DNA of 64,000 nt from Kineococcus aurantiacus (GTDB lineage: Bacteria; Actinomycetota; Actinomycetes; Actinomycetales; Kineococcaceae). Of this stretch, positions 1 through 64,000 are shown piece after piece; position 1 is the stretch's first letter; each line of letters starts with the position of its first letter. A program made the position numbers and the translations under genes. The notes under the pieces are model-generated. The model ran no database searches and was not told the DNA's origin. It saw nothing but the letters and a program-made list of their open reading frames with translations. The stretch covers positions 1,922,001-1,986,000 of the forward strand of contig NZ_JACCBB010000001.1 in NCBI RefSeq assembly GCF_013409345.1. The letters run 5' to 3'.

Positions 1-1
1 C

Positions 2-1840
2 GCCGCCGTCCTGCGCATCCCGGAGGGGTTCTCCGCGGCGCTGGCCTCCACCGGCGGCGACGACCCGCAGCAGGCGCGGATCACCGTCACGACCGACGAC
101 GCCGAGAACTACATCCTCGGCCAGGTCACGAACACCGTCGCCACGACGATCCGCACGCGGGTCGCCGCCGGCGCCACGACCGACTACCTGGAGAACGTCT
201 ACGTGGCGTTCTCGCAGGTCCACGACTCCCTCGGCGAGGCCGCCGACGGCGCCGGGCAGCTCGCCGACGGCGCGACGCGGGCCGACGAGGGCGCCACCTC
301 CCTCGTCGTCGGGCTGGGCGACCTCGGCGACGGCGCGGCGCAGCTCGTCGACGGGACCCGGCAGCTGCGCACCGGGTCCTCCGACCTGGCCGACGGCACG
401 GCCCGGGTCGCCGCGGGCGCCGACGGCGCCGCCGCGGGCGCCGGGCAGCTGGCGACCGGCCTGGACCAGCTGCGCACCGCCACGACGGCCCTGCCCGCGC
501 AGACCGCGCAGCTGTCCGACGGCGCCGCGCAGGTCGCCACGGGCGCCGCGCAGGTCGCCACCGGCGCCGACGCCGTGGCCGCCGCCGCCGACCGCGTCCT
601 GCCCGCCCTGGGCACCGCGCAGGACCTGCGGCCCCTCGTGGGGCAGCTGCTCGAGCAGGCCCGGGCGCTGGCCGCCGCCGACCCCGGCGACCCCACCCTC
701 GCCCAGGCCGTCGCGACGCTCGAGCAGGCCCAGCAGGCCCTCGGCGACGGCTCCCTCGACGGCGCCGCGCAGCAGGTGCGGCAGCAGGTCGACGCCCTGG
801 CCACCGGGGCGCGGCAGCTGTCCGACGGCGCGGCCGCCGTCTCCGGCGGCGCGCGGCAGCTCGCCGACGCCGCCCCCGCCCTCCAGCAGGGCGTCGCCCG
901 GGCCGCCGACGGTGCCGACGGCCTCGCCACCGGCACCCGCACCCTGGCCACGGGCGCCCGCTCGGCCGCCGACGGGGCCGCGCAGCTGGCCGGCGGCGCG
1001 GCGCGGGTCGACGACGGCGCCACCGCGCTGGCCAACGGCACCACGCAGGCCCAGGACGGCGCCGCGCAGCTCGCCGACGGGACCCGCCAGCTCGCCGACG
1101 GCGCGGGCACCCTGCGGACCCGGCTCGCCGACGGCCGCGAGCAGGTCCCCGACTACGGCGCCGAGGGCGCCGAGCGGGCCGGTGTGGTGGCCTCCCCCGT
1201 CGCCGCCGAGCGCGTCAAGGAGCACGCCGTGCCCCGCTACAGCGACGGCCTGGCCCCGCTGTTCGTGCCGGTCTCGCTGTGGGTCGGCGGCATGGTGACG
1301 TACATGGTGCTGCGCGCGGTGTCCGGGCGGGCGCTGGCCTCCACGGCCTCCTCGTACCGGGCGGCCGTCGCGGGCTGGGCGCCGGGGGCGCTGCTGGGGG
1401 TGGCGCAGGCCGTGGTGCTGTGCCTGGTCCTGTTCCTGGCCGTGGGGATCGCCTCGCCGAACCCCGTCGCGACGGTGCTGTTCGCGGCGCTGGTCGCGGT
1501 GGTGTTCACCGCGATCCACCAGTGCCTCAACGCGCTGCTGGGCGGGGTGGGGCGGCTCGTGGCGCTCGTGCTGCTCGTCCTGCAGCTGACGTCGGCGGGC
1601 GGCACGTACCCCGTCGGCACGTCCCCGGCGTTCTTCGGGGCGCTGCACCCGTTCCTGCCGATGTCGTACGCGGCCGACGGGCTGCGCCACCTCATCGCGG
1701 GGGCCGCCGCGGGCCCGGTGTGGGCGGACGCGGCGGTGCTGGCCGGGTTCGGGGTGCTGGCGCTGGGGGTCACGGTGCTGGCCTGCCACCGCCGGCGCAC
1801 CTGGACGGTCGCCGAGCTGCACCCCAGCCTGTCGCTGTAG
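2..1840 (+). CDS. YhgE/Pip family membrane protein, C-terminal part (5' end outside window)
   Basis: The reading frame is open from base 2, so the gene begins upstream of the window. An internal GTG at 203 is not the start, because the residues before it continue a YhgE/Pip-type extracellular domain (RIPEGFSAAL). Residues from about 70 to 370 of the visible part form a long alanine-rich, heptad-like stretch with many copies of LADGAxQL, QLxTG and QLSDGA. About six hydrophobic membrane segments follow, with the topology of an ABC-2 type permease. Members of this family (YhgE, phage infection protein, EsaA) have one N-terminal membrane helix, a large outside coiled domain and a C-terminal membrane bundle. 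They are linked to phage adsorption or type VII secretion. The exact role here is not known. Confidence 0.85.
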   Translation, partial: AAVLRIPEGFSAALASTGGDDPQQARITVTTDDAENYILGQVTNTVATTIRTRVAAGATTDYLENVYVAFSQVHDSLGEAADGAGQLADGATRADEGATSLVVGLGDLGDGAAQLVDGTRQLRTGSSDLADGTARVAAGADGAAAGAGQLATGLDQLRTATTALPAQTAQLSDGAAQVATGAAQVATGADAVAAAADRVLPALGTAQDLRPLVGQLLEQARALAAADPGDPTLAQAVATLEQAQQALGDGSLDGAAQQVRQQVDALATGARQLSDGAAAVSGGARQLADAAPALQQGVARAADGADGLATGTRTLATGARSAADGAAQLAGGAARVDDGATALANGTTQAQDGAAQLADGTRQLADGAGTLRTRLADGREQVPDYGAEGAERAGVVASPVAAERVKEHAVPRYSDGLAPLFVPVSLWVGGMVTYMVLRAVSGRALASTASSYRAAVAGWAPGALLGVAQAVVLCLVLFLAVGIASPNPVATVLFAALVAVVFTAIHQCLNALLGGVGRLVALVLLVLQLTSAGGTYPVGTSPAFFGALHPFLPMSYAADGLRHLIAGAAAGPVWADAAVLAGFGVLALGVTVLACHRRRTWTVAELHPSLSL

Positions 1841-1843
1841 CGT
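1838..1843 (+). promoter_or_regulatory. Possible -10 hexamer TAGCGT for a leaderless transcript
   Basis: TAGCGT begins with the TAG stop codon of the YhgE/Pip gene and lies 8 nt before the GTG at 1852. No Shine-Dalgarno sequence is present. The spacing would place the first transcribed base at or next to the start codon. The same arrangement recurs at several genes in the window. Confidence 0.4.
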
Positions 1844-1851
1844 CCCGGCCC

Positions 1852-2466
1852 GTGCACTCGTACGAGCCCCGTGAGGGCCACCGCCTCGCGCACGACCCGC
1901 TGAACTCGATCGTCGCGCCCCGGCCCATCGGCTGGGTCTCGACGACGGGACCGGACGGGACGCTGAACCTGGCCCCCTACAGCTTCTTCAACCTCTTCAA
2001 CTACCGCCCGCCGATCGTGGGGTTCTCCAGCATCGGCCGCAAGGACAGCGTGACGAACGCGCAGGCGAGCGGGGAGTTCGTCTGGAACCTGGCCTCGGTC
2101 GCGCTGGCCGAGCCCATGAACGCGACGTCGGCGGCGGTCGGGGCCGACGTCGACGAGTTCGCCCTCGCCGGGCTGACCCCGCAGCCGTCGACGATCGTCG
2201 GCCCGCCGCGCGTGGGCGAGGCCCTGGCCGCCTTCGAGTGCCGCGTGACCCGCGTGGAGGAGCTGACCGACGCGGGGCAGCGCGGGGTGGGCGCGTGGCT
2301 GGTGCTCGGTGAGGTCGTCGCGGTCCACCTCGACGAGCGGGTCCTCGTCGACGGCGTCGTCGACACCCTGGCCCTGGACCCGCTGCTGCGCGGCGGGGGT
2401 CCCTCGGACTACTTCACGGTCGGCGCCGAGCGCCGGTTGCGGATGGACCGCCCCGGCGCCGGCTGA
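1852..2466 (+). CDS. Flavin reductase-like (FMN-binding split barrel) domain protein
   Basis: A 204-residue protein starting VHSYEPREGHRLAHDPLNS. PRPIGWVSTxGPDGTLNLAPYSFFN is the typical FMN-binding entry of the flavin reductase-like domain, followed by PPIVGFSSIGRKDSVTN and a conserved FVWNLAS stretch. Proteins of this family bind FMN on a split barrel and reduce flavins or act as the reductase partner of monooxygenases. No partner oxygenase is adjacent. The start was set at GTG 1852 because the family alignment begins there and a TAGCGT hexamer lies just upstream. An in-frame open stretch further upstream only shadows the YhgE/Pip gene. Confidence 0.85.
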   Translation: MHSYEPREGHRLAHDPLNSIVAPRPIGWVSTTGPDGTLNLAPYSFFNLFNYRPPIVGFSSIGRKDSVTNAQASGEFVWNLASVALAEPMNATSAAVGADVDEFALAGLTPQPSTIVGPPRVGEALAAFECRVTRVEELTDAGQRGVGAWLVLGEVVAVHLDERVLVDGVVDTLALDPLLRGGGPSDYFTVGAERRLRMDRPGAG

Positions 2467-2506
2467 CCCCCGGGTGGGGGCCTCAAGCCACCACCCCGGG
2501 GTGCCG

Positions 2507-5500
2507 ATGAGGGCGAGCGTGACGCTCCTCCCGCTCCCCCTGACGCTGCCGGACCGCGCCGAGGCCGAACGGGTGGCGGCGCTGCACCGCTACGGCGTGC
2601 TGGACGCGCCGGCCGACGCCGAGCTCGACGACGTCGTGCGCGCCGCGGCCCTGGTGGCGGGGGTGCCGCACGCGACGCTGAACCTCATCGACGAGCACCG
2701 CCAGTGCCAGCTCACCACCGTCGGGTTCGAGGGCGCCGACTCCGCGCGCGCCGACTCGATGTGCGCGCTGCACTTCACCGACGGCGAGGTCGTCCACGTC
2801 CCCGACGCCGCCCTGGACGAGCGGTTCCGGGCCAACCCGTGGGTCGACGGCCGGCTGGGCCGGGTGCGGCTGTACGCCTCGGCCCCGCTGCTGGACCCCG
2901 ACGGCCACGCCCTGGGCAGCCTGTGCGTCTTCGACACCGCACCGGGGGAGGTGCCCGCCGACCGGCTGGAGGCCCTGCGGGGTCTGGCCCGGGTCGTCGT
3001 CGCGCTGTTCGAGCGCCGCCGCCGGGCCCGCGTCGCCGAGCGGCTGGCCGCCCGCGACGCGGAGCTGCGGCTGGTCCTGGACGCCACGAGCGACGCCTTC
3101 GTGGCCGTCGACGCCGACCAGCGCATCACGTCCTGGAACGGCGCCGCCGAGCGGGTGTTCGGCTGGCCGGCCGCGGAGGCGCTGGGCCGCACCCTCGTCG
3201 AGACGATCGTGCCGCCGTCGGCGGCCGCCGCCCACAGCGCGGGCCTGACCCGCTACCTGGGCACCGGGGTCCGGCACCTGCCCGGCACCGTCGAGGTGCC
3301 GGCCCGGCACCGCGACGGCCGGGAGCTGACCGTCGAACTGACCCTGACGCCCGTCGAGGCCGGGGGGCGGCAGCGGGTGTACGCCGCCGCCCGGGACGTC
3401 ACCGACCGCCGCCGCCTGGAGCGGGAGCTGCGCGAGGCCCAGGAGCGGTTCAGCCTGGCCTTCACCCAGGCCCCCACGGGGGTGCTGCTGACCGCCCTCA
3501 CCGGCGAGCTCGCCGGCCGGTTCACCGACACCAACCCCGCCGTCTGCGCGATGCTCGGCTACTCCCGCGAGGAGCTGCTGGGCAAGACGTTCGCCGACGT
3601 CACCCACCCCGGGGACCGGGACCTGTCCCGGGAGCAGCTGCGCCTGCTGGTCGACGGCGAGGTGCCCAGCCTGCACTTCGAGAAGCGGTACGTGCGCGCC
3701 GACGGCGAGGTCATCTGGGTCGCGCTGGACGCCGCGGTGCTCCGCGACGGCGACGGGGTGCCCCGGTTCTCGGTGACCCACGTCGAGGACGTCACCGGCA
3801 AGCGCGCGGACCGGCAGCGGCTGGCGGCCTCCGAGCAGCGCTTCCGGCTGGCGTTCGACACCGCCCCCGTGGGGATGCTCATCCTCGGCCTGGGCGAGCG
3901 GGACGCCGGCCGGGTCCTGCAGGTCAACTCCACGATGCGCCGGTTCACGGGCCGGACCACGGCCGAGCTGGTCGGCCGGGAGGTCCACGACCTGGTCCAC
4001 CCCGACGAGCAGGCCGACATCCTGCTGGCGTTCGCGCCCTTCCTGCTGGGCGAGCGCACCCACGGGCAGCTCGAGCAGCGCTTCCGGCACGCCGACGGCA
4101 CCGTGCGCTGGGGCCTGGTGTCGGCCACCGCCATGAGCACCAGCGAGGACGGCGAACCGCAGCTGCTGTGCCTGGTCGAGGACGTCACCGCGCGCAAGGC
4201 CGCCGAGCTGGCCCTGCGCCACCAGGCCCTGCACGACGCCCTGACGGGCCTGCCGAACCGGACGCTGCTGCACGACCGCCTGGAGCACGCGCTGGCCGCC
4301 GCGGGCCGCACCGGCACCGGGGTGGGCGTCTTCTTCTGCGACCTCGACGGGTTCAAGGCCGTCAACGACTCCGCCGGGCACGGCGCGGGCGACGACCTGC
4401 TGCGCGAGGTGGCCGCGCGGTTCGGCGCGTGCCTGCGCCCCGGGGACACCCTGGCGCGCCTGGGCGGGGACGAGTTCGCGGTCGTGTGCCCGGACCTGTC
4501 GGGCCCGCAGGACCTGGGGGTCGTCGCGCGCCGGCTGCTGGAGGCCCTGCGGGCCCCGGTGACGGTGGCGGCGGGCACGTTCAACGTGGGGGTCAGCATC
4601 GGGACCCACCTGGCCTCCCCGGGCGGGGGGACGGGCGGCCTCAGCGGCGCCGAGCACGCCCTGGCGCGCGCCGACGGGGCGATGTACGAGGCCAAGCGCG
4701 CGGGCAAGAACCGCGTGCACCTCGACGACGACACCGACGTCCGCACCCACCGCGCCGCGCGGCTGCTGCCCGAGCTGCGCACGGCCCTGGCCCGCGACGA
4801 GCTCGTCCTGCACGGCCAGCCCGTGGTGGACCTGGCGACGGGCCACCCGGTGGCGGTGGAGACCCTCGTGCGCTGGCAGCACCCGCAGCGGGGGCTGCTG
4901 TCGCCGGCGGAGTTCCTCGACGTGGCCGAGGACAGCCCCCTGGTGCTGGCGCTGGGCCGGCGGGTGCTGGACGAGTCGTGCCGGCTGGCGGCCTCGTGGG
5001 GCGCGGCGCTGGGCGCGGCCGCCCCGGACGTGCACGTCAACGTCTCCGGCCGCCAGCTGGAGTCGGGCAACCTCAGCGAGGACGTCCTGGACGCGCTGGG
5101 GCGGCACGGCGTGGCCGCGCACCGGCTGGTGCTGGAGCTGACCGAGACGACGATGCCGCGCATCACGCACTCGCTGCGGGGGGACCTGCAGCGGCTGCGG
5201 GACGCGGGGGTCCGCATCGCCATCGACGACCTCGGCACGGGCTACTCCAGCCTGGCGCGGCTGACCGAGCTGCCCGTGGACCTGCTGAAGGTCGACCTGA
5301 CGTTCGTGGCGGGGCTGGGCCGCGACCCCAGCTGCGACGCGGTGGTGCGGGCCGTGCTGAGCCTGGGCTCGGCGCTGGGCCTGTCGGTGGTCGCCGAGGG
5401 CGTCGAGACGGCGCAGCAGGCCGACCTGCTGCGCGGTCACGGCTGCGACACCGTCCAGGGCTACCTGTACAGCCGGCCGCTGCCGGAGGGGGACCTGCTG

Positions 5501-5548
5501 GGGCTGCTGCGGGCGGCGGCCGCCGTCAGCGCCCACCCGGCGGGGTGA
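2507..5548 (+). CDS. GAF-PAS-PAS-PAS-GGDEF-EAL c-di-GMP signalling protein
   Basis: A soluble protein of about 1013 residues. The N-terminal GAF domain (about 15-160; LNLIDEHRQCQL, SLCVFDT) is followed by three PAS domains (about 175-295, 300-435 and 440-560; each ends in a DVT-type linker). Next come a GGDEF domain with an intact active site LGGDEF at about 653 and an EAL domain at about 785 (ETLVRW in place of EALxRW). In the EAL domain the metal and substrate residues all look present: NVSG, ELTE, IDDLGTGYSS, LKVD, AEGVET and QGYLYS. Both cyclase and phosphodiesterase activity are therefore possible. The start could be ATG 2507 or the in-frame GTG 2501. The 3' end overlaps the convergent gene by 23 bp. 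Confidence 0.9.
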   Translation: MRASVTLLPLPLTLPDRAEAERVAALHRYGVLDAPADAELDDVVRAAALVAGVPHATLNLIDEHRQCQLTTVGFEGADSARADSMCALHFTDGEVVHVPDAALDERFRANPWVDGRLGRVRLYASAPLLDPDGHALGSLCVFDTAPGEVPADRLEALRGLARVVVALFERRRRARVAERLAARDAELRLVLDATSDAFVAVDADQRITSWNGAAERVFGWPAAEALGRTLVETIVPPSAAAAHSAGLTRYLGTGVRHLPGTVEVPARHRDGRELTVELTLTPVEAGGRQRVYAAARDVTDRRRLERELREAQERFSLAFTQAPTGVLLTALTGELAGRFTDTNPAVCAMLGYSREELLGKTFADVTHPGDRDLSREQLRLLVDGEVPSLHFEKRYVRADGEVIWVALDAAVLRDGDGVPRFSVTHVEDVTGKRADRQRLAASEQRFRLAFDTAPVGMLILGLGERDAGRVLQVNSTMRRFTGRTTAELVGREVHDLVHPDEQADILLAFAPFLLGERTHGQLEQRFRHADGTVRWGLVSATAMSTSEDGEPQLLCLVEDVTARKAAELALRHQALHDALTGLPNRTLLHDRLEHALAAAGRTGTGVGVFFCDLDGFKAVNDSAGHGAGDDLLREVAARFGACLRPGDTLARLGGDEFAVVCPDLSGPQDLGVVARRLLEALRAPVTVAAGTFNVGVSIGTHLASPGGGTGGLSGAEHALARADGAMYEAKRAGKNRVHLDDDTDVRTHRAARLLPELRTALARDELVLHGQPVVDLATGHPVAVETLVRWQHPQRGLLSPAEFLDVAEDSPLVLALGRRVLDESCRLAASWGAALGAAAPDVHVNVSGRQLESGNLSEDVLDALGRHGVAAHRLVLELTETTMPRITHSLRGDLQRLRDAGVRIAIDDLGTGYSSLARLTELPVDLLKVDLTFVAGLGRDPSCDAVVRAVLSLGSALGLSVVAEGVETAQQADLLRGHGCDTVQGYLYSRPLPEGDLLGLLRAAAAVSAHPAG

Positions 5549-6308
5549 GCTGCTTGGGCAGGCACACGTTGCCGCGGTCGCCGGCGGGGGTGTCGGCGAA
5601 CATGCTGGCGCACCAGGTGCGCACGTCGTCGGCGTCGGCGAAGGGCCCGGCGGCCAGCGTCACCCAGTAGGGGTTGCCGCGGGCGTCGACGAGGCCGTCG
5701 CCGAAGTCGGTGGTCCGCAGCACGAAGACGTCCCCGCCGGCGACGCCGGAGGCGATCTGGCGGCTCTGGGCGAGGATGTCGGCGGCGTAGAAGGTGCTGC
5801 TGCCGTTGGCGGCGGTCTGGCCGGGGTCGGTGGTCCCGACGCTCTTGGCCGCGAGCTGGGCGACCCACTGCCCCCGCGGGGGGTGGGCGGTGAGCCCCTG
5901 CTGCCGCAGCCGCTGCAGCTCGGCGGTGGCGGCCGCGTCGGCGGCGGCGCCCCTGGACGACCCGGACGACCTGGACGACCCGGACGCGCCGGGCGTGCCC
6001 GACCCCCCGGCCGCGGTCGCCGCGGTCGGGGAGGGCAGCGCGGAGACGGCGGTGGGGACCCCCGTCCCGGCCGCCGTCGGCGGGCCGGGCGCGGCGAGGC
6101 GCCGGGCGGCGAGCAGGCCCAGCAGCGCCAGCAGGACGACGGACAGCACGGCCGCGGTGACCTGCAGCCCCCGCGGGGGCCGGGGCACCGGGGCGGCGGG
6201 CGGCGGTCCGGGGTGGTGGGTGACGGGCGGTGCGGGGGCCTCGACGGTCCCGGTGGCCGGCGGCGCCGTCGCGGCGCCGAACTCCTCCCACCACGGCGCT
6301 CCCGCCAC
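5526..6308 (-). CDS. Membrane-anchored hypothetical protein with C-terminal extracytoplasmic domain
   Basis: About 260 residues, not recognised. The short N-terminus holds MVAGAPWWEEFGAA and a proline-rich stretch. One transmembrane helix follows (VTAAVLSVVLLALLGLLAA, about residues 47-65), then a Ser/Gly/Pro-rich linker and a C-terminal domain of about 120 residues (QWVAQLAAKSVGTTDP to NVCLPKQL) with two cysteines. The C-terminal part (WVTLAAGPFADADDVRTWC) resembles the sporulation-related-repeat style of peptidoglycan-binding domains. That assignment is only a guess. GTG 6308 is chosen because GGGAGG lies 5 nt upstream; GTG 6311 and an upstream ATG at 6407 are alternatives. Confidence 0.65.
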   Translation of the reverse strand: MAGAPWWEEFGAATAPPATGTVEAPAPPVTHHPGPPPAAPVPRPPRGLQVTAAVLSVVLLALLGLLAARRLAAPGPPTAAGTGVPTAVSALPSPTAATAAGGSGTPGASGSSRSSGSSRGAAADAAATAELQRLRQQGLTAHPPRGQWVAQLAAKSVGTTDPGQTAANGSSTFYAADILAQSRQIASGVAGGDVFVLRTTDFGDGLVDARGNPYWVTLAAGPFADADDVRTWCASMFADTPAGDRGNVCLPKQLTPPGGR

Positions 6309-6446
6309 CACGACCTCCCGGCGCTCCGGGTGCGACCCTCGCACCCCCGCGGCGCCCGACCGTGCGACGCCGCGCGCGCCGGCCGGGTTCCGCGCACCCC
6401 CCAGCATGCCCCCGGCGGGGCCGGGTCAGCGCGCTGGAGGCGGTCC

Positions 6447-6974
6447 TCAGCCGGCGAGCACCTGGGTCCAGTAGGTGCCCGTGGCGCCCCGCTGCTCGGC
6501 GATCCCGACGCTGCGCAGGCGGCAGTCGAGCAGGTTGCGGCGGTGGCCGGGGCTGGCCAGCCAGGCGTCGACGACACCGGCCGCGTCGTAGCCGAAGGCG
6601 ACGTTCTCGGCGGTGAGCCACGGCCTGACGCCCTGGGCGGCCAGGCGGGTGCGGGGGCTGCTGCCGTCGGTGCCGGTGTGGCTCATGACCCCGTTGACGG
6701 CCATGTCGCGGGTGTGCCGGGCGGCGGCCTCGTCGAGGGCGGGGTCGAGCCGGAGGGGGGCGCAGCCGGCGGCGCTGCGGGCGGCGTTGGTGCGGTCGAG
6801 GACCTGCAGGGCCGCGGGGTCGGGGGCGGGGACCGCGGCGGGGCCGATCTCGACGGCCGTGGCCGGGGCGGCCAGGGCGAGGGAGGTCAGAGCGGTCGCG
6901 GAGGCGGCCAGCGTCAGGGCGGCCAGCCGGGTCGTGGAGAGGGGGCGCCGGGCGAGCGTCGTCATGCTCCGCAC
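6447..6974 (-). CDS. Secreted CAP (SCP/PR1) domain protein
   Basis: A 175-residue protein with an N-terminal signal peptide (basic TLARRPLSTTRL, hydrophobic core, APATA cleavage region) followed by one CAP domain. Visible CAP signatures are LDRTNAARSAAGCAPL, ARxHTRDMAVNGVMSHTGTDG, AENVAFGY and WLASPGHRRNLLD. Two cysteines (GCAPL and LLDCRL) probably pair. Bacterial CAP proteins are exported and their biochemical role is mostly unknown; peptidoglycan, lipid or protease-like functions have been proposed. ATG 6965 (MTTLARR) is an alternative start. It is transcribed in the same direction as the preceding hypothetical membrane protein and may share its transcript. Confidence 0.85.
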   Translation of the reverse strand: MRSMTTLARRPLSTTRLAALTLAASATALTSLALAAPATAVEIGPAAVPAPDPAALQVLDRTNAARSAAGCAPLRLDPALDEAAARHTRDMAVNGVMSHTGTDGSSPRTRLAAQGVRPWLTAENVAFGYDAAGVVDAWLASPGHRRNLLDCRLRSVGIAEQRGATGTYWTQVLAG

Positions 6975-7006
6975 TCAACCAGCCTGTGCCCCCGGCGGGT
7001 GATCTC

Positions 7007-7022
7007 TGTGACATGTGCCACA
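7007..7022. promoter_or_regulatory. Candidate CRP/GlxR-family binding site
   Basis: TGTGACATGTGCCACA is a 16-bp interrupted inverted repeat that matches the CRP-type consensus TGTGA-N6-TCACA at nine of ten fixed positions. It lies 33 bp upstream of the CAP gene start, so it would overlap the core promoter and act as a repressor site or lie just downstream of it. Assignment to a factor is inference. Confidence 0.3.
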
Positions 7023-7115
7023 CCTGCTGTGCCTGCGCGGTCACGGACCGCTACGACAGGGGGTTGACCTGGGACGCAGCCGGGGACGCGGCGGTTCCCC
7101 GGCGGACCGGGGACA

Positions 7116-7138
7116 CCGGGGGCCGACCGCTCCCCCGG
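7116..7138 (-). terminator. Hairpin downstream of the sugar isomerase gene
   Basis: CCGGGGG and CCCCCGG form a 7-bp GC stem with a 9-nt loop, beginning 14 bp past the isomerase stop codon. There is no T-run, which is common for hairpin terminators in high-GC actinobacteria. Confidence 0.45.
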
Positions 7139-7151
7139 CGTCCCGGCCGGT

Positions 7152-8177
7152 TCAGCCCTTGCTGCTGAAGGCGGCGTCGAAGGCCGCCGCCGGGGGCTGG
7201 AACAACTGCCCCAGACCGCGCACGAAGGCCAGCGCGTCCGGCGCCCCGTGCAGCCGGTCGATGCCGGCGTCCTCCCACTCCACGCTCGTCGGCCCGGCGT
7301 AGCCGATGTTGTTCAGCTCGCGGAAGATCAGCTCCCACGGCACGTCACCGTGCCCGACCGAGGTGAAGTCCCACCCCCGGCGGGAGTCCGCCCACGCCAG
7401 GTGCGACCCCAGCCGGCCGTTGCGGCCGTCGAGCTGCTTGCGGGAGTCCTTGCAGTGCACGTGGTAGATCCGGTCGGCGTAGTCGCGCAGGAACGGCACC
7501 GGGTCCAGGTCCTGCCACACGAAGTGCGACGGGTCGAAGTTCAGGCCGAAACCCTCGCGGTGGCCGATGGCCTCCAGCGTCCGCTTCGTCGTCCAGTAGT
7601 CGTACGCGACCTCCGAGGGGTGCACCTCGAGGGCGAACTTCACGCCGACCTCGTCGAACACGTCGATGATGGGGTTCCAGCGGTCCGCGAAGTCCCGGTA
7701 CCCGCGCTCGACCATCGCCTCGGGGGTGGGGGGGAACATCGCCACGGTGTGCCACACCGACGAGCCGGTGAACCCGGTGACCGTCTTCACGCCCAGGCGG
7801 GCCGCGGTGCGCGCGGTGTCCTTGACGTACTCCGCCGCGCGCTGCCGCACGCCCTCGGGGTCGCCGTCGCCCCACACGTCCACGGACACGATGTCCTGGT
7901 GGCGCTCGTCGATGAGGTCGCACACGGCCTGGCCGGACAGGTGCGCCGAGATCGTCCACACCTTCAGGCCGTACTTCTCCAGCGTCGCCTTCTTCTCGGC
8001 GATGTAGTCGTCGTCGGTGGCGCCGCGGGTGGAGTCCAGGTGGTCGCCCCAGGTGGCGATCTCCAGGCCGTCGAAACCCCACTCGGAGGCCAGGCGGCAG
8101 ACCTCCTCGAACGGCAGGTCGGCCCACTGCCCCGTGAACAGGGTGACCGGGCGGGGGGACTTCAGCGGTTCAGCCAT
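7152..8177 (-). CDS. Sugar phosphate isomerase/epimerase (xylose isomerase-like TIM barrel)
   Basis: A 341-residue protein ([20 protein letters not shown]) with the AP-endonuclease-2/xylose isomerase-like fold: [44 protein letters not shown] and a C-terminal SVEWED. The acidic and histidine residues at the barrel mouth (E in ALEVHPSE, D in FDPSHF, H in HVHCKD, E in SVEWED) are the expected metal ligands. GAGGAG lies just before the ATG. It follows a Gfo/Idh/MocA gene with only 11 bp between them, so the two are one transcript. In similar loci such pairs oxidise a sugar or inositol and then isomerise, epimerise or cleave the keto product. The substrate here is not known. Confidence 0.88.
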
Positions 8178-8188
8178 GGTTCTCCTCC

Positions 8189-9382
8189 TCAGATCTGCGT
8201 GTAGGCCGAGTCGTTCTCGGCGCTGCGCTGCACCGCTTCCAGCACCTGCTGGACCTGCAGGCCGTCGGCGAAGCTCGGGGACGGGTCGCGCTCGTCGGCG
8301 ATGGCGCCCAGGAACTCCTGCAGCTCGTGCACGAACGGGTGGTCGTACCCCAGGCCGTGCCCGGCCGGCCACCAGTTCGACACCCCGGGGTGCTCCGGCT
8401 CGGTCGCCAGGATGCGGCGGAAACCGTTCTCGGCGGCGGGCAGGGTGCCGTCGAAGAAGTGCAGCTCGTTCATCGACTCGAAGTCGAACGCGACCGAGCC
8501 CTTCGACCCGTTCACCTCGATCCGCATGCCGTTCTTGCGGCCCAGCGCCATCCGGGTGGCCTCGAACGTCATGAGCGCCCCGCCGTCGCCGCGGCCGAAG
8601 AACACGGCGGCGTCGTCGACGGTCACGTCGCCGTACTCGCTCGACGCCTCCGCGCCCAGGCCCGTGTTCGCGCCCGTGCGGGTCGCCTCCAGCGGGCGGC
8701 GCTTGACGAACGTCTCGACCGTGCCGGAGACGCCGGTCAGGCGCTGGCCGGTGATGAACTGCGCCGCGTCGATGATGTGCGAACCGATGTCGCCCAGCGC
8801 CCCGGCGCCGGAGCGGTCCTTCTGCAGCCGCCAGGTCAGCGGGAAGTCGGGGTCGACGATCCAGTCCTGCAGGTACACCGCGCGCACCTGGCGGACCTCG
8901 CCGAGGCGGCCGGCGTCCACGAGCTGCTTGGCCAGCCCGATCGCGGGGACCTGGCGGTAGTTGAACGCCACCATCGACCGCACGCCCTTCGCGGCGGCGG
9001 CCTGCGCGGCCTCGGTCATGCGCCGGGCCTCGGCCACGTCCTTGGCCAGCGGCTTCTCGCAGATGACGTGCTTGCCGGCCTCCAGGGCCGCGACGGCGAT
9101 CTCGGCGTGGGAGTCGCCGGGGGTCAGGATGTCGATGACCTGGACGTCGTCGCGCTCGATGAGCGAACGCCAGTCGTCGACCCCCTCCTCCCAGCCGAAC
9201 TGGACGGCCGCGGCCTGCGCGCGGGCGGCGTCACGGCCGGCGAGGGCGACCCGCCGGGTGCGGAACCGGGGGGTCCCGACGTGGTCGACGCTGCGCCACG
9301 CGTGCGAGTGCACCGCCCCCATGAAGGAGTGGCCGACGACGGCGACCCCCAGCTCCGGCAGTGCGTTCTGGTCAGCGGACAT
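8189..9382 (-). CDS. Gfo/Idh/MocA family NAD(P)-dependent oxidoreductase
   Basis: 397 residues. The N-terminal Rossmann fold begins [19 protein letters not shown], and the family motif [11 protein letters not shown] follows at about residue 110. The catalytic-domain signature [14 protein letters not shown] is present. The C-terminal domain ends with [15 protein letters not shown], as is common in inositol or sugar dehydrogenases of this superfamily. The start is ATG 9382 with GGGAGG about 13 nt upstream. It is the promoter-proximal gene of a two-gene operon with the isomerase and lies downstream of the LacI regulator in the same orientation. Confidence 0.88.
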
Positions 9383-9430
9383 GCTGGGGAGTCCTCCCGG
9401 ACGTCGGCGTCGTGGTTCTTCCTGCTGCGG

Positions 9431-9459
9431 ATGGTACTGACCCGGTTCAGCGCGTGGAA
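9431..9459 (-). promoter_or_regulatory. Candidate promoter and operator for the oxidoreductase-isomerase operon
   Basis: Reading the minus strand, TTCCAC and TACCAT are separated by 17 nt. The spacer holds the near-palindrome CTGAACCGGGTCAG at 9437-9450 (one mismatch), which also includes the LacI gene's stop codon. A palindrome between -35 and -10 is a classic repressor position. Its sequence differs from the GTCGAT operators elsewhere in the locus. Confidence 0.35.
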
Positions 9460-10460
9460 CCGGTGGGGCGGACGGAGGAGCGGCGCACGAGCGAGGCCGG
9501 CACGAGCCGCACGCCGGTGTCGCGGGCACCGCCGTCGAGGAGTTCGAAGAGCCGCTGCAGGGCCTGCCGGGAGACGTCGCGGGGGTGCTGGGAGACCGCC
9601 GTCACCGGCACGGGGAAGGCCGTGGCGTCGGCGTCGGTGGCCAGCGCGACGAGGTCCAGGTCGGTGCCGGGCCGCAACCCGGTCCCCTGGACGGCGTGGA
9701 CGACGCGCGCCAGGTGCGTCGTGACGAGCAGGGCCCGGCTCCCGGCGTCGAGGACCTCGCGGACCTGCTCCTCGACGCGGTCGTGCCCCACGGGCACCCA
9801 GTCCAGCTCCACCCCCCGCGCCGCGGCCGTCTCCTCGGCCGCCACCCGGAACCGCCGGACGTAGTTCAGGTCGCGCTCGACGACCTCGGGCCCCCACCCC
9901 AGGACGGTGACGCGCCGGTGGTGCGCCAGTTCGGCCACGAGCAGCCGCGCACCGCCCTCGAAGTCGAAGTCGATGCAGTGCAGGCCCTCGCGGTCGGCCG
10001 GGAACCCCACGAACATCGTCGGCACGCGCAGGTCGCGGGCGATCCGGGCGCGGGGGTCGTCGGTGCGGACCTCCATGACGACGATCGCGTCGCACCGCGC
10101 CCCGCCGGCCACCCGGCGCAGCCCGTCGACGCCCTCGGCGGCCGTCACGAGCAGGACGTCGTGGTCGCGCCGGCGCGCGGCGAGGGTGATCTCCTCGATG
10201 AACGCCATGAGCCCGGCCGCGCCGGAGGTGGGGTCGAAGGGCATGGCCACGGCGATCACCTGGGTGCGCTGGCTGGCCAGCGCCCGCGCGCCCGCGTTCG
10301 GCAGGTAGGTGAGCTGCTCGATGGCGTCCTCGACGAGGCGCCGGGTCTTCTCCGAGATCGGCCGCTTGCCGCTCATGACGTACGAGACCGTCGACTGCGA
10401 GACGCCGGCGACGCGCGCCACGTCCTTGCTCGTCACGGTCCGCGCTGCTGCCCGGGCCAC
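9447..10460 (-). CDS. LacI family transcriptional regulator
   Basis: A 337-residue protein. The N-terminal helix-turn-helix (VTSKDVARVAGVSQSTVSYVMSG) with the hinge helix motif YLPNAGARALASQRT is followed by a periplasmic-binding-protein-like effector domain (IAVAMPFDPTSGAAG, GFPADREGLHCIDFDFEGG, GLRPGTDLDLVALATD). GTG 10460 is chosen because GGGAGGGGG precedes it and the HTH then begins at about residue 9. An upstream ATG would add about 29 low-complexity residues. A perfect GTCGAT-N4-ATCGAC operator sits 28 bp upstream, so the gene is probably autoregulated. The same operator occurs in front of the ABC importer 7.4 kb away. Confidence 0.9.
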   Translation of the reverse strand: MARAAARTVTSKDVARVAGVSQSTVSYVMSGKRPISEKTRRLVEDAIEQLTYLPNAGARALASQRTQVIAVAMPFDPTSGAAGLMAFIEEITLAARRRDHDVLLVTAAEGVDGLRRVAGGARCDAIVVMEVRTDDPRARIARDLRVPTMFVGFPADREGLHCIDFDFEGGARLLVAELAHHRRVTVLGWGPEVVERDLNYVRRFRVAAEETAAARGVELDWVPVGHDRVEEQVREVLDAGSRALLVTTHLARVVHAVQGTGLRPGTDLDLVALATDADATAFPVPVTAVSQHPRDVSRQALQRLFELLDGGARDTGVRLVPASLVRRSSVRPTGSTR

Positions 10461-10487
10461 CCCGCCCCCTCCCTGTCGTCGCGCGGT

Positions 10488-10503
10488 GTCGATGCGTATC
10501 GAC
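10488..10503. promoter_or_regulatory. LacI-type operator upstream of the regulator gene
   Basis: GTCGATGCGTATCGAC is a 6-bp perfect inverted repeat around a 4-bp centre, 28 bp before the LacI start codon. The same 16-mer occurs at 17887-17902, in front of the solute-binding protein gene. Confidence 0.7.
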
Positions 10504-10557
10504 GTGGCGACGCCGCGACGGTAGTCCACTCCCCCCACCCCCCACAACCACCCCGCC

Positions 10558-10609
10558 GTGATCGAGCACTCGTGGCCAGGAGTGCTCGATCACGGCAGTG
10601 CTTGATCAC
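10558..10609. repeat. Intergenic 13-bp repeat cluster, locus 1 (three units)
   Basis: Units are GTGATCGAGCACT (10558-10570), AGTGCTCGATCAC (10581-10593) and AGTGCTTGATCAC (10597-10609). The first two form a perfect 13-bp inverted repeat around a 10-nt loop. The cluster lies upstream of the LacI gene and covers the 3' end of the PP2C gene, whose stop codon is inside the second unit. Confidence 0.85.
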
Positions 10610-12077
10610 GGGGGTGGGGGTCCTCGCCCCGCCAGCGGGCCAGCAGGACCGTCGCGTCGTCCTGCAGCGCGTCGCCCTGGTGCTCCATGATCGCGCGCAG
10701 GAGGCGCCGGGCCGTCTCCGCCGGGCCGAGGTCGGCGGCCACGGCCCGTTCGAGGAAGTCCACCAGCCGGGGGCGGCCGAAGAACTCCCCGGCCGCGTCG
10801 CGCGCCTCCTCCACCCCGTCGGTGTGCAGGGCGATCCAGTCCCCCGGTTCCAGGGACGCCTCCCCCACCGCGTCCGGGCCGGGCACCGGCAGGCCGAAGG
10901 GCGTGCGCCGGCCCCCGTCGAGGTCGGCGACCGCGCGCCCGGCGCGCAGCACGACCGGGGCGGGGTGCCCCGCCCCCACGTACGTCAGCCGGCCCGTCCC
11001 CAGGTCCAGGTGCAGCAGCACCCCCGTGACGAGGGCGTCGGGGAAGTGGGTGACGAGGACGTCGTCGACGGCGGCCGCCTGCGCCAGCAGACCGCCGCCC
11101 GCGCGCCGGCACGCGCGGTAGGCCGCCAGCGCGGCCGAGGCCATGAGCCCGGCCCCCAGGGCGTGGCCCATGGCGTCGAGCACCGCGAGGTCGACGTGGT
11201 CGGCCGCGAGCGCGTAGTCGAAGACGTCGCCGCCCACGTCGGCGGCCGGTTCGAGCAGGCCGCTGACGCTGAAGCGGCCCGTGTCGGCCGTCAGCGGGGG
11301 CAGCAGCCGCCACACCAGTTCCGCCGCGGGGGAGCGCGGGTGCGCCTGCCGGGCCACCTCGACGGCGTCCCCGGTGGTGGCCGAGGCGGTCACCATCCGC
11401 CCGATCAGCCGGGCCAGCACCTCGAACTCGCGGCGCAGCAACGGGTCGCGCAGGTCGTGCCGGTTCGCCGGGGCGACGTCGAGGACCCCGGTCCGGTGCG
11501 CGCCGTCCAGGACGGGGATCCACCAGCGCGGGCGCCCGGTCAGCGCGGTCTGGGTGCGCCCCAGCCGGAACGCCCGGCCCGGCAGGGTGCGCTCGATCGA
11601 CAGCGGGCGGCGGGCCCGTTCCCCGCGCGGGGGGTCGAACGGGACCAGGGACCGCTGCTCGTCGTCGGCCAGGTACAGCACGGCCCGGACGCCGAGGGCG
11701 CGACCGGCCCGGTCGACGACGACGCCCAGCTCGCCCGCCGCCGCGCGCCGGGCCTCTTGCAGCACCGCGGCCAGGGCCGACCCGGCGCGCCCGGCCGGCG
11801 GGGGCACGGCCCGCTCCCGGCTCGGCGGGACGCGCAGGGCGGCCACCCGCTCGGTCAGCCGCTCGTTGGCGGCGAGCGCCAGCAGCGTCCGCTCGAGCGC
11901 GGGCAGCGACCCGCCCGCGAGGAAGTCCTCGACGTCACCGGGCCCGACCGACCCGCCCATCGCGAAGAACCTGCCCCACAGGTCCCCCACCGTGAGGTCG
12001 CGGTGCGCCAGCGCCCGCCGCAGGGCGCGCCGCTGGTCGTCCTCGGCGGCCCCGCGGCCGGTCGCCGGGCCCGTCAC
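10590..12077 (-). CDS. PP2C-family (SpoIIE-type) serine/threonine phosphatase with N-terminal sensory region
   Basis: 495 residues. An N-terminal region of about 100 residues contains LTVGDLWGRFFAMGG and ERTLLALAANERL. It is followed by a GAF-like domain (ELGVVVDRAGRALGVRAVLYLADDE to TGVLDVAPAN) and a SpoIIE-type PP2C domain: EPAADVGGDVFDYALA, LDAMGHALGAGLMA, LTYVGAGHPAP, IALHTDGVEEARD and DDATVLLARW. The aspartates that bind metal in PP2C enzymes are present. Such phosphatases usually dephosphorylate anti-anti-sigma factors. The GTG start overlaps the stop codon of the upstream GAF-ANTAR gene (GTGA), implying translational coupling. The last residues and the stop lie in the intergenic repeat. 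Confidence 0.85.
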   Translation of the reverse strand: MTGPATGRGAAEDDQRRALRRALAHRDLTVGDLWGRFFAMGGSVGPGDVEDFLAGGSLPALERTLLALAANERLTERVAALRVPPSRERAVPPPAGRAGSALAAVLQEARRAAAGELGVVVDRAGRALGVRAVLYLADDEQRSLVPFDPPRGERARRPLSIERTLPGRAFRLGRTQTALTGRPRWWIPVLDGAHRTGVLDVAPANRHDLRDPLLRREFEVLARLIGRMVTASATTGDAVEVARQAHPRSPAAELVWRLLPPLTADTGRFSVSGLLEPAADVGGDVFDYALAADHVDLAVLDAMGHALGAGLMASAALAAYRACRRAGGGLLAQAAAVDDVLVTHFPDALVTGVLLHLDLGTGRLTYVGAGHPAPVVLRAGRAVADLDGGRRTPFGLPVPGPDAVGEASLEPGDWIALHTDGVEEARDAAGEFFGRPRLVDFLERAVAADLGPAETARRLLRAIMEHQGDALQDDATVLLARWRGEDPHPRDQALP

Positions 12078-12793
12078 GGTCGTCGGCGGGTCGCGGCGTC
12101 GACCAGGGACCGGGCCACGACGTGCAGGGGCCGCCCCTCGCGCTGGGCGAGGGCGGCCAGGACCTCCACGGCGGTCTCCTCGTCGACGTGGTCGCGGCCG
12201 ATGAGGACCCCGCGCGCGGTGTTCACGACGTCGCGGTGGCGCAGGGCCGCCTTGAGCCCGGCGCTGAGGTGGCGCCCCCGGTCGGCGGCCCGCGCCTCGG
12301 CGAGCAGCAGCGCGGCCTGCGCGGCGGTCAGGGCCAGCACCCGCTCGCTGCGCAGGTCGAAGGCGTGCGGGGCGCGGCCGTACACCTTGACGGCCCCCAG
12401 CACCTCGTCGCCGGCGACGAGGGGGACGCTGAGCACCGACCGGACCCCCAGCGCCGCGACGTCCCCGGCCCACAGGGGCCAGCGGGTCTCCTCGCGGGTG
12501 TCGTGGACCACCGAGCGCGCGCGGCGGGTGACCGCCGCCAGGCACGGGCCCTCCCCGGCGGTGTACTGGACGGCGTCGGCCCGGGCGGCGACGGCGTCGC
12601 TGGCGGCCGTGGTCGCGGGGCGGCCCGCGCCGTCGACGACGGTCACGGCGCAGGAGTCGGCCCCCGGGACGGTCTCCAGGACGAGTTCGAGGAGCATCGG
12701 CAGCAGGACACCGACGACGTCGCCGGTCAGCAGGACCCCGCTGGTGCGGGCGATGACGAGGGAGAGCTCCTCGCTGGGGGACAGCAGGTCCAC
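12074..12793 (-). CDS. GAF and ANTAR domain RNA-binding antiterminator-type regulator
   Basis: 239 residues: a GAF domain (VPGADSCAVTVVDGAGRP, GEGPCLAAVTRR, VRSVLSVPLVAGDEVLGAVKVYG) followed by a C-terminal ANTAR domain (LKAALRHRDVVNTARGVLIGRDHVDEETAVEVLAALAQREGR). ANTAR domains bind paired RNA hairpins and allow read-through of terminators. Actinobacterial GAF-ANTAR proteins are usually one-component sensors. GGAGG precedes the GTG start. It is coupled to the PP2C phosphatase downstream, so the two may be one sensory pair. Its target hairpins were not identified. It sits between the two arms of the sugar locus. Confidence 0.88.
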   Translation of the reverse strand: MDLLSPSEELSLVIARTSGVLLTGDVVGVLLPMLLELVLETVPGADSCAVTVVDGAGRPATTAASDAVAARADAVQYTAGEGPCLAAVTRRARSVVHDTREETRWPLWAGDVAALGVRSVLSVPLVAGDEVLGAVKVYGRAPHAFDLRSERVLALTAAQAALLLAEARAADRGRHLSAGLKAALRHRDVVNTARGVLIGRDHVDEETAVEVLAALAQREGRPLHVVARSLVDAATRRRP

Positions 12794-12886
12794 GGCGGCA
12801 CCTCCGGTGGAGGACGGCGGCCGGCGGTTCGACGCGGGGGCCAGGTTACGCGGGGACGGCAGGCGTGGCGCGGGGTGCGCCCGGCC

Positions 12887-12908
12887 GCCCGGCGGGTGCC
12901 CGCCGGGC
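12887..12908 (-). terminator. Hairpin terminator of the ABC importer/ThuA operon
   Basis: GCCCGGCGGG and CCCGCCGGGC form a perfect 10-bp stem with a 2-nt centre, starting 8 bp past the stop codon of the last gene (12917). It lacks a T-run. Confidence 0.5.
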
Positions 12909-12916
12909 GTCCGGGG

Positions 12917-13984
12917 TCAGCGGCGCAGCGCGGCCCGCGCCGAGCCCCAGCCCTTGAGCACCGCGAGGACGTCGTCGCGCCGCTCGTCGGCGACGGCCTG
13001 CGCGTGGGCGCGGTCCAGGACGTCGTCGAGCCGGACGCGCGCGCCCGTCGCCGCGGACTCCACGGCCGCCTCGACCATCGCCAGGCTCAGGACGTTGTCG
13101 TGGACCTCGCCCCACAGCGGGGTCCCGTCGGCCAGGAACCGGGTGAAGGCGGCGAGCGACCCCGCGATCCCCTCCCCCGGGTCGGCGGCCGGGCCGGCCT
13201 GCGCCCCCTCGACGACCGGGTCGTGGTCGCCGTCCCAGGTCGCCGACCCCGCGGCCCCGGACAGGCGCCAGGCCCCGTTCCAGGACGTCTCCAGCCCGGG
13301 GGCGCACCAGCTGCCGGTGAACGTGTACCGCGCGCCGCTGGACATCTCGAACACCGCCGCCGCCGAGGCGGCCCCGGCGTACCAGGACCACGGCGGGTTG
13401 AACTCCTCGCAGTACACCGAGACGGGTTCGGCCTCCAGCAGGAACCGGGCGAGGTCGAACTGGTGGATGGCCATGTCGACGAGCAGGACGTGGTCCATCT
13501 CCTCGCGGAACCCGCCGAAGTGCGGGGCCTTGAAGAACTCCGTCGCCAGCGACCCCAGGTCCCCCAGCGCCCGCGCCTGGGCCTGGAACAGCTCCGCGTG
13601 GGCGTTGTACCGCCGGGACTGGGAGACCACGAACGGTTTCCCGCTGGCCTCGGAGGCCGCCACGAGGGAGAGGGCCTGCGCGACGGTCGGCGCGACGGGT
13701 TTCTCCCCCAGGACGGGGTACCCGGCGAACAGGGCCGCGGTGGTGACGGGGTGGTGGGCCTGCGGGACGGTGACGTTGACGACCGCGTCGGCCCCGGTCT
13801 GCCGGGCCAGCTCCACGGCGTCGGTGCCGACCGGGAGGTCCGGGACCCCCGCGTCGGCCAGGGCGGACCGGGCGACGTCGAGGTCGAGGTCGACGACCCC
13901 GGCCAGTTCCACGGCCGGGTCGGCCAGGATCGTCGCGAGCCAGGCCTTGCCCATGCCGCCGGCCCCGACGAGGACGACCCTCAC
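12917..13984 (-). CDS. Gfo/Idh/MocA family oxidoreductase (ThuB-like position)
   Basis: 355 residues starting [20 protein letters not shown], a Rossmann fold. It has the signature [13 protein letters not shown] at about residue 92 and catalytic-domain residues around [14 protein letters not shown]. Its GTG start overlaps the stop of the ThuA-like gene (GTGA), so the two are co-translated. In rhizobia a ThuA-type protein and a ThuB-type dehydrogenase act on disaccharides through 3-keto sugars. The same gene pair here is consistent with oxidation of an imported glycoside. That substrate class is inference. Confidence 0.85.
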
Positions 13985-14766
13985 TGCTGCTTCTCCGGGT
14001 CGAGCGCGCCCTGGTAGCCCTGGCCGTTGTAGAAGTCCTCGGTGTCGTAGCGCAGCAGGACCGGGTCGGTCCGCTCGGGCCGGACGGTGACGGCCCACTC
14101 GACGGCGTTGGAGATGACCTTGCGCACCCCCTCGTGGAAGTACGTGGGGAAGTCCTGGTCGCCGGGGCGGAAGTAGAAGATCTTGCCGAAGCCGCGCTTG
14201 AACGTGATGCCCGAGCGGAACACCTCACCGCCGGTGAAGGAGGAGATGAAGACGATCTCGTCGGGGGCGGGGATGTCGAAGAACTCCCCGTACATCTCGT
14301 CCTCCTCGATGATGAGGGGGTGCGGGACGCCCTGGGCGATGGGGTGGGTCGGGTCGACCGTCCACAGCAGTTCCCGGTCGTGCTCGGAGCGCCAGCGCAG
14401 CGTGCAGCTCGTGCCCATGAGGCGCTGGAACACCTTCGACCAGTGCCCGGAGTGCAGGACGATGAGGCCCATCCCGGCCAGGACGTGCCGCTGGACGCGG
14501 TCGACGACCTCGTCGGAGACCTCGTCGTGCGCGGCGTGCCCCCACCAGGTGAGGACGTCGGTGTTCTGCAGGACCTCCTCGGTGAGCCCGTGCTCGGGGT
14601 CGTCCAGCGTCGCGGTGCGGACGGTGACCCCCTCGCCGAGGTTGGCCTCGATGCCCTCGGCGACGGCACCGTGCATGCCGTTCGGGTAGCGCTTGGCGAC
14701 GTCGGGCTCGAGCTGCTCGTGGCGGTTCTCGCCCCACACGGTGACCTTGATGGCGCTGCTGGTCAT
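13981..14766 (-). CDS. ThuA-like domain protein (trehalose utilisation family)
   Basis: 261 residues with the ThuA-like class I amidotransferase-related fold: [78 protein letters not shown] and [14 protein letters not shown]. These match the ThuA family, which is found beside Gfo/Idh/MocA dehydrogenases and sugar ABC importers. Its enzymatic reaction is poorly defined; a role in 3-keto-sugar metabolism is likely. The start is ATG 14766, 11 bp after the permease stop codon, with GGAG upstream. It overlaps the following oxidoreductase by 4 bp. Confidence 0.88.
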
Positions 14767-14777
14767 GCGGAGTCCTC

Positions 14778-15647
14778 CTAGGACTTGACGGCCCCGCCCG
14801 TGACCCCGGCAGCGACGTACCGCTGGGCCAGGACGAGCAGGGCGATGGCGGGCAGGGACGACAGGACGGCCGTGGCCATGATCGGGGACCAGTCGGCGAC
14901 GAAGCTCCCGACGTAGGTGTACAGCCCCAGGGTGATGGGCCGCAGGTCGGCCGTCGTCGTGAGGGTCAGGGCGAACAGGAAGTCGCCCCAGGCGAACAGG
15001 AACGTGAACAGGCCCGCGGTGATGAGGGCGTTGCGGCTCATGGGCAGGACGATCGAGAAGAAGGCCCGGACGTGCCCGGCGCCGTCGACGTAGGCGGCCT
15101 CGACGATGGAGGCGGGGATGCCGCCCATGAAGGCCCGCATGAGGATGATGGAGAACGGGATGCCGGCGGCGGAGTCGGCCAGGACGAGGCCCGGCAGGGT
15201 GTTGAGCAGCCCGAGGTCGCTGTAGGCGGAGTACAGCGCGTTGGCGACGACGATGCCGGGGACCATCTGGGTGATGAGGATCCCGAAGAGGATCACGGTC
15301 GCCCAGCGGCCCAGCTTGAAGTGCGCCATGGCGTAGGCCGCGGGGGTGGCGACGAGGAGGCTGAACACGACCGAGCCGAGGCTGATGAGCAGCGACGTCA
15401 CGAGGTTGCGGCCCTGCTCGGAGATGGCCGTGGTGTACCCGCGGAGGGTGAAGTCGAACGGCAGCCACGGGGTGGCGACGGCGTTGCCGGCCGGCTGCAG
15501 GGAGACGTTGACCATCCAGTACAGCGGGAACAGCATGAAGGCCAGGATGAGGATCCCGACGACGGTGTACACGGGCCGTCGCGGGGCCTTGACCTTCTCC
15601 GGCGACCGCCCGGCCGGCCGGGTGCGAGTGGGGACCACCGCGCTCAT
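14778..15647 (-). CDS. Carbohydrate ABC transporter permease (MalG/inner membrane component 2)
   Basis: 289 residues with about six transmembrane helices. It has the binding-protein-dependent permease signature [21 protein letters not shown] (EAA loop) at about residue 200, which contacts the ATPase. The N-terminal cytoplasmic tail is followed by the first helix [20 protein letters not shown]. The start ATG overlaps the stop of the other permease (ATGA). No ATPase gene is in the cluster. Actinobacterial carbohydrate importers of this type commonly share a housekeeping MsiK-like ATPase encoded elsewhere. Confidence 0.9.
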
Positions 15648-16600
15648 TCGTCGACCGCCTTCCGGTTCAGCCGCAGGTAGACCACGGCGAAGACGAGGGA
15701 GATGACGATGAGGACGTTGCCCAGGGCCGCACCCGCACCGAAGTCGAACTGCCTGAAGGACATGTCGTAGGAGAACGTCGAGATGGTCTGCGTCGAGTTC
15801 GCCGGCCCGCCGTTGGTGAGCCCGAGGATGACGTCGAGGACCTTCAGCGTGTAGACGACCCCGAGCACCAGGACGACCGTGACGACCGGGCGCAGCATGG
15901 GCCAGGTGATGTGCCGGAACGCCCGCCAGCCCGTCGCCCCGTCGAGGGCCCCGGCCTCGTACAGCTCCTCGGGGATCTCCTGCAGGCCGCCGTAGAGGAT
16001 CGTCATGTTGAACGGGATGCCCAGCCAGATGTTCACGCCGATGACCGCCACGAGCGCCAGCGACGTCGAGGTCAGCCAGTCCGGGTGGACGTCGAGGCCG
16101 GGGACGGCGGACAGGATGCGGTTCAGCGCCCCGTTGTCGGTGTCGAGGATCCACCGCCACACGGCCGTCCCGGCGATCATCGGGATGAGCCACGGCAGCA
16201 GGATGAGTGAGCGCAGCACCCCCGACAGCGCGAACCGCTTGTGGAAGAACAGCGCGATGGCCAGCCCGAGGACGAACTGCCCGGCGATCGAGCCGGCCGT
16301 GAACAGCAGCGTGTTCAGCAGGGACCGGTCGAAGATGGCGTTGCCCAGGACGTTGCGGTAGTTCTCCAGCCCGACCCAGGGGGCCTCACCGGTGTAGAAC
16401 GTCTTCGTCGTGTACTCCTGGAAGCCCATGACGACGTTCTTGACGACGGGGTACCCGAAGAAGAGGACCAGGTACACCACGGCCGGGACGATGAAGGCGA
16501 CCTCGACGAGCCGCGTCCGCAGCCGGTGCCGGGACCCCCGCCCCGCCGGTTCGACGACCGACGGGGAGGTGGTCCGCTGGAAGGCGGCGACCTCAGCCAT
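15644..16600 (-). CDS. Carbohydrate ABC transporter permease (MalF/inner membrane component 1)
   Basis: 318 residues with about six transmembrane helices, starting with [22 protein letters not shown]. The EAA loop [25 protein letters not shown] is at about residue 215-240. It forms the heterodimeric channel with the next gene. It overlaps the solute-binding protein gene by 8 bp and the second permease by 4 bp, so the three are one operon. The order binding protein, MalF-like, MalG-like is standard for CUT1 family importers. Confidence 0.9.
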
Positions 16601-17843
16601 CCTGAGCCTGCTTGAGCGCTTCCTCCGGCGTCATCCCGCCGACGAGGGCGTTCTGGACGGCCGTGTAGATCTTCGTGGCGGCCTTCGGCCAGTCCGGCCC
16701 GAGCTCACCGGTGCGGGCGCGCAGCTCGGGGACCTGGTCGGCGAACGCCGTGAGGTTGGGGTTCTGGGAGGTGACCTGGCCGGCGAGGGCGGGTTTGGTG
16801 GGCACGGTGCCGGTGCCGAGCGAGATCTTGACCTCGTTCTCGTCGCTGTTGAGGCACTGCACGAGCTCGGCGGCCTTCTTCTGCTTGGCCTCGTCACCGG
16901 TCTGCGGGACGGTCCACGCCTCGCCGCCGAAGGGCGAGACGGCCTTGCCTCCGGCCTGCGGCACGGGGATGGGGACGATGCCGTACTCCAGGCCCTCGGC
17001 CTCGTCGAGAGTCCCGAAGTTCCACGGACCGTTGATCATCATGGCGGCCTTGCCGGCGGCGAACTGGTCGGCGACGTCGGCCTGCGTCCAGTTCACCGAC
17101 GACTGCGACATCGACCCGGAGGTCAGCAGGTCCTTGTCGAGCTGGAGCGCGGCCGCGACCTGTGGGGTGGCGATGTCCTTCTCGTCCCCGCCGTTGGACC
17201 ACATGAAGGGCAGGAACTGCCAGGTGCCCTCGTAGGTGTTGACGTTCGACATGGCGAACCCGTACTGGTCGCCGGAGGTGAGCTTGGCGGCGGCAGCCTT
17301 CAGCTCGTCCCACGTGGCGGGCGGGGTGACACCGGCCGCGTCGAGGAGCTTCTTGTTGTAGAACAGCGCGATCGTGTTGGTGACCGGCTGCAGGCCGTAG
17401 AGCTTGCCCTCGTAGGTGGAGGCCTTCAGGACGCCCTCGGCGACGCCGGAGGAGTCGACGCCCAGGTCGTCCAGCGGGGCCAGCGCACCGGAGGCGGCGA
17501 TCTGCTGGACGTCGGGGTTGTCGAGCATGAGGACGTCGGGCAGCGTCCGGGAGGAGCTCTGCTGCAGCACCTTCTGGATGAGCGTCTCGCCGGGGACGGC
17601 CTCGCGGGAGATCTTCATGCCGACGGTCTTGCCGCAGGCCTCGATGGCCTCGTTCCACAGGCTCGCGTTGGGTTCGGAGTTGTAGTAGTCGAGGACGCGC
17701 AGGGTGTCCGAGCTCGACCCCGCCGCGCTCCCACCCTTCGCGCCGCCGCCGCAGGCGCCGAGCGCCAGGGGCAGGACGAGCAGTGCGGCCAGCCCGGCGC
17801 GGGTGCGGCCGGACGTGCCCCGTCGGATCGAGTGTCGAGCCAT
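16593..17843 (-). CDS. Sugar ABC transporter solute-binding lipoprotein
   Basis: 416 residues. A lipoprotein signal peptide (TRAGLAALLVLPLALGACGGG) has the lipobox LGAC. It is followed by an extracellular solute-binding protein family 1 domain (VLDYYNSEPNASLWNEAIEA, NTIALFYNKKLLDAAGV, GKAAMMINGPWNFG, PFGGEAWTVP). It delivers its ligand to the two permeases encoded directly downstream. The chemistry of the neighbouring genes suggests a glycoside or disaccharide, but the ligand cannot be read from sequence alone. GAGGAGAGG precedes the ATG. Upstream lie two operator sites for the LacI regulator encoded at 9447-10460. Confidence 0.9.
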   Translation of the reverse strand: MARHSIRRGTSGRTRAGLAALLVLPLALGACGGGAKGGSAAGSSSDTLRVLDYYNSEPNASLWNEAIEACGKTVGMKISREAVPGETLIQKVLQQSSSRTLPDVLMLDNPDVQQIAASGALAPLDDLGVDSSGVAEGVLKASTYEGKLYGLQPVTNTIALFYNKKLLDAAGVTPPATWDELKAAAAKLTSGDQYGFAMSNVNTYEGTWQFLPFMWSNGGDEKDIATPQVAAALQLDKDLLTSGSMSQSSVNWTQADVADQFAAGKAAMMINGPWNFGTLDEAEGLEYGIVPIPVPQAGGKAVSPFGGEAWTVPQTGDEAKQKKAAELVQCLNSDENEVKISLGTGTVPTKPALAGQVTSQNPNLTAFADQVPELRARTGELGPDWPKAATKIYTAVQNALVGGMTPEEALKQAQDG

Positions 17844-17884
17844 GTCGTTCCTCTCCTCGTGCCCACGGCGTCGTGGGCGCTGGT

Positions 17885-17904
17885 TCGTCGATGCGTATCG
17901 ACGA
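17885..17904. promoter_or_regulatory. LacI-type operator in the leader of the ABC importer operon
   Basis: TCGTCGAT and ATCGACGA form perfect 8-bp arms around GCGT. The central 16-mer is identical to the operator in front of the LacI gene. It lies about 42 bp upstream of the binding-protein start codon. Confidence 0.7.
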
Positions 17905-18009
17905 TGGGTGCGGGGGTCCGGGGGCGGGCCGTCCGCGGGTGCTGGTCGGTCGTCGGGTCGTGGGGCGGTCGTGCCGTCGGGTCGAGCGGACCACCGCGTC
18001 CGCCTGGGC

Positions 18010-18038
18010 GTCGATACGCATCGTCGATGCGGTTCGAC
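18010..18038. promoter_or_regulatory. Two overlapping operator-like sites and possible promoter of the importer operon
   Basis: GTCGATACGCATCGTC (18010-18025) and GTCGATGCGGTTCGAC (18023-18038) each differ from the GTCGAT-N4-ATCGAC operator by one base. Together with the site at 17885 they would allow looping by a tetrameric LacI protein. On the minus strand TTGTCG and TATCGA, 18 nt apart, could be -35 and -10 elements inside this region, so binding would block RNA polymerase. It lies about 95 bp before the divergent protease gene. Confidence 0.5.
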
Positions 18039-18133
18039 AAGTTAGCCCGCCCCGGTGCCGTTGCACAAGGGCCCTCAAGGCCGGGCCCCGGCCGTCCGAG
18101 GGAACCCGGGAGCCATCGATCCAGGGAGCTGCC

Positions 18134-19390
18134 GTGCCCACCCCCGCCCGTACCGCCGCGGTCTGCGCCGCCCTGCTCGCGGTGGCCCTGGCCCCCCTGC
18201 CGGCCGCCGGGGCCGCGCCGGTCGCCCCCGCCGGGCCCACCCCCACCGCGGTCGCCCCCGCCGCACCGGTCGCGGTCGACGCGCTGCGCTGGGTCGACGG
18301 CCGGCCGCACCTGGAGACGCGCACGGCGGCGGACCCGGCCGCCGCGGCCGCGCTCGTCACGGCCCTGGACCGGCTGCCCGGGGTCAGTGACGCCGGGGCC
18401 CGCACCACGTGGGCGCCGGCCCCGGCGACGACCCGGCCGCTGCCCCGGCGCACCACCCTCGGCTCCGACCCCTACCTGCGGTACGCCTACCACCTGACGT
18501 CCGTGGACGCCTACGCCGCGTGGGACCGCACCCGGGGGACGGGGGTGCGGGTCGCCGTCCTGGACACCGGCGTCGACGCCGGGCACCCGGACCTCGTCGG
18601 CCGCGTCGAGCCCCTGGGCAACTTCACCGCCGAACCCGCCACCGAGATCGGGGAGCACGGCACCGAGGTCGCGACCGTCCTCGCCGGGGCCTACCAGAAC
18701 TCCGTGGGCGCCGCCGGGGTCGCGCCCGGGGTGACCGTCCTGGCCGGGAAGGTCTGCACCGCGCAGGGCTGCCCCAGCGACGCCGTCGTCGAGGGCATCA
18801 CGGCCGCGGTGGAGGCGGGCGCCGACGTGGTGAACCTGTCCCTGGGCGGTGAGACGTCCAACCGCACCACGGCGGCGGTCGTGCAGTGGGCGATCTCGCG
18901 GGGCGTCGTCGTGGTCGCCTCGGCCGGCAACTCCGGCGACACCGGCAACCCGCTGGAGTACCCGGCCTCCTACGACGGCGTGGTCTCCGTGTCGGCCTCG
19001 ACGACCTCGGGGGCGGCGGCCCCCTGGGCCCAGCACAACCCCCTCGTCGACCTCAGCGCCCCCGGTGAGGACATCCCCGTGGGGGAACCGCTCACCGGCG
19101 GCGCCCACCCCTACGCGCTGGCGACGGGGACCTCGTTCTCCGCGCCCATGGTCTCCGCGGCCGCAGCCCTGCTGACGGCGGTGGCCCCGCAGGCCGACGT
19201 CGCGACCGTCGAGGCGTGGCTGCGGGGCAGCGCGGCCCCGCAACCGTGGGCGGCGGGGTACGGCACGGGCATGCTGGACGTCGCGGCCGCCGTGGCGACC
19301 GCGCGGGCCGCCACCACCGCCGGGGCGCCCGTGACGGTGCCCCGCCGCACCCGCACCCTGCGACCGGAGCCCGTGGTGCGCACCGCCTGA
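18134..19390 (+). CDS. Secreted S8 family (subtilisin-like) serine peptidase
   Basis: 418 residues. A signal peptide (TAAVCAALLAVALAPLPAAGAA) and a propeptide-like region to about residue 110 are followed by the S8 catalytic domain. The triad is visible: Asp in VAVLDTGVDAGHPDL, His in GEHGTEVATVLAG and Ser in GTSFSAPMVSAAAALL. The oxyanion-side stretch VVVVASAGNSGDTG is also present. GTG 18134 is preceded by AGGGAG, and earlier in-frame starts would not give a signal peptide. The C-terminal tail after about residue 385 is basic and proline-rich. It diverges from the importer operon. Its stop codon lies in a palindrome shared with the convergent HAD gene. Confidence 0.9.
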   Translation: MPTPARTAAVCAALLAVALAPLPAAGAAPVAPAGPTPTAVAPAAPVAVDALRWVDGRPHLETRTAADPAAAAALVTALDRLPGVSDAGARTTWAPAPATTRPLPRRTTLGSDPYLRYAYHLTSVDAYAAWDRTRGTGVRVAVLDTGVDAGHPDLVGRVEPLGNFTAEPATEIGEHGTEVATVLAGAYQNSVGAAGVAPGVTVLAGKVCTAQGCPSDAVVEGITAAVEAGADVVNLSLGGETSNRTTAAVVQWAISRGVVVVASAGNSGDTGNPLEYPASYDGVVSVSASTTSGAAAPWAQHNPLVDLSAPGEDIPVGEPLTGGAHPYALATGTSFSAPMVSAAAALLTAVAPQADVATVEAWLRGSAAPQPWAAGYGTGMLDVAAAVATARAATTAGAPVTVPRRTRTLRPEPVVRTA

Positions 19391-19398
19391 CCGGTCAG
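19387..19398. other. Palindrome holding both stop codons of a convergent gene pair
   Basis: CTGACCGGTCAG is a perfect 12-bp palindrome. It contains the TGA of the S8 peptidase gene (19388-19390) and the TGA of the minus-strand HAD gene (19395-19397). Only 4 bp separate the two stops. Confidence 0.6.
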
Positions 19399-20054
19399 TC
19401 CGGCCGGGCGAACGCCGTCCGGTCCAGGCCGTCGAGCAGCGCGGGCAGCGAGTCGAACACCGCCGCCGCCCCGGCACCGGTGAGCTCCTCCACCGAGAAC
19501 CCGCCGGTGCGGACCGCCAGGCTCGGCATCCCGGCGTTCCCGGCCGCCTCGCAGTCCCAGGTGGAGTCCCCCAGCAGCACCCCGGCCCGGCCCGAGACCT
19601 TCCCCAGCGCGCTCTGCAGCAGGTCCGGGGCGGGTTTGGTGGCCTCGGCGTCCTCCGACGTCGTCCAGCCGTCGCACAGCTCCCGCGCGTCGAGCAGGTC
19701 CAGGTAGGCGTCGACCTGGTCGGCCTTGCCCGAGGAGGCCAGGACGACCTTCCAGCCGCGCGAGCGCAGCTCCGCCAGCAGGTCGCGCGCCCCGGCGAAG
19801 GGCTGCACCTCCGGCAGCAGCGGGGCGAACTCCTCGGTCCAGGCGTCGCGGGCGTCGTCGCCGTGCTCGGCGTCGAACTCCTCCCCCGCCACGGCCCGCA
19901 CGAGCTGGTCCCCGCCCATCCCGATGGCGCGGTGCAGCCGCCACACGGGCAGCGTGAGGTCGAAGCGCCGGAACGCGCGGAACCACGCCAGGGCGTGCTG
20001 GTAGTTCGTGTCGACGAGCGTCCCGTCGACGTCGAGGACTGCGGTGTCGGGCAC
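19395..20054 (-). CDS. HAD superfamily hydrolase (phosphoglycolate phosphatase-like, subfamily IA)
   Basis: 219 residues with all HAD motifs: motif I AVLDVDGTLVDTNY (nucleophile Asp), motif II VVLASSGK, the Lys in ATKPAPDLL and the acidic motif IV GVLLGDSTWDCEAA. The helical cap (about residues 15-80) is of the beta-phosphoglucomutase/Gph type. It probably hydrolyses a small phosphoester; the substrate is not predictable. The start is GTG 20054, preceded by GGGGGAG. Confidence 0.85.
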   Translation of the reverse strand: MPDTAVLDVDGTLVDTNYQHALAWFRAFRRFDLTLPVWRLHRAIGMGGDQLVRAVAGEEFDAEHGDDARDAWTEEFAPLLPEVQPFAGARDLLAELRSRGWKVVLASSGKADQVDAYLDLLDARELCDGWTTSEDAEATKPAPDLLQSALGKVSGRAGVLLGDSTWDCEAAGNAGMPSLAVRTGGFSVEELTGAGAAAVFDSLPALLDGLDRTAFARPD

Positions 20055-20078
20055 GGTGCTCCCCCTCGGGTGGTGGTC

Positions 20079-20975
20079 TCAGACGGCCAGGTCGACGCAG
20101 AACAGGGTCCGCGGGTCCTGGAGCATGGCGGGCGGGCGCACGTCCGAGCGCGCGGCCCGCCCGCCCCAGCGGACCGGCCGCCGGTGGCGCACCGCCGCCC
20201 CCTTGGCCGCGGAGAACCCGTAGTCCCCCACGACCTCCCCCATCAGCAGCGCCCGCTCCCCCTCGATGGGCACGGCGACCTCGTCACCGGGGGCGAGTTC
20301 GTGCACGAAGGTGTCCAGGACGCGCAGCGCCTTGCCGGGCCGGCGCCCCGGCGCGACCTCCTTCAGCAGGGACCGCAGCGTGGCGCCCTCGGCGGCCCCG
20401 CGCACGTCCACGTCGATCCCCGACTCGGTCCCCAGCCCGACGACGCCGTCGGTGAGGAACTCCGCGAGCGCTTGCGGCGCAGCGGGTCGCACGATCCACA
20501 CGAGCCGCCCCGGCGGGCGCTGGGGCACCTCGAACGGCGCCGGCTCGGGCCACACGTACGGCAGGTCGTCGGGTTCGTCGCCGAACAGGGGGCGGTAGAA
20601 CGCGGGGTCCTTGCGCAGCAGCGCGGACCGGTGGCTGCGGTGCAGCGCCTCGTCGCCCAGCCACGGCGGCAGCGGCGGACCGCCCGGCGGGCCGTCCGGG
20701 GAGGCGACCTCCGGGGCGAACTCGGCGATCTGCGGGCCCGTGGAGTCCGCCCGGCCCGTGCGCGTCCACTCGGCCACGACCGCGAGGCCGTACGCCACCA
20801 GGGCGGGGGTGAAACCCTGCCACATCCGCACCGCGGGGTGGTTCGCCCAGCCGTAGTCGGGCAGTTCCAGGGCCCGCAGGACCTGCAGCGTCTCGACCCG
20901 CTGCTTGCCCAGCCGCGGGCCGTCGAGGACGGCCGCGGACCGGGCGAAGTCGGCGTACGGGAGGAACGTCTGCAC
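20079..20975 (-). CDS. MSMEG_6728-type protein with pyrimidine-dimer-excision-like N-terminus
   Basis: 298 residues. The N-terminus (MQTFLPYADFARSAAVLD, RLGKQRVETLQVLRAL, WANHPAVRMWQGF) matches the actinobacterial MSMEG_6728 family, whose N-terminal region is related to the pyrimidine dimer DNA glycosylase domain. The C-terminal half (from about 150: RLVWIVRPAAPQALAEFL, VVGLGTESGIDVDVRG, GDEVAVPIEGERALLMGEVVGDYGF) looks like an EVE/restriction-type nucleotide-recognition domain. The combination suggests DNA lesion or modified-base recognition. That function is inference. No SD sequence is visible before GTG 20975; a GACGGT hexamer lies 6 nt upstream. Confidence 0.7.
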   Translation of the reverse strand: MQTFLPYADFARSAAVLDGPRLGKQRVETLQVLRALELPDYGWANHPAVRMWQGFTPALVAYGLAVVAEWTRTGRADSTGPQIAEFAPEVASPDGPPGGPPLPPWLGDEALHRSHRSALLRKDPAFYRPLFGDEPDDLPYVWPEPAPFEVPQRPPGRLVWIVRPAAPQALAEFLTDGVVGLGTESGIDVDVRGAAEGATLRSLLKEVAPGRRPGKALRVLDTFVHELAPGDEVAVPIEGERALLMGEVVGDYGFSAAKGAAVRHRRPVRWGGRAARSDVRPPAMLQDPRTLFCVDLAV

Positions 20976-21052
20976 GTCCCCACCGTCGCGCGCACGGCGC
21001 CCGGCCGCACGCCGAAGGGCCCCGCCCCGGTCCCCGCGCCCCCGGTGCCCCC

Positions 21053-21069
21053 AGGGCCCCCGGGGCCCT
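21053..21069 (-). terminator. Hairpin at the 3' end of the dehydrogenase gene
   Basis: AGGGCCCC and GGGGCCCT are perfect 8-bp arms around one base, immediately after the stop codon of the minus-strand dehydrogenase gene. Confidence 0.4.
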
Positions 21070-21983
21070 CAGTACCCGCGCGACAGGTCCACGAGCCCCA
21101 GCAGTTCCTCCCCGGCCGCGAACCGGCGCACGTTCTCGGTGACCCGCTCGGCCAGCAGCGGCACGCGCAGCGTCGAGGGGTTCGTCGAGTGCGGCGTGAC
21201 GATCGCGTTCGGCGCGCTCCACAGCGGGTGCCCGTCGGGCAGCGGCTCGGGGTCGGTCACGTCGAGGGCGGCCCCGGCGATCGTCCCGTCCCGCAACGCC
21301 TCCACCAGCGCACCGGTGTCCACCAGCGAACCGCGGGCGATGTTCACCAGCCACCCCCGCGGGCCCAGCGCCGCCAGTTCCGCGGCCCCCACGAGCGCCT
21401 TCGTCTCCGACGTCGCCGGCGCCGCCAGCACCACGTGGTCGGCCTCGGCGAACACCTCCCCGACCCGGTCGGCGGCCCACGTCTCGTAGGCCCCCTCCAC
21501 CGGCAGCCCGCGCCGCGTGACGGCCAGCACGCGCGCGCCCAGCCCCAGGAACGCCGGGACCATCGCCCGCCCGATGCCGCCCGCGCCGACGATCGCGATC
21601 GTCGACCCGCGCAGCGTCGACTGCACCCCGTCGAGCGCCTCGTTGTCCCACGACGTCGCCCGGGCCGCGCGCCCGATCCCGCGCACACCGGCCAGCAGCA
21701 GCGCCACGGCGCCCTCGGCCACGGAGGAGGAGTACGCCCCGGTCGCCGACGTCCAGGTGCGACCGGCGTCCAGGACCCCGGCCTCGACCCAGGACTCGAT
21801 GCCCGCCGAGGGCAGCTGCACCCAGCGGATCCCGTCGTGCAGCTCCGGCAGGTCCCCGTGCCCGCCCACGACGACGAGCGCCTCGGCGTCCGCGAGCGCC
21901 ACGACCTCCCCGCCACCGCGCTCCACGGCCTCCGTCAGCAGGGGGTCGTTCCCGGGTCCGATGTGCACGGCGGGGGTGGGCAC
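21069..21983 (-). CDS. D-isomer-specific 2-hydroxyacid dehydrogenase family protein
   Basis: 304 residues. The NAD-binding domain has STIAIVGAGGIGRAMVPAF, followed by the catalytic-region motifs ADHVVLAAPATSETKALV, WLVNIARGSLVDTGAL (Arg) and GAALDVTDPEPLPDGHPLW. The usual catalytic His is in ...NAIVTPHSTNPS. It most likely reduces a 2-keto acid or oxidises a 2-hydroxy acid with NAD(P). The substrate is unknown. The start is GTG 21983 with AGGAG 7 nt upstream. It lies alone between a GGDEF gene and the MSMEG_6728-type gene, all on the minus strand. Confidence 0.88.
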   Translation of the reverse strand: MPTPAVHIGPGNDPLLTEAVERGGGEVVALADAEALVVVGGHGDLPELHDGIRWVQLPSAGIESWVEAGVLDAGRTWTSATGAYSSSVAEGAVALLLAGVRGIGRAARATSWDNEALDGVQSTLRGSTIAIVGAGGIGRAMVPAFLGLGARVLAVTRRGLPVEGAYETWAADRVGEVFAEADHVVLAAPATSETKALVGAAELAALGPRGWLVNIARGSLVDTGALVEALRDGTIAGAALDVTDPEPLPDGHPLWSAPNAIVTPHSTNPSTLRVPLLAERVTENVRRFAAGEELLGLVDLSRGY

Positions 21984-21993
21984 GGGCGCTCCT

Positions 21994-23079
21994 TCAGGGT
22001 TCGAGGGGGGTTTCCGCCTCCACCCTAGGACCCCACCCGTCGGCCGCCTCGGCGCTGCGGGTGCGGTTGCGGCCGGCGCGCTTGGCGGCGTAGAGGGCGG
22101 CGTCGGCGGCGACGAGGGCCTGCTGGGCGGTGGTGACGTCGTCGAGGGTGGCGCAGCCGGCGGAGAACGTCGTCGCGCCGCCGCGCTCGGCCCACGTCTG
22201 CCGCAGCCGCTCGACGACGTCGAGGGCCGGGCCGGTGCCGCTGCCGTGCAGGAGGAGGACGAACTCCTCGCCGCCGAAGCGGGCGGCGTGGTCGCCGCGG
22301 CGCAGGGACCCGGCGAGCATCGCGCCGAACTCGCGCAGGACCTGGTCGCCGAAGGCGTGGCCGCGGGTGTCGTTGAGCTGCTTGAAGTGGTCGAGGTCGC
22401 AGACGACGACGGTGTCCCCGGGGGCCAGGAGGGTCATGCGGTCCTCCAGGTCGCGGCGGTTGCCGATGGTGGTGAGGGGGTCGGTGCGGGCGTCGCGGAC
22501 GAGGAGGTCGGCGGCGGCGCGCTGCCGGCGGACCGTGCCGGCGAGGACCTCGGCGACGACGACCCAGACGCAGGCGACGACGAGGGTCCGCACGACGACC
22601 TGGACGTCGAGGGGCTCGGAGGTGAGCAGGTACAGCGGCAGGGCGGCGGGCAGCAGCCAGTAGGCGGTGCGCGGGGGCAGGTGCAGCCCGACGTAGACGA
22701 AGAACAGGACGAACAGGGGCACGTAGGCGCCGGTGACGGTGCGGGTCGCCGACCCCAGGACGGCCAGCCCGGCCATCTGCGCCAGCGGGAAGGCGAGGAG
22801 GGTGCGCGCGGGCAGCCGGTCCCAGGGGACGGCCGTGCTGGCGGCGAGCAGGGCGAGGTCGGCGGCGGCGAGGCCGAGGACGACGAGCCAGTCGCCGGCG
22901 GGGGGTGCCAGCAGCGGGACGGTGAGCAGGACGAGGAGGCCGGTGAGGAGGACCAGGCCGCGGCCGGCCCGGACGGCGGGGCCGCCGGCGAGCCAGCGCG
23001 GGGGGAGCCGGGCCGCCCACCGCCGCCAGCGGGGGCGGCTGATCGCGGCCGCCAGCGGGTCCTGGGGTGCGCGCCTCAC
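21994..23079 (-). CDS. Membrane-bound diguanylate cyclase (six-helix sensor plus GGDEF)
   Basis: 361 residues. About six transmembrane helices occupy residues 30-190 (AGRGLVLLTGLLVLLTVPLL, LVVLGLAAADLALLAAS, YVPLFVLFFVYVGLHLP and others). The C-terminal GGDEF domain has DPLTTIGNRRDLEDR, VVVCDLDHFKQLNDTRGHAFGD and an active-site RFGGEEF at about residue 268. GGEEF is a functional variant, so c-di-GMP synthesis is likely. GTG 23079 has AGGAG 5 nt upstream and starts VRRAPQDPLAA; longer in-frame options upstream are low-complexity. The sensor is not a recognised MASE type from sequence alone. Confidence 0.85.
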   Translation of the reverse strand: MRRAPQDPLAAAISRPRWRRWAARLPPRWLAGGPAVRAGRGLVLLTGLLVLLTVPLLAPPAGDWLVVLGLAAADLALLAASTAVPWDRLPARTLLAFPLAQMAGLAVLGSATRTVTGAYVPLFVLFFVYVGLHLPPRTAYWLLPAALPLYLLTSEPLDVQVVVRTLVVACVWVVVAEVLAGTVRRQRAAADLLVRDARTDPLTTIGNRRDLEDRMTLLAPGDTVVVCDLDHFKQLNDTRGHAFGDQVLREFGAMLAGSLRRGDHAARFGGEEFVLLLHGSGTGPALDVVERLRQTWAERGGATTFSAGCATLDDVTTAQQALVAADAALYAAKRAGRNRTRSAEAADGWGPRVEAETPLEP

Positions 23080-23174
23080 GGTGACTCCTGGTGCAGAACT
23101 CTCAGTGGTCGGAACCGAACAGCCTGCCACGACCGCCGCGCTCGCTCCCGCTCGCCCCGGCCCACCCGCGGCCC

Positions 23175-23180
23175 TACGGT
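23175..23180 (+). promoter_or_regulatory. Possible -10 hexamer TACGGT for a leaderless transcript
   Basis: TACGGT ends 5 nt before the GTG start of the haloacid dehalogenase-like gene, and no Shine-Dalgarno sequence is present. Confidence 0.4.
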
Positions 23181-23185
23181 CGTCC

Positions 23186-23872
23186 GTGTCCCCCGAGCCG
23201 CGACCCACCGCCGTCGTCCTGGACGTCAACGAGACCCTGTCCGACACCACCCCCCTCGCCGAGCGCCTCGCCGCGGTCGGCGCCGGACCGCACGTCGCGG
23301 CCCGGTTCCTGCCCTCGGTCCTGCGCGACGGCTTCGCCCGCACCCTGCGCGCGGCCCCGCTGCCCTTCGCCGACGTCGCCGCCGACGTCCTGCGGACCGA
23401 CCTGGGCACCGCCGCGCTGGACCGGCCCCTGGAGGAGGCCGTCGAGTTCGTCCTCGCCGCCTTCGGGGAGCTGCGCACCCACCCCGACGTGCCCGCAGGC
23501 CTGCGCCGCTTCCACGAGCACGGGGTCGTCACCGTCGCGTTCACCAACGGCTCGGCGGCGTCCTGCGAGGCGCTGCTGACGGGCTCGGGGGTGCGCGGTG
23601 ACGTCCGGCACGTCCTGTCCGTCGACGACGTCGGGCGTTGGAAGCCGCACGCCGCCGCCTACGGCCACGTCCTGGACCTGCTGGCGCGCGACCCCGGCGA
23701 GGTCCTCTTCGTGGCCGTCCACCCGTGGGACCTCGACGGGGCGGCCGCCGCCGGGATGCGCACCGCCTGGCTGGACCGCGACGGCGCGCCGTTCCCCCGG
23801 CACGCGACCCCGCCGGACCTCACGGCCCCGGGCCTGGACGCCCTGGCGGAACTCGTCCTCGGGGGTCGGTGA
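23186..23872 (+). CDS. Haloacid dehalogenase-like hydrolase (type II subfamily)
   Basis: 228 residues. Motif I is AVVLDVNETLSDTTPLAERL, with the nucleophilic Asp and the Asn seen in type II dehalogenases rather than a second Asp. Motif II is VTVAFTNGSAASCEALL, the Lys is in VGRWKPHAAAYGHVL, and motif IV is VLFVAVHPWDLDGAAAAGMRTAWLDR, characteristic of this subfamily. Dehalogenase activity on 2-haloacids is possible but unproven; many actinobacterial homologues have other substrates. It diverges from the GGDEF gene with about 106 bp between starts. Confidence 0.85.
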   Translation: MSPEPRPTAVVLDVNETLSDTTPLAERLAAVGAGPHVAARFLPSVLRDGFARTLRAAPLPFADVAADVLRTDLGTAALDRPLEEAVEFVLAAFGELRTHPDVPAGLRRFHEHGVVTVAFTNGSAASCEALLTGSGVRGDVRHVLSVDDVGRWKPHAAAYGHVLDLLARDPGEVLFVAVHPWDLDGAAAAGMRTAWLDRDGAPFPRHATPPDLTAPGLDALAELVLGGR

Positions 23873-23885
23873 CCCCCGGGGGTCA
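23870..23885. terminator. Palindrome at convergent stop codons
   Basis: TGACCCCCGGGGGTCA is a perfect 16-bp palindrome. It begins with the TGA of the dehalogenase-like gene and ends with the TGA (minus strand) of the CDF gene. It may act as a weak bidirectional terminator. Confidence 0.4.
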
Positions 23886-24953
23886 GCGGCCCGAGCCCGC
23901 GCCCGCCCGCAGGCCGCGCCCCACGCGCGTGCGGGCCTGCGGGACCGCCGGCGCCGGCGCGTCGGGGTCGAGCAGCTGCTGGGCCTCCCGCTCGGTGACG
24001 GCCCACCGCTCCCGCGCGGCGGCGTCGGCCGACGCCGAGACCGAGCTGGGGTCCAGGAACACCTGGGTGATCGTCGGCACCCGCCGGCGCATCTCCTCCT
24101 CCGCGCGCGTGCAGGCCTCCTCGACCTGGAGCGCCGTGAGGGCCTCGTCGAACTGCACGCGCCCGGCGACGAGCACGCCGTCGGGGCCCAGCTGCATCGT
24201 CAGCACCTCCTGCACGCGCACGATCGCGCGCTCGGCCGCCAGCACCCGGACCGCCTCCAGCCGCACCGCGGGGTCGGCGGCCTCGCCGATGAGCAGCTCC
24301 TTGGTGTCGCGGCCGAGCAGGAACGCCACGACGGCCAGCAGCGCGCCGATGACGATGGAGCTCACGCCGTCCCACACCCCCGACCCCGTGACCTGGTGCA
24401 GCACGGTGCCCGCGAGCGCCACCAGGACCCCCAGCACCGCGATGCTGTCCTCGCTGGCGACGGTCTTGACGGTGGGGTCGGGGCTGCGCACGACGTAGGT
24501 GAGCAGCCGGCGGTGGGCGCTCGCGGCCTCGCGCACGACCTGGCGCAGCGCCTTGAGCAGGGACCCGCCCTCCAGCACGACGGAGACGCCGAGGATCGCG
24601 TAGATCACGACGAAGTGCTCCGTCGACGTGGGCTCGGGGTCGCCGGTCAGGGCCGAGACGCCCTCGGCGATGGAGAAGACCGCCCCGGACACGAAGATCC
24701 CGACGGCCGCCAGCAGCGACCAGAAGAACCGCTCCTTGCCGTAGCCGAAGGGGTGGGTGCGGTCGGCGGGCCGGTCGGCGCGGCTGAGGGAGAGCAGCAG
24801 GAACGCCTCGTTGAGGGTGTCGGCCACGGAGTGGGCGGCCTCGGCGAGCAGGGCGCTGGAGCCGGTGACCACCCCGCCGACCGCCTTCGCGATGCCGACG
24901 CCGACGTTCGCGAGCAACGCCACCAGCACGGTTCCCCGCGTCTCCTCAGCCAC
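23883..24953 (-). CDS. Cation diffusion facilitator (CDF) family metal transporter
   Basis: 356 residues with about five to six transmembrane helices in the first 215 residues. Helix II carries AEAAHSVADTLNEAFLLLSL (His and Asp of the metal site) and a later helix carries KTVASEDSIAVLGVLVAL. PFGYGKERFFWSLLAAVGIF is the typical loop and helix III of the family. The cytoplasmic C-terminal domain (about 215-320) holds RVQEVLTMQLGPDGVLVAGRVQFDEALTALQVE, and a Pro/Arg-rich tail follows. It probably exports a divalent metal such as Zn or Mn in exchange for protons. GTG 24953 is chosen from family alignment; an ATG at 25010 would extend it by 19 basic residues. Confidence 0.88.
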   Translation of the reverse strand: MAEETRGTVLVALLANVGVGIAKAVGGVVTGSSALLAEAAHSVADTLNEAFLLLSLSRADRPADRTHPFGYGKERFFWSLLAAVGIFVSGAVFSIAEGVSALTGDPEPTSTEHFVVIYAILGVSVVLEGGSLLKALRQVVREAASAHRRLLTYVVRSPDPTVKTVASEDSIAVLGVLVALAGTVLHQVTGSGVWDGVSSIVIGALLAVVAFLLGRDTKELLIGEAADPAVRLEAVRVLAAERAIVRVQEVLTMQLGPDGVLVAGRVQFDEALTALQVEEACTRAEEEMRRRVPTITQVFLDPSSVSASADAAARERWAVTEREAQQLLDPDAPAPAVPQARTRVGRGLRAGAGSGR

Positions 24954-25044
24954 GCCCCGACTGTCCACCGCGTCGCGGGGTCGCGCGCGTCGACGCCCGG
25001 CGCGTCTCACGTTGCGTCACTGGCGCTGCACGATGAGACACGGA

Positions 25045-25050
25045 TAGCGT
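25045..25050 (+). promoter_or_regulatory. Possible -10 hexamer TAGCGT
   Basis: TAGCGT lies 27 nt before the GTG start of the PhyH-like gene, which has its own GAGAGGAG Shine-Dalgarno. No convincing -35 element was seen. Confidence 0.3.
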
Positions 25051-25077
25051 GCGCGGCACATCGCTGAGAGGAGCCCC

Positions 25078-25872
25078 GTGCGCCGGCCCCACCCCCGCCT
25101 GTCGCCTGAAGCACGACGCGTTCTCACCGACCTGCGCCGCGACGGCGTCGCCGCCACCAGCCTGGCCACCCTCACCGGCGGGACCGAGCTGCTCGAGGAG
25201 GTCCTGTCCCGCACCGACGACCTCATCGCCGACCAGTCCGCCGACATCGTCCGCCGCCGGCGCCTGGTCGCCGGCGAGCCCACCGGCTGGGCCGGGCCCC
25301 TGCACGACCCCCACGAGGTCGAGCTCCTCGGCCCCCACCCCCCGGTCGACCCCGAGGACCCCTACGCCCTCTTCCTGCGGCACCCCGACGTCGTCGGCGT
25401 CGCCGCGGCCTACTGCCGCCGCGGGGTCCGCATCTGGGACATGAACGGCCTGCTCACGCTCGCGGCCCCGCCCACCCGCACCGGCGACTGGGCCCGCTCC
25501 GCGCACGGCCCCGCCGTCGAGGTCCACCTGCACCTGGCGGGCGTCGACGCCGGGGTCGGGCCCCTGTCCTACGTGCGCACCTCCCACCGGCGCCGCCGGG
25601 CCGTGCGCCGCCTGGAACGCTCCGGCCGCCGGATCGCCGACGCCGACGTCGAGCGCGCCTTCGGCCCCGCGGCGACCGCGACCCTCGACGGCGCGGCCGG
25701 CACGGTGGTCTTCGTCGACCCCCGCGGCCTGCACCGCCGCCCCCGGCCCACCGCCCGCGACCGCCTCCTGCTGCGCGGCCGCTACGGCACCCGCGACGCG
25801 CGCGGGCACGCCGTGCTGCTGCCCGCCGAGGAGGTGCCGCGCAGCGCGCTCGCGGACTTCGCCCTGGCCTGA
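25078..25872 (+). CDS. Putative PhyH-like (phytanoyl-CoA dioxygenase-type) protein
   Basis: 264 residues, only weakly recognised. LRRDGVAATSLATLTGG near the N-terminus resembles the DGY/F entry of PhyH-like enzymes. A middle stretch (VEVHLHLAGVDAGVGPLSYVRTSHRRR) and a late GTVVFVDPRGLHRRPRP resemble the cupin-core motifs of Fe(II)/2-oxoglutarate oxygenases: a near D-x-GPL region and a distal His before an Arg. RLLLRGRYGTR fits the final strand. The exact iron ligands are not certain. GAGAGGAG precedes the GTG start. It ends in a palindrome shared with the convergent small gene. Confidence 0.55.
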   Translation: MRRPHPRLSPEARRVLTDLRRDGVAATSLATLTGGTELLEEVLSRTDDLIADQSADIVRRRRLVAGEPTGWAGPLHDPHEVELLGPHPPVDPEDPYALFLRHPDVVGVAAAYCRRGVRIWDMNGLLTLAAPPTRTGDWARSAHGPAVEVHLHLAGVDAGVGPLSYVRTSHRRRRAVRRLERSGRRIADADVERAFGPAATATLDGAAGTVVFVDPRGLHRRPRPTARDRLLLRGRYGTRDARGHAVLLPAEEVPRSALADFALA

Positions 25873-25878
25873 GCTCAG
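25869..25878. other. Palindrome holding both stop codons of a convergent gene pair
   Basis: CTGAGCTCAG contains the TGA of the PhyH-like gene (25870-25872) and the TGA of the minus-strand small gene (25875-25877), which are 2 bp apart. Confidence 0.55.
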
Positions 25879-26201
25879 CCCCGGCCGAGCAGCTTGTCGA
25901 GCAGGCGGGCGAAGAAGCCCTTCGCGGGCGCCTCGACCGGCGCGGGGACCTCGACGGGCGCGGGCTCCGCGACAGGCTCCGCGACGGGCGCGGGCACGGG
26001 TTCCGCGACGGGCGCGGGCGCCGCGACGGGCTGGGGGGTCTCCGCCTCGTGGCGCGTGGCGCTCAGCGTGCCGTGCAGCTCCTGCTCGGGGGTGTAGCTG
26101 GCCTCCCCGAGGATCGACGCGGCGTGCAGCAGCGCGGACGCCTGGATGGGCGCGACCGTCTGCGCCCCGCGCGCGGCCGGGGTGTCGTCGAGGGTGGACA
26201 T
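25875..26201 (-). CDS. Small Ala/Pro/Glu-rich hypothetical protein with amphipathic C-terminus
   Basis: 108 residues, not recognised. The N-terminal 50 residues (MSTLDDTPAARGAQTVAP to LHGTLSATRHEAE) look folded or helical. A low-complexity stretch with repeats of APVAEP and PAPVE follows (about 58-90). The C-terminus KGFFARLLDKLLGRG is a strongly amphipathic, positively charged helix that could touch the membrane or a protein partner. There is no signal peptide. The start is ATG 26201 with CGGGAGAA upstream. It is divergent from the next gene across a 271-bp region that carries the intergenic repeat. Confidence 0.7.
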   Translation of the reverse strand: MSTLDDTPAARGAQTVAPIQASALLHAASILGEASYTPEQELHGTLSATRHEAETPQPVAAPAPVAEPVPAPVAEPVAEPAPVEVPAPVEAPAKGFFARLLDKLLGRG

Positions 26202-26319
26202 GCGTTCTCCCGGGTTTCAGGGTCGCCCCGTCGGTGACCGCTGCCCCCGTTGTCGACCCCCGCCCCGGCCCGCTGGAGCCCGGCGCCCGACCACCACCCG
26301 GACGGACCCCTCCCCCGCC

Positions 26320-26387
26320 GTGATCAAGCACTGCGGTGATCAAGCACTCTCGTCCACAAGTGCTTGATCACCGCTGTGCTTGATCAC
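26320..26387. repeat. Intergenic 13-bp repeat cluster, locus 2 (four units)
   Basis: GTGATCAAGCACT at 26320-26332 and 26336-26348, then AGTGCTTGATCAC at 26359-26371 and TGTGCTTGATCAC at 26375-26387. The inner pair forms a 13-bp stem around a 10-nt loop (CTCGTCCACA), and the outer pair extends the symmetry. Adjacent same-strand units are 16 bp apart. It sits between divergent genes. The rest of the 26202-26472 gap shows no further gene. Confidence 0.9.
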
Positions 26388-26472
26388 GGGAGGGGGTCGG
26401 CCACCGGGCGGACCGCTGCCCGGCCGCCGGGGCGCCGGCTCAGGCGGTGCGCGCCGCCGCCGATGGACCCAC

Positions 26473-27309
26473 GTGCGGGCACCCGAGCTGGACACGCTGC
26501 GCCCCGGCGACTTCGTCAAGGTCCGGGGCAGCTCCAGCCCCCTGCACAACGGCGGCCGGGCCGTCGTCGTCGCCGTCCACCGCGACGGCCCCCCGTGGCG
26601 CGTCGTCGCCCTCGACGTGCGGTACTCCGCGCGCGGCGCGGCCGTGCGCGTGGAGATGACCGACAGCGGCGAGCTGGCCCGGTGGGAGACGCCGTGGGTC
26701 CCGGCGCACACCGTGGAGGACGCACCGGAGCGCCACGAGCTCCTGGCCCCCGGCACCGCGCACGTCGAGACCCGCGGCTCCCGCCGCACCCTGCTCGCCG
26801 CCGGGCTCGTGGTGCTCGCCGTCGTGGCCGGTCTGGGCACGTGGGCGCACCGCGGCGGCGGGCCGGACCCCGACCCCGTCGCCGTCCAGCGCGCCCTGCG
26901 GGAGGGGGCCCGGGGCACCGCGGGCGCCTCGCCGTCGCTGACCGCGACCGCCACCGCGTCCCCGACGGCGGTGGCCGCCACGGCGACGGTCGTGGCGTAC
27001 GCCGCTGGCCCCGTCCCCGTCGTCGCGGGCCCGGAGGGGACCTCGGCCACCCCGCTGGCCGGGGTCGCCGAGGCGCCCGGCTGCCACGACGCCTACGTTG
27101 ACGACCTGTTCTCCCACCTGCCCACGGGGCAGGCCGTCGCCGTCGTGGGCGCCGGCTGGTACCGCACCGACGACGGCCTGGACGTCAACGCCGAGCTCGT
27201 CCGGCGGGGCGTCGCGGTCCCCGTCAGCGCCACGGCCGGGACCTCGGCCACCGACGTGCGGAACTTCGCCGAGCTCACCGAGCTCGCCGCGCACGCCCCG
27301 CGCTGCTGA
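26473..27309 (+). CDS. Membrane-anchored hypothetical protein with possible nuclease-like C-terminal motif
   Basis: 278 residues. The N-terminal 95 residues form a beta-rich domain (LRPGDFVKVRGSSSPLHNGGRAVVV, WRVVALDVRYSARGAAV). A single transmembrane helix follows (TLLAAGLVVLAVVAGLGTWA), then an Ala/Thr-rich linker and a C-terminal domain with two cysteines (GCHDAYVDDLF and HAPRC). In it, AVVGAGWYRTDDGLDVNAELVRRGVAVPV is reminiscent of the end of staphylococcal-nuclease-like domains, but the catalytic Arg/Glu set is not evident. GTG 26473 has no clear SD. The 3' end overlaps the convergent glycosyltransferase gene by 35 bp. Confidence 0.6.
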   Translation: MRAPELDTLRPGDFVKVRGSSSPLHNGGRAVVVAVHRDGPPWRVVALDVRYSARGAAVRVEMTDSGELARWETPWVPAHTVEDAPERHELLAPGTAHVETRGSRRTLLAAGLVVLAVVAGLGTWAHRGGGPDPDPVAVQRALREGARGTAGASPSLTATATASPTAVAATATVVAYAAGPVPVVAGPEGTSATPLAGVAEAPGCHDAYVDDLFSHLPTGQAVAVVGAGWYRTDDGLDVNAELVRRGVAVPVSATAGTSATDVRNFAELTELAAHAPRC

Positions 27310-28474
27310 CCTCCGCGAGCGCCTGCTCGACGCGGGCGACGACGGCGGCGGGCGAGTAGTTCGCCTCGGCGTGGGCGCGGGCGCGGGCCGCCAGCCCGCC
27401 CCGCAGCGCCAGCCCCCGCGAGATCGCCGCGGCCAGGTCGGCCGGGGCCGTGGAGGCCGCGACGGTCCGCGGGTCCAGGGACCCCGCCACCTCGGGGTTG
27501 GCCCCCACGGGGGTCGCGACGACCGGCAGGCCGCTGGCGAACGCCTCGACGGTGACGATCCCGAACCCCTCCATCTCCAGGGTGGGCAGGACGAACAGGT
27601 CCGCCGCGCGGTACAGCTCCGGCAGGTCCTCCTCGGCGACGAACCCGGGGAAGTCGACGGGCAGGCCGAGGCGCTCGGCGCGGGCGCGCAGCTGCGGGCC
27701 CAGGTACCCGGTCCCGCCGACGACGAGCCGGGCCCGGGGGTGCTCGGCCACGACCGCGCCGAACGCGTCGAGGAGGTTCTCCAGCCCCATGCGCCGCACG
27801 AGCCGGCGCACCGTGAGCAGCACCGGGTCGCCCGTGACCCCCAGCCGCGCGCGGTCGCCGGGGCCGGGGGCGAAGCGGTCGAGGTCGACGGCCAGCGGCA
27901 CCACGTCCACGCGGGCCCGGGCCGTGGGGTGGACCCGCTGCAGCAGCCGGCGCACGTACCAGCTCGTCGCCAGCGTGCGGGCGGTGCCGTCGACCGCCGC
28001 CAGCTCGGCGCGGCGGGTGAGGTCGGCGACGACCCCGCCGGCGGCGCGGGCCAGCGGGTACTTCCCGCCCGCGGCGTCGAGCTGGACCTCCAGCGAGGAC
28101 GGGGCGTGGAAGCGCAGGACGGTGCGGGACCCCAGCCCGGCGCGGACCGCGGCCGCGGCGTGGAACGTGGAGTGCACGTACAGCGCGTCGAAGCGTTCGC
28201 GGGCGTCCAGGGAGCGCAACCAGCCGGGCACCCGCAGCAGGGTCGCGGCGGGGTGGGCGTAGTAGGCGCGGCTGCCGCGCGCGGGGGCGGGGTGGCGCAG
28301 CAGCCGGTACCCGGGGCGCTGCTCGGCGAGGGGGGCGTCGCGGTCGTGGCGGCGGACGAGGACGGTGACGTCGTGGCCGCGGCGGGCCAGCTCGTCGACC
28401 TCGACGAGCACGGAGCTGGCGACGCCGCCGCGGTGCTCGGGCGGGACCCCGTCGGTGATCACGAGCAGGCGCAC
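27275..28474 (-). CDS. Glycosyltransferase family 4 (GT-B fold)
   Basis: 399 residues. The N-terminal acceptor domain begins VRLLVITDGVPPEHRGGVAS, with the glycine-rich loop. The C-terminal donor domain has VLLTVRRLVRRMGLENLLDAF, RLVVGGTGYLGPQLRARA and the GT4 nucleotide-sugar motif ADLFVLPTLEMEGFGIVTVEAFASGLPVVAT, with the conserved E-x7-E pair. It transfers a sugar from an NDP-sugar, likely to a lipid- or glycan-linked acceptor. It may serve surface polysaccharide assembly. The start GTG 28474 is set by homology; no SD is visible. The last 35 bp overlap the convergent upstream gene. Confidence 0.88.
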   Translation of the reverse strand: MRLLVITDGVPPEHRGGVASSVLVEVDELARRGHDVTVLVRRHDRDAPLAEQRPGYRLLRHPAPARGSRAYYAHPAATLLRVPGWLRSLDARERFDALYVHSTFHAAAAVRAGLGSRTVLRFHAPSSLEVQLDAAGGKYPLARAAGGVVADLTRRAELAAVDGTARTLATSWYVRRLLQRVHPTARARVDVVPLAVDLDRFAPGPGDRARLGVTGDPVLLTVRRLVRRMGLENLLDAFGAVVAEHPRARLVVGGTGYLGPQLRARAERLGLPVDFPGFVAEEDLPELYRAADLFVLPTLEMEGFGIVTVEAFASGLPVVATPVGANPEVAGSLDPRTVAASTAPADLAAAISRGLALRGGLAARARAHAEANYSPAAVVARVEQALAEVSSAGRARRAR

Positions 28475-28577
28475 GGGAGGGAGCCTGCCAGACGCCCCGC
28501 CCGACGCCCCGCCCCGACGCTCCCCCCGGACGGCCCCCCGCGGATTGGCCTTCCCGTCACCCGTCGGAGATGCTGTC

Positions 28578-29771
28578 GTGGTGGAGCCGTCACCGATGCA
28601 GGACCTGCGGGTGCTGCCCGACGGCACCGGGGTCGACGACCTCCTGCCGCGGGCCCTGCGCGCCGTCCAGCAGGCCGTCTGCATCTCGGACGTGTCGCTG
28701 CCCGACCAGCCCGTCGTGTGGGCCAACGGCGCCTTCACCGCCGAGACCGGCTACCCGCTGTCCGAGGTCGTGGGCCGCAACTGCCGCTTCCTGCAGGAGG
28801 GCCTGGCCGAGCGCGGGCTGGACACCCGCGGCCCCGCCGCCCGCATCCGCCGCCTCGTCGAGCAGGGGCTGGCCGGCACGGTGCTCATCCCGAACCGCCG
28901 CCGGGACGGGACGGTCTTCGTCAACGAGCTGTCGCTGTCCCCGCTGCCCGGCCCGGACGGTCGGGTGCGGTTCTACGTGGCCGTCCAGCGCGACGTCACG
29001 GCCCGCACGCAGGCCGAGAGCGCCCGGGACACCGCCCACCGCGAGGCCGCCGCGCTCAGCGACCAGCTGCAGCGCCAGCTCGTGCCGACGGTCCTGCCGC
29101 CGGTCCCGGGCCTGCAGGTCGCGGTCCGCTACCAGCCCGCGACCCGCCCGGACGGGTCCCGCGGGGAGGTCAGCGGCGACTTCTACGACGTGGTGCCCCG
29201 CTCCGACGGCCGGGCCCTGGCCGTCATCGGGGACGTCTCGGGCCGGGGCCCGCGGGCCGCGGCGACGACGGCCGCGCTGCGGTGGGCGGTGCGCGGGGCC
29301 GCGGGGTTCACCGACCGGCCCGCGCAGGTCCTCCAGCACGTCGCCGGCGCCGTCCACGACGCCCTCGACGACCGGTTCGGCACGGTCGCCCTCGCCGGGT
29401 ACGACCCCCTCGCCGACCACGTGACCGTCTCCCTCGCCGGCCACCCGCAGCTGGTGCTGCTGCCCGCGCGGGGGCCGAAGCGGTTCGTCGGCCACCCCGG
29501 GACGCTGCTGGGACCGTTCGGCCGCGTCGACGTGCTCGACCAGTCCGTCCCGTTCGGGCCCGGGGACTGCCTGCTCCTCTACACCGACGGCGTGACGGAG
29601 GCGCAGTCCCCCGAGCGGGACCTGCTCGGGGAGGAGGCGCTGCTGGCCGCGCTGGAGGGTCCCGGCGACCCCGAGGTCCTCGCCGACACCGTCCTGCGGG
29701 TCGTCACCGAGCACGTCCGCGGCGGCCCGACCGACGACCTGACGCTCATGGTGCTGCGACGCCTGGGCTGA
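28578..29771 (+). CDS. LOV domain-PP2C (SpoIIE-type) phosphatase
   Basis: 397 residues. The N-terminal LOV photosensor (about 20-135) carries the flavin-adduct motif VVGRNCRFLQEG with the photoactive Cys at about residue 69, and a conserved RRDGTVFVNELSLSPL. A helical linker (ARTQAESARDTAHREAA) leads to a PP2C domain: GEVSGDFYDVVPRSDG, VIGDVSGRGPRAAATTAAL, LLLYTDGVTEAQSPE and DDLTLMVLRRLG. Blue light would form the FMN-Cys adduct and change phosphatase activity towards an anti-anti-sigma factor. That output is inferred from other LOV-PP2C proteins. Starts at GTG 28578 or 28581 are both possible. The end overlaps the convergent ROK gene by 26 bp. Confidence 0.9.
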   Translation: MVEPSPMQDLRVLPDGTGVDDLLPRALRAVQQAVCISDVSLPDQPVVWANGAFTAETGYPLSEVVGRNCRFLQEGLAERGLDTRGPAARIRRLVEQGLAGTVLIPNRRRDGTVFVNELSLSPLPGPDGRVRFYVAVQRDVTARTQAESARDTAHREAAALSDQLQRQLVPTVLPPVPGLQVAVRYQPATRPDGSRGEVSGDFYDVVPRSDGRALAVIGDVSGRGPRAAATTAALRWAVRGAAGFTDRPAQVLQHVAGAVHDALDDRFGTVALAGYDPLADHVTVSLAGHPQLVLLPARGPKRFVGHPGTLLGPFGRVDVLDQSVPFGPGDCLLLYTDGVTEAQSPERDLLGEEALLAALEGPGDPEVLADTVLRVVTEHVRGGPTDDLTLMVLRRLG

Positions 29772-30708
29772 GGGGGACGCCGGGACCGAGGGGGAAACGC
29801 AGGTCGGGCGCGATCCCGACCCGCTCGAACGCCAGCAGCGCGGCCCCCACCCGCCCGGCCTCGGTGCCCCAGCGCGCGGTCCGCAGCGGGGGCGGCTCCC
29901 GCCAGGCCAGCAGCGACCGCAGCCGCACCTCGAGGGGTTCGAGCAGCAGGGGGCCGGCCGCCGAGACGCCCCCGCCGAGGACGACCTCGGCGGGGTCCAG
30001 CAGCACCGTGAGCCCCTGCAGCCCCAGCGCGAGGGCGTGGACGGCCTCGGCCCAGACCTGCCGGGCCAGCGCGTCGGTGCCCAGCCGGCCGACGACCTCC
30101 GCCGTGGAGGCGGCCCGGCCCCCGCGGGCCAGGTAGCGGCGCAGCACCGCGGCCCCCGCCGCGTACGCCTCGACGCAGCCGCGCTGCCCGCACGGGCACA
30201 GCTCGCCGTCGGGGTGGACGACGACGTGCCCGAACTCCCCGGCCGCACCGGAGACGCCCGCGACGGCGACACCGCCCACGACGAGGGCGGCGGAGATCCC
30301 GGTCCCGATGGGGACGAAGACGAAGTTGCCGCGCGTGCCGGAGACGAGCTGCTCGGCGCGCCCGGCCGCCCGCCCGTCGTGCCCGACCGCCACGGGCAGC
30401 CCCGTCGCCTCCTCCAGCAGCCGCCGCAGCCCGAGGTCGCGCCAGCCGAGGTTGGAGGCGTAGACGACGGTCCCGCTGGCCTCGTCGACGGTGCCGGGCG
30501 TGCCGACCCCGACCGCCACGGGCCGCTCGGGCCCGGCCGCGGCGGCCAGCGCGGCCAGGTCGGCCAGCAGGTCGCGCAGGTTGTCCACGACGGGGCGGCC
30601 ACCGGCGCGGCTGGGCCGGTCCCGCACGGCGACCGTGTGCCCGCGGGCGTCGACGACGGCCCCCTTCAGACCGGTCCCGCCGACGTCGACGGCCAGCACG
30701 GAACTCAC
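29746..30708 (-). CDS. ROK family sugar kinase (glucokinase-like)
   Basis: 320 residues. It starts VSSVLAVDVGGTGLKGAVVD, the phosphate-1 loop. It has GVGTPGTVDEASGTV, NFVFVPIGTGISAALVVGG, the sugar-binding E in GEFGHVVVHPDG and the ROK zinc-type motif CPCGQRGCVEAYAAG. A late VVLGGGVSAAG closes the ATP site. It most likely phosphorylates glucose or a related hexose with ATP or polyphosphate. GAGGGG lies 6 nt before the GTG start; longer in-frame options add a low-complexity extension. It is not linked to a transporter here. Confidence 0.9.
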   Translation of the reverse strand: MSSVLAVDVGGTGLKGAVVDARGHTVAVRDRPSRAGGRPVVDNLRDLLADLAALAAAAGPERPVAVGVGTPGTVDEASGTVVYASNLGWRDLGLRRLLEEATGLPVAVGHDGRAAGRAEQLVSGTRGNFVFVPIGTGISAALVVGGVAVAGVSGAAGEFGHVVVHPDGELCPCGQRGCVEAYAAGAAVLRRYLARGGRAASTAEVVGRLGTDALARQVWAEAVHALALGLQGLTVLLDPAEVVLGGGVSAAGPLLLEPLEVRLRSLLAWREPPPLRTARWGTEAGRVGAALLAFERVGIAPDLRFPLGPGVPLSPGVAAP

Positions 30709-30740
30709 GGGGCGCCCCTCACGCGGTGACCCTAGCCCGG

Positions 30741-30751
30741 GAACGGGTGAA
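30741..30751 (+). promoter_or_regulatory. Shared upstream motif GAACGGGTGAA, copy 1
   Basis: The 11-mer lies 94 bp upstream of the EAL-DICT-LOV-GGDEF gene. Exact copies occur upstream of the cell-wall-binding protein gene (40609) and of the tiny peptide genes (42455). The binding factor is unknown. Confidence 0.4.
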
Positions 30752-30845
30752 CCGCCCCCGCCGTCGCCGGGCGTGGGGCAGGCTGGTGCCCGATCCTGGG
30801 ACGGGGCTTCAGGACGGGGTCCCGGATGCCGAAGGAGGAGCCGTG

Positions 30846-33071
30846 ATGACGGGCTCAACCATCCTCGACGTCCTCCGGGCCGGGTCGGTCCGCAGCCACT
30901 TCCAGCCCATCGTGGACCTCGACTCCGGCGCCGTCGTCGCGTACGAGGCCCTCGCGCGGGGGCCGCAGGGGCCGCTGCACCGCCCGGACCACCTGTTCGC
31001 CGCCGCCCGCGCGGAGGGCGTGCTGGCCGAGCTGGACCACGCCTGCCGGGCCGCGGCGCTGCAGGGCGCCGTCGAGCACGGCCTCGTCGCCCCGCTGACG
31101 CTGTTCGTCAACGTCGAGCCCGAGATCCTCGACTCCGCGCCGCTGACCGAGCTCGTCAAGCTCGCCGACGGGGCCCCGGGGGGCCTGCGCGTCGTGGTCG
31201 AGATGACCGAGCGGGCGCTGGCGGCCCGGCCCGCGGAGCTGCTGCGCACCGTGGAGCGCATCCGGGAGATCGGGTGGGCCGTCGCCCTCGACGACGTCGG
31301 CGCGGACGCGATGTCGCTGGCCTTCATGCCGCTGCTGCGCCCGGACGTCGTCAAGCTCGACCTGCGCCTCGTGCAGGACCGTCCCGGCCCGGCCGTCGCG
31401 CAGATCATGAACGCCGTCAACGCCTACGCCGAGGAGTCCGGCGCGCTCGTGCTCGCCGAGGGCATCGAGGACGAGGCGCACCTGCTGATGGCCCGCGCGC
31501 TCGGCGCGCAGCTGGGCCAGGGCTGGTTGTTCGGCCGTCCCGCGGCCCCTCCCGCGCGGCCGGTCGCGGTGGCCGCGCTGCCCCTGCCGCCGGCCCCCGC
31601 CGTCCCCGGGCTGTCGGCGTCCTCGCCGTTCGCGGCGCTGCCGGCCGGCACCAAGCTGCGGCGCGCGCCCAAGGCCCTGCTCATCGAGCTGAGCAAGCAG
31701 CTGGAGCGGGAGGCCGCGCGCCTGGGCGACACGTGCGTCGTCGCCTCGACGTTCCAGGAGGCCCGGCACTTCACCCCGGCCACCCGCAGCCGGTACCGGG
31801 ACCTCGCCGAGCGGGTCGGGTTCGTGTGCGCCCTCGGCGAGGAGCTGGAGGTCACCGTCCCCGGTGTGCGCGGCGCGGCCATCTCGGCCGACGACCCGGT
31901 CCGCGGGGAGTGGGACGTCGTCGTGCTGGCCCCGCACTTCGCGGCCGCCCTGCTGGCCCGCGACCTGGGCGACGCCGGTCCCGAGCGGGAGCGGACGTTC
32001 GAGTACGCCCTGACGTACGAGCGCACGACGGTGGCCGCGGCCGCCCACTCGCTGCTGGCGCGCGTCGTGCCCCGCCGCCCCGAGCCGGTGCTCGCGCGCG
32101 AGCCCGCGGTCCCGGCGGCGGCGCCCGTCCCCCTCCTGCCGGTCCTGTCGGCCACGGATCCCGACGCGTTCCTCGAACGCGCCCTGAGCGCGACGACCAG
32201 CGGGGTCTCGATCGCGGACGTGCTGCGCCCGGACCACCCGCTCGTCTACGTCAACTCCGCGTTCGAGGAGCTGTCGGGGTGGCGCGCCGAGGAGGTCCTG
32301 GGCCGCAACTGCCGGATCCTGCAGGGGCCCGACACCGACCGCGCGACCGTGGACTCCATCCGCGCGGCCATCGACGCCGGGCGGGAGTGGCGGGGTGTGC
32401 TGCTGAACGTGCGCGGCCCCGAGCGGACTCCGTGGTGGAACGAGGTGCACCTGTCCCCCGTGGTGGACGCCTCGGGGCGGGTGGTGCAGTACGTCGGGAT
32501 CCAGAACGACGTCACGGCGCGGGTGCAGGCGCAGCAGGACCTCGCGCGGGAGCGGGAGCGCTCGCGCGAGTACGTGCGCCGCATCGAGGAGTTCGCCTGG
32601 ACCGACCCCCTGACGGGCCTGGCGAACCGGCGGCGCGTCGAGCCCCTCGTCGAGGAGTTCCTGAGCACCCCCGGCCGCACCACGGCGCTGCTGTTCTGCG
32701 ACCTGGACGGGTTCAAGGTGGTGAACGACGCGCTGGGGCACGCGGCCGGTGACGACCTGCTCGTGGAGGTCGCGCAGCGCCTGCGCCGCCACGCGCCCGC
32801 GGGGGCGCTGCTGGCGCGGCTGGGGGGCGACGAGTTCCTCGTCGCGCTGACCGGCGCGGACCTGCAGGCGGTGGCCCACCAGGCCGCCGACCTCGCCGCC
32901 GACCTCGCCGCGCGCATCGCCGACCCCTTCCCGGTGCAGGGCCGGCAGATCTCCGTGGGGGTCAGCGTGGGGGTGGCGCTGGGCGGTCCCGGGGAGTTCT
33001 TCGAGGACCTGCTGCGCAACGCCGACCACGCGATGTACCGGGTCAAGGAGCGCCGCACCGCGGCGGTGTGA
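30846..33071 (+). CDS. EAL-DICT-LOV-GGDEF bifunctional c-di-GMP photoreceptor-type protein
   Basis: 741 residues with an unusual order. An N-terminal EAL domain (about 1-235) has VAYEALARG, NVEPEIL, EMTERAL, LDDVGADAMS, VKLDL, AEGIED and GQGWLFG, so its catalytic residues look intact. A DICT sensory domain follows (about 260-420; KLRRAPKALLIELSKQLE, FQEARHFTPATRSRYRDLA). Next is a LOV domain with LGRNCRILQGPDT and its Cys at about 489. The C-terminal GGDEF domain has FCDLDGFKVVNDALGHAAGD and LARLGGDEF at about 660. It can in principle make and break c-di-GMP under light control. AGGAGG lies 7 nt before ATG 30846; GTG 30843 is an alternative start. Confidence 0.9.
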   Translation: MTGSTILDVLRAGSVRSHFQPIVDLDSGAVVAYEALARGPQGPLHRPDHLFAAARAEGVLAELDHACRAAALQGAVEHGLVAPLTLFVNVEPEILDSAPLTELVKLADGAPGGLRVVVEMTERALAARPAELLRTVERIREIGWAVALDDVGADAMSLAFMPLLRPDVVKLDLRLVQDRPGPAVAQIMNAVNAYAEESGALVLAEGIEDEAHLLMARALGAQLGQGWLFGRPAAPPARPVAVAALPLPPAPAVPGLSASSPFAALPAGTKLRRAPKALLIELSKQLEREAARLGDTCVVASTFQEARHFTPATRSRYRDLAERVGFVCALGEELEVTVPGVRGAAISADDPVRGEWDVVVLAPHFAAALLARDLGDAGPERERTFEYALTYERTTVAAAAHSLLARVVPRRPEPVLAREPAVPAAAPVPLLPVLSATDPDAFLERALSATTSGVSIADVLRPDHPLVYVNSAFEELSGWRAEEVLGRNCRILQGPDTDRATVDSIRAAIDAGREWRGVLLNVRGPERTPWWNEVHLSPVVDASGRVVQYVGIQNDVTARVQAQQDLARERERSREYVRRIEEFAWTDPLTGLANRRRVEPLVEEFLSTPGRTTALLFCDLDGFKVVNDALGHAAGDDLLVEVAQRLRRHAPAGALLARLGGDEFLVALTGADLQAVAHQAADLAADLAARIADPFPVQGRQISVGVSVGVALGGPGEFFEDLLRNADHAMYRVKERRTAAV

Positions 33072-33090
33072 CGCGCCGCGGCGCCCGCGG

Positions 33091-33672
33091 TCACCGCGGG
33101 GCCGGCAGCAGCGCGAGGGCGGCGTCGAGCGTGGCGACCGCCGCGCCGGGGTCGACGCGCGCCAGCACGAACGCGGTGACGACCGAGGACGTGCACAGCG
33201 TCGCGACCGCGTCGGCGTCGCCGGGGGCCCCGGCCGCCCCGAGCGCCGCGGCCCCGCGCCGGAACGCCTCGTGCAGCTCGGCCCGGTAGGCCGCCACGAC
33301 CTCGGCGACGGCGGTGTCGCGGCCCACCGGTGAGGTCGCCGCGTTGAGCAGCAGGCAGCCGCTGCGGGCGGCGGCGCTGCGGCCCGCGAGCGCGGTCCGC
33401 AGCCCGCGCAGGTACTGCGGCAGCGCGTCGGGCGGGACGTCGGGGCCCAGCAGCGGCCGCAGGCGGGGCCGGACGACCTCGTCGAGGTAGCTGTCGACGG
33501 CGGCGTCGAACAGGCCGCGCTTGCTGCCGAACGCGTGGTAGAGGCTGGAGCGCCGGACCCCCGTGGCGTCCTCCAGGTCCGGGACGGAGACGTCCTCGAA
33601 ACCGCGCTGCCAGAACAGCTCCCGAGCCGCGCGCACGACGGCGGCGGTGTCGAAGGTCTGCGTCCTGCCCAT
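33091..33672 (-). CDS. TetR/AcrR family transcriptional regulator
   Basis: 193 residues. The N-terminal helix-turn-helix (TAAVVRAARELFWQRGFEDVSVPDLEDATGVRRSSLYHAFGSKRGLFDAAVDSYL) is typical of TetR regulators, and the C-terminal ligand domain contains a TetR_C-type stretch. It is divergent from the DUF1304 and oxidoreductase genes, with 59 bp between starts, so it very likely controls them. The shared intergenic region contains TATAGT at 33683 and the sequence TGGAACGGTCAT, which could be part of its operator. Confidence 0.88.
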   Translation of the reverse strand: MGRTQTFDTAAVVRAARELFWQRGFEDVSVPDLEDATGVRRSSLYHAFGSKRGLFDAAVDSYLDEVVRPRLRPLLGPDVPPDALPQYLRGLRTALAGRSAAARSGCLLLNAATSPVGRDTAVAEVVAAYRAELHEAFRRGAAALGAAGAPGDADAVATLCTSSVVTAFVLARVDPGAAVATLDAALALLPAPR

Positions 33673-33731
33673 GGCCGTGAGTATAGTGGAACGGTCATCA
33701 CAGAATCTCGCGAACCGCAGGAGCCGCCCCC

Positions 33732-34112
33732 GTGACCGCCGTGGCCCTCGCCGTGACCGCCGTCGCGGCGCTCGTGCACGTGTACGTGTTCGTGCTGGAG
33801 TCGTTCCGGTGGACCGGGCCGCGCGCCGCGCGCGTGTTCGGCCTGGACGCCGCCACCGCCCGGACCACCGCGCCGCTGGCGTTCAACCAGGGTTTCTACA
33901 ACCTGTTCCTGGCCGTCGAGGTCGTCGCCGGGGCCCTCGCCCTGGCCGCGGGGCACCGCACCGCCGGGGCCGTCCTCGTGCTCGCCGGGACCCTGTCGAT
34001 GACCGGCGCCGGGCTGGTGCTCGTCGCCTCCGACCGCTCCAAGGCCCGCGCGGCCCTGGTCCAGGCCGGGCCCGCGCTGCTCGGCGCGGTCCTGCTCGCG
34101 ATCGCCCTCTGA
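33732..34112 (+). CDS. DUF1304 family membrane protein
   Basis: 126 residues with about four transmembrane helices. The DUF1304 signatures VHVYVFVLESFRWTGPRAARVFGL and FNQGFYNLFLAVEVV are clear. The family is of unknown function and often sits beside TetR regulators and NAD(P)H-dependent oxidoreductases, as here. CAGGAG precedes the GTG start. It is the first gene of a two-gene operon, 21 bp ahead of the oxidoreductase. Confidence 0.9.
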   Translation: MTAVALAVTAVAALVHVYVFVLESFRWTGPRAARVFGLDAATARTTAPLAFNQGFYNLFLAVEVVAGALALAAGHRTAGAVLVLAGTLSMTGAGLVLVASDRSKARAALVQAGPALLGAVLLAIAL

Positions 34113-34133
34113 AACCCTCCGAGAGGAAACCCC

Positions 34134-35138
34134 GTGACCACCAGCACCCAGGTCCAGCTCGTCTCCCGCCCCTCCGGGTGGCCGACGCCGGAGGACTTCC
34201 GCACCGTCACCGTCGACCTGCCCGACCTCGGCCCCGACGAGGTCCGCGTGCAGAACGAGTTCGTCTCCGTCGACCCGTACATGCGGGGCCGGATGAACGA
34301 CGCCAAGAGCTACGCCCCGCCCTACGCCCTCGGCGAGACCATGACCGGCGGGGCCGTCGGCCGCGTCACCGCGTCGACCTCCCCGGCGCTGCCCGTCGGT
34401 TCCCTCGTCGTCCACGGCCTCGGCTGGCGCGACGTCGCCCAGGGCCCGGCGGCGCAGTTCCGCCAGGTCGCCGAGGTGCCCGGCGCGCCGAACTCCGTGC
34501 ACCTGGGGATCCTCGGCATGACGGGCCTCACCGCCTACGTCGGCCTCACCGCCATCGCCGGGCTGCGCGAGGGCGAGACCGTGTTCGTCTCCGGCGCCGC
34601 CGGTGCCGTCGGGACCGCCGTCGGCCAGATCGCCCGCCTGCTGGGCGCCGGCCGCGTCCTGGGCTCGGCGGGTTCGGCCGAGAAGGTGGCGCTGCTCACC
34701 GACCGGTACGGCTACGACGCCGCCGTGAACTACAAGGACGCCCCCATCCGCGAGCAGCTGCCCGCCATCGCGCCCGACGGCGTCGACGTGTTCTTCGACA
34801 ACGTCGGCGGCGACCACCTCGAAGCGGCCGTCGACGTGTTCAACCCGCACGGCCGCGCCGCCCTGTGCGGGGCGATCTCCGGCTACAACGACGTCGAGCG
34901 CCCCGCCGGCCCCGACAACCTGTGGCACCTCGTCAGCAAGAAGCTCACCCTGCGCGGGTTCATCGTCGGCGACCACGCCGAGCTGTCCGCCGAGTTCGGG
35001 GAGAAGGTGGCCGGCTGGTTCACCGCCGGTCAGGTCGTCTTCGACGAGACCGTCGTGGACGGGATCGAGAACTCCGTCGAGGCCTTCCTCACGATGATGC
35101 GCGGCGGCAACACCGGCAAGATGGTCGTCCGCGTCTGA
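34134..35138 (+). CDS. Zinc-independent MDR family NADP-dependent oxidoreductase (CurA/leukotriene B4 12-hydroxydehydrogenase-like)
   Basis: 334 residues. N-terminal FVSVDPYMRGRMNDAKSYAPPY is the hallmark of the CurA/LTB4DH-type enoyl reductases, which lack zinc. The Rossmann motif ETVFVSGAAGAVGTAVGQIARLLGA and the cofactor region GSAGSAEKVALLTDRYGYD follow, and FFDNVGGDHLEAAVD is also typical. It probably reduces alpha,beta-unsaturated aldehydes or ketones with NADPH, a detoxification role that suits control by the TetR neighbour. GAGAGGAAA precedes the GTG start. Confidence 0.9.
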   Translation: MTTSTQVQLVSRPSGWPTPEDFRTVTVDLPDLGPDEVRVQNEFVSVDPYMRGRMNDAKSYAPPYALGETMTGGAVGRVTASTSPALPVGSLVVHGLGWRDVAQGPAAQFRQVAEVPGAPNSVHLGILGMTGLTAYVGLTAIAGLREGETVFVSGAAGAVGTAVGQIARLLGAGRVLGSAGSAEKVALLTDRYGYDAAVNYKDAPIREQLPAIAPDGVDVFFDNVGGDHLEAAVDVFNPHGRAALCGAISGYNDVERPAGPDNLWHLVSKKLTLRGFIVGDHAELSAEFGEKVAGWFTAGQVVFDETVVDGIENSVEAFLTMMRGGNTGKMVVRV

Positions 35139-35158
35139 GCCGGCCCGCCGGTCCGGTG

Positions 35159-35192
35159 GCGGCCGGACCCACCCGCGGGTGGGTCCGGCCGC
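35159..35192. terminator. Long perfect palindrome, bidirectional terminator
   Basis: A 34-bp uninterrupted palindrome (arms GCGGCCGGACCCACCCG) lies between the convergent oxidoreductase and Phd-type genes, 21 bp after one stop codon and 8 bp after the other. It is the strongest hairpin in the window. Confidence 0.75.
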
Positions 35193-35199
35193 GCCGGGG

Positions 35200-35523
35200 T
35201 CAGCCGCCCGAGAACGCGTCCTCGGCCTCGGCCGTCGCGTCGTCCTCGAGCAGCTCCACCGCGGCGTGGGCGCGGTTGAAGAAGTCGACGGAGACGAGGA
35301 CGGCCGCTTCGCGGTCGTCGCGGGTGATGACGAGCGGACGACGGACGATGCCGTCCACGACGGTGGCCAGGTCCACGGTGCTGAGGTCGGCGTGCGGGTA
35401 GATCGCCGTCGCGGGGTCCTCCCGCGCGTCCCGTCTGAACTCCTCAGCCCGTTCCCGGGCCTCCCACGCGGAGGGGCCGGACGGACGGGTCTGGGTCTGG
35501 ACCGAGTGCGGATCGAGCTCCAT
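35200..35523 (-). CDS. Phd/YefM-type antitoxin-like protein (orphan)
   Basis: 107 residues. The N-terminal 45 residues are charged and possibly disordered. The C-terminal part (VDLATVVDGIVRRPLVITRDDREAAVLVSVDFFNRAHAAVELLEDD) has the core of the prevent-host-death fold: a dimer strand (PLVITRDDREAAVLVS) followed by a helix. Normally such proteins start with this fold and precede a toxin gene. Here the fold is at the C-terminus and no toxin gene is adjacent, so it may be a repurposed regulator. The -10-like TACCGT lies 6 nt before the ATG with no SD. Confidence 0.6.
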   Translation of the reverse strand: MELDPHSVQTQTRPSGPSAWEARERAEEFRRDAREDPATAIYPHADLSTVDLATVVDGIVRRPLVITRDDREAAVLVSVDFFNRAHAAVELLEDDATAEAEDAFSGG

Positions 35524-35529
35524 CCGTCC

Positions 35530-35535
35530 ACGGTA
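35530..35535 (-). promoter_or_regulatory. Possible -10 hexamer TACCGT for a leaderless transcript
   Basis: On the minus strand TACCGT ends 6 nt before the ATG of the Phd-type gene, with no Shine-Dalgarno. Confidence 0.4.
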
Positions 35536-35619
35536 GTGCGCGGCGCGCCGTTCGTCCCTCGGAGGTCACCCCGTCCCGGGCGCCAGGGGGGGCGGTGGGG
35601 CGGAGCGCCCAGCCACGGG

Positions 35620-35710
35620 AGTGCTTGATCACCGAAGTGCTCGATCAAGGTGATCAAGCACTCCCGTGATCAAGCACTCCCGTGATCAAGCACGGCGGTG
35701 ATCGAGCACG
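35620..35710. repeat. Intergenic 13-bp repeat cluster, locus 3 (six units)
   Basis: Units at 35620 (AGTGCTTGATCAC), 35636 (AGTGCTCGATCAA), 35650 and 35666 (GTGATCAAGCACT), 35682 (GTGATCAAGCACG) and 35698 (GTGATCGAGCACG). Same-strand units are spaced exactly 16 bp and the two orientations meet at 35648-35650. This is the largest of the five clusters. It occupies most of the 307-bp gap between divergent genes; the remainder shows no gene. Confidence 0.9.
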
Positions 35711-35817
35711 GCGGGAGCGGGTGCAGCGCCGGGGGACGCTCGCGGCGTCTCGTCAAGGGCGCGTCAGCCCGGCGTCAGGGCCTCGTCAGGGCCGTTCCCC
35801 CGGCGGCGCGGGGTGCC

Positions 35818-35823
35818 TAGCGT
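35818..35823 (+). promoter_or_regulatory. Possible -10 hexamer TAGCGT for a leaderless transcript
   Basis: TAGCGT ends 7 nt before the GTG start of the SAV_915-type gene, with no Shine-Dalgarno. Confidence 0.45.
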
Positions 35824-35830
35824 CCACGAC

Positions 35831-36196
35831 GTGTCCAGCACCGCACCCTCACCGGCCCGCCTGTTCGTCCCCGTCCACGCCGGCCCCCACGCCGCGGTCC
35901 TGCGGACGTTCACCGACCCCCTCGGGCACCGCACCGGGGTGGCGTTCACCTCGCGCGAAGCCCTGCGCGCCGTCCTGGGGGACGGGCACCCGCACCTGGA
36001 GATCGGCCGGCGCGCGCTGCGGGCGCTGCTGCGCGCCGCCGGCGTCGAGGAGCTGCGGGTCGACCCGCGCCTGGTCGCCGCGCCACCCGCCGACCGCGGC
36101 CCGGTGCCGCCGGGCCCGGCCGCGCGCCGGGCCCGGCCGCGCGTCGAGGGGTTCGCCGCGATCAGCGCCGGGCGCCCGGCACCAGGACGGCGCTGA
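35831..36196 (+). CDS. SAV_915 family protein (SseB-like)
   Basis: 121 residues. The sequence PARLFVPVHAGPHAAVLRTFTDPLGHRTGVAFTSREALRAVLGDG and the later VEELRVDPRLVA match the actinobacterial SAV_915 family, which is related to the SseB N-terminal domain. Its molecular role is unknown. The C-terminal 30 residues are Arg/Pro-rich. GTG 35831 is favoured by the TAGCGT hexamer 7 nt upstream; an in-frame GTG at 35813 is a less likely alternative. The last 35 bp overlap the convergent metalloprotease gene. Confidence 0.75.
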   Translation: MSSTAPSPARLFVPVHAGPHAAVLRTFTDPLGHRTGVAFTSREALRAVLGDGHPHLEIGRRALRALLRAAGVEELRVDPRLVAAPPADRGPVPPGPAARRARPRVEGFAAISAGRPAPGRR

Positions 36197-38375
36197 CCCT
36201 CTCCACACCCGTCCCGGCGCCGTTGCGCGCCCTGACGCCGAGGGTGTAGCCGCGGCCGTTGACCAGCCCCGACACCGTCACCCTCCCGGTCGTCGCCGGC
36301 ACGGTGCCCGACTGCACCGCGACACCGCCGGAGTAGATCGTCACCTGGTAGGAGGTGGCGGCGCCGCCGGTGGTGGCGGGCGTGAACGCCACCCACGCGG
36401 ACCGGTCGCCGACCCCGCTGCCGGTGATCGTCACCGCGCCGGGCGCGGCCAGCGCCGCGACGGTGAACGCCGCGGACGGCGCGGAGGTGGTCGTGCCGGA
36501 GGCGCCGGTGGCGGTGACGGTGAACGTGTAGCTGCCCGCCGGCAGCGCCGACGTCCGGACGCTCGCGCCGTCCGTCGTCCCCGACCAGACGACCCTCGTC
36601 CCGGCCAGGACGTCCACCCGGTACCGGGTGCCGGTCGCACCGGGCGCCCAGGACAGGGACGCGACGTTCCCGGCGACGGTCGCGCTCAGCCCGGTGGGCC
36701 GGGCGGGGGCGCCGGCGACGGTCACGGCGGCCGAGCGGGCCTCCCCGCTGGTGCCGGCCGCGTTCTTCGCCGTGACCCCGAACGTGTAGGACCGGCCGGT
36801 GGCCAGGCCCCTGACCGTCACCGGGGACGTCGCCGCCGTGACCGCCGCAGCGGTCTGCGCGACCCCGTCGAGGTAGGGGGTCACCACGTACCCGGTGGCC
36901 CCGCTCACCCCGGTGAAGGCCACGGTCGCGGTCCCGGCCGCCGTGGAGGTGGCGCTCACCCCGGACGGGGCGGCGAGGACGGTGCCGGTGGTGGCGCCCC
37001 CGACGGTGACCGCGACGGTGGCGTTCTCCCCCGCGGCCGACGCGACGGTGAACTTCAGCCGGCCCGAGGCGGTGGTGAAGGTGCCGCCGACGGGGACGAC
37101 CTGGTTCCAGTCGCTCGTGCTGCCCGTCGGGGTGGGGTCCAGGACGACGGAGGCGTTGTACGTCGACGTGGTGTCACGGCGCAGGACCCGCACACCCGCA
37201 GCGGGTCGGCGCCCGTCGGAGAACACGCGGACGTCGGTGCCGACGTTCGCGCGGTACTCCAGGTAGTAGACGTCGGACCCGTCCACCACCTTCGCGCCCT
37301 TGACGGCCGGGGTGGCCGTGGAACCGACGGCCTGGAGGGTGACGTTCGTCGAGGACGTCACCGTCCGCACCTGCCCCGGGAACAGCGCGGCCTGCTGGTC
37401 GCGGTGCACGACGTTCAGCGCGCCGGTGCCGATCCGGTCCTGCGGGTCGGAGAAACCCATGACGTCGAACACGTCGCCGTACCCGACGTACGTGCCGCCG
37501 GTGTGGCCCGGGTCGGGGGCAGCGGCCGTGCCGTAGCGGGCGTTGGCGTGGTCGTACCCCATGTTGTGCCCGAGCTCGTGGGCGATGACGGACTGGGAGA
37601 TGTCGGCGACGTACGCCGCGCCGCTGCTGGTCGCGTCGGCGCCGAGGGTCCCCTTGCCGTACGAGCAGCCGCCGGAGGTGTAGGCGGAGCGGGGGAACAC
37701 CGTCAGGACGTGCTCGGAGGCCGCGCCCGTGTACCCGGTGGCGTTCGCCGCGGCGCTCCAGATGGAGGTGAACTGCGCGCACGTGTACGGGGAGGTGGTC
37801 CAGTCGGCGACGGTGTCGACGACGAAGCTGACCTTCCCGTTCGTGACGGCCGACCAGTAGTCCGACGCCCTGGCGACGGCGGCGCGGACGTCGGCGGCGG
37901 AGTAGTCGCCGGGCTTCGTCCCGGCGGGCGCGACGAGAGCCACTTTGAGGTGCTGCACCCCGCCGGCGGCGGACGACGCGAGGGTGCGCGCGGACACCGA
38001 GAGGACCTGCTCGACCTGCACGGCGTCGGGCCGGGTCGCCGAGGCGGACACCCGCAGCGCCACCTTCGCCCCCACGGCCAGCCGCGCGGCGGCGTCGCCG
38101 GTCAGCGGCACGAAACCGGTGGCGGTCCGCAGCAGCGTCGTCGCCTCGCCCTCGTCGCCGTCCAGGCGCAGGACGGTGCCGGACACGTCCGCGGTGCGCC
38201 CCGGCGCGACGACGCGCTGGGGCGCTCCCACGGTCTCCGTCCCGGACGCCTCCGCGCCGACGACGGCCCGGTCCCGCGTCCCGCGCCCGTCCACCTGGGC
38301 CACCGCCGGGGCGGCCGAGGAGACGACCACCCCCGCCAGCACGCACGCCACCGCCATCGTCCGTCGCACCCGCAC
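36162..38375 (-). CDS. Secreted zinc metalloprotease with three fibronectin type III domains
   Basis: 737 residues. A signal peptide (TMAVACVLAGVVVSSAAPAVA) is followed by a prodomain-like region and a catalytic domain. That domain has the metzincin-type zinc motif VIAHELGHNMGYDHAN at about residue 268 and a Met-turn FDVMGFSD at about 305. Cysteines in SPYTCAQF and SGGCSYGKG may pair. After about residue 460 come three FnIII-like repeats (APSGVSATSTAAGTATVAFT, PARPTGLSATVAGNVASLSW, APGAVTITGSGV), which usually bind carbohydrate or space the catalytic domain from the cell. It probably degrades extracellular proteins. It is the first of a block of exported proteins. Confidence 0.85.
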   Translation of the reverse strand: MRVRRTMAVACVLAGVVVSSAAPAVAQVDGRGTRDRAVVGAEASGTETVGAPQRVVAPGRTADVSGTVLRLDGDEGEATTLLRTATGFVPLTGDAAARLAVGAKVALRVSASATRPDAVQVEQVLSVSARTLASSAAGGVQHLKVALVAPAGTKPGDYSAADVRAAVARASDYWSAVTNGKVSFVVDTVADWTTSPYTCAQFTSIWSAAANATGYTGAASEHVLTVFPRSAYTSGGCSYGKGTLGADATSSGAAYVADISQSVIAHELGHNMGYDHANARYGTAAAPDPGHTGGTYVGYGDVFDVMGFSDPQDRIGTGALNVVHRDQQAALFPGQVRTVTSSTNVTLQAVGSTATPAVKGAKVVDGSDVYYLEYRANVGTDVRVFSDGRRPAAGVRVLRRDTTSTYNASVVLDPTPTGSTSDWNQVVPVGGTFTTASGRLKFTVASAAGENATVAVTVGGATTGTVLAAPSGVSATSTAAGTATVAFTGVSGATGYVVTPYLDGVAQTAAAVTAATSPVTVRGLATGRSYTFGVTAKNAAGTSGEARSAAVTVAGAPARPTGLSATVAGNVASLSWAPGATGTRYRVDVLAGTRVVWSGTTDGASVRTSALPAGSYTFTVTATGASGTTTSAPSAAFTVAALAAPGAVTITGSGVGDRSAWVAFTPATTGGAATSYQVTIYSGGVAVQSGTVPATTGRVTVSGLVNGRGYTLGVRARNGAGTGVERVSAVLVPGARR

Positions 38376-38513
38376 GGCGCCTCACCCTCGTCGGGGGGCC
38401 GCTGCGCGGCCCCGTGGAGGAGGTGTCGGGCCGGTGGGGTGTGAGCGGGATCGGCTGAGCGGGCGACGGCGGGGCGGGTGACGCCCCGTCCGGAGGGTGC
38501 GAGGCGGCGGGGA

Positions 38514-40505
38514 TCAGGGCGTCGTGGCGAGCCAGATCTCCCCCACCGTCCCGGCCGGCCCGTCGGTGGGCTGCACGTACACGATCGCGCCAGGTTTGGC
38601 GGCGGCGTTGAACTGCTCCGGGGTGGCGAGAGCGCCGTCGACGTGGATCCGGCACCCCCACCCCAGCGACCACGTCTGCGGCGCCCCCGTGTCGACCGCG
38701 TGCCCGCGGAACGGGCTCGTCGTCCCGTCACCCGGGTCCACCGTCGGCAGCGTCCCGCCCTCGTAGACGCTGGTGAACGGCGCCGGCGCGTAGTTCGTGA
38801 TCCGGAGGTGGCGCACACCCCCGACGGTCCAGTCCTCCACGGCGTCGCCGACCGTCAGTTCGCTCGTGAACTGGGCCGGGGAGATCGACGTACCGGCGCG
38901 CTGGACGTCGTCGCCCGGACCGGGCAGCGGGTAGGTGTGGGCCGTGGTGCTGCCGTAGGTCCGGGCGGAGTACCCGGTGGCGTCGACCCCGACGACCGTC
39001 GCACTGATGGGGCCGTTGGTCAGCGCGACCGTCGTCCCCGTGACGCGCACCTGGTCGTAGTCGTTGAGGTCGGCCAGGAAACCGCTGCGGGTGCTGATCG
39101 CGCCGTCGACGAAGTACGTCCCGGCCACCGGCAGGTCGGCGTCGGCGAACGTCCGCAACCGCAGACCGGTACCGGGGTCGATGAGGGCGAAACCGCCCGC
39201 GAAGCGCTCGATCTGCCCGTCGGTCCAGTCCTCGGGCCGCGTCGTGAGCAACGTCCAGGTCACCGTCCCGGGACGGGGGATCTCCCACTCCGCGACGAGA
39301 CGGCTGCCGACGTGCGCCGCGGCGATCATCTCCGTGCGGGTCACCTCGCGCTCGTCGACGACGTAGGTGTGGTCGGGGTGCAGCTCCGCCTCGTGGGTCC
39401 CCACGAACAGCTTGCCGCCCGGCACGTCCACCGCGGTCACGGCCCGGGGCGCCGCGGGGCCGCCGTGGGCGAGCTCACGGGCGCGGACGGCGAGCGCCTG
39501 CGGGACGCTGCGCTCGTCGCCGAACACGGTGCCGCGGCTCATGACGTTGCTCGTCAGGTACTCCGTCGTCCCCGACCCCAGCGAGGCGGTGCCGTCGGTG
39601 AGCAGGATCGGGGCGCGGCGCAGCCCCGCCCACACCCCGGCACCGAGGGCGTCGACGGTGTACCCGTTGGCCAGGGCGACCTGCCCGCGCCACTCGTACA
39701 GGATGTACGGGGCCCACGCCCTCGCCAGCAGCGCCGCCGTCTGCGTGCGGTCCGCACCGCCGATGGTCTGGACCAGCGCCGACGGGACCAGGTCCGACAC
39801 CTCGTCGTGGACGTCCTGCGAGATGCCCCGACCGAGGAACACGACGTGCCGGGGTTGTCCCTCGGCGAGCGCGTCGGCCACCACGTCGGGGAGCCGGTCG
39901 GCGGCGGTGAGCAGGATCGGACGGCCGTTGAACGCGGCGGGACCGGCGGCCAGGGCATCGGCGGCGACCGTGCCGGTGGGAACGTCGCCGCGGGCGATGA
40001 ACACCGTCTCCGGGGCCGTCTCCCCGAAGCCGTAGATCTGGACCGCCGTGTCGTACCGGTCCTCACCGGCCACGATGCCCGCGACCCCGATGCCGGCGGC
40101 GTCGAGCTGGTCCAGCGCGGAGTCGCCCACCGAGTTCTCGTCACCGAGCACGACGACGTCCTCGACGCCCAGGGCGCGCAGCGCGGCGAGGGTGCTCGCC
40201 GGGACCGCGTCGCGGTCGGTCAGCAGGATCGGCGCCTTCTCCAGGCCCGCGAGGTAGGCGCCGGTCAGCGCGTCGACGTTGCGCCAGCCGTTCGCGAGGA
40301 TCGCCGTGGTCGTCCCGTCCGGGAACGCGTCGAGCGCGGTCCGGGCCGCGGTGTCGAACCGGTCGACCCCACCGATCCGGCGATCGGGCGCGTCGGGCTG
40401 GAACCCGGTGCTGGCCGCGGCGGGCAGCGCCGAACCGGCGGTCGCCAGGGACGTCAGGACGAACGCGGCGGCGAGGGCGCGCAACCGCGGGGACCGCGAG
40501 GGCAT
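38514..40505 (-). CDS. Secreted protein with cell wall binding repeat 2 domains
   Basis: 663 residues. A signal peptide (RLRALAAAFVLTSLATAGSALPAAAS) is followed by three cell-wall-binding-repeat-2 units (about 35-130, 130-230, 230-340). Each has a (I/V)xGxDRxxTA start and LLTxxDxLP or VVxLGDxxSV features: RIGGVDRFDTAART, APILLTDRDAVP, VVVLGDENSVGDS, EDRYDTAVQIYGF, ADRTQTAALLARA. The C-terminal 320 residues are unrecognised and beta-rich with many Asp, Thr and Tyr. CW_binding_2 triplets anchor Clostridium proteins to the wall polymer; in actinobacteria they mark exported surface proteins. AGGAG lies 9 nt before the ATG. Confidence 0.88.
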   Translation of the reverse strand: MPSRSPRLRALAAAFVLTSLATAGSALPAAASTGFQPDAPDRRIGGVDRFDTAARTALDAFPDGTTTAILANGWRNVDALTGAYLAGLEKAPILLTDRDAVPASTLAALRALGVEDVVVLGDENSVGDSALDQLDAAGIGVAGIVAGEDRYDTAVQIYGFGETAPETVFIARGDVPTGTVAADALAAGPAAFNGRPILLTAADRLPDVVADALAEGQPRHVVFLGRGISQDVHDEVSDLVPSALVQTIGGADRTQTAALLARAWAPYILYEWRGQVALANGYTVDALGAGVWAGLRRAPILLTDGTASLGSGTTEYLTSNVMSRGTVFGDERSVPQALAVRARELAHGGPAAPRAVTAVDVPGGKLFVGTHEAELHPDHTYVVDEREVTRTEMIAAAHVGSRLVAEWEIPRPGTVTWTLLTTRPEDWTDGQIERFAGGFALIDPGTGLRLRTFADADLPVAGTYFVDGAISTRSGFLADLNDYDQVRVTGTTVALTNGPISATVVGVDATGYSARTYGSTTAHTYPLPGPGDDVQRAGTSISPAQFTSELTVGDAVEDWTVGGVRHLRITNYAPAPFTSVYEGGTLPTVDPGDGTTSPFRGHAVDTGAPQTWSLGWGCRIHVDGALATPEQFNAAAKPGAIVYVQPTDGPAGTVGEIWLATTP

Positions 40506-40563
40506 GGGTGAGGTTCTCCTAGGACGCGGGGCGCGATGGCCTCCGCTGGTGGTTCGTCCTCCC

Positions 40564-40592
40564 ACTGTAAGGACGCGCCCGGTCGGTCGGAA
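40564..40592 (-). promoter_or_regulatory. Candidate promoter of the cell-wall-binding protein gene
   Basis: On the minus strand TTCCGA and TACAGT are 17 nt apart, about 60 nt upstream of the start codon. The shared 11-mer GAACGGGTGAA lies 17 bp further upstream, at an activator-like position. Confidence 0.4.
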
Positions 40593-40608
40593 GCTTTTCG
40601 GGAAGCCG

Positions 40609-40619
40609 TTCACCCGTTC
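40609..40619 (-). promoter_or_regulatory. Shared upstream motif GAACGGGTGAA, copy 2
   Basis: It is on the coding strand of the cell-wall-binding protein gene, 104 bp before its start. The flanking sequence extends the match with copy 1 to GAACGGGTGAAC. A second GTGAACG overlaps it on the 5' side. Confidence 0.4.
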
Positions 40620-40751
40620 ACGAGCCGGCGACGACGGCGCGTTAGTCACGCATCAGGATCCTGTCAGGGCGCCGTCGAGGACTGTTCCCGCGGAGGTGTG
40701 CACGCCTCACGTCTACAGCAGGCTCAGCACCACCACGTAGGACCCTCCCGG

Positions 40752-40757
40752 TACCGT
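40752..40757 (+). promoter_or_regulatory. Possible -10 hexamer TACCGT for a leaderless transcript
   Basis: TACCGT ends 9 nt before the ATG of the GT39-like gene, without a Shine-Dalgarno. Confidence 0.4.
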
Positions 40758-40766
40758 GACCGGGTC

Positions 40767-42116
40767 ATGACGCGAACCCGACGACTGCTCACCCTCCTCG
40801 TCGTCCTCGTCGGGGTGTTCGTGTTCTGCTGGCGCCTGGGCGTCGAGTCGTCTACCGGGGATGAGCTCGTGTACCGCGACGCCGGCGCCGCCTACGTGCA
40901 CGGCGACTTCCGCGCCAACCTCGAGCACCCTCCGCTGGCGAAGTTCCTCATCGGTCTCGGCCACCTGGTGTTCGGAGGTTCCCTCACGGCGGACCGGCTG
41001 CCGTCGGCCCTTTTGGGGATCGCAACCGGTGGTGTCCTGTTCTACGTCGCCCGCCGAGTCGCGGGGCCGTGGGCGGGGTTGGTCGCGATGACGCTCTGGT
41101 ACGTCCTGCCCCTGCACCCCGGCGTCGTCGAGGCGCACGTCGGCCGGCAGGCGACCCTGGAGATGCCGCTGCTGTTCTTCACCGCCTGCGCAGTGTGGGC
41201 GGCACAAGGCGTCGCGGCCCAGCCGGTGTGGTGGCGGTGGGCGGTCTTCGGCGCAGCCGTGGGGGCGGCCACGGCGACGAAGCTCACCGGAGCGGCCGTG
41301 GCGGTCGTCGTTCTCGTCGCGTGGGCCGTGCACCCCCGCAAGGTCGGTGGTGTTCTGCTGGCGGGTCTGACCGCCGTGGTGGTGTTCCTCGCGACGTACG
41401 CACCGTTCGGCGCGCAGGCCCCGCACGCGGTGTGGACGGTCGTGGACTGGCAGCTGGGCCACGCCGGCCGCGGCGCCGTCCAGCACGTCGCGGGGCAGAA
41501 CTACGCGTTCCCGCCGTGGTGGGCGGCGTGGTGGTTCCAGTCCCGCTACCTGGGGTGGGTGGCGCTGGTGGCGCTGTGGGTGAGCGCCACGCTCGGTGTC
41601 GCCCTCGTCCGGCGCGTGTCCACCGCGGTGGTCGCCGCCGCAGTCGTGGGTTTCACCGTCGCGGTCGTGGTGTCACCGTTGAAGCTGCCGCAGTACCACG
41701 ACGTCCTCGCCTCGCCGCTGGTGGCGCTCACTGCCGTCGGCCTGGTGCGGATCTCCTTCCGCGCCTGGCCGGTGGCGGCCGTCCTGGCGGTCCCGCTGCT
41801 CGTCGCGGCCGGCGCCCAGCTGGGGCAGGTGGCGAACACCCGGACCGCCGACTACGCCCTGCTCGCCCCCGAGCTGCGCGCTCTGCCCGCCGGTTCCGTG
41901 GTCGTGTCCTGGGCCGACACCGCCGCGCTGCAGCGCGGAGCACCCGACGTCCGGGTGATCGGACATGGCGCGGTGGATTGCGCCGCGACGCTCGTCGTCG
42001 ACCCGACCGTCGCCGACCGCATCCCCGGAGCTGACCTCGCAGGGTGGGTTCGGGAGTGCGATGGGAGCGTCGAGCGGTACGACCGACTGGAGGTCGTGCG
42101 GCCGGTCAGCCGGTGA
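40767..42116 (+). CDS. GT39-like polyprenyl-phosphate mannosyltransferase-type membrane glycosyltransferase
   Basis: 449 residues with about ten transmembrane helices. The first outside loop has STGDELVYRDAGAAYVHGDF and NLEHPPLAKFLIGLGH, the DE and EHPPL(A/G)K hallmarks of the dolichyl-phosphate-mannose-protein mannosyltransferase (GT39/PMT) family. GRQATLEMPLLFFTACAVWAA and ATATKLTGAAVAVVVL are also typical. The C-terminal 80 residues are soluble. It should transfer a sugar from a polyprenyl-phosphate carrier to an exported acceptor. The neighbouring secreted surface proteins are plausible acceptors. The start ATG 40767 has no SD and follows TACCGT. Confidence 0.82.
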   Translation: MTRTRRLLTLLVVLVGVFVFCWRLGVESSTGDELVYRDAGAAYVHGDFRANLEHPPLAKFLIGLGHLVFGGSLTADRLPSALLGIATGGVLFYVARRVAGPWAGLVAMTLWYVLPLHPGVVEAHVGRQATLEMPLLFFTACAVWAAQGVAAQPVWWRWAVFGAAVGAATATKLTGAAVAVVVLVAWAVHPRKVGGVLLAGLTAVVVFLATYAPFGAQAPHAVWTVVDWQLGHAGRGAVQHVAGQNYAFPPWWAAWWFQSRYLGWVALVALWVSATLGVALVRRVSTAVVAAAVVGFTVAVVVSPLKLPQYHDVLASPLVALTAVGLVRISFRAWPVAAVLAVPLLVAAGAQLGQVANTRTADYALLAPELRALPAGSVVVSWADTAALQRGAPDVRVIGHGAVDCAATLVVDPTVADRIPGADLAGWVRECDGSVERYDRLEVVRPVSR

Positions 42117-42149
42117 GGAACCCCGCACCGTCACGGGTGCGGGGTTCCT
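42116..42149. terminator. Bidirectional hairpin terminator between the GT39-like gene and tiny gene B
   Basis: AGGAACCCCGCAC and GTGCGGGGTTCCT form a 13-bp perfect stem with an 8-nt loop. It starts at the stop codon of the GT39-like gene and ends 8 bp from the stop codon of the convergent tiny gene. Confidence 0.75.
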
Positions 42150-42157
42150 GCGGTGCT

Positions 42158-42259
42158 TCAGATGCGGTAGCCGGCGTGAGCTGCTTCCACCCCCAGGACG
42201 ACGAGGGAGGAGGACAGGACGGTGACGGCGGCGAGGCGGATGCGGTTCTTGAGGCTCAC
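42158..42259 (-). CDS. Tiny signal-peptide-only protein B (33 aa), paralogue of the next gene
   Basis: A 33-codon gene. It has a basic N-terminus (VSLKNRIRLA), a hydrophobic core (AVTVLSSSLVVLGV) and the C-terminus EAAHAGYRI. AGGAGA stands 6 nt before the GTG. AHA is a textbook signal peptidase I site (Ala at -3 and -1); cleavage would release GYRI. The product aligns with tiny protein A over its whole length: KNRIR, a Ser-rich hydrophobic core, then EAAHAGxRI. It is encoded 26 bp downstream of A. Both lie beside membrane glycosyltransferases and surface proteins. It could be a secreted peptide signal precursor or a small membrane protein. The function is unknown. Confidence 0.7.
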   Translation of the reverse strand: MSLKNRIRLAAVTVLSSSLVVLGVEAAHAGYRI

Positions 42260-42285
42260 GGCGATCTCCTGGGTGGTGGGTGGGG

Positions 42286-42384
42286 TCAGTTGATGCGGAG
42301 GCCGGCGTGCGCGGCCTCGATGCCGATCAGGACGAACGACGACGACAGTGCGCCGACCAGGGCGATGCGGATGCGGTTCTTCAC
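42286..42384 (-). CDS. Tiny signal-peptide-only protein A (32 aa)
   Basis: A 32-codon gene: N-terminus VKNRIRIALV, core GALSSSFVLIGI, C-terminus EAAHAGLRIN. GGGAGG lies 6 nt before the GTG, an excellent ribosome binding site. A candidate promoter (TGAACG, 17 nt, TAGCGT) lies just upstream, so the gene has its own complete expression signals. Signal peptidase I cleavage after AHA would leave GLRIN. The neighbouring paralogue B shares the same layout but has quite different synonymous codons, which shows selection on the peptide rather than recent DNA duplication. Some genomes encode peptide pheromones in the tails of signal peptides; that comparison is inference. Confidence 0.72.
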   Translation of the reverse strand: MKNRIRIALVGALSSSFVLIGIEAAHAGLRIN

Positions 42385-42422
42385 GTGGTTCCTCCCGTCG
42401 GTGGGTGGTGCGTGCACCGCAA

Positions 42423-42451
42423 ACGCTAGGACGACACTGCGTGATCGTTCA
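42423..42451 (-). promoter_or_regulatory. Candidate promoter of the tiny peptide genes
   Basis: On the minus strand TGAACG and TAGCGT are separated by exactly 17 nt. This predicts a transcript start near 42416 and a leader of about 32 nt holding the GGGAGG site of tiny gene A. The -35 region overlaps a CGTTC-AGCC-GAACG inverted repeat (42446-42459). Confidence 0.5.
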
Positions 42452-42454
42452 GCC

Positions 42455-42465
42455 GAACGGGTGAA
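42455..42465 (+). promoter_or_regulatory. Shared upstream motif GAACGGGTGAA, copy 3
   Basis: It lies directly upstream of the -35 element of the tiny gene promoter and shares GAACG with the inverted repeat there. Its orientation relative to the gene is reversed compared with copies 1 and 2. Confidence 0.4.
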
Positions 42466-42504
42466 GAGGCTCAGATCGGTTGCCGAACCATCAAGAGGCG
42501 CCGA

Positions 42505-43938
42505 TCAGCCAACGGTGCAGCCCGCTTCCCACACCGGCTCCGGCAGCGGCGGGTTCCCCGTGGGCTCCGGCAGCCACACCGTCCCCCGGCACGGCATCCG
42601 CAGCGCGACCGCGGCACCGCGGCGCACCACCTCCACGGACGGGTCGCGGGACAGCCGGTCGACGAGGGCGGCCTTGCCGGCCCTCGTCGCGCTCGCCCCG
42701 TCGATGCGCAGGTCCACGACGACCCAGTCGGCCTGCACGGCGTCGGTGTTGGTGAAGATCCGGACGGTGTGCCGGGTCACGAAGTACGGCCCGGCCCCGT
42801 TGTCGGCGGACACCAGCGAGCCCGCCGGGAGCACCGCCGAGACGGCCAGCAGGTCGCGCGTCGCGGCGGACGGCCGCCATGTGTCGGCGCTGAAGGGGTT
42901 CACGACGTAGTTCGCGGTCAGGTAGGTGAACGTGCTCGCCGCCAGGCTGAGAGCGGCGACCACCGGTAGGACGCGTCGGACGGCGACAGGACGACGCCAC
43001 CGGCGCAACACGTCGACGAGCGCCACGAACACGATCGGCATGAGGACGCCGTCGTAGTGGAACCGTGGGGACCAGTAGCTGTCGTAGGGCGAGACGAGCC
43101 GCCACAGCAGGGTCGGCACCGCGACCAGCGCGAGGGGCGATCGCACCCACAAGATCCCGCCCGTGACGAGCAGCAGGAGCACCAGCTCCAACCGCGGCCA
43201 CCCGTCGGTGCTCCACGCGAACGGCGCCGACGTGGCCGCCTCCCCCGCGAAGCGGAGCGCGAACAGCGGGATCTCGTGCTGCGGGTTCTGCCAACGGATG
43301 ACGGCGAACGCACCGAACGTCCCGACCACCGCTGTCAGGGCGGTCCCGACCCCCAGCAACCGGCGACGCCCCCGCGCGAAGCAGAACACCAGGAACGCCA
43401 CCGCGACGATCGTCGGCCCCTGGTCCTCCTTGACGAGCAGCAGCGGCAACGCCCACCAGCACGCCGCCCCGAGACGGCGCTCCAGCAGGGCCGCGCACGA
43501 CAGAGCTATGAGCGGGGTGGCGAACGCGACCTCGTGCACGTCGAGGCGGGCGACGTTCACGACGCCGTAGGAGACGGCGTACAACGCGGCAAGGAGGACC
43601 GCCGTCTCAGCGCTCAGGTGCCGACGCGCGACCGAGAAGACGACGCCCGCCGTGAGCGCCAGCGGCACGGCCTGGACGACGATGAGCGCCCGCGGGTCCG
43701 GCCACACCCACCACGCCGCACCCCACACCACCGTCACCGGGCTGAAGTGCTCACCGAGGAGCGGCAGGCCGCGGATCGCGCTGAACGGCAGGTGACCCGA
43801 GGCCCAGGACTGGGCGGACTGGGCGAAGACGCCGAGGTCATAGGCGCCGGAGCGGCCGACGTTCCAGCGGGCCAGACCGAGCCAGGAGAACCAGAGGAAG
43901 GTGAGGAGGACGACGGTGGGAGGGGTGGCGCGGCGCAT
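42505..43938 (-). CDS. DUF2079 family polytopic membrane protein (GT-C-like)
   Basis: 477 residues with about ten transmembrane helices. The DUF2079 signatures are clear: GAYDLGVFAQSAQSWASGHLPF, PLLGEHFSPVTVV, RLDVHEVAFATPLIAL and LLLVKEDQGPTIVAV. The pattern of acidic residues in the first outside loop and the overall layout relate it to GT-C glycosyltransferases, but no activity is proven for the family. The soluble C-terminus (LSADNGAGPYFVTRH, ADWVVVDLR) resembles that of the GT39-like neighbour. It lies upstream of the tiny genes on the same strand, 120 bp away. TAGGTT ends 9 nt before the ATG. Confidence 0.82.
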   Translation of the reverse strand: MRRATPPTVVLLTFLWFSWLGLARWNVGRSGAYDLGVFAQSAQSWASGHLPFSAIRGLPLLGEHFSPVTVVWGAAWWVWPDPRALIVVQAVPLALTAGVVFSVARRHLSAETAVLLAALYAVSYGVVNVARLDVHEVAFATPLIALSCAALLERRLGAACWWALPLLLVKEDQGPTIVAVAFLVFCFARGRRRLLGVGTALTAVVGTFGAFAVIRWQNPQHEIPLFALRFAGEAATSAPFAWSTDGWPRLELVLLLLVTGGILWVRSPLALVAVPTLLWRLVSPYDSYWSPRFHYDGVLMPIVFVALVDVLRRWRRPVAVRRVLPVVAALSLAASTFTYLTANYVVNPFSADTWRPSAATRDLLAVSAVLPAGSLVSADNGAGPYFVTRHTVRIFTNTDAVQADWVVVDLRIDGASATRAGKAALVDRLSRDPSVEVVRRGAAVALRMPCRGTVWLPEPTGNPPLPEPVWEAGCTVG

Positions 43939-43947
43939 GGTGCGTTG

Positions 43948-43953
43948 AACCTA
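43948..43953 (-). promoter_or_regulatory. Possible -10 hexamer TAGGTT for a leaderless transcript
   Basis: On the minus strand TAGGTT ends 9 nt before the ATG of the DUF2079 gene; no Shine-Dalgarno is seen. Confidence 0.4.
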
Positions 43954-44019
43954 CAGAGGTTTCGACCGCTCCTTCCCCCAAGATCGCTGGTACAACTCTT
44001 GTCGTTACACACGACACAA

Positions 44020-44053
44020 AGGCGGGCCCCCACCGTGTCATGGGGACCCGCCT
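44020..44053 (-). terminator. Hairpin terminator of the S-layer-like gene
   Basis: Arms AGGCGGGTCCCCA and TGGGGGCCCGCCT (one mismatch) lie 37 bp past the stop codon. They are followed on the minus strand by a T-rich stretch (TTTGTGTCGTGTGT). This is the only hairpin in the window with a clear T-rich tail, consistent with a highly expressed gene. Confidence 0.7.
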
Positions 44054-44089
44054 CGTTGTCACGCCAGGAAGGGCGTCAGTGCGTGATCG

Positions 44090-46660
44090 TCAGGACTCGT
44101 CGTCCACCGTGACGTCCGCGGAACCAGCCAGGTTGAGCTGGTTGCCCGCCACGTCGTCGAACTGGCTGGAAACGAGGCTGACCTTGACGGAGTCGCCCGC
44201 CACGTCGAGCCCGTTGTCCTCGCCGGCGACGAGGCCGAACGTCGCACCAGCCACAGGAACCGTGATGACCAGCTGGTCGTCGGTGTCCGTGTCGGTGGCC
44301 TGCGCGAACCCACCGCTCACCTGGTAGGTGCTGTCACCGTCACTGAAGCGGAGGAAGGTACCCGCGTCACCGAGGGTCGACGCCATCGACTCGGAGAACG
44401 TGAGCGTCACCACGTCGGCCGAGTCCAGCACACCGAGCGTGCCGTTGTCGTCCGTGAGAACGGTGTCCTCAATGGTCGGAGCGGTGTTGTCGGTGTTCGT
44501 CACCTCAGTGGTGAGTTCGAACCCATCGCTGGGCTCCGACTCCTCCTGGCCGACGGTCTGGGTGACGTACACGTCGTACGACGTGTCGTCGTCCAGGCCG
44601 GTCAGGGTGATGTCCCAGTTGTCGGTGCTGGTGTCACTGTCGGCCGTGAAGCTGCGCGACTCAAAGGTGTCCGTGTCAAGCGCCGTGACGGTGTCGTCGT
44701 TGGTGTCAGCGATGTAGTACACGGTGACGGAGGACACGTCGTCCGAGAGGTTGCTCACCTCGAGGTCCGCGGTGGTGTCGGTGACGTCGTCAGCGGCAAC
44801 GTCGTCCACCGTGAGCCCAGCCGTGTCGAGCCCAGTCAGGGTCGGCGGCTCGGGCGTGAGGTCGGTCAGCACGAACGTCGACTGGAGCGCCGGGGTCGCG
44901 TTGTACGACGTGGTGGTGTCGAGTTCGTCACCGACGGACAGCTGCTCGAAGAAGTCTGCCGCGACGACCTCGGTGGAACCGAGGAAGTACCGGTCGTTGG
45001 CGTTGATCTCGACGATCGAGAACGTACCGGTGGCGGCGGTGGTGTCGCTGTCCAGGACCAGGCTGGTGACATCGCCGTTCGGGATGATCTCGGCGATCTC
45101 GAAGTCCGCACCGAGGGCGGCAGCGGTGGCCCGCTCGGCCGGCAGCAGGCTGAGCACGCCACCGAGGCCGAAGGCCTCGGTGGGGGTGTCCACGGCGTCA
45201 GCACCGAGAGCGATGTCCCCATCTTCGTCGGAGTCGACGAAGACGACCGGCACGACATCACCGTAAGCAGTGCCGTTGACAGTGAAGGAGATCTGCCCGT
45301 TGACGGGCTCGGCGGTCAGCTCGTCGGTGCCCGCCACCGCCGTGCCGTTGATGACGTTGATCTCTGCGGCGGCGACCGAACCGGTCTCGTACTGATCGGT
45401 GTCGTCGTCGTCGGCGAAGGACACCACACCGTTCGCGGTCGTGGTGATGTCGTCGGCGTTCACCAGAGCGACGGTGTACTCGGTGTCCGCGGTCAGGCCG
45501 GTCGCCGTGTACTGACGCGAAGTGGTGTCAGCGCTGAGGGAGATGGTGCTCGCCTCGGTCGGGGAGACGGTGATCGTCTGGTTCGAGGTGGGCGTGCCCC
45601 CCTTGGCCGCAGTCGTCGCTGCCGCAGCGATGGTCGAGGTGACGCTGTTCTCATCACCGAAGACCCACGCCTTGGTCAGCGTCGCGGCGTTCGCGGTCAG
45701 GTAGGCCTCGGTGCCGACACCGAGACCGACGGTGCCCTCGGTCAGCAGGATCGGCGAGCCGGCCTTGCCGACGACCGGGCCGGCGGCCAGGGCGTCGATG
45801 CGGAAGCCGTTGGCGAGAGCGGCGCCGGTCTTGTTGAATCCGAAGTCGGTCTCGTTGGCAATCGCGGCCGCGGTGGCGGTGCGGTCCGAGCCCTGGATGC
45901 GCTCGATGTCGGTGACGCTGGCAAGACCGTCGACCTGGGTGTAGACCGCGTCGGAGACCGCGTTGGCGTTGCCCAGGACGTAGACCTTGGTGACACCGGC
46001 GGTGTTCAGCGCGGCGAGGGTCTCGGCGGGCAGCGAGTCCTGGTTGGTCAGCAGGACCGGGATCTTGTTCTTGAAGGCGGCCGGGCCGGCGGCGAGCGCG
46101 TCGGCGGCGACCTGGCCGACGCCGTACTGGTCACCACGGGCGAGGAAGACCGTCTTCGGCGGCGTGACGCCAGCCTCGGTCATGATGTCGACCGCAGTCT
46201 GGAAGCGGTTCGGGCCGTCGATGCGCTGACCGGTCTTGGAACCGACGAGGGCGGTGTAGGTGCTGGCCGAGACCGCGTTCGTGTCACCGAGGACGATGAC
46301 CGTGGTCGGGTTCAGCGAGGCGATGGCGGCGGCGGTCTGGGAGGGGACCGAGTCCTTCTGCGTGAGAAGGATCGGCGCGTCCTTGACGCCGGCCAGGTAC
46401 GACGCGGCGAGGGCGTCGATGCCCGTGACCTCGCCGTTGGCGACGATGACGGTGGACGCGGTGGTCCAGCCGGCCAGCGCGGCCTTGGCGGCGGTGTCGT
46501 AGCGGTCGACACCGGCGAGACGGGAAGAAGCGGCGGAAGGGTCGAAGCCGGGAGCAGCCTGAGCCGCGCCCGCGAGACCCGCGATGGAACCAAGCCCAAC
46601 CAGAGCGGCGACGCCAGCCCCGATACCACGCCGGCGCAACCGGGAGGTTGCTGCGGTCAC
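44090..46660 (-). CDS. Large acidic S-layer-like secreted protein with cell wall binding repeat 2 domains
   Basis: 856 residues. A signal peptide (RRRGIGAGVAALVGLGSIAGLAGAAQAA) is followed by three cell-wall-binding-repeat-2 units in residues about 35-330 (RLAGVDRYDTAAKAAL, APILLTQKDSVPSQ, VIVLGDTNAVSAS, QRIDGPNRFQTAVDIM, IPVLLTNQDSLPAE, SDRTATAAAIANE). The rest is beta-rich, extremely rich in Asp and Thr and poor in Lys and Arg, with an FnIII-like segment (VTVYYIADTNDD to SYDVYVTQTV) and a final domain like a bacterial adhesin (APTIEDTVLTDDNG, VVTLTFSESM). An acidic, secreted, repeat-anchored protein with a strong terminator fits an S-layer or major surface role. GGAGG lies 6 nt before GTG 46660. 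Confidence 0.85.
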   Translation of the reverse strand: MTAATSRLRRRGIGAGVAALVGLGSIAGLAGAAQAAPGFDPSAASSRLAGVDRYDTAAKAALAGWTTASTVIVANGEVTGIDALAASYLAGVKDAPILLTQKDSVPSQTAAAIASLNPTTVIVLGDTNAVSASTYTALVGSKTGQRIDGPNRFQTAVDIMTEAGVTPPKTVFLARGDQYGVGQVAADALAAGPAAFKNKIPVLLTNQDSLPAETLAALNTAGVTKVYVLGNANAVSDAVYTQVDGLASVTDIERIQGSDRTATAAAIANETDFGFNKTGAALANGFRIDALAAGPVVGKAGSPILLTEGTVGLGVGTEAYLTANAATLTKAWVFGDENSVTSTIAAAATTAAKGGTPTSNQTITVSPTEASTISLSADTTSRQYTATGLTADTEYTVALVNADDITTTANGVVSFADDDDTDQYETGSVAAAEINVINGTAVAGTDELTAEPVNGQISFTVNGTAYGDVVPVVFVDSDEDGDIALGADAVDTPTEAFGLGGVLSLLPAERATAAALGADFEIAEIIPNGDVTSLVLDSDTTAATGTFSIVEINANDRYFLGSTEVVAADFFEQLSVGDELDTTTSYNATPALQSTFVLTDLTPEPPTLTGLDTAGLTVDDVAADDVTDTTADLEVSNLSDDVSSVTVYYIADTNDDTVTALDTDTFESRSFTADSDTSTDNWDITLTGLDDDTSYDVYVTQTVGQEESEPSDGFELTTEVTNTDNTAPTIEDTVLTDDNGTLGVLDSADVVTLTFSESMASTLGDAGTFLRFSDGDSTYQVSGGFAQATDTDTDDQLVITVPVAGATFGLVAGEDNGLDVAGDSVKVSLVSSQFDDVAGNQLNLAGSADVTVDDES

Positions 46661-46737
46661 GATTGCCTCCAAGGCATGTGAAGTGATGTTCCCCCCCATG
46701 AGGGGCCGGCCCGATTTCGAGCCTCCGCCACCCCGCC

Positions 46738-46755
46738 CTCCGCTACTCAGCGGAG
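46738..46755 (-). other. Hairpin in the S-layer-like gene's leader
   Basis: CTCCGCT and AGCGGAG form a 7-bp stem with a 4-nt loop in the presumed untranslated leader, about 80 nt upstream of the start codon. It could stabilise the mRNA. Confidence 0.35.
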
Positions 46756-46774
46756 TGACTCGGTGACGGAACCG

Positions 46775-46800
46775 AACGTACACGAGAGTCACATCTGCAA
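46775..46800 (-). promoter_or_regulatory. Possible promoter of the S-layer-like gene
   Basis: On the minus strand TTGCAG is followed after 14 nt by TACGTT; the spacing is short. It would give a leader of about 108 nt. This is the best match in an unusually A/T-containing stretch. Confidence 0.25.
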
Positions 46801-47280
46801 CACGGGGAGTAACGAAAGATCACGAGGGTCTACGGCGTGTCGTCTGGCGCACACAGCGCGTGACCTGCGGTTTTGCTGTCCGCAGCCCAAAGTTACAGTT
46901 TGGTAACGGGCAGCCTCACCCGTCCCGACGGCCACAGGTACCCCATGCGGAGTAGTCACAACGGATGGTGTCACCACCCACGCACGAACCATCACGCTCT
47001 GTGACTCACGTGGGGGACTCCGGGTGGACCAGACCTCCGTGGCTCGAACGGGTCGTCGTCGCTGGCTGTGACGGAGACGATCACGGAACGGATCCCTCGA
47101 GCACCTTCCCCCGGCGACCGCCGGGCCAGGTGACGACGGAGGGTGGTGGGACCCCGGGACCCCGGGGGCCGGGCCACCGCACGACCCGCTGCGCTGCGTG
47201 GTCACCGGCGCCGTCGACACCGGCCGACGTCACGCGCTCGGCCCATCCAGCCGGCCCCCGCCGCCGCCGAACCCCTCTCC

Positions 47281-49506
47281 ATGACGCTCCCCCGGCAAGC
47301 CCGGCCCGCGGCCCTGTCCGCGTCGGTGCTCGCCGTCACCCTGGCCCTCCTGGTGTGCGCGCACACCCGGTGGCCGGACGCCCAGCACCTCAAGGTCGCC
47401 ACCGGCCTGGTCTGGCTCGCCGCGAGCGCCGCCGTCCCCCTCGTCCGGCGCCGCGGCAGCCGCGCCACCGTCGCCCGGCACACGCTAGCGGCGGCGGCGT
47501 GGGGGGCCGGGACCACCGCGGCGGGCCTGTTCCCGCACGCCGCGCTCGGGCCGCTGCCGTTCCCGCCGGTCGTGCAGGCCCTGTCCCTGCTGCCGGTGGC
47601 GGCCGTCGTCGTCCAGCAGCTGCGCACGGCCCGCGTGGGCGACCACGCCCGGTCACCGCTCGTCGAGGCGGTCTTCCTCGCGACCGTGCTGGCCGGGATC
47701 GGCTGGGACGGGTACGCCCGCGCCGGGTTCACCGGCGACGCGGGGTGGGCCGCGGGCACCGTCCTCGTCCTCGTGACGGCCTCCCTCGTGGCGGCCGCCA
47801 CGACCGTGCTGGCCGTCGAGCAGCCGCGGCTGCGGCTGTGCGGGATCGGGCTGGCGATCGGCGCGGTGGGCACCGAGGTCAGCGCCGTCGTGTCGGCCGA
47901 GCAGCCGGTCACCGGGGACGTCGGGACGGCCCTGGGCCTGCTCGGGGCGCTCGTGCTGGTGGTCCGCGGGCCCCGGACGCGGCTCGTGCGGCACGGCGGG
48001 GCGGCCGCGGCGCGGGCCGTGCGCCGGCAGCGGGTGGCCGGTGCGGTGCCCGCGGGTCTCGTGCTGGCCGACGTGGCGCTGTTCGCCGTCTCCCCCCGCG
48101 ACGACGTGCTGATGCTCGTCTTCCTCGGCGGGACGGTCGTCGGGGCGGCCCTGCGGCAGGCCGTGACGGCGCGCGCGGTCGACCGCACGAGCGACCGGCT
48201 GTCCTTCCAGGCGCTGCACGACCCGCTGACGGGGCTGCAGAACCGCACCGCGCTGCGCGACGCCCTCACCGAGCCCGACCGGGTGCAGTCGCTGGTGCTG
48301 CTGGAGGTCACGGGCCTGGACGACGTCACCGACGTCCTCGGCGTGGCCGTGGGCGAGGAGGTGCTGCGGGCCGCGGCGGCGAACCTGCGCGAGCACGTCA
48401 CCCCCCTGGGCGGCAGCACCTACCGGGTCCGGCACGACGAGTTCGCGCTGCTGCTGCCCGGCGCCCCCGACAAGGTGGCCCGGCACCTGCCCGGCGTGCT
48501 CGACGCCGTCAGCGCCGCGCCCCTGCAGGTCCCCGGCGCCGGGCGGTTCCCCGTGGACGCGCTCGCGGGCCTGTCCCGCGTCGACCCCGGCACCCCCACC
48601 GACGGCGGCGCGACGCTGCCCCTCGTGCACGCCGACCTGGCCCTGCGCGACGCCCGCACCAATCCCCGCGGCCAGGGGTACTCGGTGTTCTCCGGTGAGG
48701 TCGCCGCCCAGCACGCCCGCCGGCTGAAGGTCCGCGAGCGCCTCGCCGCGGCCGTCGCCGACGGCGCCGTCGACGTCCACTTCCAGCCCATCGTGGACCT
48801 CACGACGGGCCGGGTCGTGAAGTTCGAGGCGCTGGCCCGCTGGGACGACGCCGAGCTGGGCCGCGTCTCGCCCGTGGAGTTCGTCCCCGTCGCCGAGGAG
48901 TCCAACCTCGTCGTGGCCCTCGGCGAGCACGTCCTGCGGACCGCGGTGGACCGCGCGCACGCCGCGGGCGTGTTCGACGCCGGGGTCCGGCTGGCCGTCA
49001 ACGTGTCCGTCGTGCAGCTGCAGTCGCCGGGGTTCGCGGACGTCGTGCGGCAGATCCTGTCCACCTACCGGATCGCGCCGGAGCTGCTGACGCTGGAGCT
49101 GACCGAGTCGGTGTTCCTGGACTCCGACTCCCCCGCCGAGCGCGTCGTCACCGAACTGGCCCGGCTGGGCTGCCAGATCGCGATCGACGACTTCGGCACC
49201 GGCTACTCGGCGTTCGGGTACCTGGACCGGCTGCCCGTGCACGTCCTGAAGATCGACCGGTCCCTGACGCAGTCCCTGACGACCGGCGGCAACGGGCGGT
49301 CGGTCGTGACGGCCGTCGTGGACCTGGCGAACCGGCTGGGCCTGACCGTCGTCGTGGAGGGCGTCGAGACCGACGAGGAGGCCGCGATCTGCCGGTCGAT
49401 GCAGGCCGGGCTGGGGCAGGGCTGGCTGTACTCGGCGGCCGTCACCGCCGACCGGGTCGCCGAGGAGCTGCAGCGGGAGCACCCGGTCTCGGGCGGGGTG
49501 TGGTGA
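47281..49506 (+). CDS. Membrane GGDEF-EAL protein with degenerate GGDEF (paralogue 1)
   Basis: 741 residues. About eight transmembrane helices occupy residues 1-290. The GGDEF domain has a broken active site, YRVRHDEF in place of GGDEF (about residue 384), so it should not synthesise c-di-GMP. The EAL domain is complete: KFEALARW at about 516, NVSVVQLQ, ELTESVFLD, IDDFGTGYSAFGYL, LKIDRS, VEGVETDEEA and GQGWLYS. It is therefore probably a phosphodiesterase. It is a close relative of the protein at 50711-53002 over the full length. ATG 47281 is chosen by comparison with that paralogue. Both reading ends of the convergent pair finish in Val-Trp-stop inside a shared inverted repeat. Confidence 0.87.
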   Translation: MTLPRQARPAALSASVLAVTLALLVCAHTRWPDAQHLKVATGLVWLAASAAVPLVRRRGSRATVARHTLAAAAWGAGTTAAGLFPHAALGPLPFPPVVQALSLLPVAAVVVQQLRTARVGDHARSPLVEAVFLATVLAGIGWDGYARAGFTGDAGWAAGTVLVLVTASLVAAATTVLAVEQPRLRLCGIGLAIGAVGTEVSAVVSAEQPVTGDVGTALGLLGALVLVVRGPRTRLVRHGGAAAARAVRRQRVAGAVPAGLVLADVALFAVSPRDDVLMLVFLGGTVVGAALRQAVTARAVDRTSDRLSFQALHDPLTGLQNRTALRDALTEPDRVQSLVLLEVTGLDDVTDVLGVAVGEEVLRAAAANLREHVTPLGGSTYRVRHDEFALLLPGAPDKVARHLPGVLDAVSAAPLQVPGAGRFPVDALAGLSRVDPGTPTDGGATLPLVHADLALRDARTNPRGQGYSVFSGEVAAQHARRLKVRERLAAAVADGAVDVHFQPIVDLTTGRVVKFEALARWDDAELGRVSPVEFVPVAEESNLVVALGEHVLRTAVDRAHAAGVFDAGVRLAVNVSVVQLQSPGFADVVRQILSTYRIAPELLTLELTESVFLDSDSPAERVVTELARLGCQIAIDDFGTGYSAFGYLDRLPVHVLKIDRSLTQSLTTGGNGRSVVTAVVDLANRLGLTVVVEGVETDEEAAICRSMQAGLGQGWLYSAAVTADRVAEELQREHPVSGGVW

Positions 49507-49535
49507 GGGGCTGCGCCCCGCCCACCCTCACCACA
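49499..49535. terminator. Inverted repeat spanning both stop codons of a convergent pair
   Basis: TGTGGTGAGGG and CCCTCACCACA form an 11-bp perfect stem with a 15-nt loop. The TGA of the GGDEF-EAL gene and the TGA of the AAC(2')-like gene lie in opposite arms, so the last codons of both genes read GTG TGG TGA. Confidence 0.7.
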
Positions 49536-50052
49536 CGTCTCCCGACCGCCACTCGCACACCAGCTCCGCGTCCAGGTCGAGCCGCCCGGCCGGGTCGAAG
49601 ACCCGCACCCCGCCCCGCTCGTCCGGGGTGGCCCGCACGCCCGTCGTCGCCAGGACCGCCAGCGGACCCCGCCACACGGGCCACCCGCGGGCCGCGTACA
49701 TCAGCGCGCCCTCGTCGGAGGCCCCGAGGAACCCCACGCCGTGACCGGCGACGAGGACCCGCTCCAGCTCGTCCATGACGAGGGTGCCGACGCCGCGGCG
49801 GCGGTGGCCGGCCGCGACGGCCACGGCCTCCACGTACCCGACGGGCAGCGCGAGGCCGCCGACGAGGAACTGCCGCCGCACCACCGAGCCGTGGCCCACG
49901 AGGACCCCGTCGTCGTGGACGAGGGCGTGCCACCCGCCCAGGGCGTGCTCGACGTCCTCGTCGGCGAGGTCGTCGAAGACGTCGTGGAGGAGGGCGCGGA
50001 CCGCGCCGAGGTCGGGCAGGTCGGCGGTGTGGCAGGCGGTGAGGGTGCGCAC
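49528..50052 (-). CDS. AAC(2')-I-like aminoglycoside 2'-N-acetyltransferase (GNAT fold)
   Basis: 174 residues, close to the 178-195 of known AAC(2')-I enzymes. The GNAT acetyl-CoA loop VEAVAVAAGHRRRGVGTLVMDELE is present. The family-specific features are the early DLADEDVEHALGGWHALVHDDG, LYAARGW-like MYAARGWPVWRGPLAVLATTG, and the C-terminal AELVCEWRSGDVW, which closely matches the end of mycobacterial AAC(2')-Ic. In mycobacteria these chromosomal enzymes acetylate aminoglycosides weakly, and a native substrate is unknown. GTG 50052 is set by family length. The gene sits between two c-di-GMP genes on the opposite strand. Confidence 0.85.
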   Translation of the reverse strand: MRTLTACHTADLPDLGAVRALLHDVFDDLADEDVEHALGGWHALVHDDGVLVGHGSVVRRQFLVGGLALPVGYVEAVAVAAGHRRRGVGTLVMDELERVLVAGHGVGFLGASDEGALMYAARGWPVWRGPLAVLATTGVRATPDERGGVRVFDPAGRLDLDAELVCEWRSGDVW

Positions 50053-50175
50053 GGGGTCATCGTCGCGGGAGCGGGACGTCCCGTCCCACCGGTTTCCCGG
50101 GCGCGGGGTCCCGCACGCCGGCCCCACCGTCCCGGTCGACGGGGCCGTGGGGTCGACGTGCCGGGTCCCACCGCG

Positions 50176-50580
50176 TCAGCGGCGGGTGTCCTCCACCACG
50201 AACCCGCGGTCCAGCCCGTAGTCGGACAGGTAGTCGCGCACGGCGCGGATCTGGGTGCTGCCGATGCCGTCGACGCTGAGGAGGATCTCGGTCACCTCGC
50301 GGCGGAACTCCCGCAGCGACGGCGGGCGGTTCGCGGACGCCGGGCGGCGCTCGGCGGCGGGGGCGCCGCCGGAGCGGCGGGACTCGACCCGCACGTTGGA
50401 GGCCTTCGGCCCCCGCTCGCCGTCGGTGAGGGTGAACTCGACGGTCGCGCCCTCGAAGTCGCCCTCCTCACCGCCGACGACGTCCTTGAAGTGGAAGAAG
50501 ACGTCGTCGGGCGCCTCCGGGCTGCGGATGAACCCGAAGCCGCGCTCCTCGTCGTACGAACGGACCTTGCCCTTGGCCAC
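50176..50580 (-). CDS. Cold-shock domain protein with C-terminal extension
   Basis: 134 residues. The cold-shock domain (about 1-68) starts VAKGKVRSYDEERGFGFIRS (RNP1) and continues DDVFFHFKDV (RNP2) and GPKASNVRV. A Gly/Ala/Pro linker leads to a C-terminal helical domain of about 50 residues (LREFRREVTEILLSVDGIGSTQIRAVRDYLSDYGLD) found in actinobacterial CspB-like proteins. It binds single-stranded nucleic acid and may act as an RNA chaperone. GTG 50580 is chosen because homologues start with (M)AKG. In-frame GTGs at 50589 and 50592 lie closer to the GGGAG. Confidence 0.85.
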   Translation of the reverse strand: MAKGKVRSYDEERGFGFIRSPEAPDDVFFHFKDVVGGEEGDFEGATVEFTLTDGERGPKASNVRVESRRSGGAPAAERRPASANRPPSLREFRREVTEILLSVDGIGSTQIRAVRDYLSDYGLDRGFVVEDTRR

Positions 50581-50710
50581 GTGACCCACCACTCCCTGCT
50601 GAACGAACGTCGAGCAGCCCCCATCCTCCCCCACGCCGGGAGCCGTGGCCGACGCCCGTGTTCTAGAACGACGGGTCAAGTCGGCACCGCGCGCCGCCGA
50701 TGCCCCCTGC

Positions 50711-53002
50711 ATGGTGTCCCCGCTCGCTCCCGCGCGCCCCACCGCGGGTCGTGTCGCGGGTGGGCTGGCGCTGCTGGTGCTCGCGGCGGCGCTGACGGTG
50801 CTCGCGGTGCACGCACCCGGGCCGGTGCGCACCCCCGTCGCCCTGACCGGGGTCGCGGCCGTCGTCGTGGCCGCGGTCGCGTTCGCGCTCCTGCCCCGCG
50901 GCCGCGCCTGCGACGGGTACGTCGTGGCGGGCACCCTGTGGGGGCTGGGGACGCTGACCGCGGGGCTGTTCCCGACCCGGGACGTGGGCCCGTTCCCGTT
51001 GACGCACCTGGCGTTCGCGGCCGCGGAGCTGGGGACCGTCGTCGTGCTGCTGCAACTGCTGGTGCGCGCCCGCGCGGGCAGCGACGACCCGTCCCTGGTC
51101 GTGGACGCGCTCATGCTGGGCAGCGCGCTGGCCACCGCCGGGTGGGACGCGCTGGCCCGCACGGGTCACCCCGGGGACGCGGGCCGGGTCGCGGCGACCG
51201 TCGTGGTGCTGGCCGCCGGGTCGCTGGTGGCGTGCTCGGCGATCGCGCTGGCCGTGGAGCAGCCCCGGCTGCGGGTGGCGGCGGTGGGTCTGAGCGTCAG
51301 CGGCAGCGGGACGGCGCTGGCCGCGGTGTGCTGGCGGGACCAGCCCGCCGTCGCCGTCGCCGCCGCGGTGCTCGCGCTGGTCGGGGGCGCGGTCGGGATG
51401 GTCCTGCTGCCGCGCGACGGGGTCGTGCGCCGCGGCGGGGAGGCCGCCGCGCGCGCCGCGCGCCGCCTGGAGACCGCCTCGCTGGTGCCGGGCCCGATCC
51501 TGCTGGCCGACCTGCTGCTGCTCGTGGTCAGCCCCCGCGCCGACCCGGTGCTGTACGGGCTGTACGTGGCGGTGCTGGTGACGTTCACGGTCCGGCACGC
51601 CGCGACGGCCCGCTCGGTCGACCGCACGACGGCGCACCTGACGTCCCAGGCCCTGCACGACGGCCTGACGGGCCTGGGCAACCGGGCCCTGCTGGAACGG
51701 GCCCTGTCCACGCCGGCGGGGACGCGGTCGCTGGTGCTCGTCGAGCTCGTCGGCCTCGACGACCTCAACGACGTCCTGGGCGTGGGCACGGGCGACGCCG
51801 TCATCGCGGCCGCGGCCGTGGAGGTGGACCGCGTCGCGGGCCGCCTGGGTGGTCAGTCGTTCCGCACCGGCGGCGACGAGTTCACCGTCGTGCTGCCCGG
51901 GGAGCCCGGGGAGGCCGTGCGCCACGCCGGGGCGGTCGTGGCGGCCCTCACGGCGGCTCCCGGCCGGGTCGCCGGCGCGGGGCGCTTCCCGCTGTCGGCG
52001 GTGGCGGGGGTCGCGGCCTGCCCGTCGGGCGCCGACCACGACGCCGACCACGACGCCGGCGACGTCATGAGGCCGTTCGCGCGCGCCGACATCGCGCGGC
52101 GCGACGCCAAGCCGCGCGGCGGCGGGGCGGTGTCGGTGTACTCGGGGGCGGTCGCGGCCGAGCACGCCCGCCGCACCCTGCTGCGCGAGCGCCTCGCGGC
52201 GGCCGTCGCGGACGGGACGGTGGACGTGCACTTCCAGCCGATCGTCTCGTTCACGACGGGCCGGGTGGAGAAGTTCGAGGCGCTGGCCCGCTGGGAGGAC
52301 GCCGAGCTGGGGCGGATCTCGCCGGTGGAGTTCGTCGCGGTGGCCGAGGAGTCCAACCTCGTGGTCGCCCTGGGTGAGCACGTGCTGCGGACCGCGGTGG
52401 ACCGCGCGGACGCCGCGGGGGTGTTCCGGGCGGGGGCGGGGCTGGCCGTGAACGTGTCCGTCGTGCAGCTGCAGTCGCCGGGGTTCGCCGACATCGTCCG
52501 CGAGCTGATCGTGCGGTACCGGTTCGCCCCGCACCTGCTGACGCTGGAGCTGACCGAGTCGGTGTTCCTGGACCCCGACTCCCCCGCCGAGCGCGTCGTG
52601 ACCGAGCTCGCGGGCCTGGGGTGCCGGGTGGCGATCGACGACTTCGGCACGGGCTACTCGGCGTTCGGGTACCTGGGGCGCCTGCCCGTGCACGTGCTGA
52701 AGGTGGACCGGTCGCTGACGCAGTCGCTGACCGAGGACGTCAACGGGCAGTCGGTGGTGACGGCCGTGGTGGACCTGGCGAACCGGCTGGGCCTGACGGT
52801 GGTCGTGGAGGGCGTGGAGACGGGTGAGCAGGCCGAGGTGTGCCGGTTCATCGGCGCGCCGCTGGGCCAGGGGTGGCTGTACTCGGCGGCCGTGCCGGCC
52901 GCGCTGCTGGGCGAGGAGCTGCGCCGGGTCCACCCCGTGCCGCAGGAGCTGGCCGGGCTCAGGGCGGTGGAGGGGCCGGTGGAGCCGGCCGCTACCGCGT
53001 GA
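50711..53002 (+). CDS. Membrane GGDEF-EAL c-di-GMP protein (paralogue 2)
   Basis: 763 residues. About eight transmembrane helices in residues 15-300 match the arrangement in paralogue 1 (ARPTAGRVAGGLALLVLAAALTVL, WGLGTLTAGLFPT, LAVEQPRLRVAAVGL). The GGDEF domain has an intact FRTGGDEF at about 387, but its upstream DPLTGL is DGLTGLGNR. The EAL domain is complete (KFEALARW at about 523, NVSVVQLQ, ELTESVFLD, IDDFGTGYSAFGYL, VEGVETGEQA, GQGWLYS). It may be bifunctional or have a regulatory GGDEF. The near identity of the EAL halves indicates a tandem duplication split by two minus-strand genes. GTG 50714 is an alternative start. Confidence 0.87.
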   Translation: MVSPLAPARPTAGRVAGGLALLVLAAALTVLAVHAPGPVRTPVALTGVAAVVVAAVAFALLPRGRACDGYVVAGTLWGLGTLTAGLFPTRDVGPFPLTHLAFAAAELGTVVVLLQLLVRARAGSDDPSLVVDALMLGSALATAGWDALARTGHPGDAGRVAATVVVLAAGSLVACSAIALAVEQPRLRVAAVGLSVSGSGTALAAVCWRDQPAVAVAAAVLALVGGAVGMVLLPRDGVVRRGGEAAARAARRLETASLVPGPILLADLLLLVVSPRADPVLYGLYVAVLVTFTVRHAATARSVDRTTAHLTSQALHDGLTGLGNRALLERALSTPAGTRSLVLVELVGLDDLNDVLGVGTGDAVIAAAAVEVDRVAGRLGGQSFRTGGDEFTVVLPGEPGEAVRHAGAVVAALTAAPGRVAGAGRFPLSAVAGVAACPSGADHDADHDAGDVMRPFARADIARRDAKPRGGGAVSVYSGAVAAEHARRTLLRERLAAAVADGTVDVHFQPIVSFTTGRVEKFEALARWEDAELGRISPVEFVAVAEESNLVVALGEHVLRTAVDRADAAGVFRAGAGLAVNVSVVQLQSPGFADIVRELIVRYRFAPHLLTLELTESVFLDPDSPAERVVTELAGLGCRVAIDDFGTGYSAFGYLGRLPVHVLKVDRSLTQSLTEDVNGQSVVTAVVDLANRLGLTVVVEGVETGEQAEVCRFIGAPLGQGWLYSAAVPAALLGEELRRVHPVPQELAGLRAVEGPVEPAATA

Positions 53003-53264
53003 CGGTCTCGGGGGACTCCACGACGAGCCGTTCGCGCAGGAAGGTCTGCAGGTTGGCGCCCAGCGGGTCCCCGGCGTGGGCCTTCTCGGGGTCGTCGAGG
53101 CCGCGTTCGCGCCGGGAGATCACCGGGCCGTCCCGGCGCAGCGATTCCAGGAGCCGACGGGAGTAGGTCCCGCTGAGCAGGCAGTGCAGTGCTTCGGCGC
53201 GGAGGGAGTCGTCGAGTCCGGCGAGCCACTCGTCGTGCGAGGCGATCACGTGAACAGTGTGCAC
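52992..53264 (-). CDS. Small hypothetical protein (90 aa)
   Basis: Not recognised. The sequence VHTVHVIASHDEWLAGLDDSLRAEALHCLLSGTYSRRLLESL looks like a compact helical fold. A charged middle (RRERGLDDPEKAHAGDP) and an acidic-basic tail follow. There is no signal peptide or membrane segment. It overlaps the 3' end of the convergent GGDEF-EAL gene by 11 bp and is divergent from the LOV phosphatase. No SD was found, and the start region lies in a GTGAAC/GTTCAC inverted repeat. It could be a real gene or a spurious frame; residue composition favours a real one. Confidence 0.5.
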   Translation of the reverse strand: MHTVHVIASHDEWLAGLDDSLRAEALHCLLSGTYSRRLLESLRRDGPVISRRERGLDDPEKAHAGDPLGANLQTFLRERLVVESPETVTR

Positions 53265-53278
53265 CCCGGTGGTTCACG
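53249..53278. promoter_or_regulatory. Inverted repeat CGTGAAC-N16-GTTCACG upstream of the LOV phosphatase gene
   Basis: The 7-bp arms are perfect. Another GTTCACTCAC lies at 53327 and a GAACG-TCTC-CGTTC repeat at 53317-53330. The region between the divergent genes therefore holds several related half-sites, possibly for one regulator. Confidence 0.35.
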
Positions 53279-53417
53279 GACCCGACACCCGTCGGCCTCC
53301 TCTCCGCGAGGTGACGGAACGTCTCCGTTCACTCACGCACAGGTGTGGAAACTCGTCCCGCCCACCCCACCGGCACCACGCGGACCACGGCGGCTCGCCG
53401 CTGTCCGACCACGCGGT

Positions 53418-53423
53418 TAGGGT
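53418..53423 (+). promoter_or_regulatory. Possible -10 hexamer TAGGGT for a leaderless transcript
   Basis: TAGGGT ends 7 nt before the ATG of the LOV-GAF-PP2C gene; no Shine-Dalgarno is present. Confidence 0.45.
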
Positions 53424-53430
53424 CGCTGCG

Positions 53431-55542
53431 ATGGACGGGACGAACGCGGCGCTCGCCGGCAGGGGCATCGGCGACCAGCTGCCCGAGGTGCTGCACGGCC
53501 GCCCCGGCGCGGTCCTGCTCGTGCACGTGGGCGACGGCACCGTGCTGTTCGCCAACCCCCTCGCCGAGCAGCTCGCTCCCGGCGTCACGCTGCCGTGCCC
53601 CGTCGACGAGTGGTCCCGGCGGGCCGGGCTGGAGAGCTCGGCGGGCGACGACATCACCGACCCCGCCAACGACGCCTCCCCGCTGTCGCGCATCGCCCAC
53701 GGCGAGCCCGTCCACGGCGAGCGCGTCACCGCCGCCCGCTCCTCGGACATGTCCGGGGTCCGCGAGGCCCTGTGGGTCGTCGGCCTGCCGCTGTCGGACG
53801 CCTCCGCCGACCAGCTCCACGGCCTGGCCCTGGTGGTCCTGCTGCCGCTGCGCGAGGAGGGCATGGTCCGCGACGCGCAGGAGTCGGCCGAGCAGCTGCA
53901 CAGCCGCGCCGTCCTGGCCAGCGACCTGTCGTTCACCATCTCCGACCCCAACCTGCCCGACAACCCGCTCGTCTGGATCAACCCCGCCTTCGAGAAGGTC
54001 ACCGGTTACGGCAAGGACGTCGTCGGGCAGAACTGCCGCTTCCTGCAGGGGCCGGACACCGACGTCGAGGCCGTGCGGCGCATCCGCAAGGCCCTGCGCG
54101 AGGGCGACACGATCACCGAGCTGCTGCTGAACTACCGCAAGGACGGGACGGCCTTCTGGAACGAGGTCGTCATCTCCCCCGTCAAGGACTCCACGGGCCG
54201 CGTCACCCACTTCGTCGGCGTCCAGTCCGACGTGACGCTGCGCGTGCAGGCCGAGCGCGAGCGCGACGCCGCGCTCGCCGTGGCCCGCGACGCCCGGCGC
54301 CGCCTGGAGTTCCTCTCCGGGGTCACCGACAAGCTGTCCGAGGTCCTGGACCCCCTCGCCGCCCAGGACCTCCTGCCCTCCCTGGTGGTGCCCGACTTCG
54401 CCGAGTGGGCGTTCGCGACCCTGCTCGACGCGACGGGCCGCACCCGGCACATCCGCGCCTCGCACTCCGACCCCGCCAGGGCGTCGGACGCGGCCCGCTT
54501 TCAGGAGCTGCACGCCGCCCTCGGCGACAACTCCCTGTCCATGCAGGTGCTGCGCGGGGAGGTCGGGCCGTCCCTGGTGACCGTCGAGGACGACCACGTC
54601 GACGCCGTCACCCGGACCGAGGAGATCGCGCAGGTGCTGCGCCGGCTGGGCCTGGGCAGCGCCGTCGTCGTGCCGCTGCGCGCGCGGGGCCAGGTCACCG
54701 GGTCCCTGACCCTGCTGTCGGGGCCGGACCGCCCGCCGTTCACCGAGGACGACCTGGCCACCGCGACGGACCTGGGCGCCCGGGCGGGCGTCGCGCTGGA
54801 GAACGCGCGGCTGTACGCCCAGCAGCGGACGTCGTCGGAGACGCTGCAGCGCAGCCTGCTCACCGACCCGCGCGACGCGCCGGGGCTGTCGATCGCGACG
54901 CGGTACCTGCCCGCGGCCGAGGCCGCGCAGGTCGGCGGGGACTGGTACGACGCCTTCACCCAGCCCGACGGCTCGAGCGTCGTCGTCATCGGCGACGTCA
55001 TGGGCCACGACGTGTCGGCGGCCGCGGCGATGGGCCAGGTCCGCACCCTGGTGCGCGCGCTGGCCTACGACCGCGCCGCCGAGCCGGCGGAGGTCGTGGG
55101 CCGGCTCGACGGGCTGCTGGCCGGGCTGGGGATGACGACGCTGGCCACGGCCGTCGTGCTGCAGGTCGTGGCAGGCGACGACGACGACCGGCACGTGCGG
55201 TGGTGCACCGCCGGCCACCTGCCGCCCGTCGTGGTCGACCCCGACGGCAGCGTGCGGGTGCTGGAGGGCGACGGCATCGTGCTGGGCCTGGGCCCGGGGC
55301 AGGTGCGCACCCAGCACGAGTCGACCCTGCCGGTGGGGTCGGTGCTGCTGCTGTACACCGACGGGCTCGTCGAGCGCCGCGACCGCTCGATGACCGACCG
55401 GCTGGGCGAGCTGCGCGAGGTCGCCCGGGACCTCGGGGGCTTGGGCGTGCACGACCTGTGCGACGCGCTGCTGGCGCGGATGCTGCCCGAGGGCAGCGAC
55501 GACGACGTGGCGATCGTGGCGCTGCGCGTCGAACCCCGCTGA
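53431..55542 (+). CDS. PAS-LOV-GAF-PP2C (SpoIIE-type) phosphatase
   Basis: 703 residues. An N-terminal PAS-like domain (about 20-150; GAVLLVHVGDGTVLFANPLAEQL) is followed by a LOV domain with VVGQNCRFLQGPDTDVEAVRRI, the photoactive Cys at about 202, and NYRKDGTAFWNEVVISPVKD. A GAF domain (about 305-465) then leads to the PP2C domain (about 475-703): EAAQVGGDWYDAFTQPDG, VIGDVMGHDVSAAAAMGQVR, LLLYTDGLVERRDRS and DDDVAIVALRVEPR. Light-driven adduct formation would control dephosphorylation of an anti-anti-sigma factor. It lies in tandem with a second PP2C gene and near an RsbW-like ATPase, which supports a partner-switching circuit. Confidence 0.9.
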   Translation: MDGTNAALAGRGIGDQLPEVLHGRPGAVLLVHVGDGTVLFANPLAEQLAPGVTLPCPVDEWSRRAGLESSAGDDITDPANDASPLSRIAHGEPVHGERVTAARSSDMSGVREALWVVGLPLSDASADQLHGLALVVLLPLREEGMVRDAQESAEQLHSRAVLASDLSFTISDPNLPDNPLVWINPAFEKVTGYGKDVVGQNCRFLQGPDTDVEAVRRIRKALREGDTITELLLNYRKDGTAFWNEVVISPVKDSTGRVTHFVGVQSDVTLRVQAERERDAALAVARDARRRLEFLSGVTDKLSEVLDPLAAQDLLPSLVVPDFAEWAFATLLDATGRTRHIRASHSDPARASDAARFQELHAALGDNSLSMQVLRGEVGPSLVTVEDDHVDAVTRTEEIAQVLRRLGLGSAVVVPLRARGQVTGSLTLLSGPDRPPFTEDDLATATDLGARAGVALENARLYAQQRTSSETLQRSLLTDPRDAPGLSIATRYLPAAEAAQVGGDWYDAFTQPDGSSVVVIGDVMGHDVSAAAAMGQVRTLVRALAYDRAAEPAEVVGRLDGLLAGLGMTTLATAVVLQVVAGDDDDRHVRWCTAGHLPPVVVDPDGSVRVLEGDGIVLGLGPGQVRTQHESTLPVGSVLLLYTDGLVERRDRSMTDRLGELREVARDLGGLGVHDLCDALLARMLPEGSDDDVAIVALRVEPR

Positions 55543-55566
55543 CCACTCCACTGACCACCCCGCTGA
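55540..55566 (+). repeat. 12-bp tandem repeat with three in-frame stop codons
   Basis: CGCTGACCACTC, CACTGACCACCC and CGCTGACGACGC follow one another at the end of the LOV-GAF-PP2C gene. TGA at 55540, 55552 and 55564 are all in the gene's frame. Confidence 0.7.
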
Positions 55567-55591
55567 CGACGCTGTGTAGAAGTTTCGTCGG

Positions 55592-55608
55592 CACGGTCAC
55601 TCACCGTG
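55592..55608. promoter_or_regulatory. Inverted repeat CACGGT-CACTC-ACCGTG upstream of the second PP2C gene
   Basis: A perfect 6-bp inverted repeat around 5 nt, 57 bp before the start of the GAF-PAS-PAS-GAF-PP2C gene. It shares TCACTCAC with the region upstream of the LOV phosphatase. It could be an operator or a leader hairpin. Confidence 0.3.
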
Positions 55609-55664
55609 GTCCATGATGGTCGGGCGCACACACCGTCAGCGCCCGACCACGCGGAGGTACCAGG

Positions 55665-58229
55665 GTGACTGACCAGGCCGACGAGGCATCCCGCTCCGCC
55701 GCCACCGGCCGCCTCCTGCGGGCCGCCCCCCGCGAGACCCTGGAGGTCGTCGCCGACCTCGCCGGCCGCCTCCTGGGCGCCACCTCCGCCGAGGTCGCCC
55801 TCCTCACCGACGTCCGGCACACCGTCACCGCCGTCGGCGAGGCCGCGTCCCGCCGCGGCACCACGATGGCCCGTGCGGACGCCCTGTGCGACGTCGTCGT
55901 CCGGCAGCGCGCACCTCTCGTCGTCACCGACGCCCACCGCGACGACCGCGTGCGCGACCTCGGGGCCGTGCGCGCCGGGATGCTCGGCTCCTACCTCGGC
56001 GTCCCCATGGTCGCCGACGACGGCCACGTCGTCGGGTCCCTGTGCGTGCACCAGCAGGGACCGCGCGGCTGGAGCGAGCACGACACCCGGACCCTGCGCG
56101 AGCTCGCCGCCATCGCCACCGGCCACCTCGAGGTCGCCGCCCTCGCCGAGGAGTACCGCGACACCCAGCGCGCCGCCGCCCTGGAAGGCGCCGCGCACGC
56201 CGCCGGCATCGGCACCTGGGACTACGACGTCACCACCGGCGGCCTCGTGTGGGACGACGTCCTGCTGGACCTGTTCGGCCTGACCCCCGCGACGTTCGGC
56301 GGCACCGTCGACTGGTTCTTCGGCGCCGTCCACCCCGCCGACCGCGACCACCTGGCCGAGGTCGTCGCCGCGTCCGTGCGCGACGCCTCGCTCTACGAGG
56401 CCGAGTTCCGCATCCTGCGCCCCGACGGGTCCACGCGCTGGGTCGTCGCCCGCGGCCGGCCCCTGACCGACGCCGCCGGGCGGACCGTGCGCATGGTCGG
56501 CGCCGTCACCGACGTCACCGCCGTGCGCGAGGGCGAGGAACGCCTCGGCGCGGTCCTGGAGACCATGGCCGTCGGGTACGTCGCCGTCGACCGCGACTGG
56601 CGCTTCACCTACGTCAACACCGAGGCCGAGCGGGTCCTGGGCCCGACCCGCGCCGGGCTCCTCGGACGCAGCCTCTGGGAGGCGTTCCCCGCGGCCGTCG
56701 GCACCGAGCTGGAGCAGCGGTACCGCTCCGTCGCCGAGACCGGCCGCGAGGTGTCCTTCGACACGCACTACCCCGCCCCCCTGGACGCCTGGTTCGAGGT
56801 CCGCGCCGTCCCCACCCGCGACGGCGTCGGGATCTACTTCCTGGACATCACCGAACGCCGTGCGGCGCAGGCCGCGGCGGAGGCGAACCGGGACCGCGCG
56901 ACGGTCCTGGCGCGGGTGGCGTCCTCGTTCACCGAGAACCCCGACGTCGAGGACGCCCTCGTCGAGGCCGCCCGCACGCTCGTGCCGCGGTACGCGGACT
57001 GGGTGGTCGCTTCGGTGTTCGACGACGGCCCGGCCGACTGGCGCACCCGGCTGCGCGACGTCGGCGCCGTCCACCGGGACCCCGCCCGCGCCGGGCTGCT
57101 GGAGGAGTACCGCCGCGCCCGCGCCGGGGCCTGGTCGGCGTCCTCCGCCGCGCGCGCCGTCCTGCTGGAGGGCAGGCCCACCCGGCTGCAGCACTCCGAC
57201 CCGTCGGTGATCGGCCGCCAGCTCCTCACCGGCCGGGCCCACGACCTCCTGCGGGAACTGGCCCCGGACTCGACGCTCGTGCTGCCGCTGCTCGGCCGCG
57301 GCCGCACGCGCGGGCTGCTGACCCTCGTGCGCGGCGCCGGCCGGCCCCCGTTCGGCGACGAGGAGGTCACCGAGCTGGAGGACCTGACCCGGCAGATCGG
57401 CCTGGGCCTGGACAACGGCCGCCTGCACGCCGAGCAGCGCGGCCTGGCCGAGGAGCTGCAGCTGAGCCTGCTGACCGAGCTGCCCCAGCCCGACCACCTG
57501 CACCTCGTGACCCGGTACGTCGCGGCCGCCGACGGCGCCCAGGTCGGCGGCGACTGGTACGACGGGTTCCTCACCGGCGACGGCCGCACCTGCCTGGTCA
57601 TCGGCGACGTCACCGGTCACGACCGCGGCGCCGCCGCCGCGATGGCCCAGGTGCGCAACGTGCTGCGCGGCATCGCGCACGCCCTCGACGGTCCCCCCTC
57701 CCGGGTCCTGCGAGCCCTCGACCGGGCCGTGCACGACCTGGCCGTCGGCACGCTGGGGACCGCCGTGCTCGCCCAGCTGGAGCAGACCCCGGCCGACCGC
57801 GCCGCCGGCCGGCGCGTCCTGCGCTGGTCCAACGCCGGGCACCTGCCCCCGCTGCTGCTGCGCGCCGACGGGACCGCCGAGCTGCTCGACCGCCCCGCGG
57901 ACCTGCTGCTGGGCCTGGCGCCGGGGACCGGGCGCAGCGACCACAGCGCGGTCCTGCACGACGGCGACACCGTCGTCCTCTACACCGACGGGCTCGTCGA
58001 GCGCCGCGGCGAGGACCTCGACGAGGGGCTGGAACGGTTGCGCCGCACCGTGGCCGACCTCGCCGGCCGGGACCCCGACGAGCTGTGTGACGAGCTGCTG
58101 GAGCGGCTGTCGGACGGCCGCGAGGACGACGTGGCGCTGCTCGTCCTGCGCCTGCACCCCCAGGGCGTCACCCGCCCGGCCGGGGCCGGTCCCGCGCTCC
58201 TGCCCGAGGACCTCGCCGGCGAGGTGTGA
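55665..58229 (+). CDS. GAF-PAS-PAS-GAF-PP2C (SpoIIE-type) phosphatase
   Basis: 854 residues. The first GAF domain (about 20-165; EVALLTDVRHTVTAVGEAA, GSYLGVPMVADDGHVVGSLCVH) is followed by two PAS domains (about 180-290 with GIGTWDYDVTTGGLVWDD; 295-400 with VGYVAVDRDWRFTYVNTEAERVLG). A second GAF domain (about 415-590) precedes the PP2C domain (about 600-830): GAQVGGDWYDGFLTGDG, VIGDVTGHDRGAAAAMAQVR, VLYTDGLVERRGED and REDDVALLVLRLHP. No LOV cysteine is present, so it senses something other than blue light. GGAGGT lies just before the GTG start. It is probably co-functional with the adjacent LOV phosphatase and the convergent RsbW-like ATPase. Confidence 0.9.
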   Translation: MTDQADEASRSAATGRLLRAAPRETLEVVADLAGRLLGATSAEVALLTDVRHTVTAVGEAASRRGTTMARADALCDVVVRQRAPLVVTDAHRDDRVRDLGAVRAGMLGSYLGVPMVADDGHVVGSLCVHQQGPRGWSEHDTRTLRELAAIATGHLEVAALAEEYRDTQRAAALEGAAHAAGIGTWDYDVTTGGLVWDDVLLDLFGLTPATFGGTVDWFFGAVHPADRDHLAEVVAASVRDASLYEAEFRILRPDGSTRWVVARGRPLTDAAGRTVRMVGAVTDVTAVREGEERLGAVLETMAVGYVAVDRDWRFTYVNTEAERVLGPTRAGLLGRSLWEAFPAAVGTELEQRYRSVAETGREVSFDTHYPAPLDAWFEVRAVPTRDGVGIYFLDITERRAAQAAAEANRDRATVLARVASSFTENPDVEDALVEAARTLVPRYADWVVASVFDDGPADWRTRLRDVGAVHRDPARAGLLEEYRRARAGAWSASSAARAVLLEGRPTRLQHSDPSVIGRQLLTGRAHDLLRELAPDSTLVLPLLGRGRTRGLLTLVRGAGRPPFGDEEVTELEDLTRQIGLGLDNGRLHAEQRGLAEELQLSLLTELPQPDHLHLVTRYVAAADGAQVGGDWYDGFLTGDGRTCLVIGDVTGHDRGAAAAMAQVRNVLRGIAHALDGPPSRVLRALDRAVHDLAVGTLGTAVLAQLEQTPADRAAGRRVLRWSNAGHLPPLLLRADGTAELLDRPADLLLGLAPGTGRSDHSAVLHDGDTVVLYTDGLVERRGEDLDEGLERLRRTVADLAGRDPDELCDELLERLSDGREDDVALLVLRLHPQGVTRPAGAGPALLPEDLAGEV

Positions 58230-58240
58230 AGGGGGCGCGC

Positions 58241-58642
58241 TCAGGCCGGGACGCGCGCGGGCACGTCGCACCACACCGTCTTGCCGTGGTCCTCGACGCG
58301 CACGCCCCACGCCGAGCACACCGAGGCGACCAGCCCCACCCCGCGCCCGGACTCCGCGCGCGGCCCCGGCTGCAGGTGCCGCGGCTGCCGCGGGCTGCCG
58401 TCGCTGACCTCCAGGTGCACGACGCCGTCACGGCAGTCCAGGCTGGCCCGCACGGGCGGCGCGCCGTGCTCGACGGCGTTGACGGCCAGCTCGGAGACCA
58501 CCAGCAGCGTCGTCTCCAGCACCTCCCCGCCGTGGTCCGGGCACCACCGGGCGCGCACGAACTCCCTCGCCCGGCGCGCGGCCGTCAGGTCCGCGGGCAG
58601 GTCGAGGTCGGCCGTCGGCGTCACCTCGCACACGTCGACCAT
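58241..58642 (-). CDS. RsbW-like ATP-binding protein (anti-sigma factor kinase family)
   Basis: 133 residues. An HATPase_c domain of the RsbW/SpoIIAB type has the N-box TLLVVSELAVNAVEHG, the G1 box HLEVSDGSPRQP and the G2 region GRGVGLVASVCSAWGV. The DLDLPADLTAARRAREFVR entry is typical of the many small actinobacterial members. These bind and inhibit a sigma factor or phosphorylate an anti-anti-sigma protein, opposing PP2C phosphatases such as the two encoded just upstream on the other strand. No sigma factor gene is in the window. ATG 58642 is chosen from family length. Confidence 0.87.
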   Translation of the reverse strand: MVDVCEVTPTADLDLPADLTAARRAREFVRARWCPDHGGEVLETTLLVVSELAVNAVEHGAPPVRASLDCRDGVVHLEVSDGSPRQPRHLQPGPRAESGRGVGLVASVCSAWGVRVEDHGKTVWCDVPARVPA

Positions 58643-58715
58643 GGTGGGCCCCGGACGGCGGGGCCGCTTCTGGTAGAAGCCGCAACCACCCCGCGCCGTC
58701 CCGCCGGGGCCGGGG

Positions 58716-58721
58716 TAGCGT
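58716..58721 (+). promoter_or_regulatory. Possible -10 hexamer TAGCGT of the alcohol dehydrogenase gene
   Basis: TAGCGT lies 55 nt before the GTG start, which has its own GGGAGA ribosome binding site. No clear -35 element. Confidence 0.3.
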
Positions 58722-58776
58722 CGGGGTGGCGCAACGGCGCGCACACCCCTGAACCACCGACCCCCCGGGAGACGTC

Positions 58777-59820
58777 GTGCCCACCACCGTGAAGGCTTAC
58801 GCCGCCACGTCCGCCACCGAACCGCTGACCCCCTTCGAGGTCGAGCGCCGCGACGTGGGGCCCAAGGACGTCGCGATCGCCATCGAGTTCGCCGGCATCT
58901 GCCACTCCGACATCCACACCGCCCGCTCCGAGTGGGGCCCGGCGACCTACCCCGTCGTCGTCGGCCACGAGATCGCCGGGACCGTCACCGAGGTCGGCGC
59001 CGAGGTGACCAAGTTCAAGGTCGGCGACCGCGTCGGCGTCGGCTGCATGGTCGACTCCTGCGGCCACTGCAAGAACTGCCTCGCCGGGAACGAGCAGTTC
59101 TGCCTCGAGGGCAACGTCGGCACCTACAACAGCGTCGGCAAGGACGGCCAGCCCACCCACGGCGGCTACTCGCAGGCCATCGTCGTGACCGAGGGCTTCG
59201 TCTGCAGCATCCCCGACGGCATCGCGCTCGACGTCGCCGCCCCGCTGCTGTGCGCCGGGATCACCACCTACTCCCCGCTGCGGCACTGGGGCGCCGGCCC
59301 CGGCAAGAACGTCGCCGTCGTCGGCATGGGCGGCCTGGGCCACATGGCCGTCAAGATCGCCGCCGCCATGGGCGCCGAGGTGACCGTCCTGTCGCAGTCG
59401 CTGAAGAAGCAGGAGGACGGGCTGCGCCTGGGCGCCTCGCACTACTACGCGACCTCCGACCCGGACACCTTCGAGCAGCTCAAGGGCTCGTTCGACCTGA
59501 TCATCAACACGGTCAGCGCCCAGCTCGACTTCGACGCCTACCTGTCGCTGCTCGACGTCAACGGCGCGTTCGTCAACGTCGGCCTGCCCGAGGACCCGGT
59601 CTCGCTGCGCATGTTCTCCGTCGTCATGGGCAACCGCAGCTTCGCCGGCTCCAACATCGGCGGCATCCGCGAGACCCAGGAGATGCTGGACTTCTGCGCC
59701 GAGCACGGCATCGGCTCCGAGGTCGAGGTCATCCCGGCGGAGCAGGTCAACGAGGCGTACGAGCGCGTCCTGGCCTCCGACGTGCGGTACCGGTTCGTCA
59801 TCGACACCTCGACCCTCTGA
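58777..59820 (+). CDS. Zinc-dependent NAD(P) alcohol dehydrogenase (cinnamyl-alcohol/AdhC type)
   Basis: 347 residues. Catalytic zinc ligands are in [17 protein letters not shown] and [10 protein letters not shown], and the structural zinc site is [17 protein letters not shown]. The Rossmann motif [28 protein letters not shown] and the substrate-side [15 protein letters not shown] are typical of the cinnamyl/YahK-like branch, which is usually NADPH-specific and reduces a broad range of aldehydes. It is followed directly by a stop-codon-rich repeat and an F420-reductase-like gene on the same strand. Confidence 0.9.
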
Positions 59821-59850
59821 GGTCCTGCTGAGGTCCTCCTGAGGTCCTCC
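59818..59850 (+). repeat. 11-bp tandem repeat giving stop codons in all three frames
   Basis: TGAGGTCCTGC, TGAGGTCCTCC and TGAGGTCCTCC follow one another from the stop codon of the alcohol dehydrogenase gene. The 11-bp period puts TGA at 59818, 59829 and 59840, in three different reading frames. Confidence 0.75.
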
Positions 59851-59893
59851 GACGCCCGGTGCGGCCGGGCGGGCGCCACCGCCCGCCCGGCCG

Positions 59894-59899
59894 TACCGT
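59894..59899 (+). promoter_or_regulatory. Possible -10 hexamer TACCGT for a leaderless transcript
   Basis: TACCGT ends 7 nt before the ATG of the F420-reductase-like gene, without a Shine-Dalgarno. Confidence 0.45.
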
Positions 59900-59906
59900 C
59901 ACCGGC

Positions 59907-60575
59907 ATGGACATCGGCATCGTCGGCGCCGGCCACATCGGCGGCAACCTCACGCGCGCGTTCACCCGGCTCGGCCACACCGTCCGGGTGGCCAACTCCC
60001 GCGACCCCGGGACGCTCGCCGACCTCGCCGAGGAGACCGGCGCCACCGCCGTCCACGCCGCCGACGCCGCCCGGGGCGCCGAGCTCGTCGTCGTGACGAT
60101 CCCCCAGGGCCGGGTCCCGGACCTGGCGCCGGACCTGCTGGACCCCCTGCCCGACGGCTCCGTCGTCGTGGACACCGGCAACTACTACCCCCAGCGCGAC
60201 GGCCGCCTCGACGACGTCGAGGACGGGACCCCCGAGACGGTGTGGACGGCCCGGCACCTCGACCCGCGCGGGCGGCTGCACTGGGTCAAGGCCTTCAACG
60301 GCATCCAGGCCGAGCACCTGCTCAGCGCCGGCCGTCCCGCCGGCGACCCCGGGCGCCGGGCGCTGCCGCTCGCCGGGGACTCCGCGCAGGCCAAGCAGGT
60401 CGTGGGCGGACTCGTGGACCAGCTCGGCTTCGACGCCGTCGACGCCGGGACCCTCGCGGAGTCGTGGCGGCAGCAGCCGGGCACGCCCGTGTACGGCGCG
60501 GAGGCCGGGGTGGAAGGCATCACCGCCGCCCTCGCCGCCGCCGCCCCCGAGCGGCCCGCCGCGTTCCGCGGCTGA
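59907..60575 (+). CDS. NADPH-dependent F420 reductase-like (NAD(P)-binding) protein
   Basis: 222 residues. It starts MDIGIVGAGHIGGNLTRAFTR with the Rossmann glycine motif and VRVANSRDPGTLADL, where Asn-Ser-Arg suggests NADPH preference. VVVTIPQGRVPDLAPDLL, VVDTGNYYPQRDG and WVKAFNGIQAEHL follow. These match the family that includes F420:NADP oxidoreductase and many related reductases of unknown substrate. Actinobacteria use F420, so the assignment is plausible but not proven. No ribosome binding site is seen; a TACCGT hexamer lies 7 nt upstream. Confidence 0.82.
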   Translation: MDIGIVGAGHIGGNLTRAFTRLGHTVRVANSRDPGTLADLAEETGATAVHAADAARGAELVVVTIPQGRVPDLAPDLLDPLPDGSVVVDTGNYYPQRDGRLDDVEDGTPETVWTARHLDPRGRLHWVKAFNGIQAEHLLSAGRPAGDPGRRALPLAGDSAQAKQVVGGLVDQLGFDAVDAGTLAESWRQQPGTPVYGAEAGVEGITAALAAAAPERPAAFRG

Positions 60576-60674
60576 GACCGGGTCCGCACCGGCCGGGGAC
60601 GTCGCGGCGGTCACGAGAGGGGCCTGCGGACCGCGGTGGGCCGCTTCCGGGTGTGGGGGCCCGGTGGTGCCCCC

Positions 60675-60680
60675 TACGGT
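60675..60680 (+). promoter_or_regulatory. Possible -10 hexamer TACGGT for a leaderless transcript
   Basis: TACGGT ends 6 nt before the GTG start of the DAG-kinase-like gene, without a Shine-Dalgarno. Confidence 0.45.
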
Positions 60681-60686
60681 GGGCGC

Positions 60687-61553
60687 GTGAGTGAGCTCAG
60701 CCGCGTCGTGGTCGTCCTGAACCCCAACAGCACCGGTGACGGGCCGTCGAACGCCCGCGCCCTGCGGGACGAGCTGGACGGCGTGGTGCCCGTGGAGCTC
60801 GTCGAGACCCAGCACGCCGGGCACGCCGAGGAGCTGGCCCGCGACGCGGTGCGGGCCGATGCGGGGACCCTCGTCGTCTCGGCCAGCGGCGACGGCGGCT
60901 ACCACGAGGTGGTCAACGGGGTCGTCGACGCCGGGCAGGGCCTGGCGGCCGTCCTGCCCTCGGGCAACGCCAACGACCACGCGACCGCCATCCAGGACCG
61001 CCCGCTGGTCGAGGCGATCCGGGCGGTCGTGGGCGGCGAGCCCGTGACGCGCATCGACCTGCTGGAGGTCAGCGGCGCCGGGCGGCGCCGGGTCGCCCAC
61101 TCCTACGTCGGTGTCGGGATCTCCCCCGTCGCGGCCGCGGCGCTCAACGAGCACGACCTGGACGCCGTGAAGGAGTCCTTCCTGGTCGTCCACGCGTTCT
61201 GGAAGTACCGGCCGCTGACGATCACCCACGACGGCGACGACATCCAGCTCGACAGCCTCGTGTTCGCCAACATCGACCGGATGGCGAAGTACGCGCAGCT
61301 GGCCGACGACTCCGCCCCCGACGACGGCCGGTACGAGACGCTGCTCATCCCGCACCGCGGCAAGCTGCGGCTGCTGGCCGAGTTCGCGCGCGTCCTGCGC
61401 GGGGCGCACCCGGTGCGGTCGCGCTCGGAGCCGTACGAGTTCCGCACCCACACCCCCATGCCGCTGCAGCTCGACGGCGAGGTGTTCCACGTCGAGGCGG
61501 GGTCGACGGTCACCGTCCGCTGCCTGCCCCGGGCCCTGCGCACCGTCCTGTGA
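60687..61553 (+). CDS. Diacylglycerol kinase family (DAGK_cat) protein with altered motif
   Basis: 288 residues. It starts VSELSRVVVVLNPNSTG, the usual N-terminal strand of DAG/sphingosine/NAD kinases. The ATP-site motif GGDGT-x-NEV-NG appears as SASGDGGYHEVVNGV, so the first Gly is Ser and the Thr is Gly-Tyr-His. The second motif is LPSGNANDHATAI instead of the usual GTxNDFA. HSYVGVGISP and EPYEFRTHTPMPLQLDGEVF fit the C-terminal domain with its DGE-like end. It may act on a lipid but with changed nucleotide binding. The hexamer TACGGT lies 6 nt before the GTG. Confidence 0.8.
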   Translation: MSELSRVVVVLNPNSTGDGPSNARALRDELDGVVPVELVETQHAGHAEELARDAVRADAGTLVVSASGDGGYHEVVNGVVDAGQGLAAVLPSGNANDHATAIQDRPLVEAIRAVVGGEPVTRIDLLEVSGAGRRRVAHSYVGVGISPVAAAALNEHDLDAVKESFLVVHAFWKYRPLTITHDGDDIQLDSLVFANIDRMAKYAQLADDSAPDDGRYETLLIPHRGKLRLLAEFARVLRGAHPVRSRSEPYEFRTHTPMPLQLDGEVFHVEAGSTVTVRCLPRALRTVL

Positions 61554-61563
61554 CCCCTCCCCG

Positions 61564-61622
61564 GTGACCAGCACTCGGGTGATCAAGCACTCGGGTGACC
61601 GGGCGCCCCGGTGACCGAGCAC
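61564..61622. repeat. Intergenic 13-bp repeat cluster, locus 4 (degenerate)
   Basis: One perfect unit GTGATCAAGCACT (61579-61591) is flanked by GTGACCAGCACT (61564), GTGACCGGGCGCC (61595) and GTGACCGAGCAC (61611), at about 16-bp spacing. It lies between convergent genes and covers the end of the nucleotidyltransferase gene, whose stop codon is inside the perfect unit. Confidence 0.75.
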
Positions 61623-62386
61623 GTCTCGTCGAGCAGCTCCGCGGCCCCGTCCAGGGCCGCCCCGGGCGCGGCGGCGAACAGCGCCTGGGCGCGCTCGGCG
61701 AACCCCCGCGGGGCGCGGGGCAGCCGGGCCGTGGCGGCGACCGCCCCCTTCTCGTTGAGGACGAACCGGCCCGCGTCGGCGTGCAGGGCGTGCACGCACA
61801 GCAGCACGACGCGGAACACGCACGCCGCGACGTACGCGCGGTCGCCGCGGGGGACGGCCTTGGCGGCGCCCCCGAGCAGGAACCGCGCCTCGTCGAGCCG
61901 CCCCACGACCGCGGTCCGCAGCGCCGGCGGGAACCCCGTCAGCCGCGCCGCGGCCAGCTCACCCGCCGGGTCGGCGAGCAGCACCCCGTGGAACAGCTCC
62001 CCGGCGTAGGTGGTCCCCGGGAACCCCAGCGGGTGCCCGACCTGGAAGTGCCAGTCGAAGCGGCCCGCGAGCGCGTCCTGGCCGCTGCGCCGGACGCGGT
62101 CGACGTCCCGCAGGATCCAGTCGACGGCGTGCCCGTCCAGGCGCAGCCAGCCGCCGCCGTCGACCCACGGCCCCCAGCCGCCCGGGCCGGTCACGACGAC
62201 CGGGACGTCGGACAGCTCGTCGGCGAGCGCCTGCAGCGCGGCGACGTCCAGCGGCGGGCGGTAGTGGACGCCGAGGTCGGTGTCGGAGTCGGGGGTGTGC
62301 TCGCCGCGGGCCCGGCTGCCGCCGAGGGTGACGCCGACGACGCCGGGGACCTCGACGAGCCGGGCGGCGACGCTGCGCGGGTCCAC
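61583..62386 (-). CDS. Nucleotidyltransferase-fold domain protein
   Basis: 267 residues. The N-terminal part has the minimal nucleotidyltransferase motif GVTLGGSRARGEHTPDSDTDLGVHY (GG/GS-x10-DxD), followed by VDWILRDVDRVRR. The C-terminal helical domain (about 130-260; RLDEARFLLGGAAKAVPRGDRAYVAACVFRVVLLCVHALH) resembles the substrate-binding half of aminoglycoside- or lincosamide-type nucleotidyltransferases or DUF4037-like proteins. The substrate is unknown. GTG 62386 is favoured; an ATG in the upstream repeat (62464) would add 26 low-complexity residues. The final residues and stop fall in the intergenic repeat. Confidence 0.75.
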   Translation of the reverse strand: MDPRSVAARLVEVPGVVGVTLGGSRARGEHTPDSDTDLGVHYRPPLDVAALQALADELSDVPVVVTGPGGWGPWVDGGGWLRLDGHAVDWILRDVDRVRRSGQDALAGRFDWHFQVGHPLGFPGTTYAGELFHGVLLADPAGELAAARLTGFPPALRTAVVGRLDEARFLLGGAAKAVPRGDRAYVAACVFRVVLLCVHALHADAGRFVLNEKGAVAATARLPRAPRGFAERAQALFAAAPGAALDGAAELLDETCSVTGAPGHPSA

Positions 62387-62440
62387 CCCCCGATCCTGCC
62401 CCGGTTCCCCGCCGCCCCGTCCACCCCTTTCCCGACCCCC

Positions 62441-62492
62441 GTGATCAAGCACTTCGGTGATCAAGCACTCCTGTCCACAAGTGCTTGATCAC
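62441..62492. repeat. Intergenic 13-bp repeat cluster, locus 5 (three units)
   Basis: GTGATCAAGCACT at 62441-62453 and 62457-62469, then AGTGCTTGATCAC at 62480-62492. The inner pair forms a 13-bp stem around the 10-nt loop CCTGTCCACA. The loop shares GTCCACA with locus 2. It lies between two minus-strand genes, 26 bp past the end of the GGDEF gene. Confidence 0.9.
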
Positions 62493-62518
62493 GGGAGGCT
62501 GGGGCGGGGTGGGGCGGG

Positions 62519-64000
62519 TCAGCGGTCGGCGGCCACGGGGTCGCGGCGGGAGTGCTTGACGACGTACATCCGGGCGTCGGCCGCCGCCAGCAGCGCCTCG
62601 ACGATCGCGGGCACCGGGTCCACCGGGGCGCCGGGCAGGTCCGCCAGCAGCTGCCGGGGGTCCTCGCGGACGGCGCCGATGCTGGCCGTGGCCCGCACGA
62701 GGTCCCCGCCCAGCCGGACCGGAGCGACGAGCGCGGCGCGCAGCCGGTCGGTGACCGCGCCGGCGTCCGCGCCGGGGTCGGTGACCAGGACCGCGAACTC
62801 GTCGCCGCCCCAGCGGGCGGCGCAGTCGGCCTCGCGGACGCAGCCCAGCAGCCGGGCGGCGACCTCGCGCAGCAGCTCGTCGCCCGCGGCGTGGCCGAGG
62901 GTGTCGTTGACGGCCTTGAACCGGTCGAGGTCGACGAAGGCGACGACGACGGGGACCCCCGTGCCCAGCGACCGGCGGACGGCCTCACCGGTGCGCTCCA
63001 GGAAGCGGCGGCGGTTCTCCAGGCCGGTGAGGGGGTCGACGTGGGCCAGGACGTCGAGCTGACCGCGCTGCTGCTCGGCGACGGCCAGCAGCCGGCGGTG
63101 GTCGTCGAGGGCGATGACCTGCCGCAGCACGACGAGCAGCACCATCGCGAGCAGGGTGATCAGCACGAAGCGGTCGGTGCGCTCCCACAACCGCACGGCG
63201 GCCAGCGCCGTGGCGGGCGTCATCACCGCGCAGGGCACGACCCAGCCCCACGACCCCGGCGACGGCGCCCGCGGGGGCGTGGAGCCGTTCGGCGCCTCGT
63301 GGGCGCCCACCGCGAAGAGGCCGAACGCGAGGAGCCAGCCGAAGTCGGCCAGGCCGCCGGTCCGGAAACCGTCGGGGCCGAGCACGTCGAAGACGTACAC
63401 GGCGTCGGCGACGGCCATCGCGGTGGCCGCGGCCAGGCACAGCAGCCCGACCCGGCTCGTGCCCAGCCGCACGAGCTGGACGAGGGTGACGGTGAGGAAC
63501 ACGACGTCGACCACGGGGTAGAGCAGGGGCACCGCCAGGTCGCCGGAGGAGTACGGCGCGGCGGCGACGGCCCCGGAGAGCCAGAGGACCCACACCGCCG
63601 TCAGCAGCGCGGTGCCCAGCAGCAGGCCGTCGAGGACCGCGCCGACGCCCAGGTGGGAGCGGCCGCGTCCCCACAGGTGCAGCAGGACCGCGCTGACGGA
63701 CAGCAGGGAGAACCCGACGAAGGGGACGTCGGCCCAGGTGGTGGCGGCGTCGATGACGTCCAGGACGTCCTGCACGGCGAAGACGACCTGCCCCGCGCCC
63801 CAGGACCCGCACGCGGCGGCCAGCAGCAACCGGCTGCTGCGCGACCAGCCGCGCTGGGTGCGGGCCGTCCAGGCGAGGCTGGCCGCGGCGATCAGGGCGG
63901 TGACGGCCTCGGAGGCCCCGAACAGCAGCAGCGCCGGCGCGCTGCCGCGGCCGACGAGGAGCTGGACCAGGCCGATCACGAGCACGGCGGCCGCGAGCAC
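62519..64000 (-). CDS. Membrane-bound diguanylate cyclase (GGDEF), probably cut at its 5' end by the window edge
   Basis: 493 codons are visible. The frame is open to the last base, where a GTG coincides with the window end, so the true start may lie outside. About nine or ten transmembrane helices in residues 1-300 (AAAVLVIGLVQLLVGRG, WSRSSRLLLAAACGSWGAGQVVFAV, LLSVSAVLLHLWGRG and more) form a large membrane sensor. The GGDEF domain has DPLTGLENRRRFLERT, VVAFVDLDRFKAVNDTLGHAAGDELL and AARWGGDEFAVLV at about residue 398. An RxxD-type inhibitory site was not clear. It likely synthesises c-di-GMP. Confidence 0.87.
   Translation of the reverse strand: MLAAAVLVIGLVQLLVGRGSAPALLLFGASEAVTALIAAASLAWTARTQRGWSRSSRLLLAAACGSWGAGQVVFAVQDVLDVIDAATTWADVPFVGFSLLSVSAVLLHLWGRGRSHLGVGAVLDGLLLGTALLTAVWVLWLSGAVAAAPYSSGDLAVPLLYPVVDVVFLTVTLVQLVRLGTSRVGLLCLAAATAMAVADAVYVFDVLGPDGFRTGGLADFGWLLAFGLFAVGAHEAPNGSTPPRAPSPGSWGWVVPCAVMTPATALAAVRLWERTDRFVLITLLAMVLLVVLRQVIALDDHRRLLAVAEQQRGQLDVLAHVDPLTGLENRRRFLERTGEAVRRSLGTGVPVVVAFVDLDRFKAVNDTLGHAAGDELLREVAARLLGCVREADCAARWGGDEFAVLVTDPGADAGAVTDRLRAALVAPVRLGGDLVRATASIGAVREDPRQLLADLPGAPVDPVPAIVEALLAAADARMYVVKHSRRDPVAADR

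Follow-up and report, generated by a model that had tools for sequence, protein, structure and literature searches.

Two tandem micro-ORFs of Kineococcus aurantiacus that may encode little more than a signal peptide and a short tail

Can a bacterial gene encode a signal peptide and almost nothing else? Two very short open reading frames located back to back in the genome of Kineococcus aurantiacus raise this question, and we analysed them within the surrounding stretch of 64,000 nucleotides (the window). ORF1 (42286–42384, minus strand) starts with GTG, ends with TGA and encodes 32 amino acids, (M)KNRIR-IALVGALSSSFVLIGI-EAAHA/GLRIN, where the slash marks the predicted cleavage site. ORF2 (42158–42259, minus strand) uses the same start and stop codons and encodes 33 amino acids, (M)SLKNRIR-LAAVTVLSSSLVVLGV-EAAHA/GYRI. 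In full, ORF1 reads (M)KNRIRIALVGALSSSFVLIGIEAAHAGLRIN and ORF2 (M)SLKNRIRLAAVTVLSSSLVVLGVEAAHAGYRI, and 26 bp separate the two ORFs. Both share the same layout of KNRIR, a hydrophobic core of 16 residues and EAAHA, followed by GLRIN in ORF1 and GYRI in ORF2. A Shine-Dalgarno sequence precedes each start codon, GGGAGG for ORF1 (42391–42396, minus strand, 6 nt 5′ of the GTG) and AGGAGA for ORF2 (42265–42270, minus strand, 5 nt 5′ of the GTG, or 6 nt if AGGAG is counted). The positions, strand, lengths, spacing, ribosome binding sites and peptide patterns given in the first-pass annotation were all confirmed by reading the sequence, and the GTG start of both ORFs is a detail added here. Signal peptidase I requires small neutral residues at positions −3 and −1. 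Reading and simple scoring of both peptides pointed to n-, h- and c-regions and an AHA site; a basic n-region (KNRIR), a hydrophobic core and a predicted cleavage site of the form AHA/G are combined in each of them.

The two ORFs are paralogues. They share 21 of 30 aligned residues, with neither internal indels nor internal stop codons. Among the 30 aligned codons, 14 are identical, seven differ silently and nine change the residue; the 24 nucleotide differences at 90 sites are distributed 8/4/12 over the three codon positions. The first-pass annotation had described the synonymous codons as widely different. This is true in so far as 14 identical codons at the 21 unchanged residues are close to the 12.5 expected for independent draws from local usage (P(≥14) = 0.30), an expectation into which the strong local bias, with AAC, ATC and CAC near 100%, is already built; on the other hand, the contrast of silent and replacement changes (Nei-Gojobori dN 0.24, dS 0.61; Fisher P = 0.064) is suggestive only, and the third-position excess of differences gave P = 0.068. 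The silent positions thus resemble random draws although the peptide has been preserved, with too few sites to prove saturation. When 24 random substitutions were placed on ORF1 in a Monte Carlo simulation, a mean of 15.2 residues was kept in stop-free trials, compared to 21 observed (P = 0.0011). No residue changes its polarity class between ORF1 and ORF2 (Monte Carlo P = 0.0014).

Conservation is unevenly distributed along the peptides. All five residues of the n-region and all five of EAAHA are kept, the latter with silent changes at three codons, as are three of four tail residues, compared to only eight of 16 in the hydrophobic core. The best-conserved part is therefore EAAHAGxRI, with eight of nine residues kept beside three silent changes. 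KNRIR and HAG-x-RI carry no silent changes, which is mostly accounted for by codon bias. The codon-usage score is 0.84 for ORF1 and a weaker 0.66 for ORF2, with a mean of 0.82 for the genes of the window, and each ORF scores higher in its own frame than in the five others. In ORF2, three consecutive rare codons, GAA GCA GCT (42179–42187, minus strand; 5%, 1% and 2% in window genes), fall exactly at the c-region of the signal peptide. Because the peptide is kept while silent sites look randomised, the codon pattern fits a constraint at the peptide level and argues for translated, selected genes. The codon analysis, the simulations and the conservation of EAAHAGxRI add weight to the earlier claim that the peptides are under selection, without proving it. 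A recent duplication is made less likely by the silent divergence. A scan for the whole architecture (Shine-Dalgarno sequence, basic start, hydrophobic core, A-x-A-like site and short tail) found only ORF1 and ORF2 in the 64-kb window, compared to one match among 30 windows simulated with a first-order Markov model, at thresholds that were chosen with the pair already in view. With looser settings, no match was found in eight related stretches (132 kb).

Homologues were searched for at increasing distance. In its own genome, the ORF2 peptide matched only the pair itself (two matches). At E ≤ 1, five of the 11 genomes of the genus gave a match. Four of them are congeners, in which the matches (E 0.0499 or weaker) lie in other frames or proteins. 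A two-row profile applied to a sample of 396 genomes of the order, the own included (E ≤ 0.5), matched 160 of them, the best match outside the own genome having an E-value of 0.001. Among the many matches listed, none of the 18 short-frame or tail-type ones inspected has the architecture; weak matches within the genus (G001, G004, G009) lie inside much longer frames, of several hundred residues each. Only the own genome was recovered among 12 genomes of the family (E ≤ 0.05) and among 394 of the class (E ≤ 0.005), and a plasmid search with ORF2 gave no match. Scans with two narrow peptide patterns returned 133 stretches of the genome_contigs and 29 of the viral_contigs collection, none of which was confirmed; such scans would miss diverged relatives and may skip records very close to the own genome. 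The pattern EAAHAGxRI occurred in at least 118 stretches of genome_contigs and in 22 of the viral contigs, and when the 140 matches listed were placed in frame and ranked by distance to the stop codon, none of the nearest 40 showed a signal peptide followed by only a few residues. The tail pattern followed by one codon and a stop, which fits ORF1 only, was found in one of the 11 genus genomes, the own one. Neither in the own genome nor in the genus did we recognise a longer protein bearing the same signal sequence, and neither peptide matched Pfam or NCBIfam.

At the DNA level, short matches (E ≤ 1) were obtained in all 11 genus genomes, and the 5′ half of ORF2 recurs in several. Five of these matches (L207, L210, L213, L217 and L223) all fall within one conserved protein, which we take to be luciferase-like, and were dismissed as chance hits arising from similar codons. 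The first-pass annotation had named a lack of homologues in related genomes as evidence against its proposal, and such a lack is what the 10 other congeners, the order, the class, the contigs and the plasmids searched revealed. Among these genomes and collections, the ORF pair is an orphan. A literature search with narrowly combined terms found nothing on such a system, which we do not put forward as a claim of absence.

The DNA flanking the pair was expected to hold a promoter and a terminator. Between ORF2 and the convergent gene lies a perfect 14-bp inverted repeat with a 6-nt loop (42116–42149), with a free energy of −34.4 kcal/mol and a z-score of −4.9 for the folded 61-nt stretch. The hairpin proposed as a terminator is thus present 3′ of ORF2, but it has no T-run, and a terminator scan requiring one called nothing. 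As it adjoins the stop codon of the convergent gene, it may serve both sides. The promoter was not found by a consensus scan; TAGCGT (42423–42428, minus strand), a possible −10 element of ORF1, was noticed by eye only. An alternative in-frame GTG lies 6 nt past this hexamer (42417, minus strand), from which a leaderless reading (42417–42286, minus strand) could give a 43-aa product with an N-terminal extension of 11 residues.

Further upstream of ORF1, two imperfect repeats of about 30 nt (GATCNGNGCCTCTT...GTTCGGC..AAC; 42446–42506, minus strand) were recognised as repeat family D5 and by eye. They contain the small dyads GGTTCGGCAACC and CGTTCGGCTGAACG, and are possible candidate sites for a regulator. 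The tandem-repeat finder called nothing for them. With the spacing of the proximal copy and one mismatch, the own genome held a single match and no other copy. The repeat was rejected as a regulon signal, with eight matches in seven of the 11 genus genomes compared to 16 for a reversed control (one mismatch), as it was within the window, with six matches compared to 8.7 expected (three mismatches). A looser dyad pattern was more common than its control (49 + 64 versus 7 + 8), and the looser sites listed look unrelated. A structured RNA was rejected as well, since no Rfam match was obtained for positions 40000–45000 of the window (E ≤ 1) and folding showed no excess of structure (z +1.4).

The pair is located between a PMT_2-family gene (40767–42116, plus strand), which is convergent with it, and a gene for a DUF2079 membrane protein on the upstream side of ORF1 (42505–43938, minus strand). 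Two CWB2 genes flank these two genes (38514–49506). The first-pass annotation had placed the pair in a surface glycosylation and S-layer locus; the two CWB2 genes, the PMT_2 gene and the DUF2079 gene are indeed present, but the terms S-layer and glycosylation are not supported. DUF2079-type matches occur in seven of the 11 genus genomes, the own included. In two congeners, G004 (DUF2079 77%, PMT_2 66% identity) and G008 (62% and 58%), both genes are divergent neighbours, whereas here they are convergent with the pair between them. In the stretches examined, neither congener carries the ORF pair although both neighbour genes are present, and no link between the pair and the GT-C genes emerged. 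G008 keeps a CWB2 gene next to an EAL-GGDEF gene, an arrangement also seen here, but its PMT_2 and DUF2079 genes are divergent; the locus has thus been rearranged. Among the 26 of 50 predicted gene products of the window that were scanned, neither a TPR domain nor a receptor-type neighbour was found, and the PMT_2 and DUF2079 neighbours gave no TPR match. Positions 28365–58642 are rich in signalling proteins of the c-di-GMP and SpoIIE-phosphatase types: EAL-GGDEF proteins and SpoIIE proteins that carry PAS or GAF domains occur three times each, along with a HATPase_c_2 protein.

What, then, might the pair do? The explanation that we tentatively prefer, while giving it less than an even chance, is that the products are micropeptides exported by the Sec system and cut by signal peptidase I, releasing the tail of four to five residues as a short peptide signal or effector. 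The basic KNRIR, the 16-residue core and the c-region ending in AHA would take the 32–33-residue product to the membrane. Targeting would presumably be post-translational, since 32–33 residues roughly fill the ribosome tunnel and the chain would end before clearing the ribosome. Cleavage after AHA would then release GLRIN and GYRI to the outside. There the tails, with a shared G-x-R-I core and one variable residue, might act as short signals or effectors; this last step from cleaved tail to signal is one that we infer. The c-region and tail are better conserved than the core, which is more readily explained by a role of the cleaved product, or by specific recognition of this end of the peptide, than by simple anchoring. 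In its most specific form, in which the ORFs are bare-signal-peptide precursors turned by one signal peptidase I cut into finished GYRI and GLRIN, two paralogous signals or effectors sharing G-x-R-I that would work through a putative receptor, the proposal seems doubtful. Even in the case of Phr, PMC4147580 states that a role of the common signal peptidases in processing the precursors 'could not be demonstrated'. The sequence shows the ORFs, their ribosome sites, their paralogy, the constraint-like codon pattern and the hairpin; expression, export, cleavage and function are inferred.

A signal peptide with such a short tail may instead stay in the membrane. Many bacterial micropeptides of about this size act as membrane-retained partners, and the single 16-residue hydrophobic segment with charges on its flanks would suit a transmembrane helix that leaves the short EAAHAGxRI end outside, in contact with a partner such as the adjoining DUF2079 or PMT_2 membrane protein. 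This is somewhat unlikely in itself and nearly as likely as a secreted tail, and the sequence cannot separate the two. Retention is opposed by the AHA at −3 to −1, which suits signal peptidase I well and whose residues were kept beside silent changes. The stretches examined in G004 and G008 contain both neighbour genes, divergent, and lack such ORFs, so PMT_2 and DUF2079 are not always in need of the pair. The predicted tails also lack Ser and Thr and would not be substrates of O-mannosylation. A different origin is offered by decay: the ORFs might be young or degenerating and functionless, a signal-sequence remnant of a gene for a secreted protein that was duplicated and truncated. Such an origin would agree with the failure to recognise a homologue in the 10 other congeners or more widely, with the position of the pair at a local rearrangement (convergent PMT_2 and DUF2079 here, divergent in G004 and G008), with a Fisher P of only 0.064 and with the run of rare codons in ORF2. 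We consider it rather improbable, as it must explain why residues were kept while silent sites were randomised, why neither frame is shifted, why both ribosome sites are retained and both stops come right behind the R-I tail, and why neither the own genome nor the genus revealed a longer protein with this signal sequence.

Two other roles appear far less probable. Type I toxins of toxin-antitoxin pairs are small and hydrophobic like these peptides and often occur as tandem repeats, as the ORFs do; the strong Shine-Dalgarno sequences, the AHA site, which fits export better, and the lack of excess RNA structure make this role quite improbable, as does the lack of matches in Rfam (E ≤ 1, 40000–45000), Pfam and NCBIfam, through which families not yet described would slip. 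Least probable of all, to a degree that we hardly consider it, is a leader or arrest peptide that controls a downstream gene through ribosome stalling. Secretion monitors are typically encoded by short ORFs with Sec targeting (PMC7897499, PMC10987492), but downstream of the pair there is no same-strand gene within reach, only the hairpin (42116–42149) and then the convergent gene. To judge by reading the C-termini, RAPP-like or SecM-like motifs are also absent.

If released tails were sensed, a gene for a secreted peptide could hardly be smaller: 32 codons would hold both the export signal and the message, with no further processing. Such sensing would also suggest linear peptide signalling in Actinomycetota. 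The signals described for this phylum are typically small molecules made by enzymes (PMC10075063), or else butyrolactones and peptides that are cyclic or modified (PMC4748050). Even if the peptides were retained in the membrane, an orphan duplicated pair this short would exemplify a kind of gene that is easily overlooked in annotation.

How does the pair compare to known systems? The arrest peptides SecM, MifM, VemP and the RAPP class are encoded by short ORFs for secreted products with a signal sequence, as may be true of the pair. They differ from the pair in having an arrest motif and a regulated gene, and no controlled gene lies directly downstream of the pair on the same strand. Enterococcal and streptococcal PrgQ/SHP precursors, near-bare hydrophobic leaders of about 20 residues, come close to the ORFs in this respect. 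They differ in that the active peptide lies within the hydrophobic part and that a PrgX or Rgg receptor accompanies them. Their export depends on PptAB, not on Sec (PMC10075063). The Phr/RRNPP(A) peptides of Bacillota resemble the pair in their small precursor, basic n-region, hydrophobic core and short C-terminal peptide, and in a Sec-type signal, which the pair may also have. Validated RRNPP(A) propeptides are 21–50 aa long, are mostly exported by Sec and usually carry the mature peptide in their last 4–10 residues, and the search criteria comprise a propeptide of 10–100 aa, Sec secretion and a TPR receptor of 250–500 aa within −60 to 400 bp (PMC10075063); Phr pentapeptides are located at the precursor C-terminus (PMC4147580). 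Precursors are also described as usually having 50–120 aa and receiving their first cut from signal peptidase (PMC11343458). With 32 and 33 aa, the ORFs are within the RRNPP length range, and it is possible, by analogy, that the pair works like a Phr precursor. Membership in RRNPP was rejected, as no 250–500 aa TPR receptor adjoins the pair and its PMT_2 and DUF2079 neighbours have no TPR match; in addition, no spacer separates the signal peptidase site from the tail, and two separate paralogous genes take the place of repeats within one propeptide. Single-pass bacterial membrane micropeptides, with about 30 aa and one hydrophobic segment, have the same dimensions as the two ORF products, which are distinguished from them by the AHA signal peptidase site and the conserved tail of four to five residues.
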